A DNA stretch of 64,000 bases, from assembly GCA_947625405.1 (NCBI GenBank), contig CANQOF010000007.1, forward strand, positions 1-64,000, read 5' to 3'. The stretch comes from an uncultured Atopobiaceae bacterium. GTDB lineage: Bacteria > Actinomycetota > Coriobacteriia > Coriobacteriales > Atopobiaceae. The position numbers were made by a program, and so were the translations under genes. Below, in pieces: positions 1-64,000 of this stretch. The stretch's first letter is position 1; every line of letters begins with the position of its first letter. The notes beneath the pieces are model-generated. The model was not told where the DNA came from, did not search any database, and saw only the letters and a program-made list of their open reading frames with translations.

Positions 1-289
1 TATAGGCTTCGAGAATGGTCTCCTCCGTCGTGTTGACGATGACGGAGATCTCGCGCTCTGCGGAAACACCCTCGGGCAGCTTCTGCACGACCGATTGATC
101 GTACAGCTCCTACGTACGCGCCTTAGCCTTATCGGACAAGTCGGTGATCGAAACGCCCGAAAGACCGCTCGCCGCGCTCTTCCCCTCCTCGCCGAACGCA
201 AGCAAACTGCCTGCCGTAAACGACGCCGCCATGGCGAGCGCCGCCGCGGACCTCACGCCACGCGCAAACACCACGATCTCCTGCATCAT
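1..289 (-). pseudogene. 5' fragment of a secreted-protein gene with an in-frame stop
   Basis: Read right to left, this frame encodes a hydrophobic stretch resembling a signal peptide (roughly 256-190, with SAAALAMAASFTAGSLLAF). It then meets an amber codon at 110-112, after which the same frame stays open to the window edge and encodes plausible protein (ELYDQSVVQKLPEGVS and onward). The part upstream of about 264 is antisense to the peptidase remnant, so the original start seems to have been replaced by foreign sequence; an AGGAG followed by GTG GTG near 269-282 could still initiate by chance. The continuation vaguely recalls the pro-region of coriobacterial secreted S8 peptidases, but I cannot name the family. 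The in-frame stop and lost start suggest a decayed gene. Confidence 0.5.
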
Positions 290-542
290 CACGAACGCCA
301 AGCTCACGAAGCCGCAGGCCCTTCGCGTGGCGCAGATGGGCGCCGACGCCTACGCCACCACGATCGTCCCCACCCACACTTCGATGGACGGCGATACGAT
401 CTTCTGCCTCGCCTCGAGGCAGGTGCCCGCGGAGCAGGACATGGTCGGCCTCCTCGCCGTGCAAGCCCTCTCCGCCGCCATCGTCGACGCGTGCGCGAAG
501 GCGAAGGGCGCCTACGGCCTCCCGGGAGCCGCAGGCGAATAG
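264..542 (+). pseudogene. C-terminal remnant of a P1/DmpA (S58) family aminopeptidase
   Basis: From about position 264 the frame encodes a typical C-terminus of P1-family (DmpA-like, MEROPS S58) peptidases: NTTISCIITNAKLTKPQA, then VPTHTSMDGDTIFCLAS, where the HT-x-x-DGDT-x-F pattern is characteristic, ending at a TAG at 540-542. About 90 residues match, whereas the family is usually over 300 residues. Everything upstream in this frame is unrelated and lies antisense to a signal-peptide-like segment of the neighbouring minus-strand gene. There is no plausible start or ribosome binding site in the matching part. The N-terminal domain and autocleavage site are missing, so no activity is expected. 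Confidence 0.75.
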
Positions 543-621
543 CCTTGCCTCGCAAATTGTCGTAAGGCCCTTGCGATATCCTCGACGCCGGCAGGCCGCA
601 CGACGCACCACCGGAGGAAGC

Positions 622-1461
622 ATGTATCGCATCGTCGCAAGCGACATGGACGAGACCTTCATCGGACACGACCACAAGGTCCAGCCGGCAAACTACGAGG
701 CCGTGCGTCTCATGCGCGAAGATGGCGTGAAGTTCGTCGTGGCCACGGGGCGCCCCTACTACTCCGTGCAGGGCACGCTCGAGGCCCTCGGCACGCGCGG
801 CGACCCCGACGAGTACACGATCACCTTCAACGGCGGCTACGTGTGCGCAAACGACGGGCGCACGCTCGCGAGCCACACCCTCACGGAGAAGCAGGCGCAG
901 GAGCTCTTCGACTACGGAGTCGCGCTTGGCCTCCACGAGCACATCTACACGCTCGACCACACCTACACGGTGAACATGAACGACAACGAGAAGGCGTACT
1001 TGAGCGGCCGCATGGAGGTCGAGGACATCCCCACGCGCACCCTCGCCAACCTCGAGGGCCCCGTCTACAAGATCCTCTACATGAGCACCGACTTCGCGTG
1101 GCTCCACACGCTGAAGGACAAGATGGAGCGCGAGATACCGGAGTTCATGGCGCAGTTCCAGACGAGCTTCTCCGCGGAGCGCTACTTCGAGTTCAACCCT
1201 GTGGGCGTGTCGAAGGGCTCTGGCCTTCGCGACGTGGCAGAGTGCCTCGGCATCCCGATGTCAGAGACGATCGGCGTGGGCGATTCGGTGAACGACCTAC
1301 CGATGCTCCTCGAGGCCGGCCTCGGGCTCGCCGTCTCGAACGTGACCGCGAGCATCGCCGACATCGTGCCCCACACGCTCGAGAGCAGCTGCGACGAGGC
1401 CGCCATGATGGAGGTCTACGAGCGCTACATCGCGCCCGACCACCCCACGCGCATGCGATAG
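622..1461 (+). CDS. Cof-type HAD-superfamily phosphatase
   Basis: A 279-residue haloacid-dehalogenase-type hydrolase of the Cof (IIB cap) subfamily, which usually dephosphorylates sugar phosphates or nucleotide-like metabolites in the cytoplasm; the substrate cannot be told from sequence. Motif I is DMDET with Asp8 and Asp10, a VATGRP segment gives motif II, and GDSVND at residues 220-225 holds the metal-binding aspartates of motif IV. The ATG at 622 is chosen because GGAGGAAG lies just upstream. Length is normal. Two further Cof-type proteins lie at 2574-4458 on the other strand, so the cluster may have arisen by duplication. A sodium-symporter-like gene follows in the same direction 55 bp later. 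Confidence 0.9.
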   Translation: MYRIVASDMDETFIGHDHKVQPANYEAVRLMREDGVKFVVATGRPYYSVQGTLEALGTRGDPDEYTITFNGGYVCANDGRTLASHTLTEKQAQELFDYGVALGLHEHIYTLDHTYTVNMNDNEKAYLSGRMEVEDIPTRTLANLEGPVYKILYMSTDFAWLHTLKDKMEREIPEFMAQFQTSFSAERYFEFNPVGVSKGSGLRDVAECLGIPMSETIGVGDSVNDLPMLLEAGLGLAVSNVTASIADIVPHTLESSCDEAAMMEVYERYIAPDHPTRMR

Positions 1462-1516
1462 GACTATCCTCTTCGAGGTTTGGGTTCTGCGGGGCGCAAG
1501 GAGAGCGCTCGGCAGC

Positions 1517-2551
1517 GTGCGGGGGGTCGATTTCTTGGGTGCGATAAGCAGGGCGTACTATGCCGTGGGCAACTTCCTCGGCAAGAACTTGGCATGGCTC
1601 GTGCCGGTGTCGATCCTCCCCGGCATCCTGCTTCCCCAGATATTCGGCCCGCTCAACACCATCGCGCCCGCGCTCTTCGCCTGCATGGCCTTCCAAGGCG
1701 CCCTCTCGAACCGCGTGGGCGACGTGAAGGACGTCTTCACGCGCCCCTCGGCCATCATCGTGATCTTCCTCGTCGGCCAGCTCTGCTACCCCGCGATCGC
1801 CTTCCTCGGCGCACACCTGCTCTTCGGAAGCGACCCCGCCATTATGAGCGGCGTCGTGGCCACCTTCTCCGCGCCCATCGCCACCACCTGCATGATCTGG
1901 GTGGGCCTCTACGGCGGAAACGCCTCGCTCGGCCTCACGGGGACGGTGCTCACGTCATTCCTCGCGCCCTTCACCATGCCCTTCATGCTGCAATTCCTCG
2001 TGGGCGCGTCGGTGCACATCGACATCATCCCGATGATGCTGCAGCTGCTCTTCATGGTGGTCGTCCCCGCGATCGTGGCCATGGCCATCACGGAGAAGAC
2101 GCATGGTTGGGGAGAGGAGGTGCTCGCGCCGAAGCTCGCGCCGATCGCCTTCTTCCTCATGCTCTTCATCAACATGTGCAATTCGTCGACGCTCGCGAAC
2201 ATCGTCGCGCACTTCACGCTCACGCACGTCTTCATCGTGCTCTACATGCTCGCCATCACCGCCGCGTTCTTTCTCATCGGCCTTCTCCTCGCCACGCTCA
2301 TGCGCAGGAACACCAAGGACAAGGTGGCCATGAGCCTCGCGCTTGGCATGAAGAACCTCTCCTCGGCCTCCACGATTGCCACGGCCTACCTCCCCGAGGG
2401 CGCGAACCTCGCCATCCTCTCGGGCATCCTCTACCAAGCGACGATCGCCGCCATCGTCGGCCAGCACGTGGGCGTGCCCGATACGGAGACTGAGGAATAT
2501 GACGAGGTGGAAGAAGAGGCGGAAGCGAAGGCCGAGGTGGAGGGCGCATAG
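1517..2551 (+). CDS. Bile acid:sodium symporter (BASS) family membrane transporter
   Basis: A 344-residue polytopic membrane protein with about ten hydrophobic segments and the fold pattern of the BASS/bile acid:Na+ symporter family. Visible family-like elements are an early ILLPQIFGPL helix, a central polar break MCNSSTLANI, and LGMKNLSSASTIATAYLP, where the polar crossover residues that bind sodium lie in known members. The C-terminus ends in an acidic tail rich in Glu. The substrate is not predictable; bacterial members carry keto acids, pantoate or other organic anions. The start is uncertain: GTG at 1517 has AAGGAG 13 nt upstream, while TTG at 1535 has a G-run closer by. It follows a HAD phosphatase and may share its transcript. 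Confidence 0.8.
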   Translation: MRGVDFLGAISRAYYAVGNFLGKNLAWLVPVSILPGILLPQIFGPLNTIAPALFACMAFQGALSNRVGDVKDVFTRPSAIIVIFLVGQLCYPAIAFLGAHLLFGSDPAIMSGVVATFSAPIATTCMIWVGLYGGNASLGLTGTVLTSFLAPFTMPFMLQFLVGASVHIDIIPMMLQLLFMVVVPAIVAMAITEKTHGWGEEVLAPKLAPIAFFLMLFINMCNSSTLANIVAHFTLTHVFIVLYMLAITAAFFLIGLLLATLMRRNTKDKVAMSLALGMKNLSSASTIATAYLPEGANLAILSGILYQATIAAIVGQHVGVPDTETEEYDEVEEEAEAKAEVEGA

Positions 2552-2573
2552 CTCCTATGCGCGCGGCACCGTC

Positions 2574-3404
2574 TCATCCGAAAGCGAGCACCTCGCCGTC
2601 GATGAGCCCGAGGCGGCAGAGCGCGTTCCAGACGCCGTTTTCCTCGTCGGAATCCGTCACGTAGGTCGCGGCCTCCTTCACCTCGGGGGTCGCGTTCCCC
2701 ATCGCCACGCTCACTCCGGCCGCGCCGATCATCTCGAGGTCGTTATCCCCGTCGCCGAAGGCGATGACCTCGTCGAACGTGAGGCCGAGGCGATCGAGCA
2801 ACGCCTTCATGCCCACCACCTTGCCCGACCCCACCGAGATGATGTCCTCGGATTCGGGATCCCAACGCGTGGCCACGAGGTGCGGGCAGCCCGCGAGCAC
2901 GTCCACCGGGCCGGACTTCGGCGTCTGCACCACGAACTGGTAGATGGGACGGTCCGCCATGTCGGGCGAGAGCGGCTTGTACCACCGCATGCGCCACTCC
3001 TCGTCGATCTCGGCCACGAGCTCGGGCGAGCCCGTGAACACGGCCTCGCGGTCGTACATGATGAAACCCGCGACCTCGCCATCGAGGTAGTGCTGGAAGA
3101 GCCGCTTCGCCTCCACGGGATCGAGCGCCACGGCGCGCACGACCTCGTCTCCGAGCGTGCACCACTGGCCGTTCAGCGTCACATAGCCGTCGATGGAAAC
3201 ATACTCCTCGCAATCGCGCGCCATCTCTATGAAGCGCCCGGTGCAAAGCAGGAGCGGAATGCCTTTCTCACGAAGGGCACGGAGCGCCGCTTGCGTGGAT
3301 GCGGGCATGGAGCGCGTGCCGTTCACGCGCCGAAAGGGGATCAACGTCCCGTCGACGTCGAAGAACGCGGCTTTGATCTTGGATACGTCGATACTCGGCT
3401 CCAC
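2574..3404 (-). CDS. Cof-type HAD-superfamily phosphatase
   Basis: A 276-residue Cof-like HAD hydrolase. With the GTG start at 3404 the nucleophile motif is FFDVDGTL with Asp16 and Asp18; LLCTGR gives motif II, and AFGDGDNDLEMI near the C-terminus gives motif IV. The cap domain contains the usual mixed alpha/beta insertion of about 100 residues. The GTG was preferred because GGGAG lies 7 nt upstream, while the in-frame ATG at 3425 lacks a Shine-Dalgarno sequence. It is the last gene of a minus-strand set that begins with another Cof-type phosphatase (3652-4458) and includes a 50-residue membrane protein. The substrate is unknown. Its end converges with the BASS transporter gene, with only 22 bp between them. 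Confidence 0.88.
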   Translation of the reverse strand: MEPSIDVSKIKAAFFDVDGTLIPFRRVNGTRSMPASTQAALRALREKGIPLLLCTGRFIEMARDCEEYVSIDGYVTLNGQWCTLGDEVVRAVALDPVEAKRLFQHYLDGEVAGFIMYDREAVFTGSPELVAEIDEEWRMRWYKPLSPDMADRPIYQFVVQTPKSGPVDVLAGCPHLVATRWDPESEDIISVGSGKVVGMKALLDRLGLTFDEVIAFGDGDNDLEMIGAAGVSVAMGNATPEVKEAATYVTDSDEENGVWNALCRLGLIDGEVLAFG

Positions 3405-3486
3405 GGACACTCTCCCATCGCGCATTCGCAAACGCTCGGACTCTACGCCAAGGAGCGTGATTGCGGCAAAAGAGCCCCGTGCGAAC

Positions 3487-3639
3487 TCACTGGAGGCCGA
3501 AGGCCTGGCAGCCGACAAGGAAGGCGGCAATCGTCGCGAGCCCGGCGTCGCGCGAACACCACGCGGCGACGATCATGATGAGGTAGACCCCCGTGATCGT
3601 CCAAAAGGCTCCCCAGCTGAGCGTCGCTTCCCCGCGCAT
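3487..3639 (-). CDS. Small (50 aa) predicted membrane protein
   Basis: A short frame starting at the ATG at 3637-3639, with a strong GGAGG five bases upstream, ends at TGA 3487-3489. The product has an N-terminal polar segment (MRGEATLSWGAFW), a hydrophobic span (GVYLIMIVAAW), a short charged break CSRDAG, and a second hydrophobic span (LATIAAFLVGCQAF), so two short membrane helices in a hairpin are likely. It starts 12 bp after the stop of one Cof-type phosphatase and ends 82 bp before the start of the next, all on one strand, which suggests an operon. I do not recognise a family. The case for a real gene rests on the ribosome binding site, membrane-like composition and position. Confidence 0.65.
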   Translation of the reverse strand: MRGEATLSWGAFWTITGVYLIMIVAAWCSRDAGLATIAAFLVGCQAFGLQ

Positions 3640-3651
3640 CGTGTGCCTCCC

Positions 3652-4458
3652 TCAGCAAAGACCGAGCGTATCGTCAATGAGGCCGAGCGCCACGCAGGCC
3701 TTGTAGATGCCGTCGTCGTCCGCGGTATCGGTGACGAACGTGGCCTGCGCCTTCGCCTCGGACGTGCCGTTTCCCATGGCAACTGATTCCCCGCACACGC
3801 GCATCATCGGCACGTCGTTTCCCCCGTCGCCGAAGGCAATCGCCTCTGCGGGCGAAATTGAGAGGTGATCGAGCGTGGCGAGCACGCCCTTGTCCTTGCC
3901 GGAGGTGTCCGGCACCACGTCGCAGAAGAGCTCGCTCCAGCGGTAGCAGATCACGTGCTCGCACATCTCCTCGATCTCCGCGTCCACGCTGCGCTCCACG
4001 AAGGCGCACATCTGGAGGATCGGCTGGCCGATCACGTCTTCGATCGGCCCCTCGGGGTATTCAAGATCCACGAGCTCCTCGAGCTTGCGCACGCGCGCGG
4101 AGCGCTGGCTCGCGAGCTCGTGGTCGGGCATGAGCACCACGACGTCGAACTCGCCACGCGCCACGGCGGCGACGATCGTCTCCACATCCTTGGGGTCGAG
4201 CGTCGCGGAGTGGAAGACGTCCGTGGCGTCCACGCACCACGAGCCGGAGTTGCAGAGATAGCCGTCGAGCTTGCCCACCCCCTCGATCTCGCCTGTCACG
4301 TAGCCGGGCACCTCGTAGAGCGGGCGGCCCGTGGAAAGCCAGAGCGAGACGCCGCGGGCGCGAAGTCCAGCGAGCGCGACGCGCGTTGAGGTGGAGAGTC
4401 CCGAATAATCAGTTCCGACCAGCGTGCCGTCGAAATCGAAGAATGCGGCTTTGATCAT
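3652..4458 (-). CDS. Cof-type HAD-superfamily phosphatase
   Basis: A 268-residue Cof-type HAD hydrolase. The nucleophile motif FFDFDGTL lies at the extreme N-terminus (Asp8, Asp10), WLSTGRP follows as motif II, and AFGDGGNDVPMM near the end supplies the metal-binding aspartates. The ATG at 4458 is preceded by GGGGAGGAG, an excellent ribosome binding site. The protein resembles the product at 2574-3404 in layout, including the shared ending GLID, so the two are probably paralogues. It heads a minus-strand set with the 50-residue membrane protein. Upstream it is divergent from the DJ-1 gene. Known relatives act on sugar phosphates, flavin mononucleotide or pyridoxal phosphate; nothing here selects among them. 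Confidence 0.88.
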   Translation of the reverse strand: MIKAAFFDFDGTLVGTDYSGLSTSTRVALAGLRARGVSLWLSTGRPLYEVPGYVTGEIEGVGKLDGYLCNSGSWCVDATDVFHSATLDPKDVETIVAAVARGEFDVVVLMPDHELASQRSARVRKLEELVDLEYPEGPIEDVIGQPILQMCAFVERSVDAEIEEMCEHVICYRWSELFCDVVPDTSGKDKGVLATLDHLSISPAEAIAFGDGGNDVPMMRVCGESVAMGNGTSEAKAQATFVTDTADDDGIYKACVALGLIDDTLGLC

Positions 4459-4532
4459 GGCGCTCCTCCCCTTTCGAGCGGCTTCCCATGATAGGTGCCC
4501 TAAACGCCGCGCGCCGAGGAGATCGGGCGCCC

Positions 4533-4538
4533 TATAGT
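4533..4538 (+). promoter_or_regulatory. Probable -10 element for the DJ-1/Maf transcript
   Basis: TATAGT matches five of six bases of the sigma-70 -10 consensus and lies 31 bp before the DJ-1 ATG in the divergent intergenic region. No convincing -35 is visible at the usual distance, so this is a weak call from sequence alone. Confidence 0.35.
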
Positions 4539-4568
4539 GGATGCATTCACGCGGAAAGGAGAATTCCC

Positions 4569-5123
4569 ATGGCTAAGACCTGTGCCGTCATGCTCGCAGA
4601 TGGCTTCGAGGACATCGAGGCGCTCACCACCGTCGATTGCCTGCGCCGCGCGGGCGTGGAGGTCGTGACCGTCTCCGTGATGGACGAGCAGACCGTCACG
4701 AGTTCCCACAAGCTGAGCGTCATCGCCGACGCCAAGGTAGGCGAGGTGGACCTCGGCACCTTCGACCTCGTCGTGCTCCCCGGTGGCATGCCCGGCACCA
4801 CGAACCTCGGCGAGTGCGACGAGCTCAGGCGCGACGTGGAAAACCGCATGGCCGCGGGCCTCAAGGTCTCCGCGATCTGCGCTGCCCCTTCGCTTCTCGC
4901 GAAGTGGGGGCTCCTGAAGGGCCGCGTGGCCACCGTCTACCCGGGTTTCGAGGCGGACTTCCCCGAGGGCGTGCTCCCCGCGAAGCACGGCGTCTACTTC
5001 GACGACAACCTCGTCACCGCCTCGGGCGCGGGCTTCGCGCTCCCCTTCGCGCTCGCCAACGTCCGCCAGCTCATGGGCGAGGAGGCCGCCAAGAAGGTGG
5101 CCGAGTCCATGCTCTACGAGTAG
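4569..5123 (+). CDS. DJ-1/PfpI family protein
   Basis: A 184-residue protein of the DJ-1/ThiJ/PfpI superfamily. The nucleophile elbow SAICAAPSLLAKWG places the reactive cysteine at Cys104, with the acidic partner in DGFEDIEAL near residues 14-17, and VVLPGGMPGTTNL is the typical strand-loop before it. Family members act as glyoxalase III-like or protein-deglycase-like enzymes against methylglyoxal damage, although exact activities differ and are debated. The ATG at 4569 is chosen because AAAGGAG lies just upstream and because the N-terminus then matches the family. Maf follows 12 bp downstream in the same direction, so they are probably co-transcribed. Confidence 0.88.
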   Translation: MAKTCAVMLADGFEDIEALTTVDCLRRAGVEVVTVSVMDEQTVTSSHKLSVIADAKVGEVDLGTFDLVVLPGGMPGTTNLGECDELRRDVENRMAAGLKVSAICAAPSLLAKWGLLKGRVATVYPGFEADFPEGVLPAKHGVYFDDNLVTASGAGFALPFALANVRQLMGEEAAKKVAESMLYE

Positions 5124-5135
5124 CGCGAGGCCGTC

Positions 5136-5711
5136 GTGATCCTCGCATCGAAATCGCCGCGCCGCCGAAAGCTCCTCGCGGCGGGTGGCTACACGCCGCG
5201 CGTCATTCCCGCCGACGTCGATGAGACGCGCCTTGAAGGCGAGAGCCCCGTTGAGCTCGTGGAACGCCTCGCGGAAACCAAGGCGCGCGCAGTTGCCGAT
5301 GAGGCGGGGCCGTACGAGGTCGTCGTCGGCGCCGACACGATCGTGTGGCTTGGCGACGAGACGCTCGGCAAGCCCGCCGACGCCGACGAGGCCCAGGCCA
5401 TGCTCTCCAGACTCTCCGGAAAGACCCACCACGTGACGACGGGGGTCGCCCTCATCGTGAGAAACCTTTCCGGCGAGGAGCGCGTGCGCGTCTTCTCGGA
5501 GACCACGGACGTGACGTTCTACGAGCTCACCGATGCCGAGATCGCCGTCTACGCGAGGAGCGAGGAACCGCTCGACAAGGCGGGCGCCTACGCCGTGCAG
5601 GGCGGCGCGCGCCTTTTCGTGAAGGGCATCGACGGCAGCTACGACAATGTGGTCGGCCTTCCCCTCGCCCGCTTCGTCCGCGAACTCTTGGAGTTCTCGA
5701 AGACGGTGTAG
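5136..5711 (+). CDS. maf: Maf family nucleoside triphosphate pyrophosphatase
   Basis: A 191-residue Maf protein, which hydrolyses the alpha-beta phosphate bond of NTPs such as dTTP, UTP or modified nucleotides. Signature elements are the N-terminal SKSPRRRKLL, where the family has S-x-SPRR, the central GADTIVWLGDETLGKP, SGKTHHVTTGVALI, and EEPLDKAGAYAVQGGA near the C-terminus. The GTG start at 5136 places SKSPRR at the expected distance from the N-terminus. The gene follows DJ-1 by 12 bp, which suggests a house-cleaning operon. It converges with an AEC transporter gene, and a strong hairpin separates the two stops. Confidence 0.92.
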   Translation: MILASKSPRRRKLLAAGGYTPRVIPADVDETRLEGESPVELVERLAETKARAVADEAGPYEVVVGADTIVWLGDETLGKPADADEAQAMLSRLSGKTHHVTTGVALIVRNLSGEERVRVFSETTDVTFYELTDAEIAVYARSEEPLDKAGAYAVQGGARLFVKGIDGSYDNVVGLPLARFVRELLEFSKTV

Positions 5712-5735
5712 CGCCCCAAACGCACGCCAACGCCA

Positions 5736-5770
5736 AAGGGCCGATTCGCTCCTCGAGCGCATCGGCCCTT
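5736..5770. terminator. Bidirectional terminator between maf and the AEC gene
   Basis: AAGGGCCGAT at 5736-5745 pairs with ATCGGCCCTT at 5761-5770, with a small inner GCTC/GAGC helix in the loop. The right arm is followed by CTCTTG and the left arm is preceded by A-rich sequence, so the hairpin can end transcription from both converging genes. Confidence 0.75.
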
Positions 5771-5776
5771 CTCTTG

Positions 5777-6727
5777 CTAGGCCACCACGTTCATGAAGAA
5801 GATGAGGCAGGGGATCAGCACGAAGGAGAGGATCGCGGTGAGCACCACGCCGTGCGCCGCGAGCTGGTCGTTCGAGCCGAATTGCAGGCAAAACACCGGG
5901 CACATGGGGCCCGTCGGCATGGCGAAGAGCACGGCGAAGATGCCGGCCTGGAGAGGATCGCCGACGACGCCGAGAAGCACGACGTAGAGGATGCAGGGCA
6001 CGATGAGAAGCCTGAGGAGCGAGTAGCCGTAGAGGCGCCACTCCCCCAGAACCTCCTTGAAGGGCATATCGGAAACGATGGCGCCCACCACCATCATCGC
6101 GAGCGGCGAGCAGATGGAGCCGATGGTGGCAAGCGAATCCTGCACCACGCCCGAGAGGCGGATCGGCGTGAGGTAGAGCCCGAGCGCGATGAGCGCGCCG
6201 ATCATGCAGGGGCTCACGATCATCCTCCATGGCACGCGGAACTTCTCCCCCGGCACGCGCGGCGAGATCGTGAAGAACCCGAGCGAGAACGTGATGAGGC
6301 TCATGATCATCACGTACACGCTCACGTAGACGATCGATTCCTCGCCGAAGATCGCCGAGCACACCGGAATGCCCACGAAGGCCGTGTTGTTGCAAAGGGA
6401 CATGAAGGGATAGACCGGCCAGTCCTTCTTCGGCACGCGCATCACGACATCGGCGAGCCAACCGGTGGCGTAGATCGTAGCCCCCATGAAGAACGAGAGG
6501 CCGAAGGTGAGCGCCACGGCCGCGGGGTCCCCGCTCGAGCCCGAGCTCGAAACCGAGGCGATGAGCGTGCAGGGAATGGCCACGTCCATGAGGATGCGCG
6601 TGAGGCGCTCGCGCACGTGCGCGTCGATGACGTCGCGTTTTGCGAGGTAATAGCCCACGCACGCCACCACGAAGAGCACGAGCATCTGTTGGATGGTGAC
6701 GAGGACGATTCCCAGGGAATCAGGCAC
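5777..6727 (-). CDS. AEC family (auxin efflux carrier-like) membrane transporter
   Basis: A 316-residue polytopic membrane protein of the AEC family, bacterial members of which move organic acids such as malate. About ten membrane segments are arranged as two five-helix halves around a more polar centre. Visible features are MDVAIPCTLIASV in the first half, CNNTAFVGIPV with the conserved Asn and Gly-x-Pro in the crossover helix, and FAMPTGPMCPVF in the second half. The GTG at 6727 is chosen because GGAGG lies five bases upstream; a longer start at 6745 is possible. The gene stands alone, 94 bp downstream of a glycosyltransferase gene on the same strand. The substrate is unknown. Confidence 0.85.
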   Translation of the reverse strand: MPDSLGIVLVTIQQMLVLFVVACVGYYLAKRDVIDAHVRERLTRILMDVAIPCTLIASVSSSGSSGDPAAVALTFGLSFFMGATIYATGWLADVVMRVPKKDWPVYPFMSLCNNTAFVGIPVCSAIFGEESIVYVSVYVMIMSLITFSLGFFTISPRVPGEKFRVPWRMIVSPCMIGALIALGLYLTPIRLSGVVQDSLATIGSICSPLAMMVVGAIVSDMPFKEVLGEWRLYGYSLLRLLIVPCILYVVLLGVVGDPLQAGIFAVLFAMPTGPMCPVFCLQFGSNDQLAAHGVVLTAILSFVLIPCLIFFMNVVA

Positions 6728-6821
6728 GCAAGCCTCCACAAGCATGACGAGACCGAGCAAAGACGGGCCGGGGCGACCCCGAAGGGCCACCCGTGCAGAG
6801 CACGAGAGCCGAGGCTTAGGG

Positions 6822-7859
6822 CTAGTTGAAGCCGAAGACGCTATGGGCGATGCGATACATGCCGATCGTCAGGGCCTCGCCCGCCTTCGTGGGGAGGTTC
6901 GCGAGGATGCCGAGGAGCGTCATGCGCGCGTGGCGATACATCCGCACGTCGTAGTGCTTGAAGTACTCCCAGAGTGCCGTCATGTCGTCCTTGGCGCCCG
7001 GCACCTCGGAAAGCCGCGCGAAGATCGCCGAGACCGTGAGCGTCATCGTGAGCGAGTGGAGCATGTAGTTCCTGAGCTTCACGCTCTTTACGTCGTCATA
7101 GAGGTGGTAGCTGTCGATGAGGATCCTCGAGACGCGGAGCTGGTGGTCGATGCGGCTCGCCATCACCTTCTCGTTCACCGACTGGTCCTCGCGCCCGATG
7201 TAGTAGCGGTAGAGGTCCACGTCGAGGTAGTAGAGCGTGTGGCAACGCGGCAGCGGCACGTAGGCGTAGATGTTGTCCACGTAGAACGTGTGCGGCGGGA
7301 GCGGCAGGCCGCCGTGTGAGCGCAGGATCTCCGTCTTGTAGGTGAGCGAGTGCATGAGGATGTTCTGGGCGTAGCCGAAGTGGCCGATCTCGTCCCAGGT
7401 CATCACCTTGTTCGGCTTCAAAGCGCTTCGATAGTCGATTGCCTTCGAGGAACCGTCATCGGCGTGCTCGTAGACGTAGTTGTTGATCACGAGGTCGACG
7501 GGGTCGCCGCCCTCGATGAAGCCGCGAAGCGTGCCAAGGAGCTCGTGGAAGGCCTCCGTGTCGTACCAGTCATCAGAATCGCACACCTTGTAGTAGAGGC
7601 CGTGGGCGTTTGCGAGCGCGGTGAGGACGGCCGTGCCGTGGCCGCCGTTCTCCTGGTGCACCGCGTGGACGATGTCGGGGAAGCGGCGCTCCCAGTCCTC
7701 AGCCTTCTCCCAGGTGTCGTCCTTGGTGGAGCCGTCGTCGACGATCACGATCTCCACGTCATCGGCATAATCGGAGCCCTCGAGGATGGCCGAGATGGCG
7801 TGGTCCATGTAGGCCGACGAGTTGTAGCAGGGAATGCCGATGGTGATCGTCTTATCCAA
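6822..7859 (-). CDS. Family 2 glycosyltransferase
   Basis: A 345-residue GT-A fold glycosyltransferase. The N-terminal domain has ITIGIPCYNSSAYM, VEIVIVDDGSTKDDTW and NGGHGTAV, then the metal/nucleotide-binding KVCDSDDWYD, all hallmarks of GT family 2. The remaining half has amphipathic helices and no clear membrane span, so it is probably cytoplasmic or peripheral. The start is TTG at 7859, preceded by GAAGGAG at good spacing. It lies 36 bp downstream of the UDP-galactopyranose mutase gene and reads the same way, so it probably uses a sugar from that pathway, perhaps galactofuranose, in a cell-surface glycan. The acceptor is unknown. Confidence 0.88.
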   Translation of the reverse strand: MDKTITIGIPCYNSSAYMDHAISAILEGSDYADDVEIVIVDDGSTKDDTWEKAEDWERRFPDIVHAVHQENGGHGTAVLTALANAHGLYYKVCDSDDWYDTEAFHELLGTLRGFIEGGDPVDLVINNYVYEHADDGSSKAIDYRSALKPNKVMTWDEIGHFGYAQNILMHSLTYKTEILRSHGGLPLPPHTFYVDNIYAYVPLPRCHTLYYLDVDLYRYYIGREDQSVNEKVMASRIDHQLRVSRILIDSYHLYDDVKSVKLRNYMLHSLTMTLTVSAIFARLSEVPGAKDDMTALWEYFKHYDVRMYRHARMTLLGILANLPTKAGEALTIGMYRIAHSVFGFN

Positions 7860-7895
7860 GGGTTACTCCTTCACCGCAAGGGCTTCGGCTATTGC

Positions 7896-9101
7896 TCACT
7901 CGCTCCGCGCGAGCAGGCGATCCGCAAGTTCGAGCGCCGAGGCGCACACGCCGTCCATGTCAAAGTAGCGATACTCCGCGAGGCGTCCCACGGGCGAGAA
8001 ATTCTCCACGCCTTCCACACGCGCGCGATAGGCATCATAGAGCGCCTGGTTCTCGGGCGAGAGGATGGCGTAATACGCGTCCATGCCGCTGTCTGGCACG
8101 AAGGGGCGCGAGTACTCGCGCATGATGGTGGTGACGCCCTCCTTCACCTGCCCCGTCATGTTCTTGAATTCGGTGATGCGGGTGAAGTCCTCGCTCGTGG
8201 TGTAGTTCACCGTGCCCACGGGCTGGAAGCGATCCATCGCGAGCGTCTCGAAGTCCATGCGAAGCGAGCGATACGGAAGGTCGCCGAGGTCGCGGCCGAA
8301 GAGCTCGTCGAGCGGACCGCTGTAGACGACCTCACCCGCGTACGGCTCGCCGCAGACGAGCACCCGCCCGTCTGCCACGGCGAGGAACTCGCGCGCGTCC
8401 TGGCTGAGCACGACGGTGATGTTCTCGTGGTCGAGCATGCGCTCGAAGAGCGCGGTGTAGCCGTCTTTCGGCATGCCCTGCCATGTGGCCTGCGGGAAGT
8501 AGCGATCGTCGTCGCCCACGAAGACGGGCACGCGCCCCGTCACGGAGGGGTCGATCTCGTCCGGCGTCTGGCCCCACTGCTTCATCGTGTAGTAGAGGAA
8601 GACGTTTTCGTAGACGTAGTCCGCCACGCGCGCGAGGTCGGCGTCCTCGGAGGCGCGGAGCTCCATGATGGGCACCTTCACGTTCTCGCCGAAGGTGGCC
8701 ACGAGCTTTTGGTAGAGGCGCTCGCCCTCCTCCTCGCCAAAGGCGAGCTTGAGCGAGGCGTGGTTGAAGGGCACCGGCATGAGCGTGTCGTGGATGAGCG
8801 CGAGCACGCGATGCTCGTAGGGAAGCCACTGCGTGAAGCGCGAGAGGAACTCGTGCACGCGTTGGTTCGTGGTGTGATAGATGTGCGGGCCATAGGCGTG
8901 GATGAGGATGCCCGCCTCGTCCTCGCAGTCGTAGGCGTTGCCCGCGATATGGTCGCGGAGCTCCACGACGAGGACCTTCTTGCCACCCTCCTCGGCAAGG
9001 CGGCGAGCCACGGTGGCGCCCGCATAGCCCGCACCCACGCAGATCACGTCGAAGGAGCGCGGATCGAGGCCCTCGAGGCCGTGCGTGCAGGTGAGGGACA
9101 T
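7896..9101 (-). CDS. glf: UDP-galactopyranose mutase
   Basis: A 401-residue flavoprotein that converts UDP-galactopyranose to UDP-galactofuranose in the cytoplasm. The FAD-binding dinucleotide fold is VICVGAGYAGATVARRL near residue 20, followed by AGNAYD and GPHIYHTTNQRVHEF, a stretch diagnostic of the family. The middle holds PVPFNHASLKLAFG and the C-terminal part FSPVGRLAEYRYFDMD. The ATG at 9101 follows GAAGGGGAG. A glycosyltransferase gene lies 36 bp downstream. The pair suggests that this organism puts galactofuranose into a wall polysaccharide or glycolipid. The gene is divergent from pta, with a G+C-rich hairpin in between. Confidence 0.95.
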   Translation of the reverse strand: MSLTCTHGLEGLDPRSFDVICVGAGYAGATVARRLAEEGGKKVLVVELRDHIAGNAYDCEDEAGILIHAYGPHIYHTTNQRVHEFLSRFTQWLPYEHRVLALIHDTLMPVPFNHASLKLAFGEEEGERLYQKLVATFGENVKVPIMELRASEDADLARVADYVYENVFLYYTMKQWGQTPDEIDPSVTGRVPVFVGDDDRYFPQATWQGMPKDGYTALFERMLDHENITVVLSQDAREFLAVADGRVLVCGEPYAGEVVYSGPLDELFGRDLGDLPYRSLRMDFETLAMDRFQPVGTVNYTTSEDFTRITEFKNMTGQVKEGVTTIMREYSRPFVPDSGMDAYYAILSPENQALYDAYRARVEGVENFSPVGRLAEYRYFDMDGVCASALELADRLLARSE

Positions 9102-9159
9102 GGCTTCTCCCCTTCGGATCTTCGGGTTGGCGAGCGCCCGCGCGCTCACATCCACAACA

Positions 9160-9181
9160 AAGGCCGCCTTAGCGCGGCCTT
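9160..9181. other. Inverted repeat between divergent glf and pta
   Basis: AAGGCCGC at 9160-9167 and GCGGCCTT at 9174-9181 form a perfect 8-bp stem with a six-base loop. It resembles a terminator stem but sits between divergent genes, so it may be an attenuator, an operator or a leftover terminator. Confidence 0.45.
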
Positions 9182-9212
9182 CTCATTTCGCCGCCCATTC
9201 TACCATGCACCC

Positions 9213-9218
9213 TATAAT
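9213..9218 (+). promoter_or_regulatory. Consensus -10 element of the pta promoter
   Basis: TATAAT is a perfect sigma-70 -10 hexamer 43 bp upstream of the pta ATG. No good -35 is seen 16-18 bp upstream, so activation or an extended contact may compensate. Confidence 0.5.
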
Positions 9219-9261
9219 GCAAACCGATGCGTACGGGCCTTGGAGAAAAAGGAGAGAGACG

Positions 9262-10239
9262 ATGGCGGACTTCCTCGATCGCATGAAAGAACGGGCAAAG
9301 AGCAAGAAGATGACCATCGTCTTGCCCGAGGGCGAGGACCAGCGCACGATCGACGCCGCAAGGCAGATCGTGGCCGAGGACCTCGCGAACCTCGTGATCC
9401 TCGGCGATCCCACCACGATCGACGTCGAGGGCGTGGAGGTCGTCGATCCCAAGGCCTCCGAGAATCACGAGCCCTACGCGCAGGCGCTCCAGAAGCTTCG
9501 CGAGAAGAAGGGCATGACCATCGAGCAGGCGCGCGACCTCATGGACGACGCCACGTACTTCGGCACCATGATGGTGAAGATGGGCGACGCGGACGGCCTC
9601 GTTTCCGGTGCCTGCCACTCCACGGCAAACACGCTGCGCCCGGCGCTGCAGATCTTGAAGACCGCGCCCGGCACGAAGCTCGTCTCGAGCTTCATGATCA
9701 TGTGCATCCCGGACTGCGACCACGGCCTCGATGGCACGCTCCTCTTCGCCGACATCGGCCTCAACGAGTATCCCGACGCGAACGGCCTCTCCGAGATCGC
9801 GATCTCCTCGCACAACTCTTGGAAGGCGCTCATGGGCACGGAGCCCAAGGTGGCCATGCTCTCCTACTCGAGCCATGGGTCGGCGAACTCCGAGCACGTG
9901 GACAAGGTGGCCGAGGCCACGAAGCTCGTGCACGAGAAGCGCCCCGACATCCTCTGCGACGGCGAGCTCCAGCTCGACGCGGCGCTCATGGAAGAGGTGG
10001 CCTGCCTGAAGGCGCCGGAGAGCGAGGTGGCGGGCGATGCCGACATCCTCATCTTCCCGAACCTCGACGCGGGAAACATCGGCTACAAGCTCGTGGAGCG
10101 TCTCGCGGGCGCCGAGGCCTACGGCCCCGTGCTGCAGGGCATCGCGCGCCCGGTGAACGACCTCTCGCGCGGCTGCAAGGCGACGGACATCGTGGCCGTC
10201 GTCGCCATCACGGCGGTGCAGGCGCAGCTCACCGCGTAA
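9262..10239 (+). CDS. pta: Phosphate acetyltransferase
   Basis: A 325-residue phosphotransacetylase that interconverts acetyl-CoA and acetyl phosphate, normally paired with acetate kinase for ATP formation in fermentation. Family signatures are IVLPEGEDQRTIDAA near the N-terminus, the SGACHSTANTLRPALQILKT segment near residues 115-134, and MLSYSSHGSANS and FPNLDAGNIGYKL in the C-terminal half. The length matches the short, single-domain class without the regulatory DRTGG extension. The ATG at 9262 follows AAGGAGAGAG. No acetate kinase gene is present in the window; tRNA-Phe follows downstream. Confidence 0.95.
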   Translation: MADFLDRMKERAKSKKMTIVLPEGEDQRTIDAARQIVAEDLANLVILGDPTTIDVEGVEVVDPKASENHEPYAQALQKLREKKGMTIEQARDLMDDATYFGTMMVKMGDADGLVSGACHSTANTLRPALQILKTAPGTKLVSSFMIMCIPDCDHGLDGTLLFADIGLNEYPDANGLSEIAISSHNSWKALMGTEPKVAMLSYSSHGSANSEHVDKVAEATKLVHEKRPDILCDGELQLDAALMEEVACLKAPESEVAGDADILIFPNLDAGNIGYKLVERLAGAEAYGPVLQGIARPVNDLSRGCKATDIVAVVAITAVQAQLTA

Positions 10240-10291
10240 CGCGCGGACGGGCAGTCGCGCGAGGTACGTGCAAGAACGAAGTGCCTTGTGC

Positions 10292-10297
10292 TAGACT
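10292..10297 (+). promoter_or_regulatory. Possible -10 element of the tRNA-Phe promoter
   Basis: TAGACT lies 15 bp before the first base of the mature tRNA and would give a very short leader. The -35 region is not recognisable, so confidence is low. Confidence 0.3.
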
Positions 10298-10312
10298 GCT
10301 CGCACATTCAGT

Positions 10313-10388
<76 letters not shown>

Positions 10389-10397
10389 GATAAAACC

Positions 10398-10434
10398 GCA
10401 GGTCGGAGGCCCTAAAACCTCCGGCCTGCTTTCG
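10398..10434 (+). terminator. Intrinsic terminator after tRNA-Phe
   Basis: GCAGGTCGGAGG (10398-10409) pairs with CCTCCGGCCTGC (10418-10429) with one G-T pair and an A-rich loop, followed by TTTCGTT. It separates the tRNA from the downstream structured RNA. Confidence 0.85.
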
Positions 10435-10450
10435 TTCGAACACGACATCC

Positions 10451-10468
10451 AGTTAACATTCAGTTAAC
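10451..10468. repeat. Direct repeat AGTTAAC x2 upstream of the structured RNA
   Basis: AGTTAAC occurs at 10451-10457 and again at 10462-10468, 11 bp apart, about one helical turn, and each copy contains the palindrome GTTAAC. It lies in an AT-rich island just before the predicted RNA, where a promoter or operator would be expected. Confidence 0.45.
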
Positions 10469-10497
10469 TATTTTTGTCGAAAACACGTTCAAACTTT

Positions 10498-10816
10498 GAT
10501 TCGGGGCCTTCGCGGACGCAGCAAAAAGTCCTATTGCGGTGAAGGATCCGGCGGCGCGGGGAGCCAGCTCTCGAGCGCTTCACCATGGAAAGACCCTCGA
10601 CGCGTTAGCCCCGAATCCCATCGGGACGGCTTGAACGCGGGATGGAATGACATGAGCGCGCGCCTTGGCGCTCCGTTGACGGTCGCGGCCGTCCCCCGCG
10701 AGGCGAGGGCGACACCCCGGGCGTCAGCCCCAACCTCTGCATCGTCGCAGGCCTCTAGACGAGATTGACCTAAACCGGTACGCAAAGGAAAGCTCGGCAG
10801 ATGCCGGGCTTTCTTC
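10498..10816 (+). ncRNA. Probable structured non-coding RNA of about 320 nt, family not recognised
   Basis: A G+C-rich stretch with an AT-rich leader and an intrinsic terminator contains no convincing reading frame but several long paired segments. GATTCGGGGC (10498-10507) pairs perfectly with GCCCCGAATC (10608-10617). GGTGAAG (10538-10544) pairs with CTTCACC (10578-10584) inside it. In a second domain GGGACGGC (10623-10630) pairs with GCCGTCCC (10688-10695), enclosing GAGCGC/GCGCTC (10654-10659 with 10668-10673). CCATC (10618-10622) could also pair with GATGG (10641-10645), giving a possible pseudoknot. I looked for signatures of tmRNA, RNase P RNA, SRP RNA and 6S RNA and did not find them. 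The plus strand is favoured because the terminator has its pyrimidine/T tail in that direction. A housekeeping RNA of a diverged class remains possible. Confidence 0.55.
10789..10816 (+). terminator. Intrinsic terminator of the structured RNA
   Basis: AAAGCTCGGC (10789-10798) pairs with GCCGGGCTTT (10803-10812) with one G-T pair and loop AGAT, followed by CTTCTT. This orientation fits a plus-strand transcript ending here, before the convergent vapC gene. Confidence 0.75.
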
Positions 10817-10879
10817 TTGCTCTTCTCTACGAGCCCTCAGGGGTTCCAATCCCAAGCGTGGTAGCCGCACGCCCCACAA

Positions 10880-11284
10880 TTAGACGATGGCGACCAACGG
10901 CTCGTGGTAGAGGGAAAGAAGCCGGTCGTGGGTCAGGAACAGGAAGCCACCCGTCTTGGCCTGGGCTATGAGCATCCGGTCGAAGGGATTCTTGTGGATG
11001 CCAGCGGCGGCAGAGAGATCCAAGCGCTCGCAGGCGAGTATGGCCTCTGACGTGAGCGGTTGAATCTGGTAGCCAGCCTCCTGGCATCGACTGAGGAAGC
11101 GCTCGGCGTCGAGCGCAACGCCCCTTGGCTTCGCCGTGTGCTTCATCGCCACTTCCCAGAGGGTCACGTCGCTCACGAAGATGCGGTTCCTCGGATCTTC
11201 GATGATCTCAACGGCGCGCTGGGGCAACTTCGGTGACCCGGCCAGTGCCCAGATGGCGATGTGGGTGTCGAGCAGGACGTTCAC
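10880..11284 (-). CDS. PIN-domain ribonuclease toxin (VapC-type)
   Basis: A 134-residue PIN-domain protein of the VapC toxin class, which cleaves specific RNAs when its antitoxin is lost. The acidic active site is complete: Asp6 in LLDTHIAIW, Glu44 in TLWEVAMK, Asp102 in NPFDRMLIAQA, and Asp120 in LTHD near the C-terminus. Length and motif spacing are typical. Its ATG lies only 2 bp after the stop of the antitoxin gene, so the two are translationally linked. Transcription converges on the structured RNA upstream. The target RNA cannot be read from sequence. Confidence 0.92.
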   Translation of the reverse strand: MNVLLDTHIAIWALAGSPKLPQRAVEIIEDPRNRIFVSDVTLWEVAMKHTAKPRGVALDAERFLSRCQEAGYQIQPLTSEAILACERLDLSAAAGIHKNPFDRMLIAQAKTGGFLFLTHDRLLSLYHEPLVAIV

Positions 11285-11286
11285 GG

Positions 11287-11538
11287 TCAGAGCCCAAACG
11301 CCTCGGCGACGTAGTCGTCGAGCTCGTCGAAGAGCTCGTCGTCGATCTGGAAGGCCGGATCGTCCTTGGCGACGCCGATCCTCCTGCCATCGACTTCAAC
11401 GACCTCGTTGGGAACGATCTTCGCGACAACCCGGTCGCGATTCTTGATCAGGTGCTCGGCGATGTCCCCCCGCTCGATGGACGAGACGATGGCCGAAAGG
11501 TTATCCCGCGTCTTGGCGATGGTCATACTGGACATCAT
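11287..11538 (-). CDS. Phd/YefM-like antitoxin partner of the PIN toxin
   Basis: An 83-residue protein with an N-terminal segment MTIAKTRDNLSAIVSSIERG and IKNRDRVVAKIVP, the layout of Phd/YefM or AbrB-like antitoxins that bind their own promoter through the N-terminal domain. The C-terminal third is acidic (DDPAFQIDDELFDELDD), as expected for a segment that wraps the toxin. The start may be either ATG at the front of MMSSM or the internal Met; a G-rich run precedes. The gene is followed after 2 bp by the toxin. Repeats flanking the -10 region just upstream fit autoregulation. Confidence 0.85.
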   Translation of the reverse strand: MMSSMTIAKTRDNLSAIVSSIERGDIAEHLIKNRDRVVAKIVPNEVVEVDGRRIGVAKDDPAFQIDDELFDELDDYVAEAFGL

Positions 11539-11552
11539 CCGCCCCCTTCAAC

Positions 11553-11581
11553 GCCATCTTAGGACAAAATATAGCCATCTT
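11553..11581 (-). promoter_or_regulatory. Promoter/operator of the toxin-antitoxin pair
   Basis: On the minus strand AAGATGGC occurs twice (plus-strand copies GCCATCTT at 11553-11560 and 11574-11581), exactly 21 bp apart, two turns of the helix. Between them lies TATATT, a good -10. This arrangement is typical of an operator bound by the antitoxin on one face of the DNA. Confidence 0.6.
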
Positions 11582-11696
11582 GGCGTTCCTTAAACGCAGA
11601 TTCTGGCCAAATGTCTATGACCATGTGATGGTAAAAACCGCTCCTAGCCATTGCCGATACCAGCGCTGAACACGCAGGCCATAGCCTCTAGTCGTC

Positions 11697-11804
11697 TCAC
11701 TGTACGCCGCCGTAGAGGGCGTAGCTGCAGCCCTCGACCCCTCCGAAGACGAAGCGGCCACAGGCGTTGCCACATCCGTGCTGCCTGAGGCGTCGCTCGT
11801 GCAT
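11697..11804 (-). CDS. Orphan RiPP core-like peptide (35 aa frame)
   Basis: The frame ends in NACGRFVFGGVEGCSYALYG, which aligns without gaps to the core of the intact precursor at 14557 (KCGCVAIGAVKGCFCFFYGE) and to the remnant at 14096. Shared positions are C-G near the start, G-A/G-V-K/E-G-C in the middle and an aromatic-Gly at the end. No recognisable leader with a Gly-Gly motif precedes it; the nearest ATG at 11804 would give 35 residues, and the sequence upstream in frame is Arg-rich and unconvincing. It may be a decayed precursor whose leader has been lost, or a leaderless peptide. Which of the two cannot be told from sequence. Confidence 0.45.
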   Translation of the reverse strand: MHERRLRQHGCGNACGRFVFGGVEGCSYALYGGVQ

Positions 11805-11986
11805 GGAGAACCTGCTGAACACCACGCCTATCACGGGCTGGACGATGGCTTCGGGCATACTCGACAAGACGAGGCGCGGCCTCGAGCACGCACCGCTCAC
11901 GCGCCTGCGAGAAGGGCCGCACGAAAACTGGCACCGCACATGGTGCGTGGACACCAGCCACGCACGCTTGAAGCAAGGAGACGGAA

Positions 11987-12229
11987 ATGGAAGAGAAGCT
12001 GATCGAGAAGCTGTCCAGCGCCACCTCCGCGGCAGACATCAAGACCATGGCCGACGAGCACGGCATCGAGATCACCGACGAGCAAGCCGAGGCGCTCTTC
12101 GCGAACCTCCAAGCCGTCATCGCCAAAGAGGGCGAGATCTCCGACGAGGCGCTGATGGGCGTCGCGGGCGGCACGTTTTCCGTGCTCTCCAGCTCGACGG
12201 ACCCGTTCTACGGGAAGAAGGTTTGCTAG
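11987..12229 (+). CDS. RiPP precursor peptide with double-glycine leader
   Basis: An 80-residue protein beginning after AAGGAGACGG. Residues 1-62 form an acidic, helical leader (SAADIKTMADEHGIEITDEQ) ending in EALMGVAGG, the cleavage motif of Nif11-type and type-2 lantipeptide leaders. Residues 63-80 are a short core, TFSVLSSSTDPFYGKKVC, rich in Ser/Thr with a single C-terminal Cys. This core does not resemble the Cys-rich core family nearby, so it may make a different product or use the residues as acceptors differently. The radical SAM maturase gene lies 144 bp downstream on the other strand, tail to tail. No transporter or peptidase gene is adjacent. Confidence 0.78.
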   Translation: MEEKLIEKLSSATSAADIKTMADEHGIEITDEQAEALFANLQAVIAKEGEISDEALMGVAGGTFSVLSSSTDPFYGKKVC

Positions 12230-12333
12230 GAAAGGCGAAGGCTGGCGGTTCGAGCACGACGCCCAAGCACACGCGACATCTTCGCCTCGGGCCGGGGCGT
12301 GGAGGCCAACCCTGCCATGCGCATCACCGAACG

Positions 12334-12370
12334 CGAGGCCGCATCGGGAATGACGCCTGATTCGGCCTCG
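12334..12370. terminator. Long hairpin between precursor and maturase genes
   Basis: CGAGGCCG (12334-12341) pairs with CGGCCTCG (12363-12370), and ATCGGG/CCTGAT extends the stem inward after one mismatch. It sits between converging genes as a terminator would, but no T-run follows on either strand, so termination would be inefficient or factor-assisted. Confidence 0.5.
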
Positions 12371-12373
12371 TCG

Positions 12374-13933
12374 TCATGACGCGATCCGCCGTTCCTTGCG
12401 CGACGCGAGGATTTCCTCGGCTTCGTGGAGCTCGCCGTCCGGCCCGATCGTTTGGATCTGCCGACCGGTCTCGCGCGCGACCTTCGCCATGGCTTCGTCG
12501 ATCAAGTCCTCGCCCTTGATGCCGAAGTAGAGGCAGCGGCTCCGATCGCAGCCATAGAGCGGCGAGACGCCGCATCCCGTCCCATGGGCGAGCGCGACGG
12601 CGATGGCCCGGCAGCCCCCGCCGCAGTCCACGAGGTGCTCGCAGGCGGCGCACGCCCCATTCTCGCGCGCGAGATCGGCGAGCGTGCCCTTGGAGAGCTC
12701 GGCGTACAACCCCTCTTCCATGAGCTCGGCCAAGGGCGCGTCGAAGGCGTTCCCGAAGCTCACGCCCATCTCCTTCAGGCGGCCCGTGAGCGTGTTGCAG
12801 GGGATGACCTCGCCGTCGAAGTTCACGTTAAGCTCGTCTGCCCACTGCCGGCAGAGCGGAAAGCGCATTCCCAGGCGTCGTCTCAAAGGATCGCCCTCGA
12901 AGCGGCTCTTCACGTAGATCCCCTTGCTCGCATCGAGGGTGAGGACCTGCCACACGTAGACGACCATGGGCTCCTCGGTGCGCATCCACCGATCCGCCAG
13001 CTCGAGGGCGACCTCGAGGTACTCCCTCGGCGAGAGGGTCTCGTCAGCGCCGCCGTTTTGGAGCCAGCGGGGCGATTCGCTCGTGCGCGCGACGCGCACC
13101 ATCTCCACGCCCCTGCGCGAGAGCTCGAGGAGGCTCTCGAGGAGCGTGTCGAGGTTGCCCTTCCAGACGTTGAGGTTCACGGAGACGGGGAAGCCCTCCG
13201 CCACCGCGAGCGAGATGCGCTCGAGCGCCTCCCGCTCCGACCCCTCGCGGTTCCGCAGCCAGTCGTGGTGCCCGAGGCCGTCGAAGGAGACGTTGATGGA
13301 GGGAAGTGGATCCATGAACGTCTTCCACTCCTCAAGCAGCTCGCGTGTGAGGAGGGAGGCGTTCGTGTTGATGTGGCCGATCATCAAGCCTCTGGCGTAG
13401 ATCTCGCGCACGAGCCAGGGAAAGTCCGGATGCACGAGGGGCTCCCCGCCGGTGAGGTTCACCTGCTGGAAGCCGCAGGCCTCGATCTCATCGAGCAGCC
13501 GCTCGAGCTGCGCACGATCCATCTCGCCCATGAGCGGTGCGTTGTCGCTCGCCATGAAGCAGTGGCGGCAGTTGAAGTTGCACCTGCCGGTGATGGTGAG
13601 CCGCGCCGTCGACATGAAGCGATTGCGTGCGACCCGGAGGCGCTGCCAGGGGTCGAGGGAGGAGACCTTGTCGCCTTCGCGGGTGCCGGCGCCGACGGGC
13701 TCGATGAGGCCCTTCTCCACCAACGAGCGGAAGGAATCGGAGGAGAGCTGCTCGTGCGTGAGCGGCTTCTCGCCATCGCAGGCGAGCGCCAACCAGAACT
13801 CCCCCGCCGGCAAGGGCGCGGCGCCGAGCATGCCTCGCCGCACGTAGGCGAAAGGTCGATCGGCCCAGCTCCTCAACGCGACGCCCTCCGCGAGGACGTA
13901 GCGGCGTTCGGAAATGGTTTCAGCTTCGCCCAT
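12374..13933 (-). CDS. Radical SAM/SPASM peptide maturase
   Basis: A 519-residue radical S-adenosylmethionine enzyme likely to modify a RiPP precursor. Residues 1-90 resemble a PqqD-like precursor-binding domain (LAEGVALRSWADRPFAYVRR). The radical SAM core carries the 4Fe-4S motif CNFNCRHC with Cys118, Cys122 and Cys125, then NLTGGEPLVHPD as the SAM-binding GGEP motif. A C-terminal SPASM domain has Cys361, 379, 428, 431, 437, 441, 454, 462 and 467, enough for two auxiliary clusters as in sactipeptide and ranthipeptide synthases. The ATG at 13933 follows GAGGGGAG. Precursor genes flank it on the opposite strand. Whether the bond made is thioether or carbon-carbon cannot be read from sequence. 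Confidence 0.88.
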   Translation of the reverse strand: MGEAETISERRYVLAEGVALRSWADRPFAYVRRGMLGAAPLPAGEFWLALACDGEKPLTHEQLSSDSFRSLVEKGLIEPVGAGTREGDKVSSLDPWQRLRVARNRFMSTARLTITGRCNFNCRHCFMASDNAPLMGEMDRAQLERLLDEIEACGFQQVNLTGGEPLVHPDFPWLVREIYARGLMIGHINTNASLLTRELLEEWKTFMDPLPSINVSFDGLGHHDWLRNREGSEREALERISLAVAEGFPVSVNLNVWKGNLDTLLESLLELSRRGVEMVRVARTSESPRWLQNGGADETLSPREYLEVALELADRWMRTEEPMVVYVWQVLTLDASKGIYVKSRFEGDPLRRRLGMRFPLCRQWADELNVNFDGEVIPCNTLTGRLKEMGVSFGNAFDAPLAELMEEGLYAELSKGTLADLARENGACAACEHLVDCGGGCRAIAVALAHGTGCGVSPLYGCDRSRCLYFGIKGEDLIDEAMAKVARETGRQIQTIGPDGELHEAEEILASRKERRIAS

Positions 13934-14095
13934 GGCGCTCCCCTCGCGAACCCTGGATCATGCGGTCGCACTCACAAGAGAACACGAAGTGAAGACCGCA
14001 ATCCCCCGCTCCATGTTTTCGCGGCAATCGCTATGAATGGTTATATCCGATTGCGCCAGCTCACCCTTCCTTCTTAGGCAACTGGTCTTCGGGCA

Positions 14096-14257
14096 TTATG
14101 AGGAACTGCAGGCCATAACCGTCTTGCTCTGACTTGCGCCGCCGAAGATGACACAGCCGCAGCCCTTGACCGCTCCGATGATGGAGCAGTTGCCGCCTTC
14201 GCCCTTATCTTTGCCACCGGCCACGGCCTCGAGCTCCACCTCGGAGAGCTCGAAGCC
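14096..14257 (-). pseudogene. Remnant of a Cys-rich RiPP precursor (leader end plus core)
   Basis: This frame encodes ELSEVELEAVAGG, the end of a Nif11-type leader with its double glycine, then a core containing NCSIIGAVKGCGCVIFGG and ending MACSSS before TAA at 14096-14098. The leader end matches the intact precursor at 14557 (ELSDAELEAVAGG) and the cores share IGAVKGC-x-C. Upstream of about 14257 the frame turns into unrelated sequence (FCPARQ, RRIRF) with no usable start and no ribosome binding site, so most of the leader has been lost by rearrangement or frameshift. It lies upstream of the maturase and reads in the same direction, the arrangement expected for the ancestral operon. Confidence 0.7.
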
Positions 14258-14556
14258 TTGTCGTGCGGGGCAAAACCTGATGCGACGGTAATCGCTCCCT
14301 CGAACGCGCCTTCATCGGGGCCGCGGTGGAGAACTTATATCGGGAAGCAAACACCGCATGAACACGCTGGAACTAGGGCGGAGGGCGAGGGATGCGTTCA
14401 TCGGGTTCGGGCATGCCATGCGACAACCATGCGCGAATGTGAGGTGGGAAAGCACCAATGCGCAATCGTGGATTCCGCATAACGTTCTGAAGAATGTGCG
14501 AACCTCACGGTGCCCATAATGCAATCAGTACGTTCGGTCGATTGAAAGGAAGACCA

Positions 14557-14973
14557 ATGAACGAGAAGGTTCAGAAGTTCTACGAGATCGTCTCCGCCGA
14601 TGACGCGCTCCAGGCCGAGCTCGTCGCCGTGACGGAGGGAGTGGAAGTAGAGGACGTCTCCGAGGAGGAGGCTCGCGCCGCGGTGGCCGAGGCCGTCGCC
14701 GCCTTCGCGGCCGCGCATGACCTCGATCTCACCGCCGAGGACATCCTCGCGAACGACGCGGAGACCGCCGCCGAGGGCGAACTCTCCGATGCGGAGCTCG
14801 AGGCCGTCGCAGGCGGCGCGAAATGCGGGTGCGTCGCCATCGGAGCGGTGAAAGGCTGCTTCTGCTTCTTCTACGGCGAAAGCAAAGGCCTCTCAACGAC
14901 GGAGAGCGAGGGGAAGGTCGGCGACGGCACATGCGGGATCACCGGCGGTACGGCCGACAAGCTCTTCTGGTAA
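14557..14973 (+). CDS. Nif11-leader RiPP precursor with Cys-rich core
   Basis: A 138-residue precursor. Residues 1-87 look like a Nif11-type leader: KFYEIVSADDALQAEL at the start, a long acidic helix, and ELSDAELEAVAGG with the Gly-Gly at 86-87. The 51-residue core has Cys90, Cys92, Cys101, Cys103 and Cys126 within KCGCVAIGAVKGCFCFFYG and DGTCGITGG. The ATG at 14557 follows AAAGGAAG at good spacing. It is the only intact member of the three-member core family in this locus and the best candidate substrate of the radical SAM enzyme at 12374-13933, which lies about 620 bp away on the opposite strand. A terminator follows directly. Confidence 0.85.
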   Translation: MNEKVQKFYEIVSADDALQAELVAVTEGVEVEDVSEEEARAAVAEAVAAFAAAHDLDLTAEDILANDAETAAEGELSDAELEAVAGGAKCGCVAIGAVKGCFCFFYGESKGLSTTESEGKVGDGTCGITGGTADKLFW

Positions 14974-14983
14974 GAACTTCACG

Positions 14984-15018
14984 CGGGGCGTCCACCATCG
15001 GCGGGCGCCCCGTTTTCG
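14984..15018 (+). terminator. Terminator after the Cys-rich precursor gene
   Basis: CGGGGCG (14984-14990) pairs with CGCCCCG (15006-15012), followed by TTTTCGCTCTCT. The rest of the gap to 15190 holds three GCCGCCT direct repeats (15028-15060) but no gene that I can support. Confidence 0.7.
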
Positions 15019-15190
15019 CTCTCTCGGCCGCCTTTCCGCCGCCTAGCCTTCTCAGCCGCCTTTTTACGCCGCACCCCCTATTGGCCCGAGCTTCAACGGT
15101 GCGACCTGAATCCGCAAATGGGAAGATGACGGGCGCGTTCATGGCGCTTCGTCACCCGTTCACGCAGATGGAGCGCGGGAAAATCGCCTT

Positions 15191-16156
15191 CTATCGCGCG
15201 GGCGGAAACCAATCGAGCTGGGCGATGTTGCCGCGTATGTGCGCGCAGCTCGCATGGAAGCGCTCGACCTCCTCCGGTGGGAGATCGGGGCAGAGCACTT
15301 CCTCCACGCCCTGCGCCCCTACCACGCAGGGAAGCGACGCGTAGATGTCCTCCTCGCCGAACTCGCCGGTGAGAAGCGTCGAGCACGCGACCACGCGATG
15401 CTCGTCGCAAAGGATGGCGCGGATGATCTGCGCCGCGGCGTTGGCCACGGCGTACTCCGTGCAATGCTTGCCCGCCATCGTCACGTAGCCTGCGTGGACC
15501 GCGGTCTCCTCAAGCGCCGCCCGATCGACGTCGAAGCGCGCGGGCTCCCTTTCCTTGAGGACGTCGAGCGGAATGCCGCCGATCGCCACCCCGCTCCACG
15601 CCACGAACTGCGAGAAGCCATGTTCGCCGAGCATGTAGGCCTGGATGCTCTGCTGGGCGAGGCCCACCTCTCGCGCGAGGGTGTGGCGCACGCGCGCCGA
15701 GTCGAGCGCGGTGCCGGTGCCGAGCACGCGCTGGGAGGGGCCGTGCGCGAGGCGATGGATGAGCGTGGCCACCACGTCGCACGGATTCGAGATGGTGAGC
15801 CAGATGCCCTCGAATCCCGCGTCCTCGACGCGTGGCACGAAATCGCGTGCTTGCGCGGGCGTGAATTGGAGCTCGCCATCGCGACTCTCGCGGGCAAGCG
15901 CGACATCGCCCATCGCGTTCACCACGATGTCGCAGCTCGCGAGCTTCTCGTAGGCACCTCCCACGGGACGGATCGCCACGTCATGCGGGCAAAACGAGAG
16001 GGCATCGCCGAGGTCCTGCACCTCGGCGGCGAGCCTTTCCTCCTTGGGCTCCGAGAGCACGAGCTCGTCGACGATCCCCTGGAGGATGAGCGAGTTCGCC
16101 ACATGGGTTCCCACGTGGCCCATGCCCACGATCCCCACGCGCTTCCCAGCTGCCAT
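15191..16156 (-). CDS. L-lactate/malate-type 2-hydroxyacid dehydrogenase
   Basis: A 321-residue member of the L-lactate/malate dehydrogenase family. The NAD-binding motif GIVGMGHVGTHVANSL is at the N-terminus, followed by the acidic strand end (VLSEPK). LGTGTALDSARVRHTLA contains the substrate-binding Asp and Arg, and MLGEHGFSQFVAWS holds the proton-transfer His. The pattern is closer to lactate or L-2-hydroxyisocaproate dehydrogenases than to malate dehydrogenase, but specificity is uncertain. The ATG at 16156 is preferred because GAGGGAG from the end of the carboxypeptidase gene acts as its ribosome binding site; a GTG at 16168 would overlap that gene. The two genes are coupled. Confidence 0.88.
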   Translation of the reverse strand: MAAGKRVGIVGMGHVGTHVANSLILQGIVDELVLSEPKEERLAAEVQDLGDALSFCPHDVAIRPVGGAYEKLASCDIVVNAMGDVALARESRDGELQFTPAQARDFVPRVEDAGFEGIWLTISNPCDVVATLIHRLAHGPSQRVLGTGTALDSARVRHTLAREVGLAQQSIQAYMLGEHGFSQFVAWSGVAIGGIPLDVLKEREPARFDVDRAALEETAVHAGYVTMAGKHCTEYAVANAAAQIIRAILCDEHRVVACSTLLTGEFGEEDIYASLPCVVGAQGVEEVLCPDLPPEEVERFHASCAHIRGNIAQLDWFPPAR

Positions 16157-16164
16157 GATCTCCC

Positions 16165-17685
16165 TCACATCTCGAAGAGCGCTGAGCTCGGGTTGAACTT
16201 ATCCTCGAGATAGGCGACGTAGTACGCCGGATTGAGCGCCTCGCCCGTCGCGTCGAGGAGGATGTCTTTCGTGTCCTTGGCGCGGCCGAAATGCCACACG
16301 TGCTCGACCATCCAGCGGCGCACGGGGGCGAGATCTCCCGCGGCGAGCGTCTCCTCGAAGGGGACGCCGGCCTCCCTCATCGCGTGGATGAACTGCGCGC
16401 CGATCACCCCGCCTAGTGCGTAGCTCGGGAAATAGCCGATGAGGCCCATCGACCAGTGCACGTCCTGGAGGGCGCCCTCGAGGTCTCCCGTGGGCCGCAC
16501 GCCGAGCAGGCGCTCGTAGAGCTCGGCCCACCGCGCGGGCACCTCGCCCACGCCGAGCTCGCCCGCCATGAGGGCGCGCTCCACCTCGTAGCGGATGACG
16601 ATGTGGAGGGGGTAGGTGAGCTCGTCCGCCTCCATGCGCGAGGTGGAGAAGTGCACTTCGTTCACGAGCCGCCAGAGGTCATGCGCCGAGACCTCCCTCA
16701 CCGATTCCGGGAAGCGCGAGGCGATGAGTTCGCGGAGGGCTGGGGCGAACGCCGCGTTCCTCGCCACGTAGTTCTCGAAGAACCGAGAGGAGGCCTCGTG
16801 GATGCCGGTGGACGTGCCATGCGCAAGGCAGGTGTAGTCGTAGCGCCCCTCCACCGAGGACTCGTAGAGCGCATGGCCCCCTTCGTGGATGGCGGCAAGG
16901 AGACCGCTTAAGAGGTCCTCGGGGTCGGCGTGGTTCGCGATCATCACGTGATGCGAATCAACGGACGAGGTGAAGGGATGGATGGTCTCTCCGAGCTCGA
17001 GGCGATCGAGGTCGATCCCCTCGAAGGCGGCCGTGTCCCTGAAGAGCGCGTACTGCGCCGCGGGGTCGAAGGGTCCGCTGAGCGTGCGCGGCGGCGTCCA
17101 CCTTCCCGAGGAGATCGCCGTGCGCACTCGTGCCGCGATCTCCTGGACGCGGGGCGTGACCTCGCCGAAGAGCGCATCGAAGCTCGCCTCGGAGCTTCCC
17201 GGCTCAAATTGATCGAGCCAGAAATCGTAGGGACGCGCCTCGGGCGCCGAAGCCTCGGCGATCTCTCGATAGAGGGCGACGAGCTCCTCCATCACCGGGG
17301 CGAACACGCCCCAGTCATCGGCCTCCCGCGCCTCCTTCCAGAGCGCCGAGGAGCGGTTCACGAGCTCGACGCGCCTTGCCTCGAGCGTGGCGGGGATGCG
17401 CAGGCGATCCGCGCGATCGCGGGAAAGCACGCGGAACCGCGCCGCTTGATCCTCGTCGAGTTCGGCCGCGTGGCTCTCCAAGGCGGCGAGCAGCGCTTGA
17501 GCCTCGTCGCCGCAGAGGAGGTCGTGGTCGGCCGCCTCGAGCTCCGCCATGGCCACGCCGCGCCCGATCTGCGCGGCGGGAGGATCGGTGAGCTCGGAAA
17601 ACTCAAGCACCGCCTGCGCGCTCGCAAGCGCGTAGCGACGCCGCTCGAAGGCGTCCAGGGCCTCCACTGCCTCGCGCACGTCCAT
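16165..17685 (-). CDS. M32 family metallocarboxypeptidase
   Basis: A 506-residue zinc carboxypeptidase of MEROPS family M32 (thermostable carboxypeptidase 1). Diagnostic elements in order are the HPF in ETIHPFTSSVD, the zinc motif HEGGHALYE (HEXXH), and GIHEASSRFFENYV, whose Glu is the third zinc ligand; HESQS is more usual than HEASS. The C-terminal part GYFPSYALGGVIGAQ is also typical. Length equals that of the family. It is cytoplasmic, removes C-terminal residues from peptides and probably serves peptide catabolism. The gene ends at TGA 16165-16167, just before the start of the dehydrogenase gene, so the two form an operon. Confidence 0.95.
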   Translation of the reverse strand: MDVREAVEALDAFERRRYALASAQAVLEFSELTDPPAAQIGRGVAMAELEAADHDLLCGDEAQALLAALESHAAELDEDQAARFRVLSRDRADRLRIPATLEARRVELVNRSSALWKEAREADDWGVFAPVMEELVALYREIAEASAPEARPYDFWLDQFEPGSSEASFDALFGEVTPRVQEIAARVRTAISSGRWTPPRTLSGPFDPAAQYALFRDTAAFEGIDLDRLELGETIHPFTSSVDSHHVMIANHADPEDLLSGLLAAIHEGGHALYESSVEGRYDYTCLAHGTSTGIHEASSRFFENYVARNAAFAPALRELIASRFPESVREVSAHDLWRLVNEVHFSTSRMEADELTYPLHIVIRYEVERALMAGELGVGEVPARWAELYERLLGVRPTGDLEGALQDVHWSMGLIGYFPSYALGGVIGAQFIHAMREAGVPFEETLAAGDLAPVRRWMVEHVWHFGRAKDTKDILLDATGEALNPAYYVAYLEDKFNPSSALFEM

Positions 17686-17726
17686 GGCCTCTCCAATTGT
17701 CGGTGGGGTGGTGGGCCCAGTATCGC

Positions 17727-18661
17727 CTAAGGCCGCCTCTCCCTGCGCACGAGCGCGAACCTCGCACCGGCGATGTCGAGCTCTTCGCCCGCAGAAAGCT
17801 CGGTGGATCCCTCGACCTCCACGCCATCCTTCGTCGCTCGTGCGCGACGGTCGATGAGCGCCACCCTCGCGCGCTCACCCGAGAGCGCGATCGTTGCGTG
17901 CTCGTCGCACACCGTGAAGTCGCTCAAGACGATCTCGCTTTGGGGAAGACGTCCGATGGCAAGGGGCCTCCCTTCGAGAGGTACGAGCACCTCCATGCCT
18001 CTCCAGCGCACGCGCAGATAGAAGCGCCCGCCCTCCATGGGCTCGTCGGGTACCTCCTCGACCTCGGGTTTCTCGCTTGGGAAATCCTCGGCTTCGGCAG
18101 GGGCGGCCATGGGAGGGGCCTCCGCCACCGCCGCTTGCGCCATGGCGGCCGTGGGCTCGGCCGAAGACGCGGAAAGCCGCTGCTTCGGGCCTGTGGGAGC
18201 CTCGGTTGGTTCGGCGGCGCTTCGAGGCGCTCCTTCGACGCCTCCTCGGTGCTCGCGGGCGCAGAGTGGGTCTTAGAGGCCATTGCATGCGAGCGATCTC
18301 CGGACGTGGCCGCGGGTTGCGCTCCTCCGTGAGATCCCTCGTCTCCACCCTGAGGCGTCTCGGTGGACGCCGGTGCCTCCTCGCTCTCGGACCGCGTTTC
18401 CGCCGCGCGCCCAACCGAGGCAGTGGACGTTGCGCGAAGAACCGGCTCCGCATCATCCGGTGCGCGCGCCATGCACGTGATGGTCGATCCCGTACCCGAA
18501 CCGGGATAGGCCAAGCCGGGTCGCGTGAAGTCATAGAGGCATCCGTAGCACACGTCCATATCCGCGAATACCATCGCGCCGCAACGCGGGCAGGTCTTCA
18601 TGAGGGAAGTGGGCGCAACTGCCCCATCTTCCTTTGCACGCACATGGGTGTCATACGCCAT
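17727..18661 (-). pseudogene. Zinc-ribbon/FHA domain protein with a frameshift in the linker
   Basis: The gene starts at ATG 18661 after a strong GAAGGAG. The N-terminal frame encodes a zinc ribbon (CPRCGAMVFADMDVCYGC) and a Ser/Glu/Ala-rich linker, then turns into Arg/Pro-rich nonsense after about 18220. The next frame, open from a stop near 18272 and carrying an equally good linker (EPTEAPTGPKQRLSASSAEP), runs into a clear FHA domain: RPLAIGRLPQSEIVLSDF, then CDEHATIALSG, ending at 17727. Joining them needs a -1 shift, equal to a single missing base, between about 18215 and 18262. An FHA domain binds phosphothreonine peptides. It may be a true mutation, a sequencing error or programmed slippage; no obvious slippery heptamer is seen. 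Confidence 0.75.
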
Positions 18662-19046
18662 TTCGGACTCCTTCCCCTTCTCTCGTTCTCGCCACTTCGC
18701 GCGCGCGACATGGCGTGATGCGCACGCGCTCGCCTCGTTCCAACCAAGGGCCGTCCCGCGCCGGACGCTCCACGACGCACACCGCCGCGCGTGCCGAAAC
18801 CACGCGCCCGGGCTTCACCCCACGTGCCACGCGCACGACGCGCATATGGCGATCGATAAAGCAAAGATCGAGCTCAAAGGCCATGCCGATGGTGTGGACC
18901 GAATGGCAATGCTCGATGAGCACGCTGGGCGCCGTCTCGCGATGCCTTGCCGAGAGGAGCCCCACGAACTTTTCCGCGTGGCGGGTGAGGCGCTGGAGCC
19001 GCATCCTCAGGAAACCGGAAACTTCGAGATAGCACGTCTCAGGCAT
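18651..19046 (-). CDS. DUF192 family protein
   Basis: A 131-residue protein whose middle part matches the DUF192 pattern: a segment ending in HCHSVHTIGMAFELDLCFID, where the family has Hs-x-x-M-x-x-x-x-LD-x-x-FlD, then VARGVKPGRVVSARAAVCVV. The function of DUF192 proteins is not established; many are exported, but no signal peptide is visible here. The ATG at 19046 follows AGGAGGGGAGGG and overlaps the stop of the upstream TadE-like gene by 8 bp. The C-terminus overlaps the start of the zinc-ribbon/FHA gene by 11 bp. It belongs to the 3' end of the Tad operon and may process or accompany pilus components, which is inference from position only. Confidence 0.75.
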   Translation of the reverse strand: MPETCYLEVSGFLRMRLQRLTRHAEKFVGLLSARHRETAPSVLIEHCHSVHTIGMAFELDLCFIDRHMRVVRVARGVKPGRVVSARAAVCVVERPARDGPWLERGERVRITPCRAREVARTREGEGVRNGV

Positions 19047-19509
19047 GGCCCTCCCCTCCTAGGCCGATCGTCGAGGCGTCCACCACGATCGAGCGCGTGT
19101 GCGTGACGAGCACCGGGAGCGCGAAGGACGCTCCCGCGATCGAGAAGCTCGAGGGATGGGGCCGATACCCCATGGAACAGGTGAAGCGCACTCGCGACGG
19201 AGAGAGGGAGAAGATCCCCTCCTGAAGCGGGTCCAGGTGCTCGACGGACACCTCGATCTCAAGGCTTGGATCATCCATGGCGGCTTCAATGGCGCTCTTC
19301 ACCTGAGTCGCCGCCGAAGAGGCGTCCTGCTCCCCCGAAGGAGAAACGCCCTGGGCAAGCGCCACGTCCGTCGCCACGCGATCGAACTGCGCGCAGAGGT
19401 TTGCGAACCACGCGCCATTCATGGCCACCAACGCACAGACAAGGATGACGGGCACCATCACCGCCATCTCGGCGACCATCTGGCCACGCTCTTCAAGAAG
19501 CACTCTCAT
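19039..19509 (-). CDS. TadE-like pseudopilin
   Basis: A 156-residue protein with a short leader ending in EERG, a prepilin-peptidase-type site G/QMVAE with Glu at +5, and one hydrophobic helix (MAVMVPVILVCALVAMNG). The remainder is a soluble domain with weakly conserved beta strands. This is the layout of TadE/TadF minor pilins. The ATG overlaps the stop of the TadG-like gene as ATGA, so translation is coupled. Minor pseudopilins prime or tip the Tad pilus. The identity is from architecture and context rather than strong residue conservation. Confidence 0.75.
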   Translation of the reverse strand: MRVLLEERGQMVAEMAVMVPVILVCALVAMNGAWFANLCAQFDRVATDVALAQGVSPSGEQDASSAATQVKSAIEAAMDDPSLEIEVSVEHLDPLQEGIFSLSPSRVRFTCSMGYRPHPSSFSIAGASFALPVLVTHTRSIVVDASTIGLGGEGHA

Positions 19510-21614
19510 AGAAGCCCCAACTGGCCGAGGCTAATCGTGAGGGGGATGCGAATGGAGGTCCCCGGGATGGGGAGTTCCGCGACGGTGAACTTCACATCGC
19601 GAATGTCGCTCGCGAACTCTCGCCCGAGCGCGGAGAGGAGCTCCCCCACGTCTCCGTCTGAGGGCATGGCCTGGAGATAGCGGCGAATATCCGCGGCCTG
19701 CGTAGAACCGTCCTTGTCAAGCACGTCTTGCGAGTTGCAAAGCACGGGCTTCTTGAGACGCATGTCCGCGGGCTGGAAACCGAGCGCCTCCACGATGCCC
19801 GTGAGCGTATCCGAGAGCCAATCGGCAACCGAGCCGAGTCCGATGGAATCGAGGCCGTCGAAGAGGCTCCGCGCGGCGCCGGAGATGCCCTCCGCCGCCG
19901 AGCCGTAGCCCACAAGAAGCTGGCCCCACATGCTCGTGATGCCTTGGAGGATGCCCTCGATCCCCCCGTCTTCTCCCTGCGAGACCGAATCGAAGAAGCG
20001 GGCGAGTACGTTGTTTTCAGCCGTCGCCTCGTCGGGCGCGAGGGTGGCGGCGGAGAGCGCGGCACCCGGAGGCAGCGTCGCCTCGCCGGTGAAGACTCCG
20101 GCAAGCGATGTGGGACTCTGCGCCTCCCCATGTACGACGACGGAGACGCAACCCCACGCTCCGGGTGGGCAGAGTTTCGGGCGTGGCACGGAGAGCGCCC
20201 TCAGCGCCTCGTCGAAGGCGCTCGCACCCTCGTCTCCCGCCGCGCGCATTTCCTCCTCGGCGGCTTTGAGCTCGGCTTTCGCCGCCGTCCATTCGTGAGA
20301 TGCCTCGACGACGATGCGCCAGTAGTGCTCGAAGCCGTTCGAGATGTTCGTGGAGGCGGAGGCCACGCGCCCCATCTCCGACGTGGAGAAATGGCAGACG
20401 TCGCACTCGCGAACCGCGCCCGAATCCATCTGGGCCAGCGTCGCGCTTCCCGCGCTCGCCCCCTTCGCTCCCGGGCACGCCGCGTAGGCGTGGATCGTCC
20501 TTCCACCCGCCTCCTGCGTGCACGGCCAGGCGACCTCGGTGTAGAGGGACGTTTGCCTCGTCTCCTGCGTGTTATGGGCGAGCGAGGGCAGGTCCATCGA
20601 CACCGAACCATCGGCGCCCTGCAGGTAGGAGCCACTCTTGACCTCCTCCAGGGCATACGCGTAGTAGGCCTTGCGCATGGCAGAGTTCGCCTGCTCGTCC
20701 ACGGCACTCGATGCCGGCGCCTCCTGCGCGTAGCGTTTGGCGTAATAGGCGCGCGCACGCGAGAGCGCCACCCCGAAGTTCCAGCCCTCGGGGTGCGCGT
20801 AATAGGGGTTTTCGGCGTCGGAGAGCCCCGCGAGGGTGGACGCACGGGAGCGCATGCAGAGCGGATCGTCCACGCAGTCGGCGCGCCACCCCTTCTCCCG
20901 CGCTTGGTCGAGGGCGTCCTGGGCGGCCTTCGCCTTATCGGAGGCCTCGCCCATCTCCTCCGCCGCGTCCTCGAGATCATCGGGCCGCACTTCGTCGGCG
21001 AGCCCGAAATCTGACTTGCCCTCCGCGGGGAAGGGGATCGCCACCCCCGCGTAGCCCACGGCTCCGGTGTTATTCGCCTCAACCGTCACGAACGAATCAG
21101 CCGCGATGAGCGCGGGGAGGCTGCCCTCGAGCTTCTTGAGGTTTTCCGCGGCGGAGGTTGCGAAATCCTTACGCGCGTCCATGATCTTTCCGCCCGCGTC
21201 CACCACGCGAAGTCCCACGGGGGCCATGCCCGGAACGGCGCAGACGACGAGGCCCGCTCCCATCACGAAGAGCCCGGCGAGGCCCAAGGTGAGCACGCAC
21301 GCATCGCTGACCTCCGCCACGAGGGTGTAGGCCTTCACCACCTGCGAACCCGAAAGCGCCGCGGAATCCGCGACCGCCTGCACGTCGGCGGACCGAGAGC
21401 CCACCCACTGCACCTGGGCAAGCGTGAGCACGAGCGCGAGCGAGACCATGAGCGCCGTTGCCATCGCGACCGTGGTGTAGCCCTCCTCCTCGTCGAGGAA
21501 GAGGGAAAGGCCGAGGTGGCGGGGCCTGGAAGGACGAAGCGCTCGAAACCTCTCGAGTCGTGCGCGCGTGGCACGCCCTGCCTTCTCAGCTGTCCCACAT
21601 GGAAACCCAGTCAT
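19506..21614 (-). CDS. TadG-like large pilus-locus protein
   Basis: A 702-residue protein. An N-terminal segment of about 45 residues (EEEGYTTVAMATALMVSLA) has a pilin-like leader site followed by a membrane helix, though Glu at +5 is replaced by Val. Next come SADVQAVADSAALSGSQVV, typical of TadG/TadE-like N-termini, a second hydrophobic span near residue 110, and a long extracytoplasmic part with coiled-coil-like Ala/Glu/Lys stretches and several Cys pairs such as CDVCHF. The ATG at 21614 follows GGAGGGAGG and overlaps the preceding gene by 29 bp. TadG proteins are thought to anchor or terminate the pilus. Sequence outside the N-terminus is poorly conserved, so the label rests mainly on layout and position. 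Confidence 0.7.
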   Translation of the reverse strand: MTGFPCGTAEKAGRATRARLERFRALRPSRPRHLGLSLFLDEEEGYTTVAMATALMVSLALVLTLAQVQWVGSRSADVQAVADSAALSGSQVVKAYTLVAEVSDACVLTLGLAGLFVMGAGLVVCAVPGMAPVGLRVVDAGGKIMDARKDFATSAAENLKKLEGSLPALIAADSFVTVEANNTGAVGYAGVAIPFPAEGKSDFGLADEVRPDDLEDAAEEMGEASDKAKAAQDALDQAREKGWRADCVDDPLCMRSRASTLAGLSDAENPYYAHPEGWNFGVALSRARAYYAKRYAQEAPASSAVDEQANSAMRKAYYAYALEEVKSGSYLQGADGSVSMDLPSLAHNTQETRQTSLYTEVAWPCTQEAGGRTIHAYAACPGAKGASAGSATLAQMDSGAVRECDVCHFSTSEMGRVASASTNISNGFEHYWRIVVEASHEWTAAKAELKAAEEEMRAAGDEGASAFDEALRALSVPRPKLCPPGAWGCVSVVVHGEAQSPTSLAGVFTGEATLPPGAALSAATLAPDEATAENNVLARFFDSVSQGEDGGIEGILQGITSMWGQLLVGYGSAAEGISGAARSLFDGLDSIGLGSVADWLSDTLTGIVEALGFQPADMRLKKPVLCNSQDVLDKDGSTQAADIRRYLQAMPSDGDVGELLSALGREFASDIRDVKFTVAELPIPGTSIRIPLTISLGQLGLL

Positions 21615-22188
21615 CGTAGCCTCCCTCCAGCCACTCGGGCCTGAGCACTTCGGTCGAGGTCACGGAGAGTGCGACGCCCTCCTCGCCCGCCACGCCGAGG
21701 GCGCGTGCGACAAACGAGAAGAGGGGAAGCAGCGGCACGTGCCCCTCGATGGTCACGGCAACCTCGGCATCCCCCTCGGCCCCCGAGGTTGCGATCGTCC
21801 AGTCGTCCTCGCCGCCCCCGTGAAACGGCGTGGTCTCGGGTACCGCCGAAAGACGGCGCAAGGCAAAGGCCCTGAGCTGCGCGTCGGTGATGTCGCCTCG
21901 TTTCGTGACGAGGATTCGGCAGAGCTCTGAGGCCGTGGCGGCCATCACGGAACGGGTGTAAAGGATGCATATCGGTTCGAGGAGGATCGCAAACACCACG
22001 AGGAGCGAGGGCAGGAGGAGCCCCGCCTCCACGCTTGATTGGCCACGCGCCTCCCCGCACGCATCGCGAAGATCCACTGCGTCCCGCTCGACATGCCCGC
22101 GAGGTCGCAAGCCACGGACGGCCATTCGCGATCGTTCGCGAAAACGCGGGTGCGCAAGCCCTTTCCGTCTTTTCGGGGGAAATCGCAT
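21586..22188 (-). CDS. TadE-like pseudopilin
   Basis: A 200-residue protein with an unusually long basic N-terminus (RFPPKRRKGLAHPRFRER), then EARG/QSSVEAG, a prepilin-peptidase site with Glu at +5, and a single hydrophobic helix LLLPSLLVVFAILLEPICIL. The rest is an extracytoplasmic domain. This is the TadE signature arrangement. The ATG at 22188 begins 9 bp after the stop of the preceding gene and has GAGGATG upstream; an internal Met at residue 22 is a possible alternative start. The gene overlaps the TadG-like gene downstream. Probable minor pilin of the Tad pilus. Confidence 0.75.
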   Translation of the reverse strand: MRFPPKRRKGLAHPRFRERSRMAVRGLRPRGHVERDAVDLRDACGEARGQSSVEAGLLLPSLLVVFAILLEPICILYTRSVMAATASELCRILVTKRGDITDAQLRAFALRRLSAVPETTPFHGGGEDDWTIATSGAEGDAEVAVTIEGHVPLLPLFSFVARALGVAGEEGVALSVTSTEVLRPEWLEGGYDDWVSMWDS

Positions 22189-22197
22189 CGCGCATCC

Positions 22198-22428
22198 TCA
22201 GTAGAGGGCCACGTCCTGGAGCGAGCCGACGAACGACTCACCCGCGCTATGGGAGGCGGCTTCCACGGCCTTGCCCACCACCACGCCCTCGCTCACCGCT
22301 CGCGCGATCGCCCCAAGCGCCATGACCATCGCGAGGAACGCGCCGAGGATGATCGCGTATTCCACCGTCGATTGTCCGAGGCTCTCGGCGGCGAACCTAG
22401 CCAAGCGCCTCTTCCCACGCCTTCGCAT
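22198..22428 (-). CDS. Small Flp/TadE-type pilin-like protein
   Basis: A 76-residue protein with a short basic leader (MRRRGKRRLARF), the processing site LG/QSTVEYA with Glu at +5 and Tyr at +6, and a hydrophobic helix IILGAFLAMVMALGAIA. The Glu-Tyr pair is typical of Flp pilins, and the size fits. It could be a second pilin or a minor component. The start overlaps the end of the preceding gene by 32 bp; GGTGAGG lies upstream. The mature form would be about 56 residues, similar to Flp1 proteins. Confidence 0.75.
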   Translation of the reverse strand: MRRRGKRRLARFAAESLGQSTVEYAIILGAFLAMVMALGAIARAVSEGVVVGKAVEAASHSAGESFVGSLQDVALY

Positions 22429-22945
22429 CGAGCCTCACCACCTCCACAAGCGAGTTGCCACTCTCCTCCTCACGCACGCAACACACGTCGACCCATCCGG
22501 CGTCCGCCGTCACGCATCCCCATGCCCTTCCGAGCACATCGAGGTAGCTCGCCTCGAAGAGGCTCGCTCCCGCATCGCGATAGCTCTCGAGCACCCATGC
22601 GGCCACGCGCGGCACATCTCCCTCGCGCTCGAAGGCGTGCGCCTCGCCGAGCTCCCCCATCACCCGCTCGATGGCCTGCGATGCTTGGAGGGCGACATCG
22701 ACTTCCAGCTCGCCTTCGGCGCCCGCGCCAAGCTCGCCAAGATCGAGAAGCACGTCATGGCCCGAGCTCGAGACGTTTGAGGTGGGCACGGCTTCAGACT
22801 CATCGTGGGGATTGGAGAAGCCCAGCTCATCCACCTCCGCCCCATCGAGGCCGGCGGTGCCATCCGAATGGGCCATTGCCCACGTGAGGAGCCCGAGCGC
22901 GGCGAAGACGCCCACCACCACCAACCACCTCCCACGCGCTCGCAT
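22397..22945 (-). CDS. Tad-locus protein of unknown function with one membrane anchor
   Basis: A 182-residue protein with an N-terminal membrane span (WLVVVGVFAALGLLTWAMA) and an acidic extracytoplasmic domain that holds three Cys residues (C at WGCVTAD and the pair VCCVREE). It lacks the G-x-x-x-x-E prepilin site seen in its neighbours, so it is probably a simple membrane-anchored or signal-anchored protein. Its ATG overlaps the pilin stop as TGATG, and its end overlaps the next pilin-like gene by 32 bp, so it belongs to the operon. I do not recognise a family. Confidence 0.65.
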   Translation of the reverse strand: MRARGRWLVVVGVFAALGLLTWAMAHSDGTAGLDGAEVDELGFSNPHDESEAVPTSNVSSSGHDVLLDLGELGAGAEGELEVDVALQASQAIERVMGELGEAHAFEREGDVPRVAAWVLESYRDAGASLFEASYLDVLGRAWGCVTADAGWVDVCCVREEESGNSLVEVVRLDAKAWEEALG

Positions 22946-23292
22946 CAGAGCGAGTTGATGCCGTCGGCGATGGTGGTCCAGAGCTCCTGCACCTTGTCGC
23001 GGAATATGAGGATGGCCATGATGGCGATCACCACGAGCACGCCGACCAAGATCGCGTACTCCGTCGTGCCCTGCCCTGATTCCTCCGCGAGAAACGCGCG
23101 CCGCCCAGGAGCGGGGCTCGTGCGCGTCTCGACGCTCGCATGGCCCAGAAGCGCTGACGCGCCCTTCGTGCGAAAGGGGATCACCTCCGCTCCCTCCGGC
23201 GGAACGAGACGCGCGTGGGAGGAGGGGGAGACGAGGTCGCGTCTCGCGGTTCGCTCTTCCTCGAAGGGGATGACTTGGGCTCTTGCGTGCAT
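22945..23292 (-). CDS. Flp-type major pilin candidate with very long leader
   Basis: A 115-residue protein. The last 42 residues are a classic Flp pilin: processing site ESG/QGTTEYA with Gly73 at -1, Glu78 at +5 and Tyr at +6, a hydrophobic helix ILVGVLVVIAIMAILIF, and a short polar tail. The first 73 residues are an exceptionally long, charged leader, while Flp leaders are commonly 10-30 residues. The leader holds a repeated motif, AQVIPF at 5-10 and AEVIPF at 35-40. The ATG at 23292 is chosen because AAAGGAAC lies 6 bp upstream; a GTG at 23307 overlaps that site. A 37-bp gap before it makes it the first pilin gene after tadC. Confidence 0.82.
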   Translation of the reverse strand: MHARAQVIPFEEERTARRDLVSPSSHARLVPPEGAEVIPFRTKGASALLGHASVETRTSPAPGRRAFLAEESGQGTTEYAILVGVLVVIAIMAILIFRDKVQELWTTIADGINSL

Positions 23293-23329
23293 GGCAGTTC
23301 CTTTCACGTTTCGTTTGCCGATCTGGCGT

Positions 23330-23989
23330 CTAGCCCACGCTCATAAGCGCCGAGGCCACAAGCGGGCCAAGCACGGCGAGGAGCATGGCGGGCACGACGA
23401 GCACTCCAAGGGGAACGAGCATCTTCACGGGCACCTTCTCGATGGCCTCCTCCACATCGCGCTTGTGGTCGGCGCGAATGGCCGTGGCTTGCCTCACGAG
23501 GGTGTCGGTGAGGGGAACGCCGAAGGCAAGCGATTCGGAGACCGCCGAGGCGAAGCGCTCGAGCGAGGAGGCGCGTACGCGCTTCGCCATGGAGGAAAGC
23601 GCCTCCGCGCGAGAGGCCACTCCCATGGACCACGAGAGCCGCGCTTGGTCCATGAGCTCGGAGAGGGGCGTGTGGTATCGCTCGCAGTAGAGGGAAAGCG
23701 CGGCGTCGAACGAGAGACCCGCGGAAAGCCCGAGCGTGAGGATATCGAGCATCTCGGGCACCTCGGCGAGCCGGGAAATCGCCACTCCCTCTCGCATCTC
23801 GCGGTTCCTCACCTCGCGCACGAGGGAGAGCCGCTCGAGGGCGGCGAATATCCCCTTTCGAGGTGCCATCTTCGAGGGCGCGAGCCCGCTACGCGCCGCT
23901 CCCTTGCCCCTCGCATCCGATCGCCCCTGCAAAAGCCAGGCGGCGAGCGCCACGGAGACCGCGACCATCGCACAGAGGAGCACGCTCAT
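23330..23989 (-). CDS. tadC: TadC-like pilus assembly membrane protein
   Basis: A 219-residue inner-membrane protein of the GspF/TadC family. An N-terminal helix (MSVLLCAMVAVSVALAAWLL) is followed by a cytoplasmic region with LAEVPEMLDILTLGLSAGLS, the conserved element of TadB/TadC proteins, then FASAVSESLAFGVPLTDTL and a C-terminal hydrophobic hairpin (LVPLGVLVVPAMLLAVLG). The ATG at 23989 has GGAGGTGAGG upstream and overlaps the tadB stop as ATGA. TadB and TadC form the platform on which the ATPase acts. It is shorter than many TadC proteins, but the core segments are present. Confidence 0.85.
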   Translation of the reverse strand: MSVLLCAMVAVSVALAAWLLQGRSDARGKGAARSGLAPSKMAPRKGIFAALERLSLVREVRNREMREGVAISRLAEVPEMLDILTLGLSAGLSFDAALSLYCERYHTPLSELMDQARLSWSMGVASRAEALSSMAKRVRASSLERFASAVSESLAFGVPLTDTLVRQATAIRADHKRDVEEAIEKVPVKMLVPLGVLVVPAMLLAVLGPLVASALMSVG

Positions 23990-24909
23990 GGCCTCACCTC
24001 CGCCATGATTTTTCGCATCGCGAAGAGCGCCACAACGTCGAGTGCGCACGCGATGAGGAGGCAGACAAGGCCCACAGGTGTCGAGAGGCCTTGGCGATAG
24101 TCGGGGGTGAGCATGGCGAGAAACGCCACCAACGCGGCAGGAAGGATCATCACGAGATGCGCCGAGAGCCTCACCTGCGCCGTCTTGGTGGAAAGCTCGG
24201 CCTTGAGCGACTGCTGCTCCTCCACGAGCGCCGCGGAGCGCCGAAGGAGTCCATCCAGAGGAGCCCCGGTGCGCTGCGAAACCGTGAGCGCGCACGCGAG
24301 AAGCGACACTCCCGGGGCATCAAGCTCGCGTTCGAGCTCGGTGAGCGCGTCGGCGATCGACATGCCGCACTCCACCGCAAGGCTCGCGCGGAGAAACGCG
24401 CGTCCCGCGTCGCCCTTCGCGTGCGAACCCACGTAGCCGATGGCTTGGGTGAGCGTCTTACCCGCGCCGAGGCTTGAGGAGAGCGAACGGAGGAGATCGG
24501 GCATGGCTGTGGCGATCGCCTCCTTGCGCGCGCGCTCGAGCGAGGCCGCGAAGACGGGGACCATCGCCACGCAGGCTATGAGCGCCACGGCGACGCCCAG
24601 AACCGAGCCCACGAGCCACGCGAAGAGGAGGCTCACGACGAGCATCGCCACGACCATCATCCCCGCGGCGCAACGGCGCCCGAGGTAGAGCGCTCGAGCA
24701 GCCGCGGCCTCGCGAATGGCGTCCTCGCAGACGAGCCATGGTGCGCACGCTGCGATTTGGGAGACCAAGGGTGCCGAGCCAAGCCATGTGCAGGCATCGA
24801 GGATGCGACGGTGCAAAAGGATCCTCGAAGCCTGGGAACTTCCCCTCGCGGGAGCCAAGCAGAGGCCCGCTGAGGTCATGGCGAAGAGAGTGCAAAGCGC
24901 GCACATCAT
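23986..24909 (-). CDS. tadB: TadB-like pilus assembly membrane protein
   Basis: A 307-residue membrane protein of the TadB type. It has two N-terminal hydrophobic segments, a long pair around residues 85-120 (MMVVAMLVVSLLFAWLVG), the cytoplasmic element AMPDLLRSLSSSLGAGKTLT with ECGMSIADALTELERELD, and a C-terminal hydrophobic pair (LVMILPAALVAFLAML). The start at ATG 24909 overlaps the tadA stop as ATGA, with GGGAGGTGG as the ribosome binding site; longer starts at 24924 overlap further. It acts with TadC and TadA in assembling the pilus. Confidence 0.85.
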   Translation of the reverse strand: MMCALCTLFAMTSAGLCLAPARGSSQASRILLHRRILDACTWLGSAPLVSQIAACAPWLVCEDAIREAAAARALYLGRRCAAGMMVVAMLVVSLLFAWLVGSVLGVAVALIACVAMVPVFAASLERARKEAIATAMPDLLRSLSSSLGAGKTLTQAIGYVGSHAKGDAGRAFLRASLAVECGMSIADALTELERELDAPGVSLLACALTVSQRTGAPLDGLLRRSAALVEEQQSLKAELSTKTAQVRLSAHLVMILPAALVAFLAMLTPDYRQGLSTPVGLVCLLIACALDVVALFAMRKIMAEVRP

Positions 24910-26231
24910 GCGGCCACCTCCCATGCCCGAGCCTCTGGCGCTCGAGGGAAGACGAGGGAGAGGCGCGTGCCGCCCTCGCGTTCAAAGGGCGGCTCGGCCA
25001 CGAGCTCCCAGTGGTCGCGATCCTCGTCGTAGGTGACGATCGGCGAAAGCGCGACGCTGCCGTCGGGCGCCCGCGAGACGGAGGAGGCGGACGTCACCCG
25101 CCGCTCGCCCGAGGCCATGCGCTTGCTCATCACGATGAGATCGAGCGCGGTGGCGATCTGCTCTTCGAGGATCTGCGCGGGGAGGTCCATGCCGAAGCGC
25201 GCCATGAGCACGAGGCGAAGGATCGCCTCCTCCTCCGTGCCCGCGTGAAGCGTCGTCATGGAGCCGTCGTGGCCGGTATTCATGGCCTGGAGCATGTCGA
25301 CGCACTCGGCGCCGCGCACCTCCCCCACGATGATGCGATCGGGCCGCATGCGCAGGGCGTTCGTCACGAGGTCGCGGATGGTCACCTCTCCGCGCCCCTC
25401 CACGGACGCGTCCCTCGCCTCGAGACGCACCACGTGGGGGTGCTCGTCGAAAGCGAGCTCCGCGGAATCCTCGATCGTCACGATGCGCTCGGCATGGCTG
25501 ATCTCCGCAGAGAGGGCGTTCAGGAGCGTCGTCTTGCCCGAGCCCGTGCCACCCGCGACGGCGATGTCCTGGCGGCACATCACCGCGCGCGAGAGGAGGC
25601 GCGCGTACCACTCGGGAAGGCTTCCCATGGCCACGAGGCTCTCGAGCCGGTGGATGCGTCCCGTGAACTTTCGGATCGTCACCACGGGACCGTCGATGGC
25701 GATCGGCGCGATCACCGCGTTCACGCGATCTCCGTTGGCGAGGCGCGCGTTCACGATGGGGCTCGATTCGTCGAGGCGACGACCGAGGGGCGCGAGGATG
25801 CGATCCACGACGAGGAGGATCTGCTCGGTGCTCTCGAAGACTCGCTCAGCTTCGAGTAGCCTCCCCTCGCGCTCGAAGAAGAGCGAGCTCGTGCCGTTCA
25901 CCATCACCTCCGTGACGCTCGGATCATCGAGGAGCGGCTGGATGGGTCCCAATCCCACGACCTCGTCGAGCACCTCGGAGATGAGCCGGCTTTGCTCCTC
26001 GCGCCGGAGGATGTGGTAGTCGTTTTCGTTGAGGAGCGCCTCGAGCGTGACGGCGAGCTCATCTCGCGAGCGCTCGGCGCTCTCCGAGCTCACGACGCCC
26101 GCAATGGCCTTGAGCCCGAGCCGCTCCACGAGATCGCGTTTGAGCTGCTCACGGAGCGGGCCCAGGCTTGGGCGAAGCTCCGCCTCATCCACCTCGACCT
26201 GCGAGGCCATGACCCTCTCGAGCAGGCTCAT
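24906..26231 (-). CDS. tadA: TadA/CpaF pilus assembly ATPase
   Basis: A 441-residue type II/IV secretion-family ATPase. The N-terminal domain includes LGPIQPLLDDPSVTEVMVNG, a hallmark of CpaF/TadA proteins. Walker A is GGTGSGKT at residues 227-234, an Asp box follows (IVTIEDSAEL), a His-box/Walker B region is MRPDRIIVGEVRGAE, and DGSMTTLHAG closes the core. The ATG overlaps the tadZ stop as ATGA. It powers assembly, and perhaps retraction, of the Tad pilus from the cytoplasmic side of the membrane. Confidence 0.95.
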   Translation of the reverse strand: MSLLERVMASQVEVDEAELRPSLGPLREQLKRDLVERLGLKAIAGVVSSESAERSRDELAVTLEALLNENDYHILRREEQSRLISEVLDEVVGLGPIQPLLDDPSVTEVMVNGTSSLFFEREGRLLEAERVFESTEQILLVVDRILAPLGRRLDESSPIVNARLANGDRVNAVIAPIAIDGPVVTIRKFTGRIHRLESLVAMGSLPEWYARLLSRAVMCRQDIAVAGGTGSGKTTLLNALSAEISHAERIVTIEDSAELAFDEHPHVVRLEARDASVEGRGEVTIRDLVTNALRMRPDRIIVGEVRGAECVDMLQAMNTGHDGSMTTLHAGTEEEAILRLVLMARFGMDLPAQILEEQIATALDLIVMSKRMASGERRVTSASSVSRAPDGSVALSPIVTYDEDRDHWELVAEPPFEREGGTRLSLVFPRAPEARAWEVAA

Positions 26232-27907
26232 GATGCGAGCGCCTTGAAGAAGGGGAAGACCTCGCCGCGCTTGCCGCGGGACTTCTCGCCCGCGGCCTTC
26301 CGCGCGCGCTCATCGTCGGGAAGGATCCCCAGCTCGGAGAGGATGAGCGCGAGATGGCGCGCGACGCTCTCGGAAAAATCGTTCGGGAGGTCCACGAGCT
26401 CCGTGGCATGCCCCGCGCTCATGAGCTCGCCCACCTCGATGCCCCCTTCGAGGATGGAGAGCTGGCGCGCCGTCTCGAAGCCCTTGTCCACGCGATTGAT
26501 GAAGCCCTCGTCGCGATGTCGCGGGTCGCAGCGATTGATGAGGCGGCAGATCCGCGTGCGCGCCACGCCGAGGCGCTGGGCGAGGAGCCCGGCGCGGGAG
26601 AGGGTGCCGATGGCGCCCGCACGCTCGTCCGAACACACGAGCAGGCGCGAGGCCATCTGCGTGGCCTGCGCCACGGCATCGCCCCACGAGGTGCCCCCAT
26701 CCACCACCACGAGGTCGTACGTGGCGGAGAGCTCATCGAGGATCTCCGCCGTGCGCGGGGCGACCGTTTCCGCGTACTCCGGCTTGGCGCAGGGTCCGAA
26801 GAGCGTGAGTCGCTCGCCCACCTGCCGCCCCACGCGCATGAGCTCGCGTTCGAGGGTGGCGTCGGCAAGGGGCGTGAGATCGGCGGGGCCGTCGAGCCCG
26901 AAGTAGCCGAAGAGATTTCCGAAGGCGAGATCGAGGTCGACGAGCGCGACCTCCATGCCCCACGAGGCGGCGGTGGCGGCCATGAGCGCGGCGATGGCGC
27001 TCTTCCCCACGCCCCCTCGCCCGCTCACGAGCACAAGGCGAGGTGAATCCTTTCCCAAGCGCGCGTGGGCCACGGGAGACGGGAGACGCGTGGAGCGCTC
27101 TCCTTGAGAGAACGGGAGATACGCGGTGTCTCCCGCTACGTCGTAGCGACCATCCCTCGCCTCCTGGGCGCGGGATGAGAAGGGCTTGTGGCGAAGCCTC
27201 GCCTGCGTGGAGGACACGTTTCCGAGGCCCGGAGCTTGGTGGATGTGGGCTGCGTCGGGAGTGCGTTTGGAGTGTGAAGTGCTCCGGGCGTCTCGCGCGC
27301 CACCAAACTCCGGTTCCTCGAGATCGTCCCCCCACGCGGCGAAGGCCCCATGCGCCTCGGCCTCCTCGAGCGTGGGCAGTGCGCGAAGGAAGAGGCGCTG
27401 ATGCGCCACCTCATCAACCTCAAGTGGCTCCTCGCGCGCGAGCCCGCGATCCGTCGGCGCGGGAAGCGGATGCGATGCGGAGGGAAGCGGCGCGCCTGAA
27501 GGCGCCACCTCGAGCGCCGTTTCCGGCCCCGGAGACATGTGGATCGGCGATCGCGTAATTCCGAGCGCCTCGAGCACCTCGCCCGGTTCCACCACGCGCG
27601 TGATCATCGCGTGCGCCGCCCGGGAGCGAAGGGAGCCCGATGGACGCTCCGCCACGAGCCACACGCCTCTCGCGTGGCCGTCTCGCGCGATCGCCGCGGC
27701 CACGTTCACCGGCTCGATGGGCAGGGTGGTCCCCACCAGCACGCGCCGAAGGCCCCGGGGCTCCGAGAGGAGATCCTGGCGAAGTAGCCAAGGATCTTGA
27801 TAGGCCTCCACCTCGAGGCCCTCTATCTGCCTAAGCTCGCGCGCCCACACCTCATCGCCGGAGCTTATGAGGGAGATGGGGCACTGCGGCTCGCGACCGA
27901 CGATCAT
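26228..27907 (-). CDS. tadZ: TadZ/CpaE-like ParA-family localisation protein
   Basis: A 559-residue protein. The C-terminal half is a MinD/ParA-type ATPase with a deviant Walker A, SGRGGVGKSAI at residues 295-305, a Walker A-prime region VDLDLAFGNLFGYFGLDG, and YDLVVVDGGTS as switch/Walker B. The N-terminal 120 residues resemble the atypical receiver domain of CpaE/TadZ, and a long Pro/Ser/Arg-rich linker of about 160 residues joins them. TadZ proteins set the polar or subcellular position of the Tad machine. The ATG overlaps the cpaB stop as ATGA, with GAGGAG upstream. The linker is longer than I would expect for the family. Confidence 0.88.
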   Translation of the reverse strand: MIVGREPQCPISLISSGDEVWARELRQIEGLEVEAYQDPWLLRQDLLSEPRGLRRVLVGTTLPIEPVNVAAAIARDGHARGVWLVAERPSGSLRSRAAHAMITRVVEPGEVLEALGITRSPIHMSPGPETALEVAPSGAPLPSASHPLPAPTDRGLAREEPLEVDEVAHQRLFLRALPTLEEAEAHGAFAAWGDDLEEPEFGGARDARSTSHSKRTPDAAHIHQAPGLGNVSSTQARLRHKPFSSRAQEARDGRYDVAGDTAYLPFSQGERSTRLPSPVAHARLGKDSPRLVLVSGRGGVGKSAIAALMAATAASWGMEVALVDLDLAFGNLFGYFGLDGPADLTPLADATLERELMRVGRQVGERLTLFGPCAKPEYAETVAPRTAEILDELSATYDLVVVDGGTSWGDAVAQATQMASRLLVCSDERAGAIGTLSRAGLLAQRLGVARTRICRLINRCDPRHRDEGFINRVDKGFETARQLSILEGGIEVGELMSAGHATELVDLPNDFSESVARHLALILSELGILPDDERARKAAGEKSRGKRGEVFPFFKALAS

Positions 27908-28722
27908 GGCTGCTCCTCGAAGATTGGCTCGGATGAGAGGTCGTCGGGGCCGATGGCCTCGGATGTGGCGTCTTCCACGAAGATCTCGCCGATCTCGGCG
28001 TTGCCCTCCTCGGCGGGAACGTTCGAGGGCGCCACGGGATCGGCCGCGGGGGCATCACCCTCCGCCGCGTCGGCCGCCACGTCCTGCTCCACCTGGTAGA
28101 GCCCATCGGCGGGTTGCACGAGACGCAGGCTTCCGTCGGTGGCCGCCGCGATGAAGGCGGCCACGTCGTCGATCGGCACGGCGACGGTGATCGCCGATCC
28201 CGTGGCTCCCGAGCCCTCGCTCGTGCCGATCACCGTGAGATCCGTGGAGACCGTGCGGGTCTCGCCATCGAGCACGCGATAGCCCACGAGGGAGACGCCG
28301 AGCGCCACGTCCGAGCTCACGCCGGTCTTGTCGCCCAGCGAAACCGACATGGCGACGGTGCCCTCGGGTATGGCGAGCGTGGCCGAATCTTCGCGAACGG
28401 CGGTGTGGGTGATGGGGGTCCCCGCGCTCACAGGCGAGGTGAGCGTGAGGCCGAGGGAATCCTCAAGGGAGGTGAGCGAGCCCTCGGGCACGAGCTCGGC
28501 GACCCAATCCCGCTCCTCGCAGGTGAGCGAATCGACCTTCTCCCCCGCCTCGAGATCGCGCGCGGCCACGACGATCGCCACGAGCTCGCCGCCATAGCGC
28601 TCGAGCGCCTCGGCGCGATCGGTCTCCGCCTCCGCGCGCACCTGCTCGCCATAGCCCAGACAGGCCATGAGCGCGAGCACGCCGAAGGCGGCGGAGAGTA
28701 TGAGGCGAAAGCGCTTGGACAT
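27904..28722 (-). CDS. cpaB: CpaB/RcpC-like SAF-domain pilus protein
   Basis: A 272-residue protein with an N-terminal membrane anchor (FRLILSAAFGVLALMACLG) and a SAF-type region: VAIVVAARDLEAGEKVDS then VSAGTPITHTAV, the two conserved strands of CpaB/FlgA-type domains. The C-terminal tail is acidic and Ala/Pro-rich. In diderms CpaB works with the secretin; no secretin gene is present here, in line with a monoderm envelope, so it presumably interacts with the wall or pilus directly. It is the first gene of the coupled Tad chain. The ATG at 28722 is chosen because GAGGGAG lies just upstream. Confidence 0.85.
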   Translation of the reverse strand: MSKRFRLILSAAFGVLALMACLGYGEQVRAEAETDRAEALERYGGELVAIVVAARDLEAGEKVDSLTCEERDWVAELVPEGSLTSLEDSLGLTLTSPVSAGTPITHTAVREDSATLAIPEGTVAMSVSLGDKTGVSSDVALGVSLVGYRVLDGETRTVSTDLTVIGTSEGSGATGSAITVAVPIDDVAAFIAAATDGSLRLVQPADGLYQVEQDVAADAAEGDAPAADPVAPSNVPAEEGNAEIGEIFVEDATSEAIGPDDLSSEPIFEEQP

Positions 28723-28954
28723 TCGGCTCCCTCGAAGACGAGTGGAGCCCAAGTGTGCGAGCCGCCTTACCCCGCCCACGCCTCCCTACGCCGAAAACTG
28801 CCACGTCGAACTGACCGGGGGCTGGCCAAATCCCAACAAATCACTTAAAACCGCATCTCAAAGCACGTACGGCGCTTCGAAATCCGCAGTGTGGAAACGA
28901 TGGAGAAAGCGTCGCCACCCCACACGATCTCCTCATGGGGAACTCGTGCGCCCG
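28723..28954 (-). promoter_or_regulatory. Leader/promoter region of the Tad operon
   Basis: This 232-bp gap separates rsgA from cpaB. An AT-richer island at about 28826-28870 is the probable Tad promoter region, because the coupled gene chain starts right after it. I could not identify a convincing -35/-10 pair, and no gene is seen here. Confidence 0.35.
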
Positions 28955-30193
28955 CTAGAGCGTCACGTCGGGATCAAGCGAGGTCGCGTGACGGCGCATC
29001 TCGTCGGCAAGGGAGATATAGGCCTCGACGCGCGCGGGGTCGAGCTCGCCCGTTTCCTCGGCGCCGGCAAGCGCGCATCCGGGCTCCCCGTGATGCGTGC
29101 AATCGCGAAAACGGCACTCCCATGCGCGCTCCATCACGTCGCCGAACACTTTCTCGAGGCCGCTCTCGTGCCCCACGAGCGGAAGGTTGCGAAGGCCCGG
29201 ACAGTCGATCACCACGCCCGCGTCCGGCACCTTCACCATGCGCCGCGCCACGGTCGTGTGGCGTCCCGCGTCATCGCTTCTCCGCACGCTCGACGTCTTG
29301 AGCGCCGCCTCGCCGAGGAGCGCGTTCAAAAGCGTCGACTTACCCGCCCCCGATTCTCCGAGCACGAGCGCTGTCGTCTGCGGCGCCAGGAGCTCGCGGA
29401 CGCTCGAAAGGCCGAAGTGCCCGCCCGCGCGCACCGTCGCGTCCGCGAGGGCGTCCACATCCACGTCCTCGCGCTCGCGCGCGTCGAGCGCGCAGAGGGC
29501 GAGCACCCGCACGCGTTCGCCCAAAAGCGCCCGCACGTGCGCCACATCGTGGGCGAGCTCCTCCGACGAGGCGGCGCGATCTGCCTTCGTGAGGAGCACC
29601 GCGATCTCCGCGCCGCTGTCGGCCGCCACCACCGCGGAGCGCGCGATGCGGTTCAAGGAGAGCGCCTCGCGTCCGAGCGGCTGGGCGATGAGCACGAGCT
29701 CGACGTTTGCCGCGAGCACCTGGAGGTCGCCGCGCTGGCTTCCGCGCCAGCGCACGAGCGCCTGCTCGCGCGGCAGCACCTCCTCGATGAGGGCCACGTC
29801 ATGGGCCTCCGGGCGTCGGAGCACCACCCAATCACCCACCGCCGGCCGCTCGAGATCGCCTTTGTAGATGCGCTCGGCGTGCTCGGCGCGATAGAGCCCC
29901 GAGGCGCATCTCACCGCGGGGAAGTTGCGATCGAGCCGACAAACGAAGCCGAGCTCGAGCTCGAGATCTCCATCGCAGGCCGCAACGAACGCGTCGAATG
30001 CCGAGCGCTGCCGCTCTGAGGGCGCGAGGTCGTCGAACGCGGGCACTCGCGCTAGGCTCTCGAGCGCGGGGAGCCCCCGCATGGCCGCGGCATCATCCAA
30101 GGCCGCCGAGCTCCCCCGCCGCTTCCTCGCCTTCGCGCCACGCGCGAGCGAGGAGGTGCGCACCTTCGTCTTTCCCTGAGAGCGCTTCGCCAC
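28955..30193 (-). CDS. rsgA: Ribosome small-subunit-dependent GTPase RsgA
   Basis: A 412-residue circularly permuted GTPase that checks late 30S ribosome maturation. In order it has a basic N-terminal extension (AKRSQGKTKVRTSS), an OB-fold-like domain with AVGDWVVLR, the G4 motif LLTKAD, then G1 ESGAGKST, G3 DCPGLRN, and a C-terminal zinc knuckle CRFRDCTHHGEPGC. The GTG at 30193 is preferred because the protein then begins VAKRSQGK, like relatives, and does not overlap the ATPase gene; an ATG at 30241 would add 16 residues and overlap. No strong ribosome binding site is seen, so the start is uncertain. Confidence 0.92.
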   Translation of the reverse strand: MAKRSQGKTKVRTSSLARGAKARKRRGSSAALDDAAAMRGLPALESLARVPAFDDLAPSERQRSAFDAFVAACDGDLELELGFVCRLDRNFPAVRCASGLYRAEHAERIYKGDLERPAVGDWVVLRRPEAHDVALIEEVLPREQALVRWRGSQRGDLQVLAANVELVLIAQPLGREALSLNRIARSAVVAADSGAEIAVLLTKADRAASSEELAHDVAHVRALLGERVRVLALCALDAREREDVDVDALADATVRAGGHFGLSSVRELLAPQTTALVLGESGAGKSTLLNALLGEAALKTSSVRRSDDAGRHTTVARRMVKVPDAGVVIDCPGLRNLPLVGHESGLEKVFGDVMERAWECRFRDCTHHGEPGCALAGAEETGELDPARVEAYISLADEMRRHATSLDPDVTL

Positions 30194-30212
30194 CGGTCTG
30201 AAGATCCGCGGG

Positions 30213-32918
30213 CTAGGCCACGATGCCCGCGCGCTTGTCATGCGCGCGCCAGCACGCCTTGTAGATCTCCATGATCGGGATGATCAGGAAGGCGATCCCC
30301 ATGGCGATGAAGTACGCATGGGCCGGGAGCTCGGTGAAGTCGAAGAGATCCACGAGGAACGGCACCTCCACCACGGTCGTCGTGAGCACGAGCGAGAGCG
30401 CGAAGGATCCCCAGAGCCACCAGTTGTGCGAGCCGAGCCTGAAGATCGACTGGCGCCTCGAGCGCATGTTGAACGAGTGGAACATCTCCACCATCGAGAG
30501 CGTGAGGAAGGCCATCGTCACACCCTCGTTGCCATGCACGGAGGAGCCGAGCACGGCGTCGAAGGAGAGGGGCTCGCCCGCGGCGGAGAGCTGGAAGTAC
30601 TCGCCGATGAAGTAGCTCACGAGCGTGAAGGCGGCGATGATGACGCCCTGGAAGATCACGTCGAAAGCCATGCCGCCCGCGAAGATGCCGTCCGTGGCGC
30701 TCCTCGGCTTTCGCTGCATGATGTTGGGCTCGGCCTTCTCCATGCCGAGCGCGAGCGCCGGGAAGCAGTCCGTGATGAGGTTGATCCAGAGCAGGTGTAC
30801 CGGCTCGAGGATCGTGAAGCCGATCATCGTGGCCACGAAGACTGCGATGACCTCGGCGATGTTCGAGGAGAGCAGGAACTGGATGGCCTTGCGGATGTTG
30901 TCGTAGATGCGCCGGCCCTCTTCGATGGCCGAGACGATCGTGGCGAAGTTGTCGTCAGCGAGCACCATGTCGGCCACGTTCTTCGTCACGTCCGTGCCGG
31001 TGATGCCCATGCCGATGCCGATGTCGGCGCGCTTGATGGAGGGGGCGTCGTTCACGCCGTCGCCGGTCATGGCCACGACGTTTCCGCGCGCCTTCCACGC
31101 CTCGACGATGCGCACCTTGTGCTCGGGTTGGACGCGCGCGTAGACGCCGTAGCGATCGATCGTCGCGTCGAGCTCCTCGTCGGAGATGTGGTCGAGCTCG
31201 GCGCCGGTGAGCGCCTGCGAGCGGTCGGTGACGATGTCGAGCTGCTTGGCGATGGCGACGGCGGTGTCGATGTGGTCGCCCGTGATCATCACGGGACGGA
31301 TGCCCGCGCCATGCGCCTCGGCCACGGCCGGCCCCACCTCGGGACGCACCGGGTCGATCATGCCGGAGAGCCCGATGAACGTGAGGTCGTGCTCGAGGTA
31401 CTCGGCGTCCTCGCGCTCGGGGCGCGCGTCCCAGTCGCGTTTCGCGGCGGCGAGCACGCGAAGCGCCTCGTCGGCCATGCCCTTGTTCGCCTCGAGGATC
31501 CGCCCCCGGATCTCGTCCGTGAGCGGCACGACGCCATCCTGCTCCACGACCATCGTGCAGCACTTGAGCACCTCGTCCGGCGCGCCCTTCGTGTACTGCA
31601 CGAAGGAGCCGTGCGGCGTCTGCACCACGACGCTCATCATCTTGCGCCCGGAATCGAAGGGCGCCTCGCCCACGCGCGGGAAGTTGTACTCGAGGTCGGT
31701 CTTGAACTCGCCCTCTTTGGCGGCATCCGCCACGAGCGCGGCCTCGGTGGGCTCGCCCTTGGCGACGTGATCCACCGGATCCCACGCGGCGTCGGAGGCG
31801 AGCGCCATCGCGCACACGAGCTCGTGGAGCTCCTCGGTGGCGTGCCGCACGACGGTCATGCGGTTCTGCGTGAGGGTGCCCGTCTTATCGGAGCAGATCA
31901 CCTGCGTGCAGCCGAGGGTCTCCACGGCGGTGAGCTTGCGCACGATCGCCGCCTGGTGGCTCATCTTCGTCACGCCGAGCGAGAGCACGATCGTCACGAC
32001 GGCGACGAGGCCCTCGGGTATGGCGGCGACGGCGAGCGACACGGCCACCATGAAGGTGTCGATCACGAGCGCGGGATCGTTGAAGAACTCCGCCCCGTGG
32101 CGGATGAAGCTCACGCCGAAGATCACGAGGCAGATCACGATGACGCCGATGGTGAGGATGCGGGAGAGCTCAGCGAGGCGGAGCTGGAGCGGCGTGCGCT
32201 CGTCCTCGGCCTCGGAGATGGATTCGGCAATCTTTCCCATCTCGGTGGCCATGCCGGTGCTCGCCACCACGGCGCGCCCGCGGCCGTAGACCACCGTCGA
32301 GCCCATGTAGACCATGTTCGTGCGATCGCCGAGCGGCACGTCGTCGGCGCCCTCGGGCGCGGAGAGCGCCTCGACGGACTTGTCCACGGGCACGCTCTCG
32401 CCCGTGAGCGCCGATTCCTCGACCTTCATGGAGGCGCACTCAACGATGCGCGCGTCGGCGGGAACGGCGTCTCCCGCCTCGAGCACGATCACGTCGCCCG
32501 GCACGAGCTCTTGGCTCTTGAGGTCGATCTGGCGGCCGTCGCGGATGACCTTCGAGGTGGCCGCCGCCATCTCCTGGAGCGCCTCGAGCGCCTCCTCGGC
32601 CTTTGATTCCTGCACCACGCCGAGCACGGCGTTCACCACGACCACGAAGAGGATGATCACCACGTCGGCGATGTCGGATTCGCCCTGCACCGCGCCCGCG
32701 ATGGCGCTGATGATCGCCGCGACGATGAGGAGGATGATCATCGGGTCGGCGAGCTGGGAGAGGAAGCGCTTCCAGAGCGGATCCTTCTTCGCCTCGTCGA
32801 GCTTGTTCGGACCGTACTGGGCGAGGCGCGCCTCGGCCTCGCTCGCGGATAGTCCGTTCGCCTCGTCCGTCTTGAGCTCGGCAAGCACGTCAGCCGTAGC
32901 CCTCAGATGTTCCTTCAC
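30213..32918 (-). CDS. P-type calcium-transporting ATPase
   Basis: A 901-residue P2-type cation ATPase, most like calcium pumps of the SERCA/PMCA group. Residues: TGES at about 172-175 (actuator), AAIPEGL near 300 (ion-binding helix 4), phosphorylation motif CSDKTGTLT with Asp344, VMITGDH, and MTGDGVNDAPS in the hinge. The sixth membrane helix reads WINLITDCFPALALGME, like calcium pumps. The GTG at 32918 is chosen for GGAGG at good spacing; an upstream in-frame ATG at 33047 would extend into the promoter region of the divergent D-lactate dehydrogenase gene. It exports Ca2+ or Mn2+ at the expense of ATP. RsgA follows 19 bp later. Confidence 0.93.
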   Translation of the reverse strand: MKEHLRATADVLAELKTDEANGLSASEAEARLAQYGPNKLDEAKKDPLWKRFLSQLADPMIILLIVAAIISAIAGAVQGESDIADVVIILFVVVVNAVLGVVQESKAEEALEALQEMAAATSKVIRDGRQIDLKSQELVPGDVIVLEAGDAVPADARIVECASMKVEESALTGESVPVDKSVEALSAPEGADDVPLGDRTNMVYMGSTVVYGRGRAVVASTGMATEMGKIAESISEAEDERTPLQLRLAELSRILTIGVIVICLVIFGVSFIRHGAEFFNDPALVIDTFMVAVSLAVAAIPEGLVAVVTIVLSLGVTKMSHQAAIVRKLTAVETLGCTQVICSDKTGTLTQNRMTVVRHATEELHELVCAMALASDAAWDPVDHVAKGEPTEAALVADAAKEGEFKTDLEYNFPRVGEAPFDSGRKMMSVVVQTPHGSFVQYTKGAPDEVLKCCTMVVEQDGVVPLTDEIRGRILEANKGMADEALRVLAAAKRDWDARPEREDAEYLEHDLTFIGLSGMIDPVRPEVGPAVAEAHGAGIRPVMITGDHIDTAVAIAKQLDIVTDRSQALTGAELDHISDEELDATIDRYGVYARVQPEHKVRIVEAWKARGNVVAMTGDGVNDAPSIKRADIGIGMGITGTDVTKNVADMVLADDNFATIVSAIEEGRRIYDNIRKAIQFLLSSNIAEVIAVFVATMIGFTILEPVHLLWINLITDCFPALALGMEKAEPNIMQRKPRSATDGIFAGGMAFDVIFQGVIIAAFTLVSYFIGEYFQLSAAGEPLSFDAVLGSSVHGNEGVTMAFLTLSMVEMFHSFNMRSRRQSIFRLGSHNWWLWGSFALSLVLTTTVVEVPFLVDLFDFTELPAHAYFIAMGIAFLIIPIMEIYKACWRAHDKRAGIVA

Positions 32919-33066
32919 GTCGATCCTCCGCCCGCGCAAGGAGCCCACGCGCCCCGTCATACGTTGCCATTTGAAGGCGATCCGCTCGCCTCTCGGTTCG
33001 TTCCCCTTCCACGGATACACGATACGACCTTGGCGATTGGATGGCACGCACGGACGCCGACGAACC

Positions 33067-33072
33067 TAGAAT
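33067..33072 (+). promoter_or_regulatory. Probable -10 element for the D-lactate dehydrogenase gene
   Basis: TAGAAT matches five of six consensus bases, 64 bp before the ATG, in the region divergent from the ATPase gene. No matching -35 hexamer is obvious. Confidence 0.4.
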
Positions 33073-33135
33073 GGACGGCGCATGGGAAAGCCCGCGGAAG
33101 GCCAATTCGAAGAGTTCGAGACGAAGGAGAACGAG

Positions 33136-34128
33136 ATGAAGATCCTCTTCTACGACACCCGCGACTACGACAAGGATTCGTTCGAGGAGCAGCTTAAGGA
33201 CTTCCCCGACATCTCGATCGACTTCATCGAGGCCGACATCAACCCCATGACCGCCACGCTCGCCAACGGCTACGACGCGGTCTGCGGCTTCGTGAACTCC
33301 AAGATCAACGCCTTTGCGCTCGAGATCCTCGCCGGCTTCGGCGTGAACCTCGTGCTCATGCGCTGCGCCGGCTTCGACGCGGTGAACGTGAACGTGGCCA
33401 AGGACCTCGGCATCACCGTCATGCGCGTGCCGGGCTACTCGCCCGAGGCCATCGCCGAGCACGCCATGGGCCTCGCGCTCGCGTCCGACCGCCACATCGT
33501 GAAGGGCTTCAACCGCGTTCGCGAGAACGACTTCGAGCTCTCCGGCCTCCTTGGCCACACGCTCTTTGGCAAGACCGCCGGCATCGTGGGCACGGGCAAG
33601 ATCGGCGCCGCCATGTGCAAGATCGTCCGCGGCTTCGGCATGGAGGTCCTTGGCTACGACGTCTACCAGAACCCCGACCTCAAGGACTACGTCACCTACG
33701 TGGAGCTCGACGAGCTTCTCGAGCGCTCCGACCTCATCTCGCTCCACTGCCCGCTTTTTGATTCGAACTACCACATGATCGACGCCAAGGCCATCGACAA
33801 GATGAAGAAGGGCGTCATCTTCGTGAACACCGCGCGCGGCGGCCTCGTGGACACCGAAGCCCTCATCGACGGCATCCGCACCCAGAAGATCGGCGCCTGC
33901 GGCATCGACGTCTACGAGGAGGAGGGCGCAAACGTCTTCCGCAACCGCTCCTCGGCGATCATGGAATCGGTCACCTCCACGCTCTGCGCGTTCCCCAACT
34001 GCGTCGTGACCTCGCACCAGGCCTTCTTCACCAAGGAGGCCCTCGCCGCCATCGCGCAGACCACCCTCTCCAACGCCCAGGCCTTCACGAAGGGCGAAGA
34101 GCTGCCGAAGGCAAACGTGGTCTGCTAG
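33136..34128 (+). CDS. D-lactate dehydrogenase / D-2-hydroxyacid dehydrogenase
   Basis: A 330-residue NAD-dependent D-2-hydroxyacid dehydrogenase. The Rossmann motif is GIVGTGKIGAAMCKIV, followed by the acidic residue in LGYDVY. The catalytic Arg-Glu-His set is seen in NTARGGLVD, DVYEEEGANVF and TSHQAFFTKEA. MRCAGFDAVNV and VMRVPGYSPEAIAEHAMGL fit D-lactate dehydrogenases of fermentative bacteria. The ATG at 33136 follows AAGGAG. Pyruvate kinase follows 45 bp later in the same direction, so the pyruvate made by Pyk can be reduced by the product of its own operon. Confidence 0.93.
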   Translation: MKILFYDTRDYDKDSFEEQLKDFPDISIDFIEADINPMTATLANGYDAVCGFVNSKINAFALEILAGFGVNLVLMRCAGFDAVNVNVAKDLGITVMRVPGYSPEAIAEHAMGLALASDRHIVKGFNRVRENDFELSGLLGHTLFGKTAGIVGTGKIGAAMCKIVRGFGMEVLGYDVYQNPDLKDYVTYVELDELLERSDLISLHCPLFDSNYHMIDAKAIDKMKKGVIFVNTARGGLVDTEALIDGIRTQKIGACGIDVYEEEGANVFRNRSSAIMESVTSTLCAFPNCVVTSHQAFFTKEALAAIAQTTLSNAQAFTKGEELPKANVVC

Positions 34129-34173
34129 CACGCTCACGTATTTACCTCGAGAAATCGGAGGCACAACCCACCC

Positions 34174-35619
34174 ATGATCCTCGACTCGAAGCGCACCAAG
34201 ATCGTCTGCACGATGGGCCCGGCCACGGAGGACGAGGACGTTCTCCGCGAGCTCATGAAGGCGGGCATGAACGTCGCCCGCTTCAACTTCAGCCATGGGA
34301 GCCACGCCTACCACAAGGCGGGCATCGAGCGCGTGCGCCGCATCTCCGACGAGCTTGACGCGCACGTGGCCATCCTGCTCGACACCAAGGGCCCGGAGAT
34401 CCGCACCGGGCTCCTCGAAAACGGCGAGCCCGTGACGTTCGCCACCGGCGACCACGTGGTGATCACCACCGATGACATCGTGGGAAACCACGATCGCTTC
34501 GCCATCACCTACAAGGGCCTTCCCGAGGAAGTGGACCGCGGGCATGTGATCCTCATCGACGACGGCCTCATCGGCCTCACGGTCGACCACGTGGACGGCC
34601 CGGACATCTACTGCGTCGTCACGAACGGTGGCACGCTCGGCGAGCGCAAGGGCGTGAACGTGCCCAATGTGAACGTCGGCCTCCCCGCGGTGACAGAGCA
34701 GGACAAGGAGGATATCGCCTTCGGCTGCGAGATGGGCGTGGACGCCATCGCCGCCTCCTTCGTGCGCGACGCCAAGGCCGTGGAGGAGATCCGCGCGCTC
34801 TGCCTCGAGCATGGCTGCACCCGCATCTCCATCTACCCGAAGATCGAATGCGCCCTCGGCGTCACGAACTTCGACGAGATCCTCGAGGTTTCCTCGGGCG
34901 TGATGGTGGCGCGCGGCGATCTCGGCGTGGAGATCCCGCCCGAGAAGGTGCCGCACATCCAGAAGATGATCATCCGCAAGTGCAACGAGGGCTATAAGCC
35001 CGTTATCACCGCGACGCAGATGCTCGATTCGATGATCCGCAATCCGCGTCCGACGCGCGCCGAGGTCACCGACGTGGCGAACGCCGTGCTCGACGGCACC
35101 GACTGCGTGATGCTCTCCGGCGAGACCGCCGCGGGCAAGTACCCCGTCGAGTCCGTGAAGATGATGCGGTCGATCTGCCAGGAGACGGAGCACTACCTGC
35201 AAGAACGCCAGCACTACTTCGATCGCGGAGGCGTGCGCAACGTGAACGGCGCCATCGGCTTCGCGTGCGTGACGACGGCCGAGCGCTGCGGCGCGAGCTC
35301 GATCCTCACCCCCACGGCCACCGGCCGCACGGCGCGCCTCATCTCGAACTTCCGCCCGCACCTTCCGGTTTACGCGTTCTCGCCCTCGGAGATCACCATC
35401 CGCAAGTGCTCCTTCTATTGGGGCGTGCAGGCGTTCAAGTCGACGACGCAGGGCACCCTCTCCGCCACGATCTACGACGCGCTCGCCGTGGCGAAGAAGA
35501 ACGGCGTGGTGGAGCAAGGCGACATGGCCGTCATCACCGCGGGCGACCCGCAGACGTCTCCCTCTGCCGGCGACTACGTGACCAGCACGAACATGATGAT
35601 GGTCGCGCAAGTGTCGTAG
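34174..35619 (+). CDS. pyk: Pyruvate kinase
   Basis: A 481-residue pyruvate kinase, final ATP-forming step of glycolysis. In order: RTKIVCTMGPAT, MNVARFNFSHGSH (K+/substrate Arg and Asn), DTKGPEIRTG, the B domain, YPKIEC with the catalytic Lys, VMVARGDLGVEIP, TATQMLDSMI, and TDCVMLSGETAAGKYP. The C-terminal domain ends with VITAGDP-like nucleotide contacts. The stretch after the catalytic Lys is IECALGVTNFDEIL instead of the usual IENQEGV, a mild variation. It starts at ATG 34174, with GGAGG upstream, and is followed by a strong terminator. Confidence 0.96.
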   Translation: MILDSKRTKIVCTMGPATEDEDVLRELMKAGMNVARFNFSHGSHAYHKAGIERVRRISDELDAHVAILLDTKGPEIRTGLLENGEPVTFATGDHVVITTDDIVGNHDRFAITYKGLPEEVDRGHVILIDDGLIGLTVDHVDGPDIYCVVTNGGTLGERKGVNVPNVNVGLPAVTEQDKEDIAFGCEMGVDAIAASFVRDAKAVEEIRALCLEHGCTRISIYPKIECALGVTNFDEILEVSSGVMVARGDLGVEIPPEKVPHIQKMIIRKCNEGYKPVITATQMLDSMIRNPRPTRAEVTDVANAVLDGTDCVMLSGETAAGKYPVESVKMMRSICQETEHYLQERQHYFDRGGVRNVNGAIGFACVTTAERCGASSILTPTATGRTARLISNFRPHLPVYAFSPSEITIRKCSFYWGVQAFKSTTQGTLSATIYDALAVAKKNGVVEQGDMAVITAGDPQTSPSAGDYVTSTNMMMVAQVS

Positions 35620-35700
35620 GAAGACGATTGCCCCGCCATGGCAAGGTCTCGGATGCCCGTCTTCGGGCGTTCGAACCGCAGTCCATGCAGTGAGTTAAGA

Positions 35701-35738
35701 AGCGGCTCAAGGCGCCAGCCTTGAGCCGCTACGTTTTT
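35701..35738 (+). terminator. Strong intrinsic terminator after pyk
   Basis: AGCGGCTCAAGGC (35701-35713) pairs perfectly with GCCTTGAGCCGCT (35718-35730) around a four-base loop, followed by ACGTTTTTG. A smaller hairpin GCCCG/CGGGC lies at 35653-35667. Confidence 0.9.
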
Positions 35739-36084
35739 GAGACCGTCCCCGCTTTTCCGCGCACCGCCACGGCGCACCTACCGTTCACCGGCGCTCATTC
35801 CATTCACGAAACGCGATATATGCCCGTAAGCGGTTCCCGAGCGCGGCCGAACGGCGTTTTCTTTGGAGAGGATGTGGTCGCCGATTACTTGACGATACCC
35901 GCTGCGAAAAGTGGGAATGTAATGGCCAGAGCGAAGGACGCACAGACGCGGCTTCTCCTCCCCCGCCCAAACCGGGAAGTCGCGCGCCCTTCTTGGAAGC
36001 CCGGATGCCAGCGCATCTCTCTCATTTCTCTCCTCTCTCCGCTGGCCTCCGGGCTTCTTCTCGTTTGGGACTACACTGATCCCC
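35739..36084. other. Intergenic region of about 350 bp, no gene supported
   Basis: This stretch is less GC-rich than its surroundings. Open frames on both strands have Arg/Pro-rich, low-quality translations and no ribosome binding sites. A pyrimidine tract of about 30 bases (36017-36047) lies shortly before the next gene. Promoter elements for that gene could not be pinned down. Confidence 0.5.
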
Positions 36085-36936
36085 ATGCCTTCCTGGAACA
36101 TCCACGCGGCCCACGTTGAGCGGCTCCTCCGCGAGAGCGATCCTCGCGAGCTGGGCATTCGCGACGTGAACGTCTTCCTCTTCGGGAACTTCGCGCCGGA
36201 CGTGTACGTGGGCTACCTCGTGGGCGACGTGAGCCACACGCTGCGCTACTGCGACACGCACGTAACGGCGCCGCACGCCATCCCGCTTCCCGGCGCGAGC
36301 GAGTTCTGGGACGACTACGTCGCGCCCGGCATCCTCGAGGGAGGGGTCGACGACCTCACGCTCGGGGTGTGGTGCCACCTCGTGGCTGATCGCTCCTACA
36401 ACGCCCTCGTGCGCGCCTTCAATGCCGCCCACGACATTCCCGCGGGCACCACCACGCGCATCCGCAAGCAAAAGGACTTCGCGCACTTCGGCACGCTCCT
36501 CGCCCCCACCCTCCACGTGGAGACGACCCCCGCGCTGCTTTCCTCGTGCGAGCGCTTCGGACCCTATGAGATCAATCCCGAGGACGCGAGGAAGGCGGTG
36601 GCGGCCGCCGAGCGACTCTTGGGCGAGACGGCGGAGGATGCCATCTCGGGCGAGGCCGAGGAGCTCAGAGTGGGCCCCGCGGAGTGCGCGCGAGACGGCT
36701 ACCTGCTCCTCACGAAGGGCTTCCTCGAAGCCGCCTTCAACGCCGCCGACGCTATGATCCGCGCGGGCCTCACGCGCTACGTGGCCGAGATGTTGGCCGC
36801 GGGATTCGACCCCACGGCGCCCGCCCCCGCGCGCGCCCCGATGCGAAAGCACCTCAAGGAGGGGCCGCCCCCAGCGGTTCTGCTCGCCGGAAACCCAGAA
36901 GCCGCGAGCTACGAGGGACGGAGCGGAAACGCGTAG
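36085..36936 (+). CDS. Zinc-dependent phospholipase C-like protein
   Basis: A 283-residue protein whose first 120 residues match the zinc-dependent phospholipase C fold (PF00882-like): WNIHAAHV at the start gives two His ligands, FLFGNFAPDVYVGY gives the Asp, DVSHTLRYCDTHV more His residues, and GVWCHLVADRSYN the H-x-x-x-D cluster. No signal peptide is visible, so despite the fold it is probably cytoplasmic; many bacterial members have unknown substrates. The C-terminal 100 residues are Ala-rich and less conserved. The ATG at 36085 has only a weak upstream purine run. It converges on pheT with a long shared terminator. Confidence 0.7.
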   Translation: MPSWNIHAAHVERLLRESDPRELGIRDVNVFLFGNFAPDVYVGYLVGDVSHTLRYCDTHVTAPHAIPLPGASEFWDDYVAPGILEGGVDDLTLGVWCHLVADRSYNALVRAFNAAHDIPAGTTTRIRKQKDFAHFGTLLAPTLHVETTPALLSSCERFGPYEINPEDARKAVAAAERLLGETAEDAISGEAEELRVGPAECARDGYLLLTKGFLEAAFNAADAMIRAGLTRYVAEMLAAGFDPTAPAPARAPMRKHLKEGPPPAVLLAGNPEAASYEGRSGNA

Positions 36937-36950
36937 GCTGAGATAGCCAC

Positions 36951-37005
36951 GCCGCCCCGCCGCGTGTTCGGCGCGCAGAGCATGCCGAATACGCGGCGGG
37001 GCGGC
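36951..37005. terminator. Long bidirectional terminator between convergent genes
   Basis: The 22-base arm at 36951-36972 pairs with 36984-37005 with a single G-T pair, among the strongest hairpins in the window, followed by AAAACGG. It separates the phospholipase-like gene from pheT. Confidence 0.85.
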
Positions 37006-37025
37006 AAAACGGGCTTGCGTGGGGC

Positions 37026-39461
37026 TTAGCTCCGCACCTCGGCGCCGAGCGACTTTTGCACCTTTCTCACGAGCTTCGCCATGATTGCGTCCACTTCCTC
37101 CGCCTTGAGCGTGCGGTCGGGAGAGCGGAAGGTGAGGCGGAAGGCCATCGACTTCTTGCCCTCGCCCACGCGCACGGGATCGCGGTAGACGTCGAAGAGC
37201 TCGATATCCACGAGCAGGCGCCCGCCCGCGGAATCAAGGCGCTGGACGCACGTTTCGTAGGTGGTCTTCTCGTCCACCACGAGCGCGAGGTCCACCTCGA
37301 TGCCGGGGAAGATGGGGATGCCCATGAAGGGGAGCTCGTCGTGCGCGAGTTCCACGATCGCGTCCTGGTCGAGCTCGAAGGCCACCACCGACTGCGAGAT
37401 GCCGAAGCGCTTGAGCGTCTCGGGATGCACGTCGCCGATCCACCCGAGGCGCCTCTTTCCCGCGCGCACCTCTGCGGCGCGACCCGGCATGAGCCAGCCG
37501 TAGCGCTCGGGCGAGGCGGCCACGTAGTGCACGCGCTCCACGCGAAGCTCGTCCAAGAGCGCGGAGACGATGCCCTTCGCATCGAAGAAGTCGAGCTCGC
37601 GGGGCTTTTCGTACCACGTCTCATCGCCCCAGGCGCCCGAAAGCACGCCCGCCACGCGATCGGGCTCGGCGGGCTGTGAGGCTTCGGGATTGCCGAGGAG
37701 CACGCGACCCTGCTCGTAGAGGGTCACGTTGGGCACGCCATGGTCGAGGTTATAGGCCACGGAGCGCAAAAGCCCGGGAAGAAGGGTGCGACGCATCTCG
37801 CCCTGGTCCATCGAGAGCGGGTTCAGGATGCGCACGGGGATGCCGAGCCCCACGTCCTCGCGGCCGAGGCGCTCGAGGTCGCCCTTCTCGGCGAAGTTGT
37901 AGTTGATCGTCTCGGAGAGGCCGGTCGCGCGGAGGATGCGGCCGATGGATTCCACGCGTTGCTGGGCCTTCGTGAGGCCTCCCGTGTGGTTCGCCGCCGC
38001 GGGTATCGTGGCTTCCACCTTGTCCATACCCCAGAGTCGGCAGACTTCCTCGATGAGGTCGGCCTCGCGCGTGAGGTCGGGGCGATTCGCGGGGCAGAGC
38101 ACCGAGAGCGAGCCATCGGTGTCCTCGGACACCTCGCAGCCGAGGCGGCGCAGGCGCGAGACCATGAAGTCCTCGGGGATGTCCGCGCCGATGAACGAGC
38201 GGGCGCGCTCAGGGCGAAACGTCACGCGCACCGGCTCCACCGGACGCGGGTACACGTCGACGGCGCCCGGGCACACCGTGGCGCCACAGCACTCCTCGAA
38301 GAGCGCCGCCGCGATGTCGGCCACCGCCGCGGAACGCGAGGCATCGACGCCGCGCTCGAAGCGAAGCGAGGATTCGCTCATGAGGTCGAGGTCACGGCTC
38401 GTGTGGGAGATGGAGCCGGGGGCGAAGCAGGCGCTCTCGAGGAGCACGTCCACCGTGTGCTCGTCGATCTCCGAATCAAGGCCGCCCATGACGCCGGCAA
38501 GCGCCACGGCCTCTTCGCCGCCGTCGGTGATCACCGCCATGCCGGCTTCGAGCGTGCGCTCGGTGCCATCAAGGGTGGTGAGCTTCTCGCCCTTTGCGGC
38601 GGCGCGCACGACGATCGAGCGCTTGCCGTTTCGATCCTTGAGTTTGCCGAGGTCAAAGGCATGGAGCGGCTGGCCGGTGAGGTACATCACGTAGTTCGTC
38701 ACGTCCACGACGTTGTTGATCGCGCGGGTGCCCGCCGCCTGCACGCGGCGCGCGAGCCACTTCGAGCTCGGCCCTATCTTCACGCCGCGCACGACGCGCG
38801 CCACGTAGCGGCTGCAGAGCTCGGGCGCCTCGATGGCCACGTCCACGAGCTCAGAGGCGTCCGGGCCCTCCTCGTGCTTGATGTGTGGAAGCTCGATGTG
38901 CGTGTCCTCGTCGAAGTCAGCCGAGACCTCAGTGGCAAAGCCCGTCATGGAGAGGCAATCGGGGCGGTTCGGCGTGATCTCGCAGTCGACGACGGTGTCG
39001 GCAAGCCCGAGGTAGCGCGCCGCGGGCACGCCGATGGGCGCGTCGTCGGGAAGGACCATGATCCCCGAATGGTCGTCGCCCAAGCCGAGCTCGCGCTCGG
39101 AGCAGTTCATGCCCTGCGATTCCACGCCGCGAAGCTTCGAGCGCTTGATCTTCACGTCGCCCGGAAGCACGGCGCCCTCGAGCGCCACCACCACGTGCTC
39201 GCCCGCGGCCACGTTCGGCGCGCCGCAGACGATCTGTAGCGGCTCCCCCGAGCCCACGTCGACGGCGCACACGTGGAGCTTGTCCGCGTTCGGGTGCTGC
39301 TCGCAGCTCTCAATGTAGCCCGTGACCACGTGGTCGAGCGCTTGGCCGGCCGTCTCCACGGCCTCCACCTCGGTGCCCGTGCGCACGAGCTCGGCCACGA
39401 GCTCAGCGGGGTCGTCCGGGAGGTCCACCATTGTCTTCAGCCACTCATACGAGACGCGCAT
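37026..39461 (-). CDS. pheT: Phenylalanine-tRNA ligase beta subunit
   Basis: An 811-residue PheT. The N-terminus MRVSYEWLKTMVDLP is typical, followed by the tRNA-binding (EMAP-like) domain with HPNADKLHVCAVDVG and IVCGAPNVAAGEHV, the B3/B4 editing domain (LCSRYVARVVRGVKIG), B5, the catalytic-like core with ETINYNFAEKGD and LNPLSMDQGEMRRTLLPGLL, and a C-terminal anticodon-binding ferredoxin-fold domain ending SLGAEVRS. The length is normal. The ATG at 39461 follows AAAGGAACC. It forms the (alpha-beta)2 enzyme with PheS, whose gene ends 47 bp upstream. Confidence 0.97.
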   Translation of the reverse strand: MRVSYEWLKTMVDLPDDPAELVAELVRTGTEVEAVETAGQALDHVVTGYIESCEQHPNADKLHVCAVDVGSGEPLQIVCGAPNVAAGEHVVVALEGAVLPGDVKIKRSKLRGVESQGMNCSERELGLGDDHSGIMVLPDDAPIGVPAARYLGLADTVVDCEITPNRPDCLSMTGFATEVSADFDEDTHIELPHIKHEEGPDASELVDVAIEAPELCSRYVARVVRGVKIGPSSKWLARRVQAAGTRAINNVVDVTNYVMYLTGQPLHAFDLGKLKDRNGKRSIVVRAAAKGEKLTTLDGTERTLEAGMAVITDGGEEAVALAGVMGGLDSEIDEHTVDVLLESACFAPGSISHTSRDLDLMSESSLRFERGVDASRSAAVADIAAALFEECCGATVCPGAVDVYPRPVEPVRVTFRPERARSFIGADIPEDFMVSRLRRLGCEVSEDTDGSLSVLCPANRPDLTREADLIEEVCRLWGMDKVEATIPAAANHTGGLTKAQQRVESIGRILRATGLSETINYNFAEKGDLERLGREDVGLGIPVRILNPLSMDQGEMRRTLLPGLLRSVAYNLDHGVPNVTLYEQGRVLLGNPEASQPAEPDRVAGVLSGAWGDETWYEKPRELDFFDAKGIVSALLDELRVERVHYVAASPERYGWLMPGRAAEVRAGKRRLGWIGDVHPETLKRFGISQSVVAFELDQDAIVELAHDELPFMGIPIFPGIEVDLALVVDEKTTYETCVQRLDSAGGRLLVDIELFDVYRDPVRVGEGKKSMAFRLTFRSPDRTLKAEEVDAIMAKLVRKVQKSLGAEVRS

Positions 39462-39508
39462 GGCGAGGTTCCTTTCGTTTCGCGAAGGTCGCGGGGAGGA
39501 AGCGGGGG

Positions 39509-40579
39509 CTAGAACTGGGCGAGGAAGCGCATGTCGCCCGTCATGAGCATGCGGAGGTCGGGGAGGTCGTAGCGAAGGCACGCCACGCGCTCGGCGCCGA
39601 TACCGAACGCGAAGCCCGAGTAGCGCTCGGGGTCGATCCCGCTCATCTCGAGCACGTTCGGATCAACCATGCCGCAGCCGAGGATCTCGAGCCAGCCGGT
39701 GCCCTTGCAGAAGCGGCAGCCCTTGCCACCGCACACGCCGCACGACACGTCCACCTCGGCCGAGGGCTCCGTGAAGGGGAAGAAGTGCGGACGATAGCGC
39801 GTGGCGCGGTCCTTGCCGAAGATGGCGCGGGTGAAGTGGTCGAGTGTGCCCTTGAGGTCGCCGAAGGTGATGCCCCCGTCCACCACAAGGCCCTCTATCT
39901 GCGTGAACTGCGGCAGGTGGTTCGCGTCGGCCGTATCCGGGCGAAAGACGCGCCCGGGGCTGATCATGTAGATGGGCGGCTTCTGCGCCTCCATCGCGTG
40001 CACCTGCACGGGCGAGGTTTGCGTGCGAAGGAGCAGCTCGCTCTCGGCGCGCGCCTCGCGCGCGGGGTCGCCATGGACGGGATCTGCCACGTAGAAGGTG
40101 TCGCGCGGCGATCGGCTCGGATGGTCGGCCGGGGCATTCAGGGCATCGAAGTTGTAGTAGGTCGTCTCCACATAGGGGCCGTCGATCACGTCATAGCCCA
40201 TGCCGACGAACACCTGCTCCATCTCCTCGACGATCGCCGAGATGAGGTGCTGGGTGCCCACGTGCGGCGCACGGCCGGGCATGGTGACGTCGATCGCACT
40301 CTCGGCGATCTTGCTCTGGAGCGCCTCGGCCTCGAGCGCGCCCTTGCGCTCGGCGAGGGCCGCCTCCACCCTTCCGCGCACGTCGTTTGCCGCCTTGCCC
40401 ACGAGCGGGCGCTCCTCAGGGGCGAGCGAGCCCATCGAGCGGAGGATCTGCGTGAGCGAGCCCTTCTTGCCGAGCACCGCCACGCGCACGGAGTCGAGGT
40501 CGGCGAGGCTCGCCGCCGCGCCGATCCGCGAAAGCGCTTCCGAGCCGATCTCCTGGAGCTCTTGCAAAGCGGCCATCAT
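39509..40579 (-). CDS. pheS: Phenylalanine-tRNA ligase alpha subunit
   Basis: A 356-residue PheS. An N-terminal coiled-coil (about residues 1-90) is followed by class II aminoacyl-tRNA synthetase motifs: motif 1 around HLISAIVEEMEQVFVGMGY, motif 2 with ISPGRVFRPDTADANHLPQF, and motif 3 with FAFGIGAERVACLRY. A Cys cluster CGVCGGKGCRFCKGTG lies before WLEILGCGMVDPNVL, as in many bacterial PheS proteins. The ATG at 40579 has AAGGGA upstream; the adjacent TTG at 40582 is a possible alternative. A phenylalanine T-box lies in the leader, so expression should rise when uncharged tRNA-Phe accumulates. Confidence 0.97.
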   Translation of the reverse strand: MMAALQELQEIGSEALSRIGAAASLADLDSVRVAVLGKKGSLTQILRSMGSLAPEERPLVGKAANDVRGRVEAALAERKGALEAEALQSKIAESAIDVTMPGRAPHVGTQHLISAIVEEMEQVFVGMGYDVIDGPYVETTYYNFDALNAPADHPSRSPRDTFYVADPVHGDPAREARAESELLLRTQTSPVQVHAMEAQKPPIYMISPGRVFRPDTADANHLPQFTQIEGLVVDGGITFGDLKGTLDHFTRAIFGKDRATRYRPHFFPFTEPSAEVDVSCGVCGGKGCRFCKGTGWLEILGCGMVDPNVLEMSGIDPERYSGFAFGIGAERVACLRYDLPDLRMLMTGDMRFLAQF

Positions 40580-40599
40580 CAATTCCCTTCAAAGCACAT

Positions 40600-40860
40600 C
40601 GCCCGCCCTCGTATGCGCAAGGACGGACGAATCCGCGGTACCACCTTGGTTGGCCTCGGGTTGTCTCTCCCGAAGGCCCGCTCTCATGCCCCGATGTCGG
40701 GGGGCGGCCGGCTTCCCTACTGGCGCCTCGAAGAGGCCGTTCAGGTCGCGGCTGGTGGAGTGAACGCGCGGCTCCAAGGCTCGTGGAAACCTCTCAGCCC
40801 ACGGGTTTCCGCTCTGTCCGGGCCTTGGACGGGAGCCGCGCCCTCTCCGTCATCGCCTCA
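40600..40860 (-). promoter_or_regulatory. T-box riboswitch for pheST (UUC specifier)
   Basis: On the minus strand the leader holds the conserved T-box bulge sequence AAGGTGGTACCGCGG (plus 40633-40647), which pairs with the CCA end of uncharged tRNA. Upstream, GCGCGGCTCC pairs with GGAGCCGCGC to form stem I, with the GGAGAGG specifier-loop motif on one side and UUCA followed by CUCC on the other. The specifier codon is therefore UUC, phenylalanine, matching tRNA-Phe(GAA) at 10313. A stem III-like hairpin GCCTC/GAGGC follows. No clear U-tract lies before pheS, so control may be by translation rather than termination; this is uncertain. Confidence 0.9.
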
Positions 40861-40894
40861 AGTGCCCAAGTCTAGCCCAACGCCTCGCGCCACG

Positions 40895-40932
40895 AAAACG
40901 GGGCCCGCGACTCATCTCACCGCGAACCCCGT
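40895..40932 (-). terminator. Terminator after the flavodoxin gene
   Basis: On the minus strand ACGGGGTTCGCG pairs with CGCGGGCCCCGT (two unpaired bases on each side), followed by TTTTCG. It ends the ddl-nagA-flavodoxin transcript before the pheST leader begins. Confidence 0.75.
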
Positions 40933-40963
40933 CACGTTGCGAGATGCGATCGTTTAAGATCGG

Positions 40964-41458
40964 CTATTCCCGAGGAAGCCCCAAGCTCTCCACCCACTGC
41001 ACTATCTCGGCATCGCCCGCGTTGGCGGCGAAGCGCTTGCCGGGACGCCAGCGGGTGTCGAAGGACACGCTGCGCTGGAGCGTGGGGATGGTGTCGCCGA
41101 GGCCACTCGAGCCCGAGGTGCAGAAGACGGCCATCGTCTTGCCCGCGAAGTCGTGTCCCTCGAGGAAGGTCTCCACGATGTGCGGCGCGGTGTACCACCA
41201 GATGGGAAAGCCGAGGACCACCGCCTCGTAGCCGGCCACGCTCGTGAGGTCGTGGTCGAGTTCGGGACGGCTCGTGGGATCGCCCATCTCGATCGAGCTT
41301 CGGCTCTGCTTGTCCTGCCAGTCGAGATCGGCCGAGGTATAGGGCTCGCGTGGCTTGATCTCGAAGAGATCGGCGTCCGCGGCCTTCGCCACCGCCTCGG
41401 CGATGCGTTTGGTAGCGCCACCGGCGGAGAAATACGCGACGAGTGTCTTTGCGCCCAT
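40964..41458 (-). CDS. Flavodoxin-family protein
   Basis: A 164-residue flavodoxin. The FMN phosphate loop is TLVAYFSAGGATKRIAEAVA at the N-terminus, a stacking region is GFPIWWYTAPHIVETFL with the paired Trp, and VFCTSGSSGLGDTI follows. This pattern belongs to the short flavodoxin group often annotated flavodoxin_4. The protein is cytoplasmic and carries low-potential electrons, or acts as a small NAD(P)H-dependent reductase. The ATG at 41458 has GGAAAGGAAAG upstream. It follows nagA by 14 bp, but a link to amino-sugar metabolism is not obvious. Confidence 0.88.
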   Translation of the reverse strand: MGAKTLVAYFSAGGATKRIAEAVAKAADADLFEIKPREPYTSADLDWQDKQSRSSIEMGDPTSRPELDHDLTSVAGYEAVVLGFPIWWYTAPHIVETFLEGHDFAGKTMAVFCTSGSSGLGDTIPTLQRSVSFDTRWRPGKRFAANAGDAEIVQWVESLGLPRE

Positions 41459-41472
41459 GATCTTTCCTTTCC

Positions 41473-42624
41473 CTAGGCCTGCCACGCGAGCTCGCCCGCC
41501 ACGTAGGTGGCGAGGTGCTCCATGGAAGGCGAGAACACGCAGAGGTCGGCATCGCGACCGGGCATGATCTGCCCGCAGACGTCGTCCATCCCCGCGGAGC
41601 GCGCGGGGTTGAGAGTTGCCATCTGCACGGCCTCGGCCGGGCTCGCGATCCCCCAATCCACGACGTTCTTCACCGCATGATCGAGCTCGAGGATGGAGCC
41701 CGCGAGGTTGCCGCCGTCCTTCAGACGCGCCGTGCCGTTTGCCACCACGACGGGAAGCTCGCCGAGGTAGAAGTCGCCATCGGGCATCCCGCCCGCGCGC
41801 ATGCAGTCGGTGATGAGACACACGTGGTCGGTGCCCTTCGCGCGCATGACGATCTTCGCGGCCGCGGGATGCACGTGGTGGCCATCGCAGATGATCTCGG
41901 CGAAGGTCTCGGGCGTAAAGAGCGCGCAACCCACCATGCCCGGCTCACGGTGGTTGAGGCCGCTCATGCCGTTGTAGGTGTGCACGAAGAGGGTCGCGCC
42001 CGCGTCCACGCAGGCCTTCGCCTCCTCAAAGCTCGCGTCGGAGTGCGCGAGGCCCACGACGCATCCGAGCTCCACCGCCTTGGCGCAGAACTCCGCGGCG
42101 CCATGGCGCTCGGGCGCCACGTCGACCTTCACGACCTTGCCCGCGCAGCCGTCGATCCACTCCTCGAGGAGCTTCACGGATGGATCGAGGAGGTACGCGC
42201 CGTTTTGCGCGCCCTTGTGCTTTTCCGTGAAGAAGGGGCCCTCGAGATGCACACCCTCCACCTTCGCCGCGCGCGGCGCGTCCACGTGGTTGCCGATGAT
42301 CGCGCAGGCCTGGTCGAGCTCATCGGGGGACGCGGTGAGGGTCGTGGCGAGGAAGGACGTGGTGCCCGTCTGTGGGAGCGCCTCCGCCATGCTTGCGAGC
42401 GATTCCTCGCTGAGATCCATCACGTCGTGGTCGAGGAAGCCGTGGATGTGCACGTCCACGAGGCCGGGAGCCACCCAGGCGTCCTCGAGGTCGCGGATCT
42501 CCACGTCCTTCGGGGATTCCGCGGAATAGCCGACGATCGTGCGATCGCGCACTTCGAGATACCCGGGGCCAGCTGGGCCCGAGGGCAGGAAGAAGCGCCG
42601 TGCCCTTAGCGCGAAATGTGCCAT
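41473..42624 (-). CDS. nagA: N-acetylglucosamine-6-phosphate deacetylase
   Basis: A 383-residue amidohydrolase that removes acetate from GlcNAc-6-phosphate in amino-sugar catabolism and wall recycling. Metal and active-site elements: VAPGLVDVHIHGFLDHD, GVHLEGPFF with the metal-binding Glu, GLAHSDASF, HTYNGMSGLNHREPG, and LITDCMRAGGMPDG with the catalytic Asp. The length is normal. A ROK-family kinase gene ends 3 bp before its ATG, which suggests phosphorylation and deacetylation of amino sugars in one operon. No nagB is present in the window. Confidence 0.95.
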   Translation of the reverse strand: MAHFALRARRFFLPSGPAGPGYLEVRDRTIVGYSAESPKDVEIRDLEDAWVAPGLVDVHIHGFLDHDVMDLSEESLASMAEALPQTGTTSFLATTLTASPDELDQACAIIGNHVDAPRAAKVEGVHLEGPFFTEKHKGAQNGAYLLDPSVKLLEEWIDGCAGKVVKVDVAPERHGAAEFCAKAVELGCVVGLAHSDASFEEAKACVDAGATLFVHTYNGMSGLNHREPGMVGCALFTPETFAEIICDGHHVHPAAAKIVMRAKGTDHVCLITDCMRAGGMPDGDFYLGELPVVVANGTARLKDGGNLAGSILELDHAVKNVVDWGIASPAEAVQMATLNPARSAGMDDVCGQIMPGRDADLCVFSPSMEHLATYVAGELAWQA

Positions 42625-42627
42625 CGC

Positions 42628-43572
42628 CTACTGCGCCTTTCCCTTGCTGAGCGCCTGATAGGCGGCCCCGAGCGCGCCGGCGTCGTTTCCGAGCGAGGCG
42701 GGGAGGATCTGCGTGTTCTGGCACGCGGGGATGCTCCACTCCACGTAGTGTTCGCGCAGATAAGGCCCGAAGAGATCAAAGGCGCCGCTCATGCCGCCAC
42801 CGATGACGAACACGCCGGGGTCGATGGTCATGGCCACGTTCGAGAGGGCACGCGCAAGGTAGTGCGCGAGGTCGGCCACGGCGGCCGTCGCGGCGGCATC
42901 GCCCGCGCGCGCAGCCTCGAAGATCGGCAGCGCGTGGGCCTCGTGGTCGAGCTTCACGGGCTCCACGCCGAGAGAGGCGCAGTGCTCCTTGTAGTTCAGC
43001 ACGAGGCCGCGCGAGGAGGCGTACATCTCGAGGCAACCCCTGAGCCCGCAGTTGCACTGGCGCCCGTTCTCGACCACGTTCGTGTGGCCAAGCTCGCCGC
43101 CCGCGCCATGCGCCCCGACGACGATCTTGCCGTCGATGACGATGCCGCACCCCACGCCCGTGCCGAGCGTGATGAAGACGAGGTTCTTTGAACCGGCGCC
43201 CGCGCCCTTCCAGAGCTCGCCAAGGGCGGCGGCGTTCGCGTCGTTCACCGGCCAGATACCGCATCCGGGGAAGACCTTCGCGAGCTCGACCATGAGTCCC
43301 TCGAGGTCGAGCGAGATATTCGGGGCGTTCGTGAGCTTGTCCTCAGGCGAGACCACGCCCGGCACCGCGAGGCCCACGTCGGCCACGCGATCCGCGTCAT
43401 CGCCCGCCACCGCGAGGATCGATTGCGCCACCTTCGCGAGCTCATCCTCGGATTGCATGATGCCCGTGCGCACGGCGGTCTGCGAGATGATCTCGCCGTC
43501 CATGGAAATGAGCGCCGCCTTGACGGTGGTGCCTCCGATGTCGATGCCCACGAGCAGATCTTTTTCTGCCAT
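42628..43572 (-). CDS. ROK-family sugar kinase (glucokinase-like)
   Basis: A 314-residue ROK-family kinase. The ATP-binding loop is LLVGIDIGGTTVKAAL, the sugar-binding and catalytic part VNDANAAALGELWKG includes the Asp base, HGAGGELGHTNV follows, and the ROK zinc motif is CNCGLRGCLEMYAS. GVFVIGGGMSGA near the C-terminus completes the fold. Relatives phosphorylate glucose or N-acetylglucosamine/N-acetylmannosamine; the nagA neighbour favours an amino sugar, but this is inference. There is no N-terminal helix-turn-helix, so it is a kinase and not a repressor. The ATG at 43572 is preceded by AAGGGG at a longish distance. ddl ends 2 bp upstream. Confidence 0.92.
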   Translation of the reverse strand: MAEKDLLVGIDIGGTTVKAALISMDGEIISQTAVRTGIMQSEDELAKVAQSILAVAGDDADRVADVGLAVPGVVSPEDKLTNAPNISLDLEGLMVELAKVFPGCGIWPVNDANAAALGELWKGAGAGSKNLVFITLGTGVGCGIVIDGKIVVGAHGAGGELGHTNVVENGRQCNCGLRGCLEMYASSRGLVLNYKEHCASLGVEPVKLDHEAHALPIFEAARAGDAAATAAVADLAHYLARALSNVAMTIDPGVFVIGGGMSGAFDLFGPYLREHYVEWSIPACQNTQILPASLGNDAGALGAAYQALSKGKAQ

Positions 43573-43574
43573 CG

Positions 43575-44567
43575 CTACACGCCCCTTTCCATGGCCTTCT
43601 TCACGAGGCCGTCGACGAACTCCGAAAACGAGATCCCCGCCCCGTCGAGTGCCATGGGCACGAGCGAGGTCTCGGTCAGTCCCGGGAACACCTTGAGGTC
43701 GAGCACGAGCGGGCGATGCCCGTCCCACACCATGTCCACGCGCGCGAGGTCACGGCACTGGAACGCGCGGAAGACGAGGCGCGCGGCGGCCATGCAGGCC
43801 TCTTGGATATCGGCCTCCTCGTCCGCGTCGTCGGCGAGGTCGCCAGGGTTGGGCGGGCAGTAGTAGCGCACGGCGTCGGGATCCTGGCGCGCCTTCACGT
43901 CGAAGAAGCCCTCGAGCGGGCGGATCTCCACCGGGGGCAGCACAAGCTCGTTTCCCGGCGTGCCCATGACGGCGAGCGAGAGCTCCACGCCCTCCACCCA
44001 TTGTTGGATGACCACCACGTCGTCGAATGCGAGCGCGGCCATGATGGCCTCGCCGAGCTCGCCTTGGCCCTCGACCTTCGTGAGGCCCATCGCGCTCCCG
44101 CCCTTCGCGGGCTTTACCGCGAGCGGGAAGTCCACGCCGAGGCGCTTCGTCACGAGGTCGAGCGCCTTCGCGGCGCCGAGATCCTTGAAGGCGTCGAGCG
44201 GAAGGGCCACCTGGGGCGGCCATTTCACGACTGCCTCGTCCTCGACGCGCTGCATGATGAAGGGGAGCTCGGCCTTCGACCACGTCGTGCGGCAGACGGG
44301 CGGCGTCGATCCCACGTAGGGGATGCCGAGGAACTCGAGGAGCGCGGGCACCGCGCCGTCCTCGCCGCCCTTTCCGTGGAGGGCGACCCACGCCATGTCG
44401 GGCTTCTCTTCGCGAAGCGTGTCCACGAGGTGCTCGGTGGCGTCGAGCGGCAGCACGTCGTAGCCAAGGTGCTCGAGCGTGCGGCACACGTGGCGCCCGC
44501 TCGAGAGCGAGAAGGTCCGCTCGAAGGAGGAGCCGCCCATGATGACGGCGATCTTGGGTGTGGACAT
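43575..44567 (-). CDS. ddl: D-alanine-D-alanine ligase family protein
   Basis: A 330-residue ATP-grasp enzyme related to D-Ala-D-Ala ligase of peptidoglycan synthesis. Family elements: VIMGGSSFERTFSLSSG with the substrate Glu, ALHGKGGEDGAVPALLEFLG, VKPAKGGSAMGLTKV, and RVDMVWDGHRPLVL. The C-terminal metal loop, normally ending E-x-N-T-x-PG, is here VLDLKVFPGLTETS: the metal-binding Glu is Asp290 and the Asn is Lys292. The fold is otherwise complete, so it may be active with altered metal binding or may join other substrates. It lies in a run with nagA and the ROK kinase. Confidence 0.88.
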   Translation of the reverse strand: MSTPKIAVIMGGSSFERTFSLSSGRHVCRTLEHLGYDVLPLDATEHLVDTLREEKPDMAWVALHGKGGEDGAVPALLEFLGIPYVGSTPPVCRTTWSKAELPFIMQRVEDEAVVKWPPQVALPLDAFKDLGAAKALDLVTKRLGVDFPLAVKPAKGGSAMGLTKVEGQGELGEAIMAALAFDDVVVIQQWVEGVELSLAVMGTPGNELVLPPVEIRPLEGFFDVKARQDPDAVRYYCPPNPGDLADDADEEADIQEACMAAARLVFRAFQCRDLARVDMVWDGHRPLVLDLKVFPGLTETSLVPMALDGAGISFSEFVDGLVKKAMERGV

Positions 44568-44600
44568 CGTCGATCCCTTCCCCGGCGCGTGCGCCGGCTC

Positions 44601-45869
44601 TCAGCCCTCGAGGGGGTTTTCCGCAAGGACGCCCGCGTCGAGCATCGCGCGATAGAGCTCCATGCGCTCGTCGATCGCATCGGCGAGGCGGTGGATGGCC
44701 TCGCGGATGTTCTCGGGTGTCTCATAGGAGAAGTTCACGCGCATCGCCGAGCGCCCGCGACCATCGGGATAGCAGTTCGTGCCCGGCACATAGGCCACGC
44801 CCGCCTCGAGCGCCGTCGCGAGCATCTGCTCGGTGTCGAAGTAGGGCGGAAGCTCGATCCACAGGAAGAAGCCACCCTCCGGATTCGTCCACTTCGCCTC
44901 GGGCGGGAAGAACTCCTCGAGCGCGGCAATCATCGCATCCTTGCGCTCGCGATACTTCACCACCGTCTTGTCGAGCACGGCGCGCCAGTCCACATCATGG
45001 AAGTAGTGCTCGCAAAACACCTGGTTGTAGGCCGAGACGCAGAGCCCCGCGCCCTGGAGGCAGAGGTTGAGCTTCGCGAGGAGCGGCTTCGGCGCGATCA
45101 TCCACGCGAGGCGCAGGCCCGGAGCGAAGGTCTTCGACACGGTGCCGAGGTAGATCACGCTCTCATCCATGGCCTTCAGGCACGGCAGCGGCTCGCCTGA
45201 GAAGCGCAGGCGCCCATAGGGATCGTCTTCGATGACGGGCACATCCCACTCGTGGCTGAGCTCGAGGAGGCGCTTCCTGCGCTCGAGGCTCATGGTCACG
45301 CCCGCGGGGTTCTGGAAGTTCGGGATCACGTAGATGAACTTCGCCACGCCTTTGCCGAGCTCGGCAAGCTTGGCCTCGAGGAGGTCCATCCGCATGCCCT
45401 CCTCGTCGAGATCCACGACCTCGAACGTGGGCTCGTAGGCCGAGAAGGCCTGGAGCGCTCCGAGGTAGCTCGGGCCCTCGACGATGATGTGGTCTCCGGG
45501 GTTGATGAACACGCGGCCGATGAAGTCGAGCGCCTGCTGGGAGCCCTCGGTGAGGAAGACCTCGTCGGGGTCCACGTGGATGTCGAAGTCGCTCACGAGC
45601 TCGCACACGGTCTCGCGCATCTCCTGCCGCCCGTCCGAGCCGCCGTACTGGAGCGCCTTCAAGCCCTCCTCGAGGATGGCGCGCTTCGCGCACTCCGCCA
45701 CCTCGTCGAGTGGAAGCGACGAGATGTCCGGCATGCCGCCGGAAAGGCCGATCACGCCGGGGCGCGAGATGGCGGCGAAGAGGTCGCGCACGGCGCTTCG
45801 CCGAAGCGATTCGAGCCGCGTGGCGTAGAAGTCCTCGAATTCGTCGAACGCCAATCGTGAGCTGGGCAT
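44601..45869 (-). CDS. PLP-dependent aminotransferase (class I, 2-aminoadipate/MocR-like)
   Basis: A 422-residue fold-type I aminotransferase. Key features are LSGGMPDISSLPLDE, LQYGGSDGRQEMRE, TEGSQQALDFIGRV, IYVIPNFQNPAGVTMS with the Asn that contacts PLP, EDDPYGRLRFSG with the conserved Asp-Tyr, and GTVSKTFAPGLRLAW holding the Schiff-base Lys. There is no N-terminal GntR domain, so it is an enzyme and not a MocR regulator. The pattern suits 2-aminoadipate or aromatic/branched-chain aminotransferases. The ATG at 45869 follows AAAGGAG. The same strand continues with ddl 33 bp later. Confidence 0.9.
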   Translation of the reverse strand: MPSSRLAFDEFEDFYATRLESLRRSAVRDLFAAISRPGVIGLSGGMPDISSLPLDEVAECAKRAILEEGLKALQYGGSDGRQEMRETVCELVSDFDIHVDPDEVFLTEGSQQALDFIGRVFINPGDHIIVEGPSYLGALQAFSAYEPTFEVVDLDEEGMRMDLLEAKLAELGKGVAKFIYVIPNFQNPAGVTMSLERRKRLLELSHEWDVPVIEDDPYGRLRFSGEPLPCLKAMDESVIYLGTVSKTFAPGLRLAWMIAPKPLLAKLNLCLQGAGLCVSAYNQVFCEHYFHDVDWRAVLDKTVVKYRERKDAMIAALEEFFPPEAKWTNPEGGFFLWIELPPYFDTEQMLATALEAGVAYVPGTNCYPDGRGRSAMRVNFSYETPENIREAIHRLADAIDERMELYRAMLDAGVLAENPLEG

Positions 45870-45930
45870 GGGCGATCTCCTTTGCAAGGTCCGCGGACAC
45901 CGCCTGGAAAGGGGACGGCCCGCGTGGCCC

Positions 45931-45936
45931 ATTCTA
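45931..45936 (-). promoter_or_regulatory. Probable -10 element of the aminotransferase-ddl-nagA run
   Basis: TAGAAT on the minus strand lies about 60 bp before the aminotransferase ATG in a 160-bp gap after ricT. The -35 is not clear at normal spacing. Confidence 0.4.
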
Positions 45937-46029
45937 GTGAGCCGCGGGGCACGCGCTTGCGCCAAGATCGCAGGTGGCTCGGCTTGCGCGGGGCATGGAC
46001 GTGGCGAGGGAGTCGTGCGAGAGACGGGC

Positions 46030-47667
46030 TCAGTCTGCGCCCTCATGCGACGCGGCGTGGGTATCGCCGGCGGGGCGGCTGCGATGGCGACGACGTGCGC
46101 GTCCGGGCTTCTTGTCGCCCTCGGCGCTCGGCGAGGGATCGGCGGGCGAGGGCTTTTGCGAGCGCGGGCTCTCGCCCTGCGCCTGCGTGCCCTCGGAAGG
46201 CCTCGGCTTGCGGCCACCCCTCCTGCGGCGTGGCTTCTTCGGCTGATCGTCCTTGGCGTCTCCGCCCGCGTTCGAGTTGGCCGGGGGAGTGGCCTTGGCA
46301 CCCGCGTCCTGAGCTCCCGACGGCTTTTTCCTGCGCCTGCGGGAGCGTTTCTTCGGCGCTACCTCCGCGCCTTGCGCAGCGTCCTTCGGCGTCTCGCCGC
46401 GCACCTGCGTCGCTTCTTGGGCCTTGGCCTTGCCACGGCCACGACGCCTGCGGGAACGTCGATTCTTGGACGGTGCTCCGCTCTCCGCGCCCTCCGCGCT
46501 CGCGTCCCGCTCTCCCGTGCTCGCAACCCCTTCTTCGCGCGGGCCGCGCGTGGCCTTGCGGTGCCTGCGCTTTGCGCCGGAGCCCGCCGGGGCGGCCTCA
46601 TCCCGCGCTCGTCCGCTTTCCCCCGCGGCCTCTGCGCCACCGGGCCGACGGCGACGCTTCGACTTCTTGGCCGTCGCCTCGTCGAGGAGCATGTCCTCGG
46701 GCGCGAGGTATTCCTCGTTTTCGAGCTCCTCCTCGGCTTCTAGCTGAGCGAGGGCGAGGCGCACCTGCGCCGAATCGAGCGCTTCGAGCGCTTCGCGCGT
46801 CACGCAGTCCGGACGGCATACGCTGTGATTGCGCTCCGCCTGCTCACGCGCCTGCTCGCTCGCCTCCATGCAGGCGATGGGCACCTTGAACGACTTCGCG
46901 TTTTCCAGGCGAAGCGTCACGGCCTCGCGCGGCGTGTCGAGTTCCGTCACGCGCGCCTCGCCCATCGGCGTCTGCACGCGGGCGTTTCGCTTCGGCGCAC
47001 GGCTCTTGAAATCGCGATAGACGTCGTTTTCGTAGCGCAGGCAGCACATGAGGCGTCCGCACGCGCCACTTATCTTCGGCGAGGAGAGCGGGAGATCTTG
47101 ATCCTTGGCCATGCGAATCGTCACCGTGCCGAAGCCCTGGCCGAGCCTCGTGCAGCAGAACTCCTGGCCACAGTGCGCGATGCCGCCCATGATGGAGGAC
47201 TGTTCGCGCGGCCCAAGCTGGTGCATATCCACGCGCTGGTCGAGCTGGCGCGAGAGATCGCGCGCGAGCTCGCGGAAGTCCACGCGCCCCTCGCTCATGA
47301 AGTAGCAGACCACGCGTTCGAGCCCGAAGAGATACTCCACTCCCACGGGCTTCATCGGGAGCTCGTGCGCCGCCACCGCCTCCTGGAAGACGGGGAACGC
47401 GTCGCGCCCCTGCGCCTCGCGCTCGTCGGCCACGGCGTCGTCCTCGGGGGTGGAGAGGCGAAGGACCGGTGCGAGCGCCTCGCCGCCAAGCTCCCTGTCG
47501 AGCCGCTCGTCATCCCATTCCTCGGGCACGCCGGTGGCGATGCCGCGCTCCGTGCCGCGCGCCGTGGAGCAGATCACCGCGTCCCCGCGCCGTATCTCGA
47601 AGCCAGAGGCGTCGAACCAAAGATCACGCGCCGCGAAGGGGAATTTCACCGAGCAGACGGTTGCCAT
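46030..47667 (-). CDS. ricT: PSP1-domain protein RicT with long Arg-rich tail
   Basis: A 545-residue protein. Residues 1-290 are a PSP1/RicT (YaaT) domain: HCGQEFCCTRLGQGFGTV and GACGRLMCCLRYE carry the conserved Cys residues that help hold iron-sulfur clusters in the RicAFT complex, which stimulates RNase Y cleavage of mRNA. Residues from about 333 to the end form a low-complexity tail with repeated basic clusters (KKSKRRRR, NRRSRRRRGRGK, KKRSRRRRKK) spaced by Ala/Glu/Pro-rich stretches, resembling RNA-binding tails of RNase E. The start ATG overlaps the end of holB by 22 bp. This neighbourhood (tmk, holB, ricT) is conserved in Firmicutes too. Confidence 0.92.
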   Translation of the reverse strand: MATVCSVKFPFAARDLWFDASGFEIRRGDAVICSTARGTERGIATGVPEEWDDERLDRELGGEALAPVLRLSTPEDDAVADEREAQGRDAFPVFQEAVAAHELPMKPVGVEYLFGLERVVCYFMSEGRVDFRELARDLSRQLDQRVDMHQLGPREQSSIMGGIAHCGQEFCCTRLGQGFGTVTIRMAKDQDLPLSSPKISGACGRLMCCLRYENDVYRDFKSRAPKRNARVQTPMGEARVTELDTPREAVTLRLENAKSFKVPIACMEASEQAREQAERNHSVCRPDCVTREALEALDSAQVRLALAQLEAEEELENEEYLAPEDMLLDEATAKKSKRRRRPGGAEAAGESGRARDEAAPAGSGAKRRHRKATRGPREEGVASTGERDASAEGAESGAPSKNRRSRRRRGRGKAKAQEATQVRGETPKDAAQGAEVAPKKRSRRRRKKPSGAQDAGAKATPPANSNAGGDAKDDQPKKPRRRRGGRKPRPSEGTQAQGESPRSQKPSPADPSPSAEGDKKPGRARRRHRSRPAGDTHAASHEGAD

Positions 47668-48806
47668 AAGAGCTCCTTTAGGGAGAGGAAGAGCACCTGC
47701 AAGACGAGCACGGGCGTGGTCGAGCGATTGAGGTGGCGCGACGCCCGCGCGCACGAATCGAGCGCGGCGAGAAGCGACTCTCGGCCGCGGGATGCGAGCG
47801 CGGAGACGAGTTCCGTGGCATCTGCGTTGAGGGGCGCCTCTGAAGAGCCGGCACTGCACGCAAGCGCATCGCGAAGGATCGTTTCCACCACGCGCACCGC
47901 CTCGGCGAGCGCCCTGCGCTCGGTGGCCGACGCCGCGCGTTTCTTTCGATCCTCGATGGCCTGGCGCGCCGTGCGCGTGAGGAATTCGTCGAGCGAATCA
48001 TCCTCTTCGTCGCCGAGCACCTCGCCTCCCGCGGCGCCCGCGCGTGCGCGCGCCACGAGGTTCTCCGCAAGCGAAAGCGCACTCCAGTCACTCGGCGCCT
48101 CGGGGCTCGCGAGGAAGGCGCGGATGTCGTCCCGATTGGCTTGGCGCTCCGTGCTCTCGAGGAACCTCTTCGCCTGCTGCGCCGACGCGGCGATCGCGAG
48201 CGCCATCCGCGCGCGCTCCGGCGTCTCGCCCGAGAGGAGCGCACTCTCCGCCGCGCTCGGGTCCACCGCGGAAAACGGCACCACCGAGCAGCGGCTTCGG
48301 ATGGTTTGAAGCACGGAATCGGCAGAGGGGGCGCAGAGGATGAAGACGACGTCGGCCGCGGGCTCCTCAAGCGTCTTCAGGAGGGCGTTCGCCGCTTGGA
48401 CGCCGAGCGTATCGGCTTCCTTCACGATGTAGACCTTGCGAGGGGCTTCGATTGGCGTGAGCGCCGCGTCGGAGATCATCTCGTGCACTTGCTCAAGGAG
48501 GTAGCCGCGGGTGGCCGAGAGGGGCTCGAGCACCTTCACATCGGGGTGCGACCCATGATCGACCCGTGCGCACTGGACGCACTGGTCGTCTTCGGGGCAG
48601 CCCCCAAGGGGACAGACGAGCGCCTTCGCAAGCGCGAGCGCCGCGTCCTCCACGATGGCGTTTCCCGAGAAGAGATAGGCGTGGGAGATGCCCCGCGCGC
48701 CTCCCCGTGACGGGACGTCCGCGCGTTCCGCGTCGAGGGAACGCTCGAGATAGGCGAGCACGCGAGGCTGCCCCGCGAGCACTTCTTGAAGCGGAGCGCG
48801 CGTCAC
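47646..48806 (-). CDS. holB: DNA polymerase III delta' subunit
   Basis: A 386-residue clamp-loader delta' subunit. The N-terminal AAA+ domain includes HAYLFSGNAIVEDAALALAK without a functional Walker A, as expected for delta', a zinc module CPLGGCPEDDQCVQCARVDH, YIVKEADTLGVQAANALLKT and LEEPAADVVFILCA, with a sensor-like TIRSRCSVVPF. The C-terminal 150 residues are helical and variable. The start is GTG at 48806, overlapping the tmk stop as GTGA with GGAGGGAAG upstream. It works with the tau/gamma and delta subunits to load the beta clamp. Confidence 0.93.
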   Translation of the reverse strand: MTRAPLQEVLAGQPRVLAYLERSLDAERADVPSRGGARGISHAYLFSGNAIVEDAALALAKALVCPLGGCPEDDQCVQCARVDHGSHPDVKVLEPLSATRGYLLEQVHEMISDAALTPIEAPRKVYIVKEADTLGVQAANALLKTLEEPAADVVFILCAPSADSVLQTIRSRCSVVPFSAVDPSAAESALLSGETPERARMALAIAASAQQAKRFLESTERQANRDDIRAFLASPEAPSDWSALSLAENLVARARAGAAGGEVLGDEEDDSLDEFLTRTARQAIEDRKKRAASATERRALAEAVRVVETILRDALACSAGSSEAPLNADATELVSALASRGRESLLAALDSCARASRHLNRSTTPVLVLQVLFLSLKELLWQPSAR

Positions 48807-49432
48807 GAGCGCTTCCCTCCGAAACGTGTCCCGATGACCTCTGCCACCTGGGCGAACGTGTCATCCATGGAGCCGGAGGCGTCGATCACGCACATCCGAG
48901 TGCCCTCGGCCTCGGCAAGGGCGAGATAGGCCTTGCGCACCTTCTCGGCGAAGGCGTTCCCCTCGAGCTCGATGCGATCCGCCTCCTCGGCGCGCCTCCT
49001 CGCCGCCTCCTCGACGGGAAGGTCGAGGATGAAGGTGAGGTCGGGGACCACGCCAAGCGAGCCGAGCTCGTTCGCCTTCTGGATGAAACTCGCGTCGATG
49101 CGGCGGCCGCCGCCTTGGTAGGCCGTCGTGGAATCGAAGAAGCGATCGGCGATCACCCACGCACCGCGCAAAAGCGCCGGTCGTATGACCTCCGCCGCGA
49201 GCTGGGCGCGAGCCGCCTCGTAGAGCAGGAGCTCGCACTCCCTCGCCATCTCGAAGTTTTCCGGGTCGAGCAAAAGGGCGCGGATCTTCTCGGAGAGGCG
49301 GGTGGAGCCGGGGTCGCGTACGAGCACGACCTCAACGCCAATTTTTCCGCAGACTTCCGCAAGGTGCGCGGCATGGGTGGACTTGCCGCAGCCGTCGATC
49401 CCTTCGAAGCTCACGAATCGCCCGTGCGCCAT
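48803..49432 (-). CDS. tmk: Thymidylate kinase
   Basis: A 209-residue dTMP kinase. The P-loop is FVSFEGIDGCGKSTHA, the DRX motif is in VIADRFFDSTTAYQGGGR, and the lid region contains RRRAEEADRIE. VLVRDPGSTRLSE replaces the common TREPGGT with RDPGST, still in line with the family. The ATG at 49432 follows GGGAGGTGG; it starts 17 bp after the topA stop. holB follows with a GTGA overlap. The enzyme makes dTDP for DNA synthesis. Confidence 0.95.
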   Translation of the reverse strand: MAHGRFVSFEGIDGCGKSTHAAHLAEVCGKIGVEVVLVRDPGSTRLSEKIRALLLDPENFEMARECELLLYEAARAQLAAEVIRPALLRGAWVIADRFFDSTTAYQGGGRRIDASFIQKANELGSLGVVPDLTFILDLPVEEAARRRAEEADRIELEGNAFAEKVRKAYLALAEAEGTRMCVIDASGSMDDTFAQVAEVIGTRFGGKRS

Positions 49433-49449
49433 GTCCACCTCCCTCAAGC

Positions 49450-51966
49450 CTATGAGCTGCGCCTCCTCGAGGATGACGCAGACGACGTCCTCGAGCGCGA
49501 GGACGTCCTGCCCCGGCTGCCGCCACGCCTCCTCGGCGCGCGTTTCTCGCGATCCGGACACTCTAGGTTAGGACAGAGCTCCCACGGACCGCGGTCGGTT
49601 TCCACGGAAACGATGGGGGCACCACAAGCCGGACACGTTTTGCCCGTCGCGGAGAGCTTTCCTCGTGCCGGCAGCGGGTAGGACGTGTGGCATTCCTCGT
49701 AGTTCTCGCAGCGGATGAAACGCTTGCCCGTGCGCTCGGACTTATGCGCGATGAGCTTACCCTCGCGACCCTCCGCGGCGCACGTGGGGCACTCCCCCAC
49801 CACAACGTCCGACTCCTCGTTCGTGGCGCACCGCGGATTCACGCAGGTTTCATAGGGCTTTCCGCGGAAGGGGCGCACCCTCACGCGGGGCGCGCCGCAC
49901 GAAGGGCACGGATCGTCGAGCGGCTCGAGGCGCCCGTTCGGCACGGGGTAGGTGACGTCGCAATCGGGCCAGCCCATGCAGCCGATGAAACGGCTCTTCG
50001 TCTTGGGCGAGTTCTTCACCACGAGGTCCTTGCCGCATTTCGGGCACGCGCCCACGCGCGCATCGGCGGTCACGGCGTCGGCGATGGAGGCCGCGAGGTC
50101 GTCCTTATGGGTGATGAGCTCGGCGAGCTGCGTGGCGAGGAGCTCGCGCGACGTCTCCACGACGCGCTCCTCGGTGTCCTTGCCGTCGGCGACTTCGCTC
50201 ATGGAATCCTCGAGCTCGCTCGTCATCTGCGGCGTCGTGATCCTCGGGGCATAGGCATCGAGCGCCGCGATGATCGCCATCCCGAGCTGGCTCGGCACGA
50301 GGGGGTCGTCCTTCAGGTAGTTCACCGAGATGAGGCGATCGATGATCGAGGCGCGCGTGGACTTCGTGCCGAGGCCGCGCTTCTCCATCTCCTGGATGAG
50401 GCGTCCCTGCGAGTAGCGCGCGGGTGGTTCGGTTTGCTTCGCCTCGAGTACGAGGTCGTGGACGCCCACCACGTCGCCCTCGGAAAGCTCGGGGAGGATC
50501 TCGTCCTTCTTCTGGCCGAAGTGGTAGATCTCGCGATACCCGGCCACCTTCAGCACATCGCCCTTCGCGCGGAAAGGCTCGCCGGAAACGTCGAGCTCAA
50601 CCGTGGTGCCCTCGATGGTGGCCGGCCCCATGAGCGTGGCGAGGAAGCGCCGCGCGATGAGGTCGTAGAGCCGAAGCTCCTGCCCCGAGAGCTTTCCGGC
50701 GTCCGCCGCCGCGGTGGGGTAGATGGGCGGGTGGTCAGTCGTCTGCTGCTTGCCGCGCGTGGCCGTGATCTTCGGCTGCGCGAGGATCTCCTTGCACACC
50801 TTCGAGTACGCGTCCACCGAGCTCAGCGCGCGCACGCATCCCGCAAGGTCGAGCGAGGAGGGATAGACGGTGTTGTCCACGCGCGGATACGAGATGAAGC
50901 CGTTCATGTAGAGCGATTCGGCGAGGCGCATCGTCCGACCGGGCGCGATGCCGATGGAGGAGGCGGCGGCTTGGAGCGAGGTCGTGTTGAAGGGCGCGGG
51001 GGGGCGCTGCGTGCGGCTCCTCTTCGCCACGGAGCGCACGGTGCCAGAGGTGGCGTCCCTCACGTGCGCGAAGGCGCGGTTCGCCTGCTCCTCGTCCTTG
51101 AACTGGCCCTTGGCATGCGAGATCTTGAAGTCCTCGCCGCCCTTTTCGGCCACACCGCCGATCACCCAGTAGTCCTCGGGCACGAAGGCGAGGCGCTCCT
51201 TCTCGCGCTCCACGACGAGGGCGAGCGTGGGCGTTTGCACGCGCCCCGCGCTTCGCACGTTGCCGAAGCCGCCGCGCTTGGCCACGGTGAGGTAGCGCGT
51301 GAGCACGGCGCCCCAGATGAGGTCGATCTCCTGGCGGCTCTCGCCCGCGGCCGCGAGATCGCGATCCACCTCGACGAGGTTCGTGAAGGCATGCTCGATC
51401 TCGGCCTTCGTGTAGGCCGAGTAGCGGGCGCGCTTGGCGGGAAGGTACGGCGCCGCCTCGTGCACCTGGTCGAGCGCGTCGGCGCCGATGAGCTCACCCT
51501 CACGGTCGAAGTCCGTGGCCACGATCACGCTATCCGCCTTGTTGGCGAGATTCTTCAACGCGCGAATGATCTGTCGCTCCGCCGGCTTCTTCTCCACCGG
51601 CGACCATACGAGGTACGGGAGCGAATCGAGATTCCAGCCCTTGAGCGACACGCCGTCCGCTTGGTAGGGCTTGCGCTTGCTCGAGAAGGGCGGGCGGGCG
51701 AGGCCGTCCGGGAGGTCGGCGGGCATGACCTCGCCCTCCTCGTCGATGGAAAACCAGCCCTCGGCGTCGCTGAACTTCAGCTCCTCGGGAAAATCGGGCT
51801 CGAGGATGTGGCCCTTGAGCCCGATCGTCACCCACTCCTCGCCTTCGCGCTCGAAACGATAGACCGGCACGCCGTAGACGCTGTCCTTCTTGGGAGCCGC
51901 GCCCTTCGCGAGCAGTCGCGAGATCTGGCGCGACGCATCGCTCTTCTCGGTAATCACAAGCCGCAT
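49450..51966 (-). CDS. topA: DNA topoisomerase I (type IA) with four C-terminal zinc fingers
   Basis: An 838-residue type IA topoisomerase. The TOPRIM domain starts at MRLVITEKSDASRQIS, with VIVATDFDREGELIG as the acidic metal site. The catalytic Tyr lies in NGFISYPRVDNTVYP. GGFGNVRSAGRVQTPTLALV and the RGLGTKSTRASIIDRL stretch complete the core. Four tetra-cysteine fingers follow (CPKCGKDL, CPSCGAPR, CPTCAAEG and CPACGAPI), then a Ser/Arg-rich tail (RGGSRGRTSSRSRTSSASSS). The N-terminal layout resembles archaeal-type topoisomerase I. ATG 51966 is preceded by an AAAAGGTCC purine run. The enzyme relaxes negative supercoils. Confidence 0.94.
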   Translation of the reverse strand: MRLVITEKSDASRQISRLLAKGAAPKKDSVYGVPVYRFEREGEEWVTIGLKGHILEPDFPEELKFSDAEGWFSIDEEGEVMPADLPDGLARPPFSSKRKPYQADGVSLKGWNLDSLPYLVWSPVEKKPAERQIIRALKNLANKADSVIVATDFDREGELIGADALDQVHEAAPYLPAKRARYSAYTKAEIEHAFTNLVEVDRDLAAAGESRQEIDLIWGAVLTRYLTVAKRGGFGNVRSAGRVQTPTLALVVEREKERLAFVPEDYWVIGGVAEKGGEDFKISHAKGQFKDEEQANRAFAHVRDATSGTVRSVAKRSRTQRPPAPFNTTSLQAAASSIGIAPGRTMRLAESLYMNGFISYPRVDNTVYPSSLDLAGCVRALSSVDAYSKVCKEILAQPKITATRGKQQTTDHPPIYPTAAADAGKLSGQELRLYDLIARRFLATLMGPATIEGTTVELDVSGEPFRAKGDVLKVAGYREIYHFGQKKDEILPELSEGDVVGVHDLVLEAKQTEPPARYSQGRLIQEMEKRGLGTKSTRASIIDRLISVNYLKDDPLVPSQLGMAIIAALDAYAPRITTPQMTSELEDSMSEVADGKDTEERVVETSRELLATQLAELITHKDDLAASIADAVTADARVGACPKCGKDLVVKNSPKTKSRFIGCMGWPDCDVTYPVPNGRLEPLDDPCPSCGAPRVRVRPFRGKPYETCVNPRCATNEESDVVVGECPTCAAEGREGKLIAHKSERTGKRFIRCENYEECHTSYPLPARGKLSATGKTCPACGAPIVSVETDRGPWELCPNLECPDREKRAPRRRGGSRGRTSSRSRTSSASSSRRRSS

Positions 51967-52127
51967 AAAAGGTCCTTTTGTGTTCGTGGGGTGCGTGGGG
52001 GGTCCTCGCCGGCACGCGAGCCGGCGACCTCCCCTCAGCGCGCGCCCTACTATAGCCACTCGAAAACGCGGCGCAATGCGGGCCACGATCTGGCCAAAAT
52101 CAAACCAACCACGTGTGAGACGAGCTC

Positions 52128-52148
52128 AAAGGCCCCGTTCACGGGCTT
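52128..52148 (-). terminator. Probable terminator directly after tatC
   Basis: On the minus strand AAGCCCG pairs with CGGGGCCTT (one bulged base on the right arm) immediately after the tatC TAA, ending in TTT. It separates the tat operon from topA. Confidence 0.55.
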
Positions 52149-52940
52149 TTACGCCTCTTCGATCTCGTGATTCGTGTAGTCGTCGCGCGTCCACTTGAGC
52201 GATTCCTTGCCGTCTTTCGCCACGAGGATGTAGCGCGCGATGGCAAGCGAGATCTCATAGAGCAGCACGAGCGCCGCGAACATGAAGAACATCGTCACCG
52301 GCGAGGCGTCCGGCGTCGTGAACGCCGAGAGGATGAGGAGGCCGATGTAGACGTAGCGCCAGTTCTCGCGGAAGACCTTGTAGGGCACGAGGTGGAAGAT
52401 CGAAAGGTAGAAGATCACGAGCGGAAGCTCGAAGCCGAGACCGAAGCCCAGCTCGAGGAGCATCATGATGTTGAGGTAGTCCTCGGCGTTGGGGATGACG
52501 GTGGCGAAGGCCACCGACTGCTCGACCATCCACCCCATCGCCGTGGGCAGGATGATGAAGTAGCAAAACACCATGCCGATGAGGAAGAGCACCACGAAGG
52601 CGGCCACCGTGGGCACCACCCAACGGCGCTCGTTGGGCTTCAGCGCGGGCAGCGTGAAGGCCATGATCTCCCAGATGATGATCGGCAGGCAGATGATCAC
52701 CGAGCAGAAGAACGCCACCTTGAAGCGGATGGTAAAGCCGCCGAGGGAGCTGAACACCGCGAGCTGCCCGTCGTTTGGCAGGATGCGGCGCACAGGGTCG
52801 AGGAAGATCTCGATGATGGTGGGCGTGGCCATGTAGACCACCACCGCGCAGACCACCACCGCGACCACGATGATGGTGAACCTGCGGCGAAGCTCGCCGA
52901 GGTGATCCATCAAGGGCATGCGCGCGGGTCCTATGGGCAT
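52149..52940 (-). CDS. tatC: Sec-independent protein translocase TatC
   Basis: A 263-residue six-helix membrane protein, the twin-arginine signal receptor. It begins with MPLMDHLGELRRRF, the conserved cytoplasmic N-terminus (H-x-x-ELR-x-R). VAFFCSVIICLPIIIWEIMAF, the Pro-rich ALKPNERRWV loop, FELPLVIFYLS and DASPVTMFFM follow in the usual order. The ribosome binding site GAGGAGG lies within the end of tatB, 3 bp before its start. Together with the upstream TatA/B protein this makes a minimal Tat translocase. Its substrates are not in this window as far as I can see. Confidence 0.96.
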   Translation of the reverse strand: MPIGPARMPLMDHLGELRRRFTIIVVAVVVCAVVVYMATPTIIEIFLDPVRRILPNDGQLAVFSSLGGFTIRFKVAFFCSVIICLPIIIWEIMAFTLPALKPNERRWVVPTVAAFVVLFLIGMVFCYFIILPTAMGWMVEQSVAFATVIPNAEDYLNIMMLLELGFGLGFELPLVIFYLSIFHLVPYKVFRENWRYVYIGLLILSAFTTPDASPVTMFFMFAALVLLYEISLAIARYILVAKDGKESLKWTRDDYTNHEIEEA

Positions 52941-52943
52941 GGC

Positions 52944-53531
52944 CTATGCCTCCTCGGCTTCGGGCCCTACGCTCGGCTCGGGATCGGCTCCGGACTCGGA
53001 CTCGAGCTCGGATTCAGGCTCATCGTCATCGGCTTCGCTAAGGCCCCAGATGGACGCGATGCTCGGAGCCTCGGGCTCCTCCTCGACAACGCGTTCCTCC
53101 ACCTCAACCGTCGCCGCCGGCGCATCCGCCTCGCTCGCCGCCTCGGCCCTCGCCGGGGCACTCCCCTCGGCCGCCTCAGCCACCTTCGCGGCCTTTTCCG
53201 CGGCGAGGCGCGCGCGGCGCTCCGCGAAGGTCTCCTTTGAGCGATCCGCGAGGTTCGCCTTGTCTTGCTTGGGCGTGACGGGAGCCTGCGCGCTCGTGGA
53301 GGCGGCGGCGCCCACCGCGCTCGAAACCCCGGCGGCCGTGGCGCTGGCCGATTGGCTGATGGGGTCGATGACCTCGCTCTTCACGACCTTCGTCACGCTA
53401 TCGGAAGCTTGGCGGAACTGCCGGATGCCACGGCCGATCGTGCGGCCCATGCTCGGCAGCTTATCGGGCCCGAAAAGCAGGAACGCAACGATGAGGATGA
53501 GGACGAACTCGGTGTCGCCGATGCCAAACAC
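52944..53531 (-). CDS. tatB: TatA/TatB-family translocase subunit
   Basis: A 195-residue protein with the TatA/B N-terminus: FGIGDTEFVLILIVAFLLFG, a short hinge with FGPDKLP, and an amphipathic helix GRTIGRGIRQFRQASDSV. A long Ala/Glu-rich acidic tail follows (residues 65-195), longer than that of typical TatA and more like TatB. The start is GTG 53531 with GGGGAGGGG upstream. A good promoter lies 40-65 bp further. Whether it serves as TatA, TatB or both cannot be settled without the rest of the genome. Confidence 0.9.
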   Translation of the reverse strand: MFGIGDTEFVLILIVAFLLFGPDKLPSMGRTIGRGIRQFRQASDSVTKVVKSEVIDPISQSASATAAGVSSAVGAAASTSAQAPVTPKQDKANLADRSKETFAERRARLAAEKAAKVAEAAEGSAPARAEAASEADAPAATVEVEERVVEEEPEAPSIASIWGLSEADDDEPESELESESGADPEPSVGPEAEEA

Positions 53532-53569
53532 GCGCCCCCCTCCCCTTCGCTCAGGCCAAAGACCCTAGA

Positions 53570-53597
53570 AGTGTAGCGTCGAGCTCGGCCTTTTCAA
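53570..53597 (-). promoter_or_regulatory. Promoter of tatBC
   Basis: TTGAAA (53592-53597 on the plus strand, reversed) and TACACT (53570-53575, reversed) are separated by 16 bp, with four of six and four to five of six consensus matches, upstream of the tatB GTG. This is one of the few complete sigma-70-like promoters visible in the window. Confidence 0.6.
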
Positions 53598-53633
53598 AAC
53601 CTGAGCTGAGGGGAAGCCGCAATCGCCGAGGTA

Positions 53634-53948
53634 CTAGCCCTCTTGCACGTGGAACTCGGTGCCCACGCCGAGGAGCGTGAGGACGCGAAGGACGTTGGGC
53701 TGCGGTTTGGAGAGGGTCATCTCCCCGCCCGCCTCGGACATCTTGTGCGCCGCGCCCACGAGCACGCCGATGCCGGTGGAATCGATGTAGGGCACGCTCG
53801 CCAGCGAGACGTCGATGGACTTCACGCCCTCGTCGACGAGTCCTTCGAGCACTTCGGACAGCTCGCTCGCGTTCGACACGTCAACCTCGCCCGCAACCTC
53901 GACCCTTGCGTGCTGTTCATCAACGGTGCGGTGAATGGTGAGGCTCAT
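53634..53948 (-). CDS. STAS-domain anti-sigma factor antagonist-like protein
   Basis: A 104-residue STAS domain protein of the SpoIIAA/RsbV type. The phosphorylatable serine is Ser57 in VPYIDSTGIGVLVG, preceded by VEVAGEVDVSNASELSEVL. Such proteins bind an anti-sigma kinase when unphosphorylated and release the sigma factor. No kinase (RsbW-like), phosphatase or sigma factor gene is nearby, so it is an orphan here. The ATG at 53948 follows AAGGGG. Function in sigma control, or in another partner-switching system, is inferred from the family. Confidence 0.9.
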   Translation of the reverse strand: MSLTIHRTVDEQHARVEVAGEVDVSNASELSEVLEGLVDEGVKSIDVSLASVPYIDSTGIGVLVGAAHKMSEAGGEMTLSKPQPNVLRVLTLLGVGTEFHVQEG

Positions 53949-54013
53949 GGTTTCAAACCCCTTCCATCGTGAATCGAGCGCAGTCCCGTGGATTCGTCCA
54001 CTAGCCTGAAAGC

Positions 54014-54019
54014 ATTTTA
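54014..54019 (-). promoter_or_regulatory. Probable -10 element for the STAS gene
   Basis: TAAAAT on the minus strand matches five of six consensus bases, about 65 bp before the STAS gene start and just after the TPR gene stop. The -35 would lie in the TPR gene end and is weak. Confidence 0.4.
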
Positions 54020-54044
54020 AGGTTTATGAGTTCCGCGCGAACCT

Positions 54045-54875
54045 TCATTCGGCCTCTGACCCGCCGGCGGTCGATGAACCATCGTCTGCGGTGGAATCCT
54101 CATCCGACGCGCCCTCGTCCGTTCCCGTCTCGGCGCTCTCGGAGGTGTTTTGCAGCGCCTCGATCTGCTGCTCGCAATAGCTCTTCACGCCGAGCGCGTC
54201 ATCGGGATCCGCCGCCACGCCCTTCTCGTAGCACTCGAGCGCCGTCTCCGTGGCGCCTTGCGCGGAGTAGATCATGCCGAGGTTCGCCCACGCACTCGCA
54301 TAGTCGGTTGAATCCGCGAGGTTGGTGAGGGAGGCGATCGCCTCGCCGGTGTTGCCCAGGTAGTAGTCGCAGAGCGCCTCCGACACGCTGGCCTGCTTTG
54401 CCTCCTCGCTATCCGTCGAGCCCAGGAGCTCGAGGTACTTCGCGTACGCGTTCTTCGCCTCGCCGAAGACGCGCTGCACTTCGGCCTGGAATTCCTCGGT
54501 GGCGCCGAACATCTGCGCGTAGCTGCCCCACTGGTAGTACGTGTTCGCGAGCTCGAGCTCGGCGTCCGCGTTCGTGGGATCGGCCGAGAGCTCGCCCTCG
54601 AGCTCGTCGACGAGCGGCTGGTAGCGCTCCTGGAATCCCTCGACCGTGGTGGGGATTGATTCGGAGGACGAGGGCTGCGCGAAGATCTGCGCAAGCGAGG
54701 GGAGCATGAGGCCGAGGGCCACGATGACGGAGATCACGATGACGGCGATCTCCTTGCCCGAGCGCTTCTTCTTCCCGTTCTTCTGCGCGGCGAGCTCTTC
54801 CTGCTGCTTCTTGTAGCGAGCGCGCTGCGCCGCGACGGTTTGCTTGTTGCGTTTCTTGGGCCGCTTGGTTGCCAT
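54045..54875 (-). CDS. Membrane-anchored tetratricopeptide (TPR) protein
   Basis: A 276-residue protein. A strongly basic N-terminus (ATKRPKKRNKQT and KKQQEELAAQKNGKKKRS) precedes a single membrane helix at about residues 42-64 (AVIVISVIVALGLMLPSLA), so the N-terminus is cytoplasmic and the rest outside. TPR-like pairs follow: NADAELELANTYYQWGSYAQ and YASAWANLGMIYSAQGATET with ALECYEKGVAADPDDA. The tail is acidic and Ser/Thr/Glu-rich. TPRs mediate protein contacts; the partner is unknown. The ATG at 54875 has AGGAGG 13 bp upstream, a long spacing. No operon link is clear. Confidence 0.82.
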   Translation of the reverse strand: MATKRPKKRNKQTVAAQRARYKKQQEELAAQKNGKKKRSGKEIAVIVISVIVALGLMLPSLAQIFAQPSSSESIPTTVEGFQERYQPLVDELEGELSADPTNADAELELANTYYQWGSYAQMFGATEEFQAEVQRVFGEAKNAYAKYLELLGSTDSEEAKQASVSEALCDYYLGNTGEAIASLTNLADSTDYASAWANLGMIYSAQGATETALECYEKGVAADPDDALGVKSYCEQQIEALQNTSESAETGTDEGASDEDSTADDGSSTAGGSEAE

Positions 54876-55046
54876 GGGAGCGAGAACCCTCCTCGTGCTG
54901 CGCCCGAAACGGGACGCGTACATGTTTCAGCGATCGAATCTGCCAGAAAGTCCAAATGGGTAGCGTACACGTTTGCTCGCCCTTTGGCTCCCCGCTGCCA
55001 CGCGAGATCGCGATTTGTCCACGGCTCCCGCGCTCGCGGGGCCCCC

Positions 55047-56330
55047 TCAGCCCCTCGCCTCGCGCGCGAGACGCGCGCATACGAGCCGCGCGCACGTGCA
55101 AAAGACGTCGAGCGCCTCGCTGAGCTCGTCGAGCGTGGGGTACGAGGGCGCGATGCGAAGGTCGCGATCCTTGGGATCCTCGCCACCCGGCCACGTGGCA
55201 CCCGCGGGGGTGAGGGTCACGCCCACCTCGCGGCAAAGGGCCACGATCGCCCTCGCACTCCCCTCCGGGCCACGGAAGCTCACGAAGTACCCTCCGCGAG
55301 GCGCACCCCACGAGCAATCGTCGATGCCCGCAAGCCCCTCCTCGAGCTTGCTCGCGACGATCTCGAAACGTGGCCGCAGGACCTCGGCCTCGCGCGCCAT
55401 ATGGGCCTTGAGTGCCGCGAGGTCCGGCAGGTAGCGCGCGTGCCTGAGCATGTTCACCTTGTCCGAACACACCCTCTCGATGGCGAAGGTCGTCTCGAGG
55501 TCGGCAAGGTCTTCGGGCGAGGCCGCCACCGCCGCGATCCCCGCCCCGGGGAAGGTGATCTTCGAGGTGGAGGCGAACTCGTAGACGAGGTCGCGGCCGC
55601 CCGCCTCCTCGATGGCGCCGAAGATCTCGAGGAGTTCGTCGCCCTCGACATAGAGGTCGTGGACCGCGTACGCGTTATCCCAAAAGACGCGGAAATCGGG
55701 CGCCGCGGGTGCAAGGCGCGCGATGCGGCGCACCACCTCGTCGGAGAAGGTGATGCCGGTGGGGTTCTGATACTTCGGAACGACCCACATGCCCTTCACG
55801 GCGGGGTCGGCCACAAGCTTTTCGATGACGTCCATGTCCGGGCCGTCCTCGCACATCGGCACGGGGATGTTCTCGATGCCGAAATGCTCGGTCATTGCGA
55901 AATGGCGATCATAGCCGGGGCTCGGGCAGAGGAAGGCCACGCGCGGAAGCGTGCCCCAAGGCGCCTCGCCGCGCACCCCGCGCACCCATGCGTGCACGAG
56001 GCAGTCGAACTGGATGTTCAGGCTCGAGGCGCCGGCCACCACCACTTTGCGCTCATCGCAGCCCATGATGGCCGCCATGAGGCGCTTCGCCGAGGGAATG
56101 CCCCAGGGAACCCCGTAATTCGCCGCGTCGACGCCCTCGTCGTTGAGGTCGGAATCGGCGTTCAGCACGTCCAGGAGCGGCCGCGAGAGGTCCACCTGCG
56201 CGGGGCTCGGCTTCCCGCGCGCCATGTCCAAGGAAATGCCCTTTGCCGAGAGCGTTTCCACCTCGGCTTCAAGGCTCGCGATCGTCGCGTCAAGCTCAGA
56301 CGTATCCATGGAAGCGAAATCCCACGCCAT
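55047..56330 (-). CDS. Aspartate aminotransferase-like PLP enzyme (atypical class)
   Basis: A 427-residue fold-type I aminotransferase of the longer, atypical aspartate-aminotransferase group (PF12897-like). Features are ISLDMARGKPSPAQVDLSR, NYGVPWGIPSAKRLMAAI, VPKYQNPTGITFSDE, FRVFWDNAYAVHDLY with the Asp and Tyr that hold PLP, and EFASTSKITFPGAGIA with the Schiff-base Lys. The conserved RGGYFVSF segment near the C-terminus fits as well. The ATG at 56330 is preceded by GGGAGGGAAGG at a longish distance. It is divergent from a small gene at 56500. Confidence 0.9.
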   Translation of the reverse strand: MAWDFASMDTSELDATIASLEAEVETLSAKGISLDMARGKPSPAQVDLSRPLLDVLNADSDLNDEGVDAANYGVPWGIPSAKRLMAAIMGCDERKVVVAGASSLNIQFDCLVHAWVRGVRGEAPWGTLPRVAFLCPSPGYDRHFAMTEHFGIENIPVPMCEDGPDMDVIEKLVADPAVKGMWVVPKYQNPTGITFSDEVVRRIARLAPAAPDFRVFWDNAYAVHDLYVEGDELLEIFGAIEEAGGRDLVYEFASTSKITFPGAGIAAVAASPEDLADLETTFAIERVCSDKVNMLRHARYLPDLAALKAHMAREAEVLRPRFEIVASKLEEGLAGIDDCSWGAPRGGYFVSFRGPEGSARAIVALCREVGVTLTPAGATWPGGEDPKDRDLRIAPSYPTLDELSEALDVFCTCARLVCARLAREARG

Positions 56331-56499
56331 TCTTGCCCGCCTTCCCTCCCGTGGGCGGCACCGCGAATCCCGCCGGGCGCCGCAGCGTATGCTTGGCTCA
56401 ATGCTAAGGCTCCGCCATGCGAAGGCGCGCCCACATCGCGTGGCTTTCGAAGATCCGAGCCGAAGTTGAAACGTCCGCGAGATGAAGGCGAGGTGGCAC

Positions 56500-56757
56500 A
56501 TGGCCGACGGGCACTTCGATGCCGTGTTTGAGGAGGGAGATCTCCAACGCCTCGTAGACGCGCTCTATAGAGACGTAAAGCGCGTGGACAAACGCGAGGT
56601 GCTCACCCTCGCCGACGCCTTCGACGTGGGCCCCTACGCGCGCGAGATCGCGCAATCCCTTCCCGCGGGCTCCTATACCCGCACCCAGCTCACCACGCAG
56701 CTGAACTCGACGATCACCGCCCACGGCTGGACCCTCAAGCTGGGGCTCTTGGAGTAG
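56500..56757 (+). CDS. Small conserved-looking protein of unknown function (85 aa)
   Basis: An 85-residue soluble protein starting at ATG 56500 after GAGGTGG. It is acidic at the front (ADGHFDAVFEEGDLQRLVDA), then charged and helical (LYRDVKRVDKREVLTLADAF), and ends with a Thr-rich part (YTRTQLTTQLNSTITAHGW). There is no membrane span, Cys or known motif. The ribosome binding site and protein-like composition support a real gene. It stands between the divergent aminotransferase and the convergent nhaA. No function is suggested. Confidence 0.6.
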   Translation: MADGHFDAVFEEGDLQRLVDALYRDVKRVDKREVLTLADAFDVGPYAREIAQSLPAGSYTRTQLTTQLNSTITAHGWTLKLGLLE

Positions 56758-56819
56758 CTTCGAGCGCATCCCCTCATTCGGGTTCGTCGGATGGGGCTCC
56801 GTGCGGGAAAACCGGAGGA

Positions 56820-58304
56820 TCACCTGCTGCGCTCGACGGCGCGATCGAGGAGCGCCTCGTCCTCGGCCTCCTCTTCCTCCTCCTTGCTCGCCTCGCCCGA
56901 GTCTCGGCGCTTGCTAAAGACGAGGAGGAAAATCGAACCCATGAAGGCCGCCGTGAGAGAGCCCACGAGGATCGCGCACTTCACGGCGAGCACGTGCGCG
57001 GGATCGGAGAACGCGAGCCCGGCGATGAGGATCGACATCGTGAAGCCAAGCCCGCCCATGAGCCCCACGCCCACGATCTGAACCCAATCCACCCCCTCCG
57101 GGAGCTTCGCGAAGCGGATGGCCACGAGAAGCGCGGTCACTGAGATGATGCCGATGGGCTTTCCCAGCACCGCGCCCACGTAGGCGCCGATCGTGATGGG
57201 GTCGGTGACGATCGAAAGGATGTCCACGCCCACGAGCCGCACCTGCGCGTTCACGAAGGCGAATATCGGCAGGATCACGAAGTTCACCGGCACCGTGATG
57301 GCGCGCTCCATGCGCTCGAGCGGCGGCGTCACGTGGTGCATGATGCGCTCGACGTCCCCGGCGATCCGCGTGAAGCGGTGCTGGCCGAGCACGTGGATGT
57401 TGTCGTCGTAGGTCTCGTCGAGCTCGATCGCCTTGCGGCGAAGCCACGGACGCAGCTTCGAGAGCCGGATCTCGCTCTTCACCGGGAGGAAGAACGCGAG
57501 GATCACTCCCGCGAGCGTGGCGTGGATGCCCGAATCGTAGACGCAGACCCAAAGCGCGAGCCCCACCACGAGGTAGTGGCGGATCTGGAAGGCCTTGCGC
57601 TTGTTCATGATGGCGAGGATGACGATGCACATGCCACTCGCCGCGAGCCAGGGAATGCTGGGGGTCTTTCCGTAGAAGGCCGCGATCACGATGATCGCGA
57701 TGATGTCGTCGGCGATGGCGAGCGTGGAGAAGAAGACCTTCGTGCCGGGCGCCACCCTGTCGCCGAGAAGCGACATGACGCCGAGCGCGAAGGCGATGTC
57801 CGTGGCGATGGGGACGGCCCATCCCTGCATGGCGCCACCGGCGTTCACCGCGAGGTAGATGATGGCGGGAGCGGCCACGCCACCCACGGCGGCGAGCATG
57901 GGAAGCGCCGCTTGGCGCGGCTTTCTGAGCTCGCCCACCGTCACCTCGTATTTGAGCTCGATCCCCACGAGCAGGAAGAAGATCGCCATGAGGAAGTCGT
58001 TCACGAACGCCTCGAGCGACATCGACGCCGTGAAGGAGCCGAAGCCAATCGAGAGCGGCGCCTCGAGGACGGAGCGCACCACCTCATAGGCGTCGGTGTT
58101 AGCGATCACCACTGCGAGGAGCGCGGCGAAAACCATGACCCCCGCGGCGATCGTGCCATCGCCAAACACGCGACCCGCGCGCTGGCGAATGGCCATGCGC
58201 TGCTTGACTTCGGGATACGCGATGATCGACGCGGGCGAGCCGGCGGGCACGCCCGTCATGTGCGGCTCAACTTGACCCGTGGGCTCGGGGGCGCGATCGC
58301 TCAT
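56820..58304 (-). CDS. nhaA: Na+/H+ antiporter NhaA
   Basis: A 494-residue NhaA-type antiporter. Conserved elements are FLMAIFFLLVGIELKYEVT, AAPAIIYLAVNAGG, PIATDIAFALGVMSLLG with the first functional Asp, and LAIADDIIAIIVIAAFY with the second Asp pair. VGVGLMGGLGFTMSILIAGL near the C-terminus is also typical. An N-terminal extension of about 45 residues and an acidic tail (EASKEEEEEAEDEA) make it longer than the E. coli protein. It exports sodium in exchange for protons at the membrane. The ATG at 58304 follows the stop of ppaC by about 15 bp, so the two may be co-transcribed. Confidence 0.95.
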   Translation of the reverse strand: MSDRAPEPTGQVEPHMTGVPAGSPASIIAYPEVKQRMAIRQRAGRVFGDGTIAAGVMVFAALLAVVIANTDAYEVVRSVLEAPLSIGFGSFTASMSLEAFVNDFLMAIFFLLVGIELKYEVTVGELRKPRQAALPMLAAVGGVAAPAIIYLAVNAGGAMQGWAVPIATDIAFALGVMSLLGDRVAPGTKVFFSTLAIADDIIAIIVIAAFYGKTPSIPWLAASGMCIVILAIMNKRKAFQIRHYLVVGLALWVCVYDSGIHATLAGVILAFFLPVKSEIRLSKLRPWLRRKAIELDETYDDNIHVLGQHRFTRIAGDVERIMHHVTPPLERMERAITVPVNFVILPIFAFVNAQVRLVGVDILSIVTDPITIGAYVGAVLGKPIGIISVTALLVAIRFAKLPEGVDWVQIVGVGLMGGLGFTMSILIAGLAFSDPAHVLAVKCAILVGSLTAAFMGSIFLLVFSKRRDSGEASKEEEEEAEDEALLDRAVERSR

Positions 58305-58319
58305 GTGACGCCGGCGACG

Positions 58320-59264
58320 CTAAGCCGTGGCAGCCGCGAGGATGGGCGCCGCGATCTGCTTCTTCCTCGAGAGCACGCCGGGAAGCCACACGCCGCCGGG
58401 CTCGTCCTCGATGCCAAGGCCGCGCTCGGGGAGGCTCTTATCGCCGCACATGAGGATCTGCGATCCCTCCTCCATGATGTCCGTCACCGCGAGCACGAGG
58501 GTGTCGGCGTTCTTCTCCTTGCGGAAGCTCTCCATCGCGGCGCGGAGCTCGGGAAGGCGGCTCAAGGCGATGTTCTTGTCCACCGTTTCGTACTGGCCGA
58601 TGAAGACACGCTTGCCGTTGATGACGAAGCCCTTGATGTCGTGCGCCACCATCTCGTCGGGCGTGTATTTGTCGGTCGCGCGGTTCGTGAAGATGTTCAT
58701 GCCGAAGTCCACAGGATCGAGCCCGAGGATCTCGCCGATGTTCTCCACGAACTGGCGGTCGATCTCCGTGGTGGTGGGGCTCTTCATCATCACCATGTCC
58801 GTCATCATCGCGGAGAGCAGGCACGAGAGCTGCGCCACCGTGGGCGTGATCTCGTAGCAGTGGAAGAGGTAGAGCACGATCGTGGCGGTGGAGCCCCAGG
58901 GAAGCGTGATGAAGAAGATGGGCTTGTGGGTGGAGAAATCGGCGATGCGGTGGTGGTCGACGACGCCCACGACCTCGGCGTTCGAGAGCCCGTGGACCGA
59001 TTGCACCTCCTCGTTGTGGTCGACGAGGATGACCTTCTGCCGCTCCTGCCCGGGCTCCGGCGCGGGGATCTCGTCGAGGTACTCCGGCTCGGGGAACTCC
59101 CAGCTCTTGAGGATCGCGGCGGATTCGAGGGGCATCTCGCCCAGGCGCCGCGGCACGTAGGTGTTGCCGTCCTCGAGCGTGTTCATGAGCTGGGAAAGCA
59201 TGACCGCGGCGAGGATGGAGTCGTTGTCGGGGTGCTTGTGGCCGAAAACGTAGACCGTGCTCAT
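58320..59264 (-). CDS. ppaC: Manganese-dependent inorganic pyrophosphatase
   Basis: A 314-residue family II inorganic pyrophosphatase of the DHH superfamily. The first metal-binding part is YVFGHKHPDNDSI (His9, Asp13, Asp15), then ILVDHNE, and the signature VVDHHRIADF. The C-terminal domain ends with RKKQIAAPILAA, the conserved R-K-K motif that binds pyrophosphate. There are no CBS or DRTGG inserts, so it is the simple, unregulated type. The ATG at 59264 follows AAGGAG. Removing PPi drives biosynthesis. nhaA follows in the same direction. Confidence 0.96.
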   Translation of the reverse strand: MSTVYVFGHKHPDNDSILAAVMLSQLMNTLEDGNTYVPRRLGEMPLESAAILKSWEFPEPEYLDEIPAPEPGQERQKVILVDHNEEVQSVHGLSNAEVVGVVDHHRIADFSTHKPIFFITLPWGSTATIVLYLFHCYEITPTVAQLSCLLSAMMTDMVMMKSPTTTEIDRQFVENIGEILGLDPVDFGMNIFTNRATDKYTPDEMVAHDIKGFVINGKRVFIGQYETVDKNIALSRLPELRAAMESFRKEKNADTLVLAVTDIMEEGSQILMCGDKSLPERGLGIEDEPGGVWLPGVLSRKKQIAAPILAAATA

Positions 59265-59313
59265 GGGAGACTCCTTCAGGGCCGAAGCTGACGCGCTGGT
59301 GGGGATTGCCTCG

Positions 59314-59319
59314 ATTGTA
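59314..59319 (-). promoter_or_regulatory. Probable -10 element for ppaC-nhaA
   Basis: TACAAT on the minus strand matches five of six consensus bases, 50 bp before the ppaC start. The -35 is not clear within a G-rich stretch. Confidence 0.45.
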
Positions 59320-59397
59320 GCCAACCCCACCCCCCACCCTCGGCGAGGTGTCGAGCGAACTGGCCGATGAAGAGTAGGTGGAACGCGCCGATTTGGC

Positions 59398-59409
59398 TAC
59401 CCTTGGGTA
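59398..59409. promoter_or_regulatory. Short palindrome upstream of degV
   Basis: TACCC-TT-GGGTA lies about 40 bp before the degV ATG and could be an operator half-site pair. The region also contains GTATGA, a weak -10 candidate. Confidence 0.3.
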
Positions 59410-59448
59410 TGACCCTCAAGGCCAGTCCGTCCGAGGTTCGGGGGTGCC

Positions 59449-60342
59449 ATGAACGAGCAGAGGATCGCCATCCTCACCGACTCCGGAACCAATACCCCGC
59501 TTGAGTTCGCCCGCGAGCACGACATCACGATCGTCCCGCTCGTGATCAACTTCTCCGACGGCAGCTACCACACCGACGTCGACATCACCACCGAAGACGT
59601 CATCGCACGCCTTCCGGAGGAGATTCCCAGCACCTCGCTTCCCTCCCCCACGACGCTCCTCGCGGCGCTCGAGGAATGCCGGGCGAGGGGCTACGAGAAG
59701 GCGATCTTCGTCACCATCAGCTCCGGACTCTCCGCCACCAACCAAACCGTGCACCTCGTGGCGAGCCAGATCGAGGACTTCCCCGTGGCCGTGATCGACA
59801 CGAAATCGATCGGCGTGGCCGCGGGGCTCGTGACCATGAACGCAGCCCTCATGGTGGAAGCGGGCGTGCCCTTCGAGGAGGCCGAGCGGCGCTTGAACGA
59901 GCTCTCAGAGAACACGCTTGTGCTCTTCTGCGTGGATGAGCTCGTGTACCTGCGAAAAGGCGGACGCATCTCCGAGGCGGTCTATCGCCTGGGCTCCGCG
60001 CTCAACATAAAGCCGGTCTTCGATTGCGATTCCGAGGGGCGCTATCGCATCGTGAAGAAGAGCAGGGGCCTCCAGAAGGCCGTCCGCGCCATCGAAGACC
60101 TCATCGCCGAACGTGCGAAGCGCTACGACCGCGTGACGCTCGCTATCTGCTCGGCCAATCCGAACGCGCCCGTGGACACCTACGAGCGCAACCTCCTCGA
60201 GCGCGTGCCCAATGAGGTGGGGCTCATTCGCTCGGGTATCACCGCCGATCTCATCGTGCACACCGGCCCCACGCTCCTCGGCATGGCCGTCCAGCCGGCC
60301 ACGTCCGAGATGGCCGCCTGGTTCGAGGCTCGCAAGGGCTAG
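59449..60342 (+). CDS. DegV family fatty acid-binding protein
   Basis: A 297-residue DegV/FakB-type protein. Conserved elements are AILTDSGTNTPLEFAREHDI, IPSTSLPSPTTLLAALEE with the Thr-Ser region that binds the fatty-acid carboxylate, FVTISSGLSATNQTV, AVIDTKSIGVAAGL, and VDELVYLRKGGRIS. In FakAB systems DegV proteins present a fatty acid to the kinase FakA for phosphorylation and entry into lipid synthesis. No fakA is in the window. The ATG at 59449 is preceded by a G-rich run (GGGGGTGCC). It converges with a large secreted protein gene. Confidence 0.93.
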   Translation: MNEQRIAILTDSGTNTPLEFAREHDITIVPLVINFSDGSYHTDVDITTEDVIARLPEEIPSTSLPSPTTLLAALEECRARGYEKAIFVTISSGLSATNQTVHLVASQIEDFPVAVIDTKSIGVAAGLVTMNAALMVEAGVPFEEAERRLNELSENTLVLFCVDELVYLRKGGRISEAVYRLGSALNIKPVFDCDSEGRYRIVKKSRGLQKAVRAIEDLIAERAKRYDRVTLAICSANPNAPVDTYERNLLERVPNEVGLIRSGITADLIVHTGPTLLGMAVQPATSEMAAWFEARKG

Positions 60343-60385
60343 GGCCGGCGGGGGCCCGCGGCCATGTGCAAGTGCCCGGAGCGCG

Positions 60386-60406
60386 GCGTGCCCACGCGGG
60401 GCACGC
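60386..60406. terminator. Hairpin between degV and the secreted repeat protein gene
   Basis: GCGTGCCC (60386-60393) pairs with GGGCACGC (60399-60406). Position between converging stops favours a terminator, though T-runs are poor. Confidence 0.5.
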
Positions 60407-60423
60407 CTGAGGCATTTCCCCAG

Positions 60424-62427
60424 CTACTTCGCTCGGAAGACCCTCACGAAGTACCAGCCGATGCCCTCGCCCTGCCAGCCGAGATGCACGAGAGTGTCGC
60501 GCTCATTCAGCGATGCGGTCCAGAGGTGGTTTCCGAGCCCCGCGTACTCGGTTTGGTAGGGGTTGTAGAGCCGATAGACTTCATGATCCGATTGCGCCTT
60601 TGCCTGATACCACGCCGTGCCTTCGCGCGTCCACCCGTGGCCCTCGAGACTCTGCGCCTCGTCCTCGCTCTTCGTGAAGAAGTGGTCTCCGTTGTAGGGG
60701 TTGTAGAGCCTGAAGACGGGCGTGGAGCCCTCCACCTGCGTGGCGTACTCCGTGAAGACGGCGCCCTCGAAGGTCCAGCCGGCGGCAATGACATCTTCGA
60801 GCTCGTTGTCGTTCACCGTGAAGAGGTGCGCGCCGTTGAGATAGCGGTTGTAGAGGCGATACACCGTGACGGTGGCGGGTGCTTGGGGCTTAGGCGGGTT
60901 GGGCGAAGGCGGATTGGGCTCCTGCTCGCCCGGTCCCGGCTCCTCGGGCTCGGGCGCGGGGGCTGGGCGGTTGTCGGTCGCGCCATTTTCCACACCGCCC
61001 GTGACGGTGCCGCCGATCCACTCCGCATCCTCGCCGGAGAGCGTGCCGTCGATGGTGGGGCCATTGCCCTCGGAGTCGCCCACGATGAGCACGCCGTGCG
61101 GGTAGTTGGCCACGTTGCCGGTGATCGATCCCGAGGTGATCACCATCAACGGGGCGTTCGCCCCCGTGCCGATCGTCGGCACGCTGTTGGAGATGCCGCC
61201 GGTGATGGTGCCGCCGGAGATGTGCGTGATCGCCTTTTGGTAGTGCTCCGGAGCGGCCGCCACCACGCCCGCCGCGGGATAGGAAACGGCGTCGCCCGAG
61301 TACTGGCCGTCGAGCGTGGCATCGCCGATGGAGATCGTGGCGCCACTCTCGCCGGGATTGCAGCCCACGCTCGCAGTGCCGGTGATGGTGAGGGCGCTTC
61401 CCACGTTCACCACGCCCGCGCTCGGCGTGGACGTTCCGGAGACGGTGCCCCCGGACACCACCACGGTGCTCTGCGCGCCCTCCGTCGTCGCGCTCGGCGT
61501 ATAGAGCCCCGCCTTGGCGCCAGCCAAGGTACCGCCTGAGATGGTGAGCGACGAGCCGACTGCGCTCGAGCCCCAGGTGGTGACGGCTGCTTCGGAGGCT
61601 CCGACGATCTCCGCGTCGTCCTCGATCGCCACCGTGGCCCCGAAGAGCGCCACGAGGCCCCAATCGCCTGAGACCTCGGCATTGCCGTTGACGGTGAGCT
61701 TCGCGCTCGAGCCGCTCACGGCGATGGCCGGCGTGTGGTAGCCCGGCGTGGCGCCGACCTTGCCGCCGCTCACCACCGCCTCGCCCGCATTCCAAATGAT
61801 CCCGCAGCTCCCCGGGCCGCTCATCACCGTGCCACCGGTGATGGAGAGGGTTGCGGAGGTGGCGCTCGCGCTCGAGGCAAGTGCGGGCTTACCGCCCGCG
61901 TTCACCACGGTGCCACCGGCAATCACCGCGCTGCCGCCCTCGATGAGGAGCGCCACTCCTCGAGTGGAGTTCGTGATAGTGGCGTGGTCCTCGAGTGTAA
62001 AGGCGGCATCGTCTTCAGCCCTCTCTCCCACCCGCAGCGTCTGGCTGCTGTTCTCGGAGGTGATCGTGCCCGTAGCCCCCGCGCTCCCGTCTAAGACCAC
62101 GAGCGCGCCGCCATCGGCCACGACAAGCGAGGAGGCGCCGAGATCGAGCGTCTCGCCATTGAGGTCGAGCTCGGCGGCGTATTCCACCACGAGGTTTCCC
62201 GTGGCGGGCGTGCTTTCGGAAAAGGCCTCCGCGAGCGTGATGGGGGTTGCCTTCACCGCGAGCGCCTGCGCGAGCTCATCGACATTCGCCACCTGCGCCG
62301 GCGCGCCTTCGCTGAAGGCCCCCTCGGCGCGCGCCTCGCCTCCAAATCCCACGACCCCTAAGAACACGCAGATAAGCGCAAGTGCGAAGACGATAGGACG
62401 ATGGCTACGCGCTGCTGCACTCTCCAT
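60424..62427 (-). CDS. Secreted repeat protein with C-terminal DUF5648 lectin-like repeats
   Basis: A 667-residue exported protein. A signal peptide (HRPIVFALALICVFLGVVGF, then GEARA) is followed by about 400 residues of short beta-rich repeats of the kind GGT-x-x-SG-x-x-A or TISGGTLAG, probably a right-handed beta-helix. A Pro/Glu-rich linker (APAPEPEEPGPGEQEPNPPS) leads to three DUF5648-like repeats starting VYRLYNRYLNGAHLFT, VFRLYNPYNGDHFFT and VYRLYNPYQ. DUF5648 repeats are common in Gram-positive cell-surface and lytic enzymes. There is no LPXTG, so it is released or bound non-covalently. The ATG at 62427 follows GGGAGG. No catalytic domain is recognised. Confidence 0.8.
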   Translation of the reverse strand: MESAAARSHRPIVFALALICVFLGVVGFGGEARAEGAFSEGAPAQVANVDELAQALAVKATPITLAEAFSESTPATGNLVVEYAAELDLNGETLDLGASSLVVADGGALVVLDGSAGATGTITSENSSQTLRVGERAEDDAAFTLEDHATITNSTRGVALLIEGGSAVIAGGTVVNAGGKPALASSASATSATLSITGGTVMSGPGSCGIIWNAGEAVVSGGKVGATPGYHTPAIAVSGSSAKLTVNGNAEVSGDWGLVALFGATVAIEDDAEIVGASEAAVTTWGSSAVGSSLTISGGTLAGAKAGLYTPSATTEGAQSTVVVSGGTVSGTSTPSAGVVNVGSALTITGTASVGCNPGESGATISIGDATLDGQYSGDAVSYPAAGVVAAAPEHYQKAITHISGGTITGGISNSVPTIGTGANAPLMVITSGSITGNVANYPHGVLIVGDSEGNGPTIDGTLSGEDAEWIGGTVTGGVENGATDNRPAPAPEPEEPGPGEQEPNPPSPNPPKPQAPATVTVYRLYNRYLNGAHLFTVNDNELEDVIAAGWTFEGAVFTEYATQVEGSTPVFRLYNPYNGDHFFTKSEDEAQSLEGHGWTREGTAWYQAKAQSDHEVYRLYNPYQTEYAGLGNHLWTASLNERDTLVHLGWQGEGIGWYFVRVFRAK

Positions 62428-62485
62428 GGCGACCTCCCAAAGGCGCAACACAAGCATTGGATTGGCGATGTCTCACTTGAGAGCC

Positions 62486-62509
62486 TTACCCCCTCGCATG
62501 AGGGGGTAA
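62486..62509. terminator. Perfect hairpin between pcrA and the secreted protein gene
   Basis: TTACCCCCTC (62486-62495) pairs with GAGGGGGTAA (62500-62509) around GCAT. It could end the helicase transcript, but no T-run follows on the minus strand, so it may instead be an operator or part of the leader of the secreted protein gene. Confidence 0.5.
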
Positions 62510-62550
62510 TCGAGCAGCAGGGCGAGCGGGCGGGCGCCGCGAACGCGGCC

Positions 62551-64000
62551 TTACGCGTCGAGCTTCACGAGCGGGGCGAAGCCGAGCATGAGGCGCTTCG
62601 GCTTATCCATGCCCTTGAACCGCACCTCCACGATATCGCCCTCGACAGCGAGCACCGTTCCCTGGCCAAACGTCTTGTGGGCCACGATGTCGCCCTTGGC
62701 AAAGGACGGCTTCGCCGCCCGCGCGGCTTGGCGAAGCGCGGGGCTGAGCGGCGCTTTCGGTGCCACCGCGCCGGCAGTCGTCGAGCGTGCTCCCCACGCA
62801 TAAGAGCCCGTGCCCGAGCCGAAGGTGCCGTGGCGATCCCCTCGCTTTTCCCAGCCCGTTCCCTCGAACCCGAGCGAACCCGTGCCCTCCGAGCGCAGGT
62901 GCTCCCTCGGGATCTCCTTCAGAAAGCGGCTCGGCGCGGAGGCCTGCGTGGAGCCCCAGGTTCTTCGCTTCTCGGCGTAGGAGAGGTAGAGGCGCGTGCG
63001 AGCGCGGGTGATCGCCACGTAGGCGAGGCGACGCTCCTCCTCAACGTCGCTCTGCTCGGCCTGGGGGCCGCGATGCGGGAAGAGCCCCTCCTCGAGGCCC
63101 GCCACGAAGACCGCGGGAAACTCGAGGCCCTTGGCCGCGTGCACCGTCATGAGCGTGACCGCGCTCGTCTGGCCGGAAAGCGCGTCGAGATCGCTCCTCA
63201 AGGCGAGCCACTCGAGGAAGGCCGGGAGCTTCTCAGAGCTCGGGGCATCCGCGGGCGCGGATTCGGGCTCCACGGGGCCCACCTCGAGATCCTCCACTCC
63301 GAGGAGCGCCGCGGGCGCCACCTCGTGCGATTCGTCGAATTCCTGCGCGATGAGGAAGAACTCGCGGATGTTTTCGGCACGCGCGAGGGCCTGGGGCGTG
63401 TTGGCGTGCTCCAGCTCCTCGAGCATGCCCGACTTCGAGATGATCATCTCCACGACGCGCGCGAGCTCACCCGTGTAGCGCCTTGCCTCCTCGATGGCGC
63501 TCGTCCACGCGCCAAGCGATTCACGGGCACGAGTCGCAAGGCCGCCCTCGCCGCCCACGGCGAGCTCCGCCGCCTCGAAGAACGGGATGCCATAGCGCGC
63601 GGCGAGCACGTCGATCTTCGCCATGGATTGGTCTCCGATGCCTCGCCTGGGCACGTTCACGATGCGCCGCGCGGAGACGTCGTCCGCGGGGTTGACCACG
63701 AGGCGCAGGTACGCCATCACGTCGCGCACCTCGGAGCGATCGAAGAATCGCGTGCCACCCACGATCTTGTAGGGCACCCCCGCCCTCAAGAACATGTCCT
63801 CGATGGTGCGGCTCTGGGCGTTCGTGCGATAGAACACCGCCATGTCGTCGTAGGACACGCCGCGGCGATGAAGACGCTCGATCTCAGAGGCGATCCACCT
63901 TCCTTCGTCCTGCTCGTCGGTGGCGCGATAGACGCCGATAAGCTCGCCCTTCTCGCCCTCGGTGTAGAGGTGCTTCGGCTCGCGGCGGCGATTGTGCCCC
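62551..64000 (-). CDS. pcrA: UvrD/PcrA-type DNA helicase, C-terminal part (runs off the window)
   Basis: About 483 codons of a superfamily 1A helicase; the N-terminus with Walker A lies beyond the right edge. Visible parts are MAVFYRTNAQSRTIEDMF (motif IV region), PRRGIGDQSMAKIDVLA, VTLMTVHAAKGLEFPAVFVA and GLEEGLFPHRGP (motif V), and LAYVAITRARTRLYLSYAEK (motif VI). The C-terminal 70 residues hold the PcrA-like tail GDIVAHKTFGQGTVLAVEGD, a Tudor-like RNA polymerase-binding domain. The frame is open without a stop to 64000. It acts in nucleotide excision and transcription-coupled repair. Confidence 0.95.
   Translation of the reverse strand, partial: GHNRRREPKHLYTEGEKGELIGVYRATDEQDEGRWIASEIERLHRRGVSYDDMAVFYRTNAQSRTIEDMFLRAGVPYKIVGGTRFFDRSEVRDVMAYLRLVVNPADDVSARRIVNVPRRGIGDQSMAKIDVLAARYGIPFFEAAELAVGGEGGLATRARESLGAWTSAIEEARRYTGELARVVEMIISKSGMLEELEHANTPQALARAENIREFFLIAQEFDESHEVAPAALLGVEDLEVGPVEPESAPADAPSSEKLPAFLEWLALRSDLDALSGQTSAVTLMTVHAAKGLEFPAVFVAGLEEGLFPHRGPQAEQSDVEEERRLAYVAITRARTRLYLSYAEKRRTWGSTQASAPSRFLKEIPREHLRSEGTGSLGFEGTGWEKRGDRHGTFGSGTGSYAWGARSTTAGAVAPKAPLSPALRQAARAAKPSFAKGDIVAHKTFGQGTVLAVEGDIVEVRFKGMDKPKRLMLGFAPLVKLDA

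What the first reader, a model, noticed from the sequence alone, without database searches (positions are those of the whole stretch)
11697..14973. RiPP locus with three related Cys-rich cores, only one intact, around a radical SAM/SPASM enzyme
Cores at 11697-11804 (minus), 14096-14257 (minus) and 14557-14973 (plus) align without gaps around I/F-G-A/G-V-K/E-G-C-x-C/Y, but only the last has a full Nif11-type leader. The second keeps just the end of the leader and the first keeps none. The family seems to have been duplicated, inverted and partly lost around its maturase. The core pattern is not one I know from named sactipeptides or ranthipeptides.
Basis: partly seen in the sequence, partly recalled or inferred. 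Interest (0 to 1): 0.75.

Follow-up and report, generated by a model that had tools for sequence, protein, structure and literature searches.

The report
Scattered gut-bacterial peptide precursors, one regulon

Summary
The sequence features are largely real, but the locus was misread. The radical SAM/SPASM enzyme (12374-13933, -) and the 138-residue precursor (14557-14973, +) are intact. "Core 2" is a leaderless fragment of the same family (profile E=1.6e-9). "Core 1" is a decayed fragment, detectable only as DNA (11674-11755); most of the rest of its reading is a promoter element.

It is conserved beside this enzyme in two sister genomes, is absent where the enzyme is absent, and carries the leader type found beside related enzymes. 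It is the enzyme's likeliest substrate.

The 138-residue precursor is one of about 12 intact copies dispersed over this genome. Eleven share a C-x-C-(8)-(C/S)-x-C core. CxC cores elsewhere sit beside a different enzyme clade, represented here by two tandem enzymes directly behind another copy.

Ten of the 12 copies, the 80-residue gene and probably the only C39 exporter carry one operator: two 9-bp repeats 12 bp apart, with a -10 box 53-54 nt further on. This geometry is LytTR-like, and an operator-bearing LytTR gene is present. The system works like prochlorosins, with radical SAM enzymes replacing LanM. Product chemistry and pairings are untested.

The parts
11674..11755 (-). relic 'core 1': decayed fragment of a CxC-family precursor (3' part of core plus tail), frame broken
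   Evidence: DNA similarity to core 2: 76% over 83 bp, E 2e-7; score 63 vs null maximum 40; no significant protein-profile hit
   Evidence: score 16.3 here, 23.1 and 20.9 at the same place in G001 and G003; promoter-like hexamer 53 nt away on the + side in all three
11856..11861 (+). putative -10 box (CATACT) of the 80-aa gene
   Evidence: 53 nt from the operator edge in three genomes
11987..12229 (+).
   Evidence: TIGR03798 3.7e-6, below cut-off; 88% and 78% identical beside the enzyme in G001 and G003; clade-A-partner leader profile 38 bits vs 16 bits for the clade-B one
12374..13933 (-). radical SAM/SPASM peptide maturase (519 aa), clade A
   Evidence: Pfam; CX3CX2C and auxiliary-cluster cysteines conserved; AlphaFold model best matches SuiB, SkfB, CteB and TigE
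14099..14257 (-). relic 'core 2': leaderless fragment of a CxC-family precursor (FELSEVELEAVAGG-KDKGEGGNCSIIGAVKGCGCVIFGGASQSKTVMACSSS)
   Evidence: core profile E=1.6e-9; 79.6% DNA identity to an intact member in G004
14431..14460 (+). two-box operator GCGCGAATG-N12-GCACCAATG
   Evidence: score 23.8; gap of exactly 12 in 40 of 46 hits in genus sequence
14515..14520 (+). -10 box CATAAT, 54 nt behind the operator
   Evidence: 29 of 47 operators have a 5/6 TATAAT match at offset 53 or 54
14557..14973 (+). intact 138-aa member of the dispersed CxC precursor family (leader to GG at 86-87; core AKCGCVAIGAVKGCFCFFYGESKGL, then C126)
   Evidence: dN/dS about 0.08-0.22 against orthologues

Best explanation
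Two RiPP units overlap here. (1) The enzyme at 12374-13933 is a radical SAM/SPASM maturase that most likely binds the leader of the adjacent 80-aa peptide (11987-12229) and makes a cross-link in its short core, which ends in a single Cys. (2) The 138-aa precursor and the two relics belong to a genus-wide family of dispersed precursors. Most intact members have a core built on CxC-x3-G-x2-K-G-CxC-x3-G plus a later Cys. Inferred pathway: a LytTR-type regulator binds two 9-bp repeats upstream of each gene and induces the family together. The tandem clade-B enzymes C9a/C9b, encoded behind one member, modify the others in trans. The genome's single C39/NHLM exporter cuts after the double glycine and secretes the products. 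Shown by sequence: the family, shared operator, exporter, enzyme repertoire and relics. Inferred: pairings, thioether or C-C cross-links, LytTR binding, secretion. Copies arise and die by gene turnover, which leaves leaderless cores and orphan operators.
For: Family: 13 hits in own genome on 7 contigs, 4-14 in sister genomes except the divergent G002; members listed; 28 distinct cores with invariant C3, C5, G9, G13, C16, G20. No YcaO, no LanC-like, one C39 peptidase, in an operon with NHLM ABC1, ABC2 and HlyD-like genes. Pairing: tree clades A and B fully supported. CxC cores adjoin 6 of 7 loci in the C9-containing clade-B group and 0 of 9 clade-A loci (Fisher 0.0009; loci chosen by hand). Leader profiles separate 80-aa (A 38 / B 16 bits) from 138-aa (A 9 / B 33). 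The 80-aa gene occurs in G000, G001 and G003, exactly the genomes with a near-identical enzyme, while CxC precursors also occur in G004 and G005 without it. Regulon: 40 operator hits above 20 at gap 12 vs 0-2 at every other gap from 5 to 20; reversed control 1; upstream of 10 of 12 own members, the 94-aa precursor, the AIM24-LytTR operon and C9a in G003; LytTR proteins.
Against: In G002 the orthologue of this enzyme (58% identical) sits beside precursors with B-type leaders, so leader type does not fully fix the pairing. G001 has about 14 CxC precursors but no C9a/C9b was found in its 91% complete draft. The 80-aa gene is weakly constrained (dN/dS 0.45-0.72). The exporter operator (score 19.8) lacks a clear -10 box at the usual offset. 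Operators lie about 30 bp, not about 10 bp, from the inferred -35 position, unlike published LytTR systems (PMC6193735). The Fisher test counts one per locus and ignores relatedness.
Confidence: 0.62

Rival explanations
1. The window enzyme itself (clade A) matures the CxC precursors, alone or together with C9a/C9b, and the 80-aa peptide is an additional substrate or a bystander.
For: Distance: 138-aa gene 0.6 kb away, with two relics flanking the enzyme; two intact CxC genes 2-3 kb from the enzyme in G001. G001 has the enzyme and about 14 CxC genes but no C9a/C9b detected. In G002 the orthologous enzyme adjoins B-type leaders.
Against: G004 and G005 carry CxC families without this enzyme (88% and 69% complete). 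No CxC-repeat core beside any clade-A enzyme outside the genus. In this genome a CxC gene forms an apparent operon with C9a/C9b.
Confidence: 0.25
2. The CxC peptides are not enzyme-modified at all: they are secreted metal-binding or disulfide-linked bacteriocin-like peptides with a double-glycine leader.
For: CxC pairs suit metal ligation; a C39 exporter is present; most copies lie far from any maturase gene.
Against: Long Nif11-type leaders are typical of modified peptides (PMC2887384); CxC genes adjoin clade-B enzymes in six independent loci.
Confidence: 0.1
3. The whole locus is a decaying remnant without function.
For: Two truncated cores, one with indels.
Against: Intact enzyme motifs, purifying selection on the 138-aa gene and the enzyme, conserved operators and -10 boxes.
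Confidence: 0.03

Closest known systems
Prochlorosins / synechococsins (ProcA/SyncA with ProcM/SyncM)
   Same: Nif11-type leaders, large paralogous families scattered over the genome as single genes, one or few enzymes acting in trans (PMC10783134)
   Different: LanM is replaced by radical SAM/SPASM enzymes (no LanC-like domain); cores are conserved around CxC rather than hypervariable; common two-box operator; gut Actinomycetota host
N11P families with NHLM export (Haft, Basu and Mitchell 2010, PMC2887384)
   Same: Nif11-type precursors with the TIGR03794/03796/03797 exporter; paralogue expansion
   Different: That work paired them with TOMM or lanthionine enzymes and never mentions radical SAM enzymes; no regulon described in the passages read
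Sactipeptide / ranthipeptide maturases (SkfB, CteB, SuiB relatives)
   Same: SPASM architecture; SkfB is the best PDB sequence hit and SuiB the best fold hit
   Different: About 14-16% identity in fold alignments; CxC-x8-CxC cores do not match the spacing of the characterised sactipeptides I know of (own knowledge); bond type unknown
LytTR-controlled bacteriocin regulons (sil, S. mutans HdrR/BrsR)
   Same: Two 9-bp direct repeats with a 12-bp spacer upstream of peptide genes; regulator operon carries the same operator (PMC2766830, PMC6193735)
   Different: Box sequence RCRCGAAWG differs; repeats lie about two helical turns further from the promoter; regulator has a non-receiver N-terminus without a Pfam match

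Membership tests
Nif11-like leader RiPP precursor (TIGR03798 / PF07862) | profile match above curated cut-off | tested here: not met
   138-aa: 22.8 vs 32.3 and 19.8 vs 23.8 bits; 80-aa: 27.1 vs 32.3. Two paralogues in this genome pass PF07862 and partners of related enzymes pass TIGR03798
Nif11-like leader RiPP precursor (TIGR03798 / PF07862) | ELS..EL..V.GG cleavage motif before the core | tested here: met
   GELSDAELEAVAGG / GEISDEALMGVAGG
radical SAM/SPASM peptide maturase | CX3CX2C cluster and SPASM domain | tested here: met
radical SAM/SPASM peptide maturase | N-terminal leader-binding (RRE) fold | tested here: inconclusive
   model shows strands 12-32 then helices 43-73 and aligns nearly end to end with SuiB; the domain was not compared on its own
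named NCBIfam maturase families (StsB, nif11-class 3, ACGX, WgkB and others) | equivalog cut-off | tested here: not met
   best 80.5 bits vs cut-off 625
sactipeptide / ranthipeptide | Cys thioether to a carbon of an acceptor residue | not testable with these tools
   needs mass spectrometry or NMR
prochlorosin | LanM-type synthetase | tested here: not met
   no LANC_like domain in the genome
TOMM / azole RiPP | YcaO cyclodehydratase | tested here: not met
   no YcaO in the genome
NHLM export system | TIGR03796 and TIGR03797 above cut-off | tested here: met
   908.4 vs 853.3 and 728.5 vs 709.4 bits; the HlyD part is short and below cut-off (44.6 vs 156.2)
LytTR regulon | 9-bp direct repeats, 12-bp spacer | tested here: met
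LytTR regulon | repeats about 10 bp upstream of -35 | tested here: not met
   53-54 nt to the -10, so about 30 bp to a -35 with a 17-bp spacer
LytTR regulon | binding by the LytTR protein | not testable with these tools
   needs EMSA or footprinting

The most novel reading that the evidence does not exclude
A radical-SAM counterpart of the prochlorosins in a gut actinomycete: about a dozen dispersed precursors with a repeated CxC-x3-G-x2-K core, co-induced through one LytTR-type operator, matured in trans by one or two clade-B SPASM enzymes that make a cross-link pattern not yet described, and exported by a single NHLM transporter.
Probability: 0.45. Interest if true: 0.78.

Novelty: new variant of a known kind. 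Interest (0 to 1): 0.6.

Why it matters
Dispersed, trans-matured RiPP families are known mainly for lanthipeptides of marine cyanobacteria, and their function is unknown. A radical-SAM version in gut bacteria, with a recognisable shared operator, would give a regulated, testable case: one regulator and a set of related peptides whose products can be read by mass spectrometry. It also shows that enzyme and precursor should be paired by clade and leader type rather than by nearest distance. The operator motif gives a way to find precursor genes that gene finders miss.

Tried and rejected
Core 1 as a short peptide gene: rejected, no protein-profile support, broken frame, first part is an operator. 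Lanthipeptide or azole maturation: rejected for lack of LanC-like and YcaO in the genome. Third operator box at the 21-bp period: seen in a few promoters, but the mean score does not support it. Whole-genome pattern search for the operator: the degenerate pattern matched 1,314 places, mostly in coding-like sequence, so it was used only to pick up the C18 site; the position-weight scan of held sequence was used instead. Literature: no paper in the held library was found that combines LytTR control with a radical-SAM RiPP family or describes this CxC core; absence there is weak evidence. Fold of the precursors was not attempted, being uninformative for unmodified linear peptides.
Full report
CONTEXT. 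The window lies on contig 7 of a 1.72-Mb draft genome (98.5% complete). Same-genus genomes held: G001-G005.

THE OBSERVATION. The enzyme and the 138-aa ORF are real. Core 2 is found by a profile built from intact cores elsewhere at E=1.6e-9 in a six-frame search of the window, with nothing else below E~1 except the intact gene. Core 1 is not found by that profile. As DNA, 11674-11755 is clearly related to core 2 (score 63 against a maximum of 40 for about 1,950 random segments), but the match crosses the stop codon with indels, so it is a dead fragment. Cores 1 and 2 are on the same strand, so 'inverted' applies only to the third.

THE MISSED GENE. At 11987-12229(+) is an 80-aa ORF with a Nif11-type leader (TIGR03798 3.7e-6) and core TFSVLSSSTDPFYGKKVC. 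The same gene stands in the same place beside the enzyme in G001 (88%) and G003 (78%), where the surrounding chromosome is otherwise different. It is absent from G004 and G005, which also lack the enzyme, although those drafts are 88% and 69% complete.

THE CxC FAMILY. The 138-aa protein hits 13 places in its own genome and 4-14 in each of four sister genomes; in divergent G002 only leader-level matches occur. Gene calling gives 12 intact members here: C7, C9, C13 (five), C6 (two), C1, C16, C8. Eleven have CxC-x8-(C/S)xC. Among 28 distinct cores, C3, C5, G9, G13, C16 and G20 are invariant. The core reads as two 11-residue units, CxC-x3-G-x2-K-G and CxC-x3-G-x2-K, followed by one more Cys. The window gene is under purifying selection (dN 0.02-0.06, dS 0.23-0.36 among orthologues). 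Leaderless cores (here and G005:C32) and operators without genes show turnover.

WHICH ENZYME. The genome has four RiPP-type radical SAM enzymes of this kind: the window one, C9a and C9b in tandem, and one on C4 beside a 94-aa precursor. A tree of 46 enzymes separates clade A (window) from clade B (C9a/b, C4 and others) with full support. Midpoint rooting and long branches limit deeper reading. Neighbouring precursors were read. CxC cores occur beside C9a/b, G052_C9, Eisenbergiella B, G360_C96, G121 and G200_C33, all clade B. Clade-A neighbours carry other cores. Leader profiles built only from loci outside the genus assign the 80-aa leader to clade A (38 vs 16 bits) and the 138-aa leader to clade B (33 vs 9 bits). 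Exceptions: in G002 the window-enzyme orthologue adjoins B-type leaders, and G001 has CxC genes without C9a/b in its draft. These keep the rival pairing at about 0.25.

THE REGULON. Upstream of ten of the 12 own members, and of most members in the sister genomes, lies RCRCGAAWG-N12-RCRCGAAWG, usually ending 96-98 nt before the start codon, with an ATAAT-type box 53-54 nt behind it. In 909 kb of genus sequence (both strands counted) there are 40 hits above score 20 at a gap of 12 and none to two at any other gap from 5 to 20; the reversed control gives one. The matrix was trained on these promoters, so the score alone is circular; the exact gap and the position of the -10 box are the independent evidence, and the sites at non-family genes were not used in training. 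Those sites stand upstream of the 94-aa precursor in four genomes, the AIM24-LytTR operon in G000 and G003, C9a in G003, a 51-aa double-glycine peptide, and the exporter operon (weaker, no clear -10). Before the 80-aa gene the operator is flipped, but CATACT stands at the same 53-nt distance in all three genomes. Nine-bp repeats with a 12-bp spacer are the LytTR consensus (PMC2766830, PMC6193735). The genome has two LytTR proteins; the C18 one is directly behind AIM24 on the same strand and that gene pair carries this operator. Binding is inferred.

EXPORT AND CHEMISTRY. One C39 peptidase exists in the genome, in an NHLM ABC1/ABC2 operon above cut-off. No YcaO or LanC-like gene was found. The modelled window enzyme (pLDDT 85) resembles SuiB, SkfB, CteB and TigE, so a Cys- or carbon-centred cross-link is expected; which one is unknown.

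COMPARISON. Works like: prochlorosins (dispersed Nif11-leader precursors, enzyme in trans; PMC10783134) and N11P/NHLM families (PMC2887384). Not a member of the former: LanM absent. No curated radical-SAM equivalog cut-off is met. I found no description of this combination in the held library, which lacks most subscription journals.

VERDICT. A real and more interesting system than described, but with the enzyme probably assigned to the wrong substrate. New variant of a known kind.

Noticed in passing
G000:C6, L099:8600-11700: Several 52-96-aa ORFs ending in a double-glycine motif followed by short, mostly Cys-free, aromatic and proline-rich tails, between CxC genes; similar ORFs in G001, G002 and G004. 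Possibly another peptide family.
   Followed up: no
G000:C4, L039:8241-10093: 94-aa Nif11-type precursor next to a radical SAM gene: the precursor, with the same operator, was seen in G000, G001, G002 and G005; the enzyme in G000-G003 and, cut by a contig end, in G005.
   Followed up: partly
G002 (L011, L123-L127): The divergent sister genome has its own dispersed precursor expansion with a related leader but quite different, variable Cys-containing cores.
   Followed up: partly
L233:6458-8590 and L112:51-1731: LytTR regulator with an N-terminal part without a Pfam match, directly behind an AIM24-family gene that is preceded by the same operator.
   Followed up: partly
window 10880-11538: PIN-domain protein and small partner (VapBC-like); other VapBC-like pairs flank the enzyme in G001 and G003, suggesting that the locus attracts or travels with toxin-antitoxin genes.
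   Followed up: no
window 11764-13950 versus L036 and L035: The 80-aa gene plus enzyme segment sits between tRNA-Phe/Pta and an Ldh gene here, but beside IMPACT-family and PepC-like genes in G001 and G003, so it seems to have moved as a unit.
   Followed up: partly
L102:4733-6310 (G000:C8): A 525-aa radical SAM/SPASM protein about 3 kb from a CxC precursor, conserved with it in G005; role unknown.
   Followed up: no
window 19039-28722: A run of minus-strand genes that look like a Tad/Flp-type pilus locus (judged by eye, no profile run).
   Followed up: no
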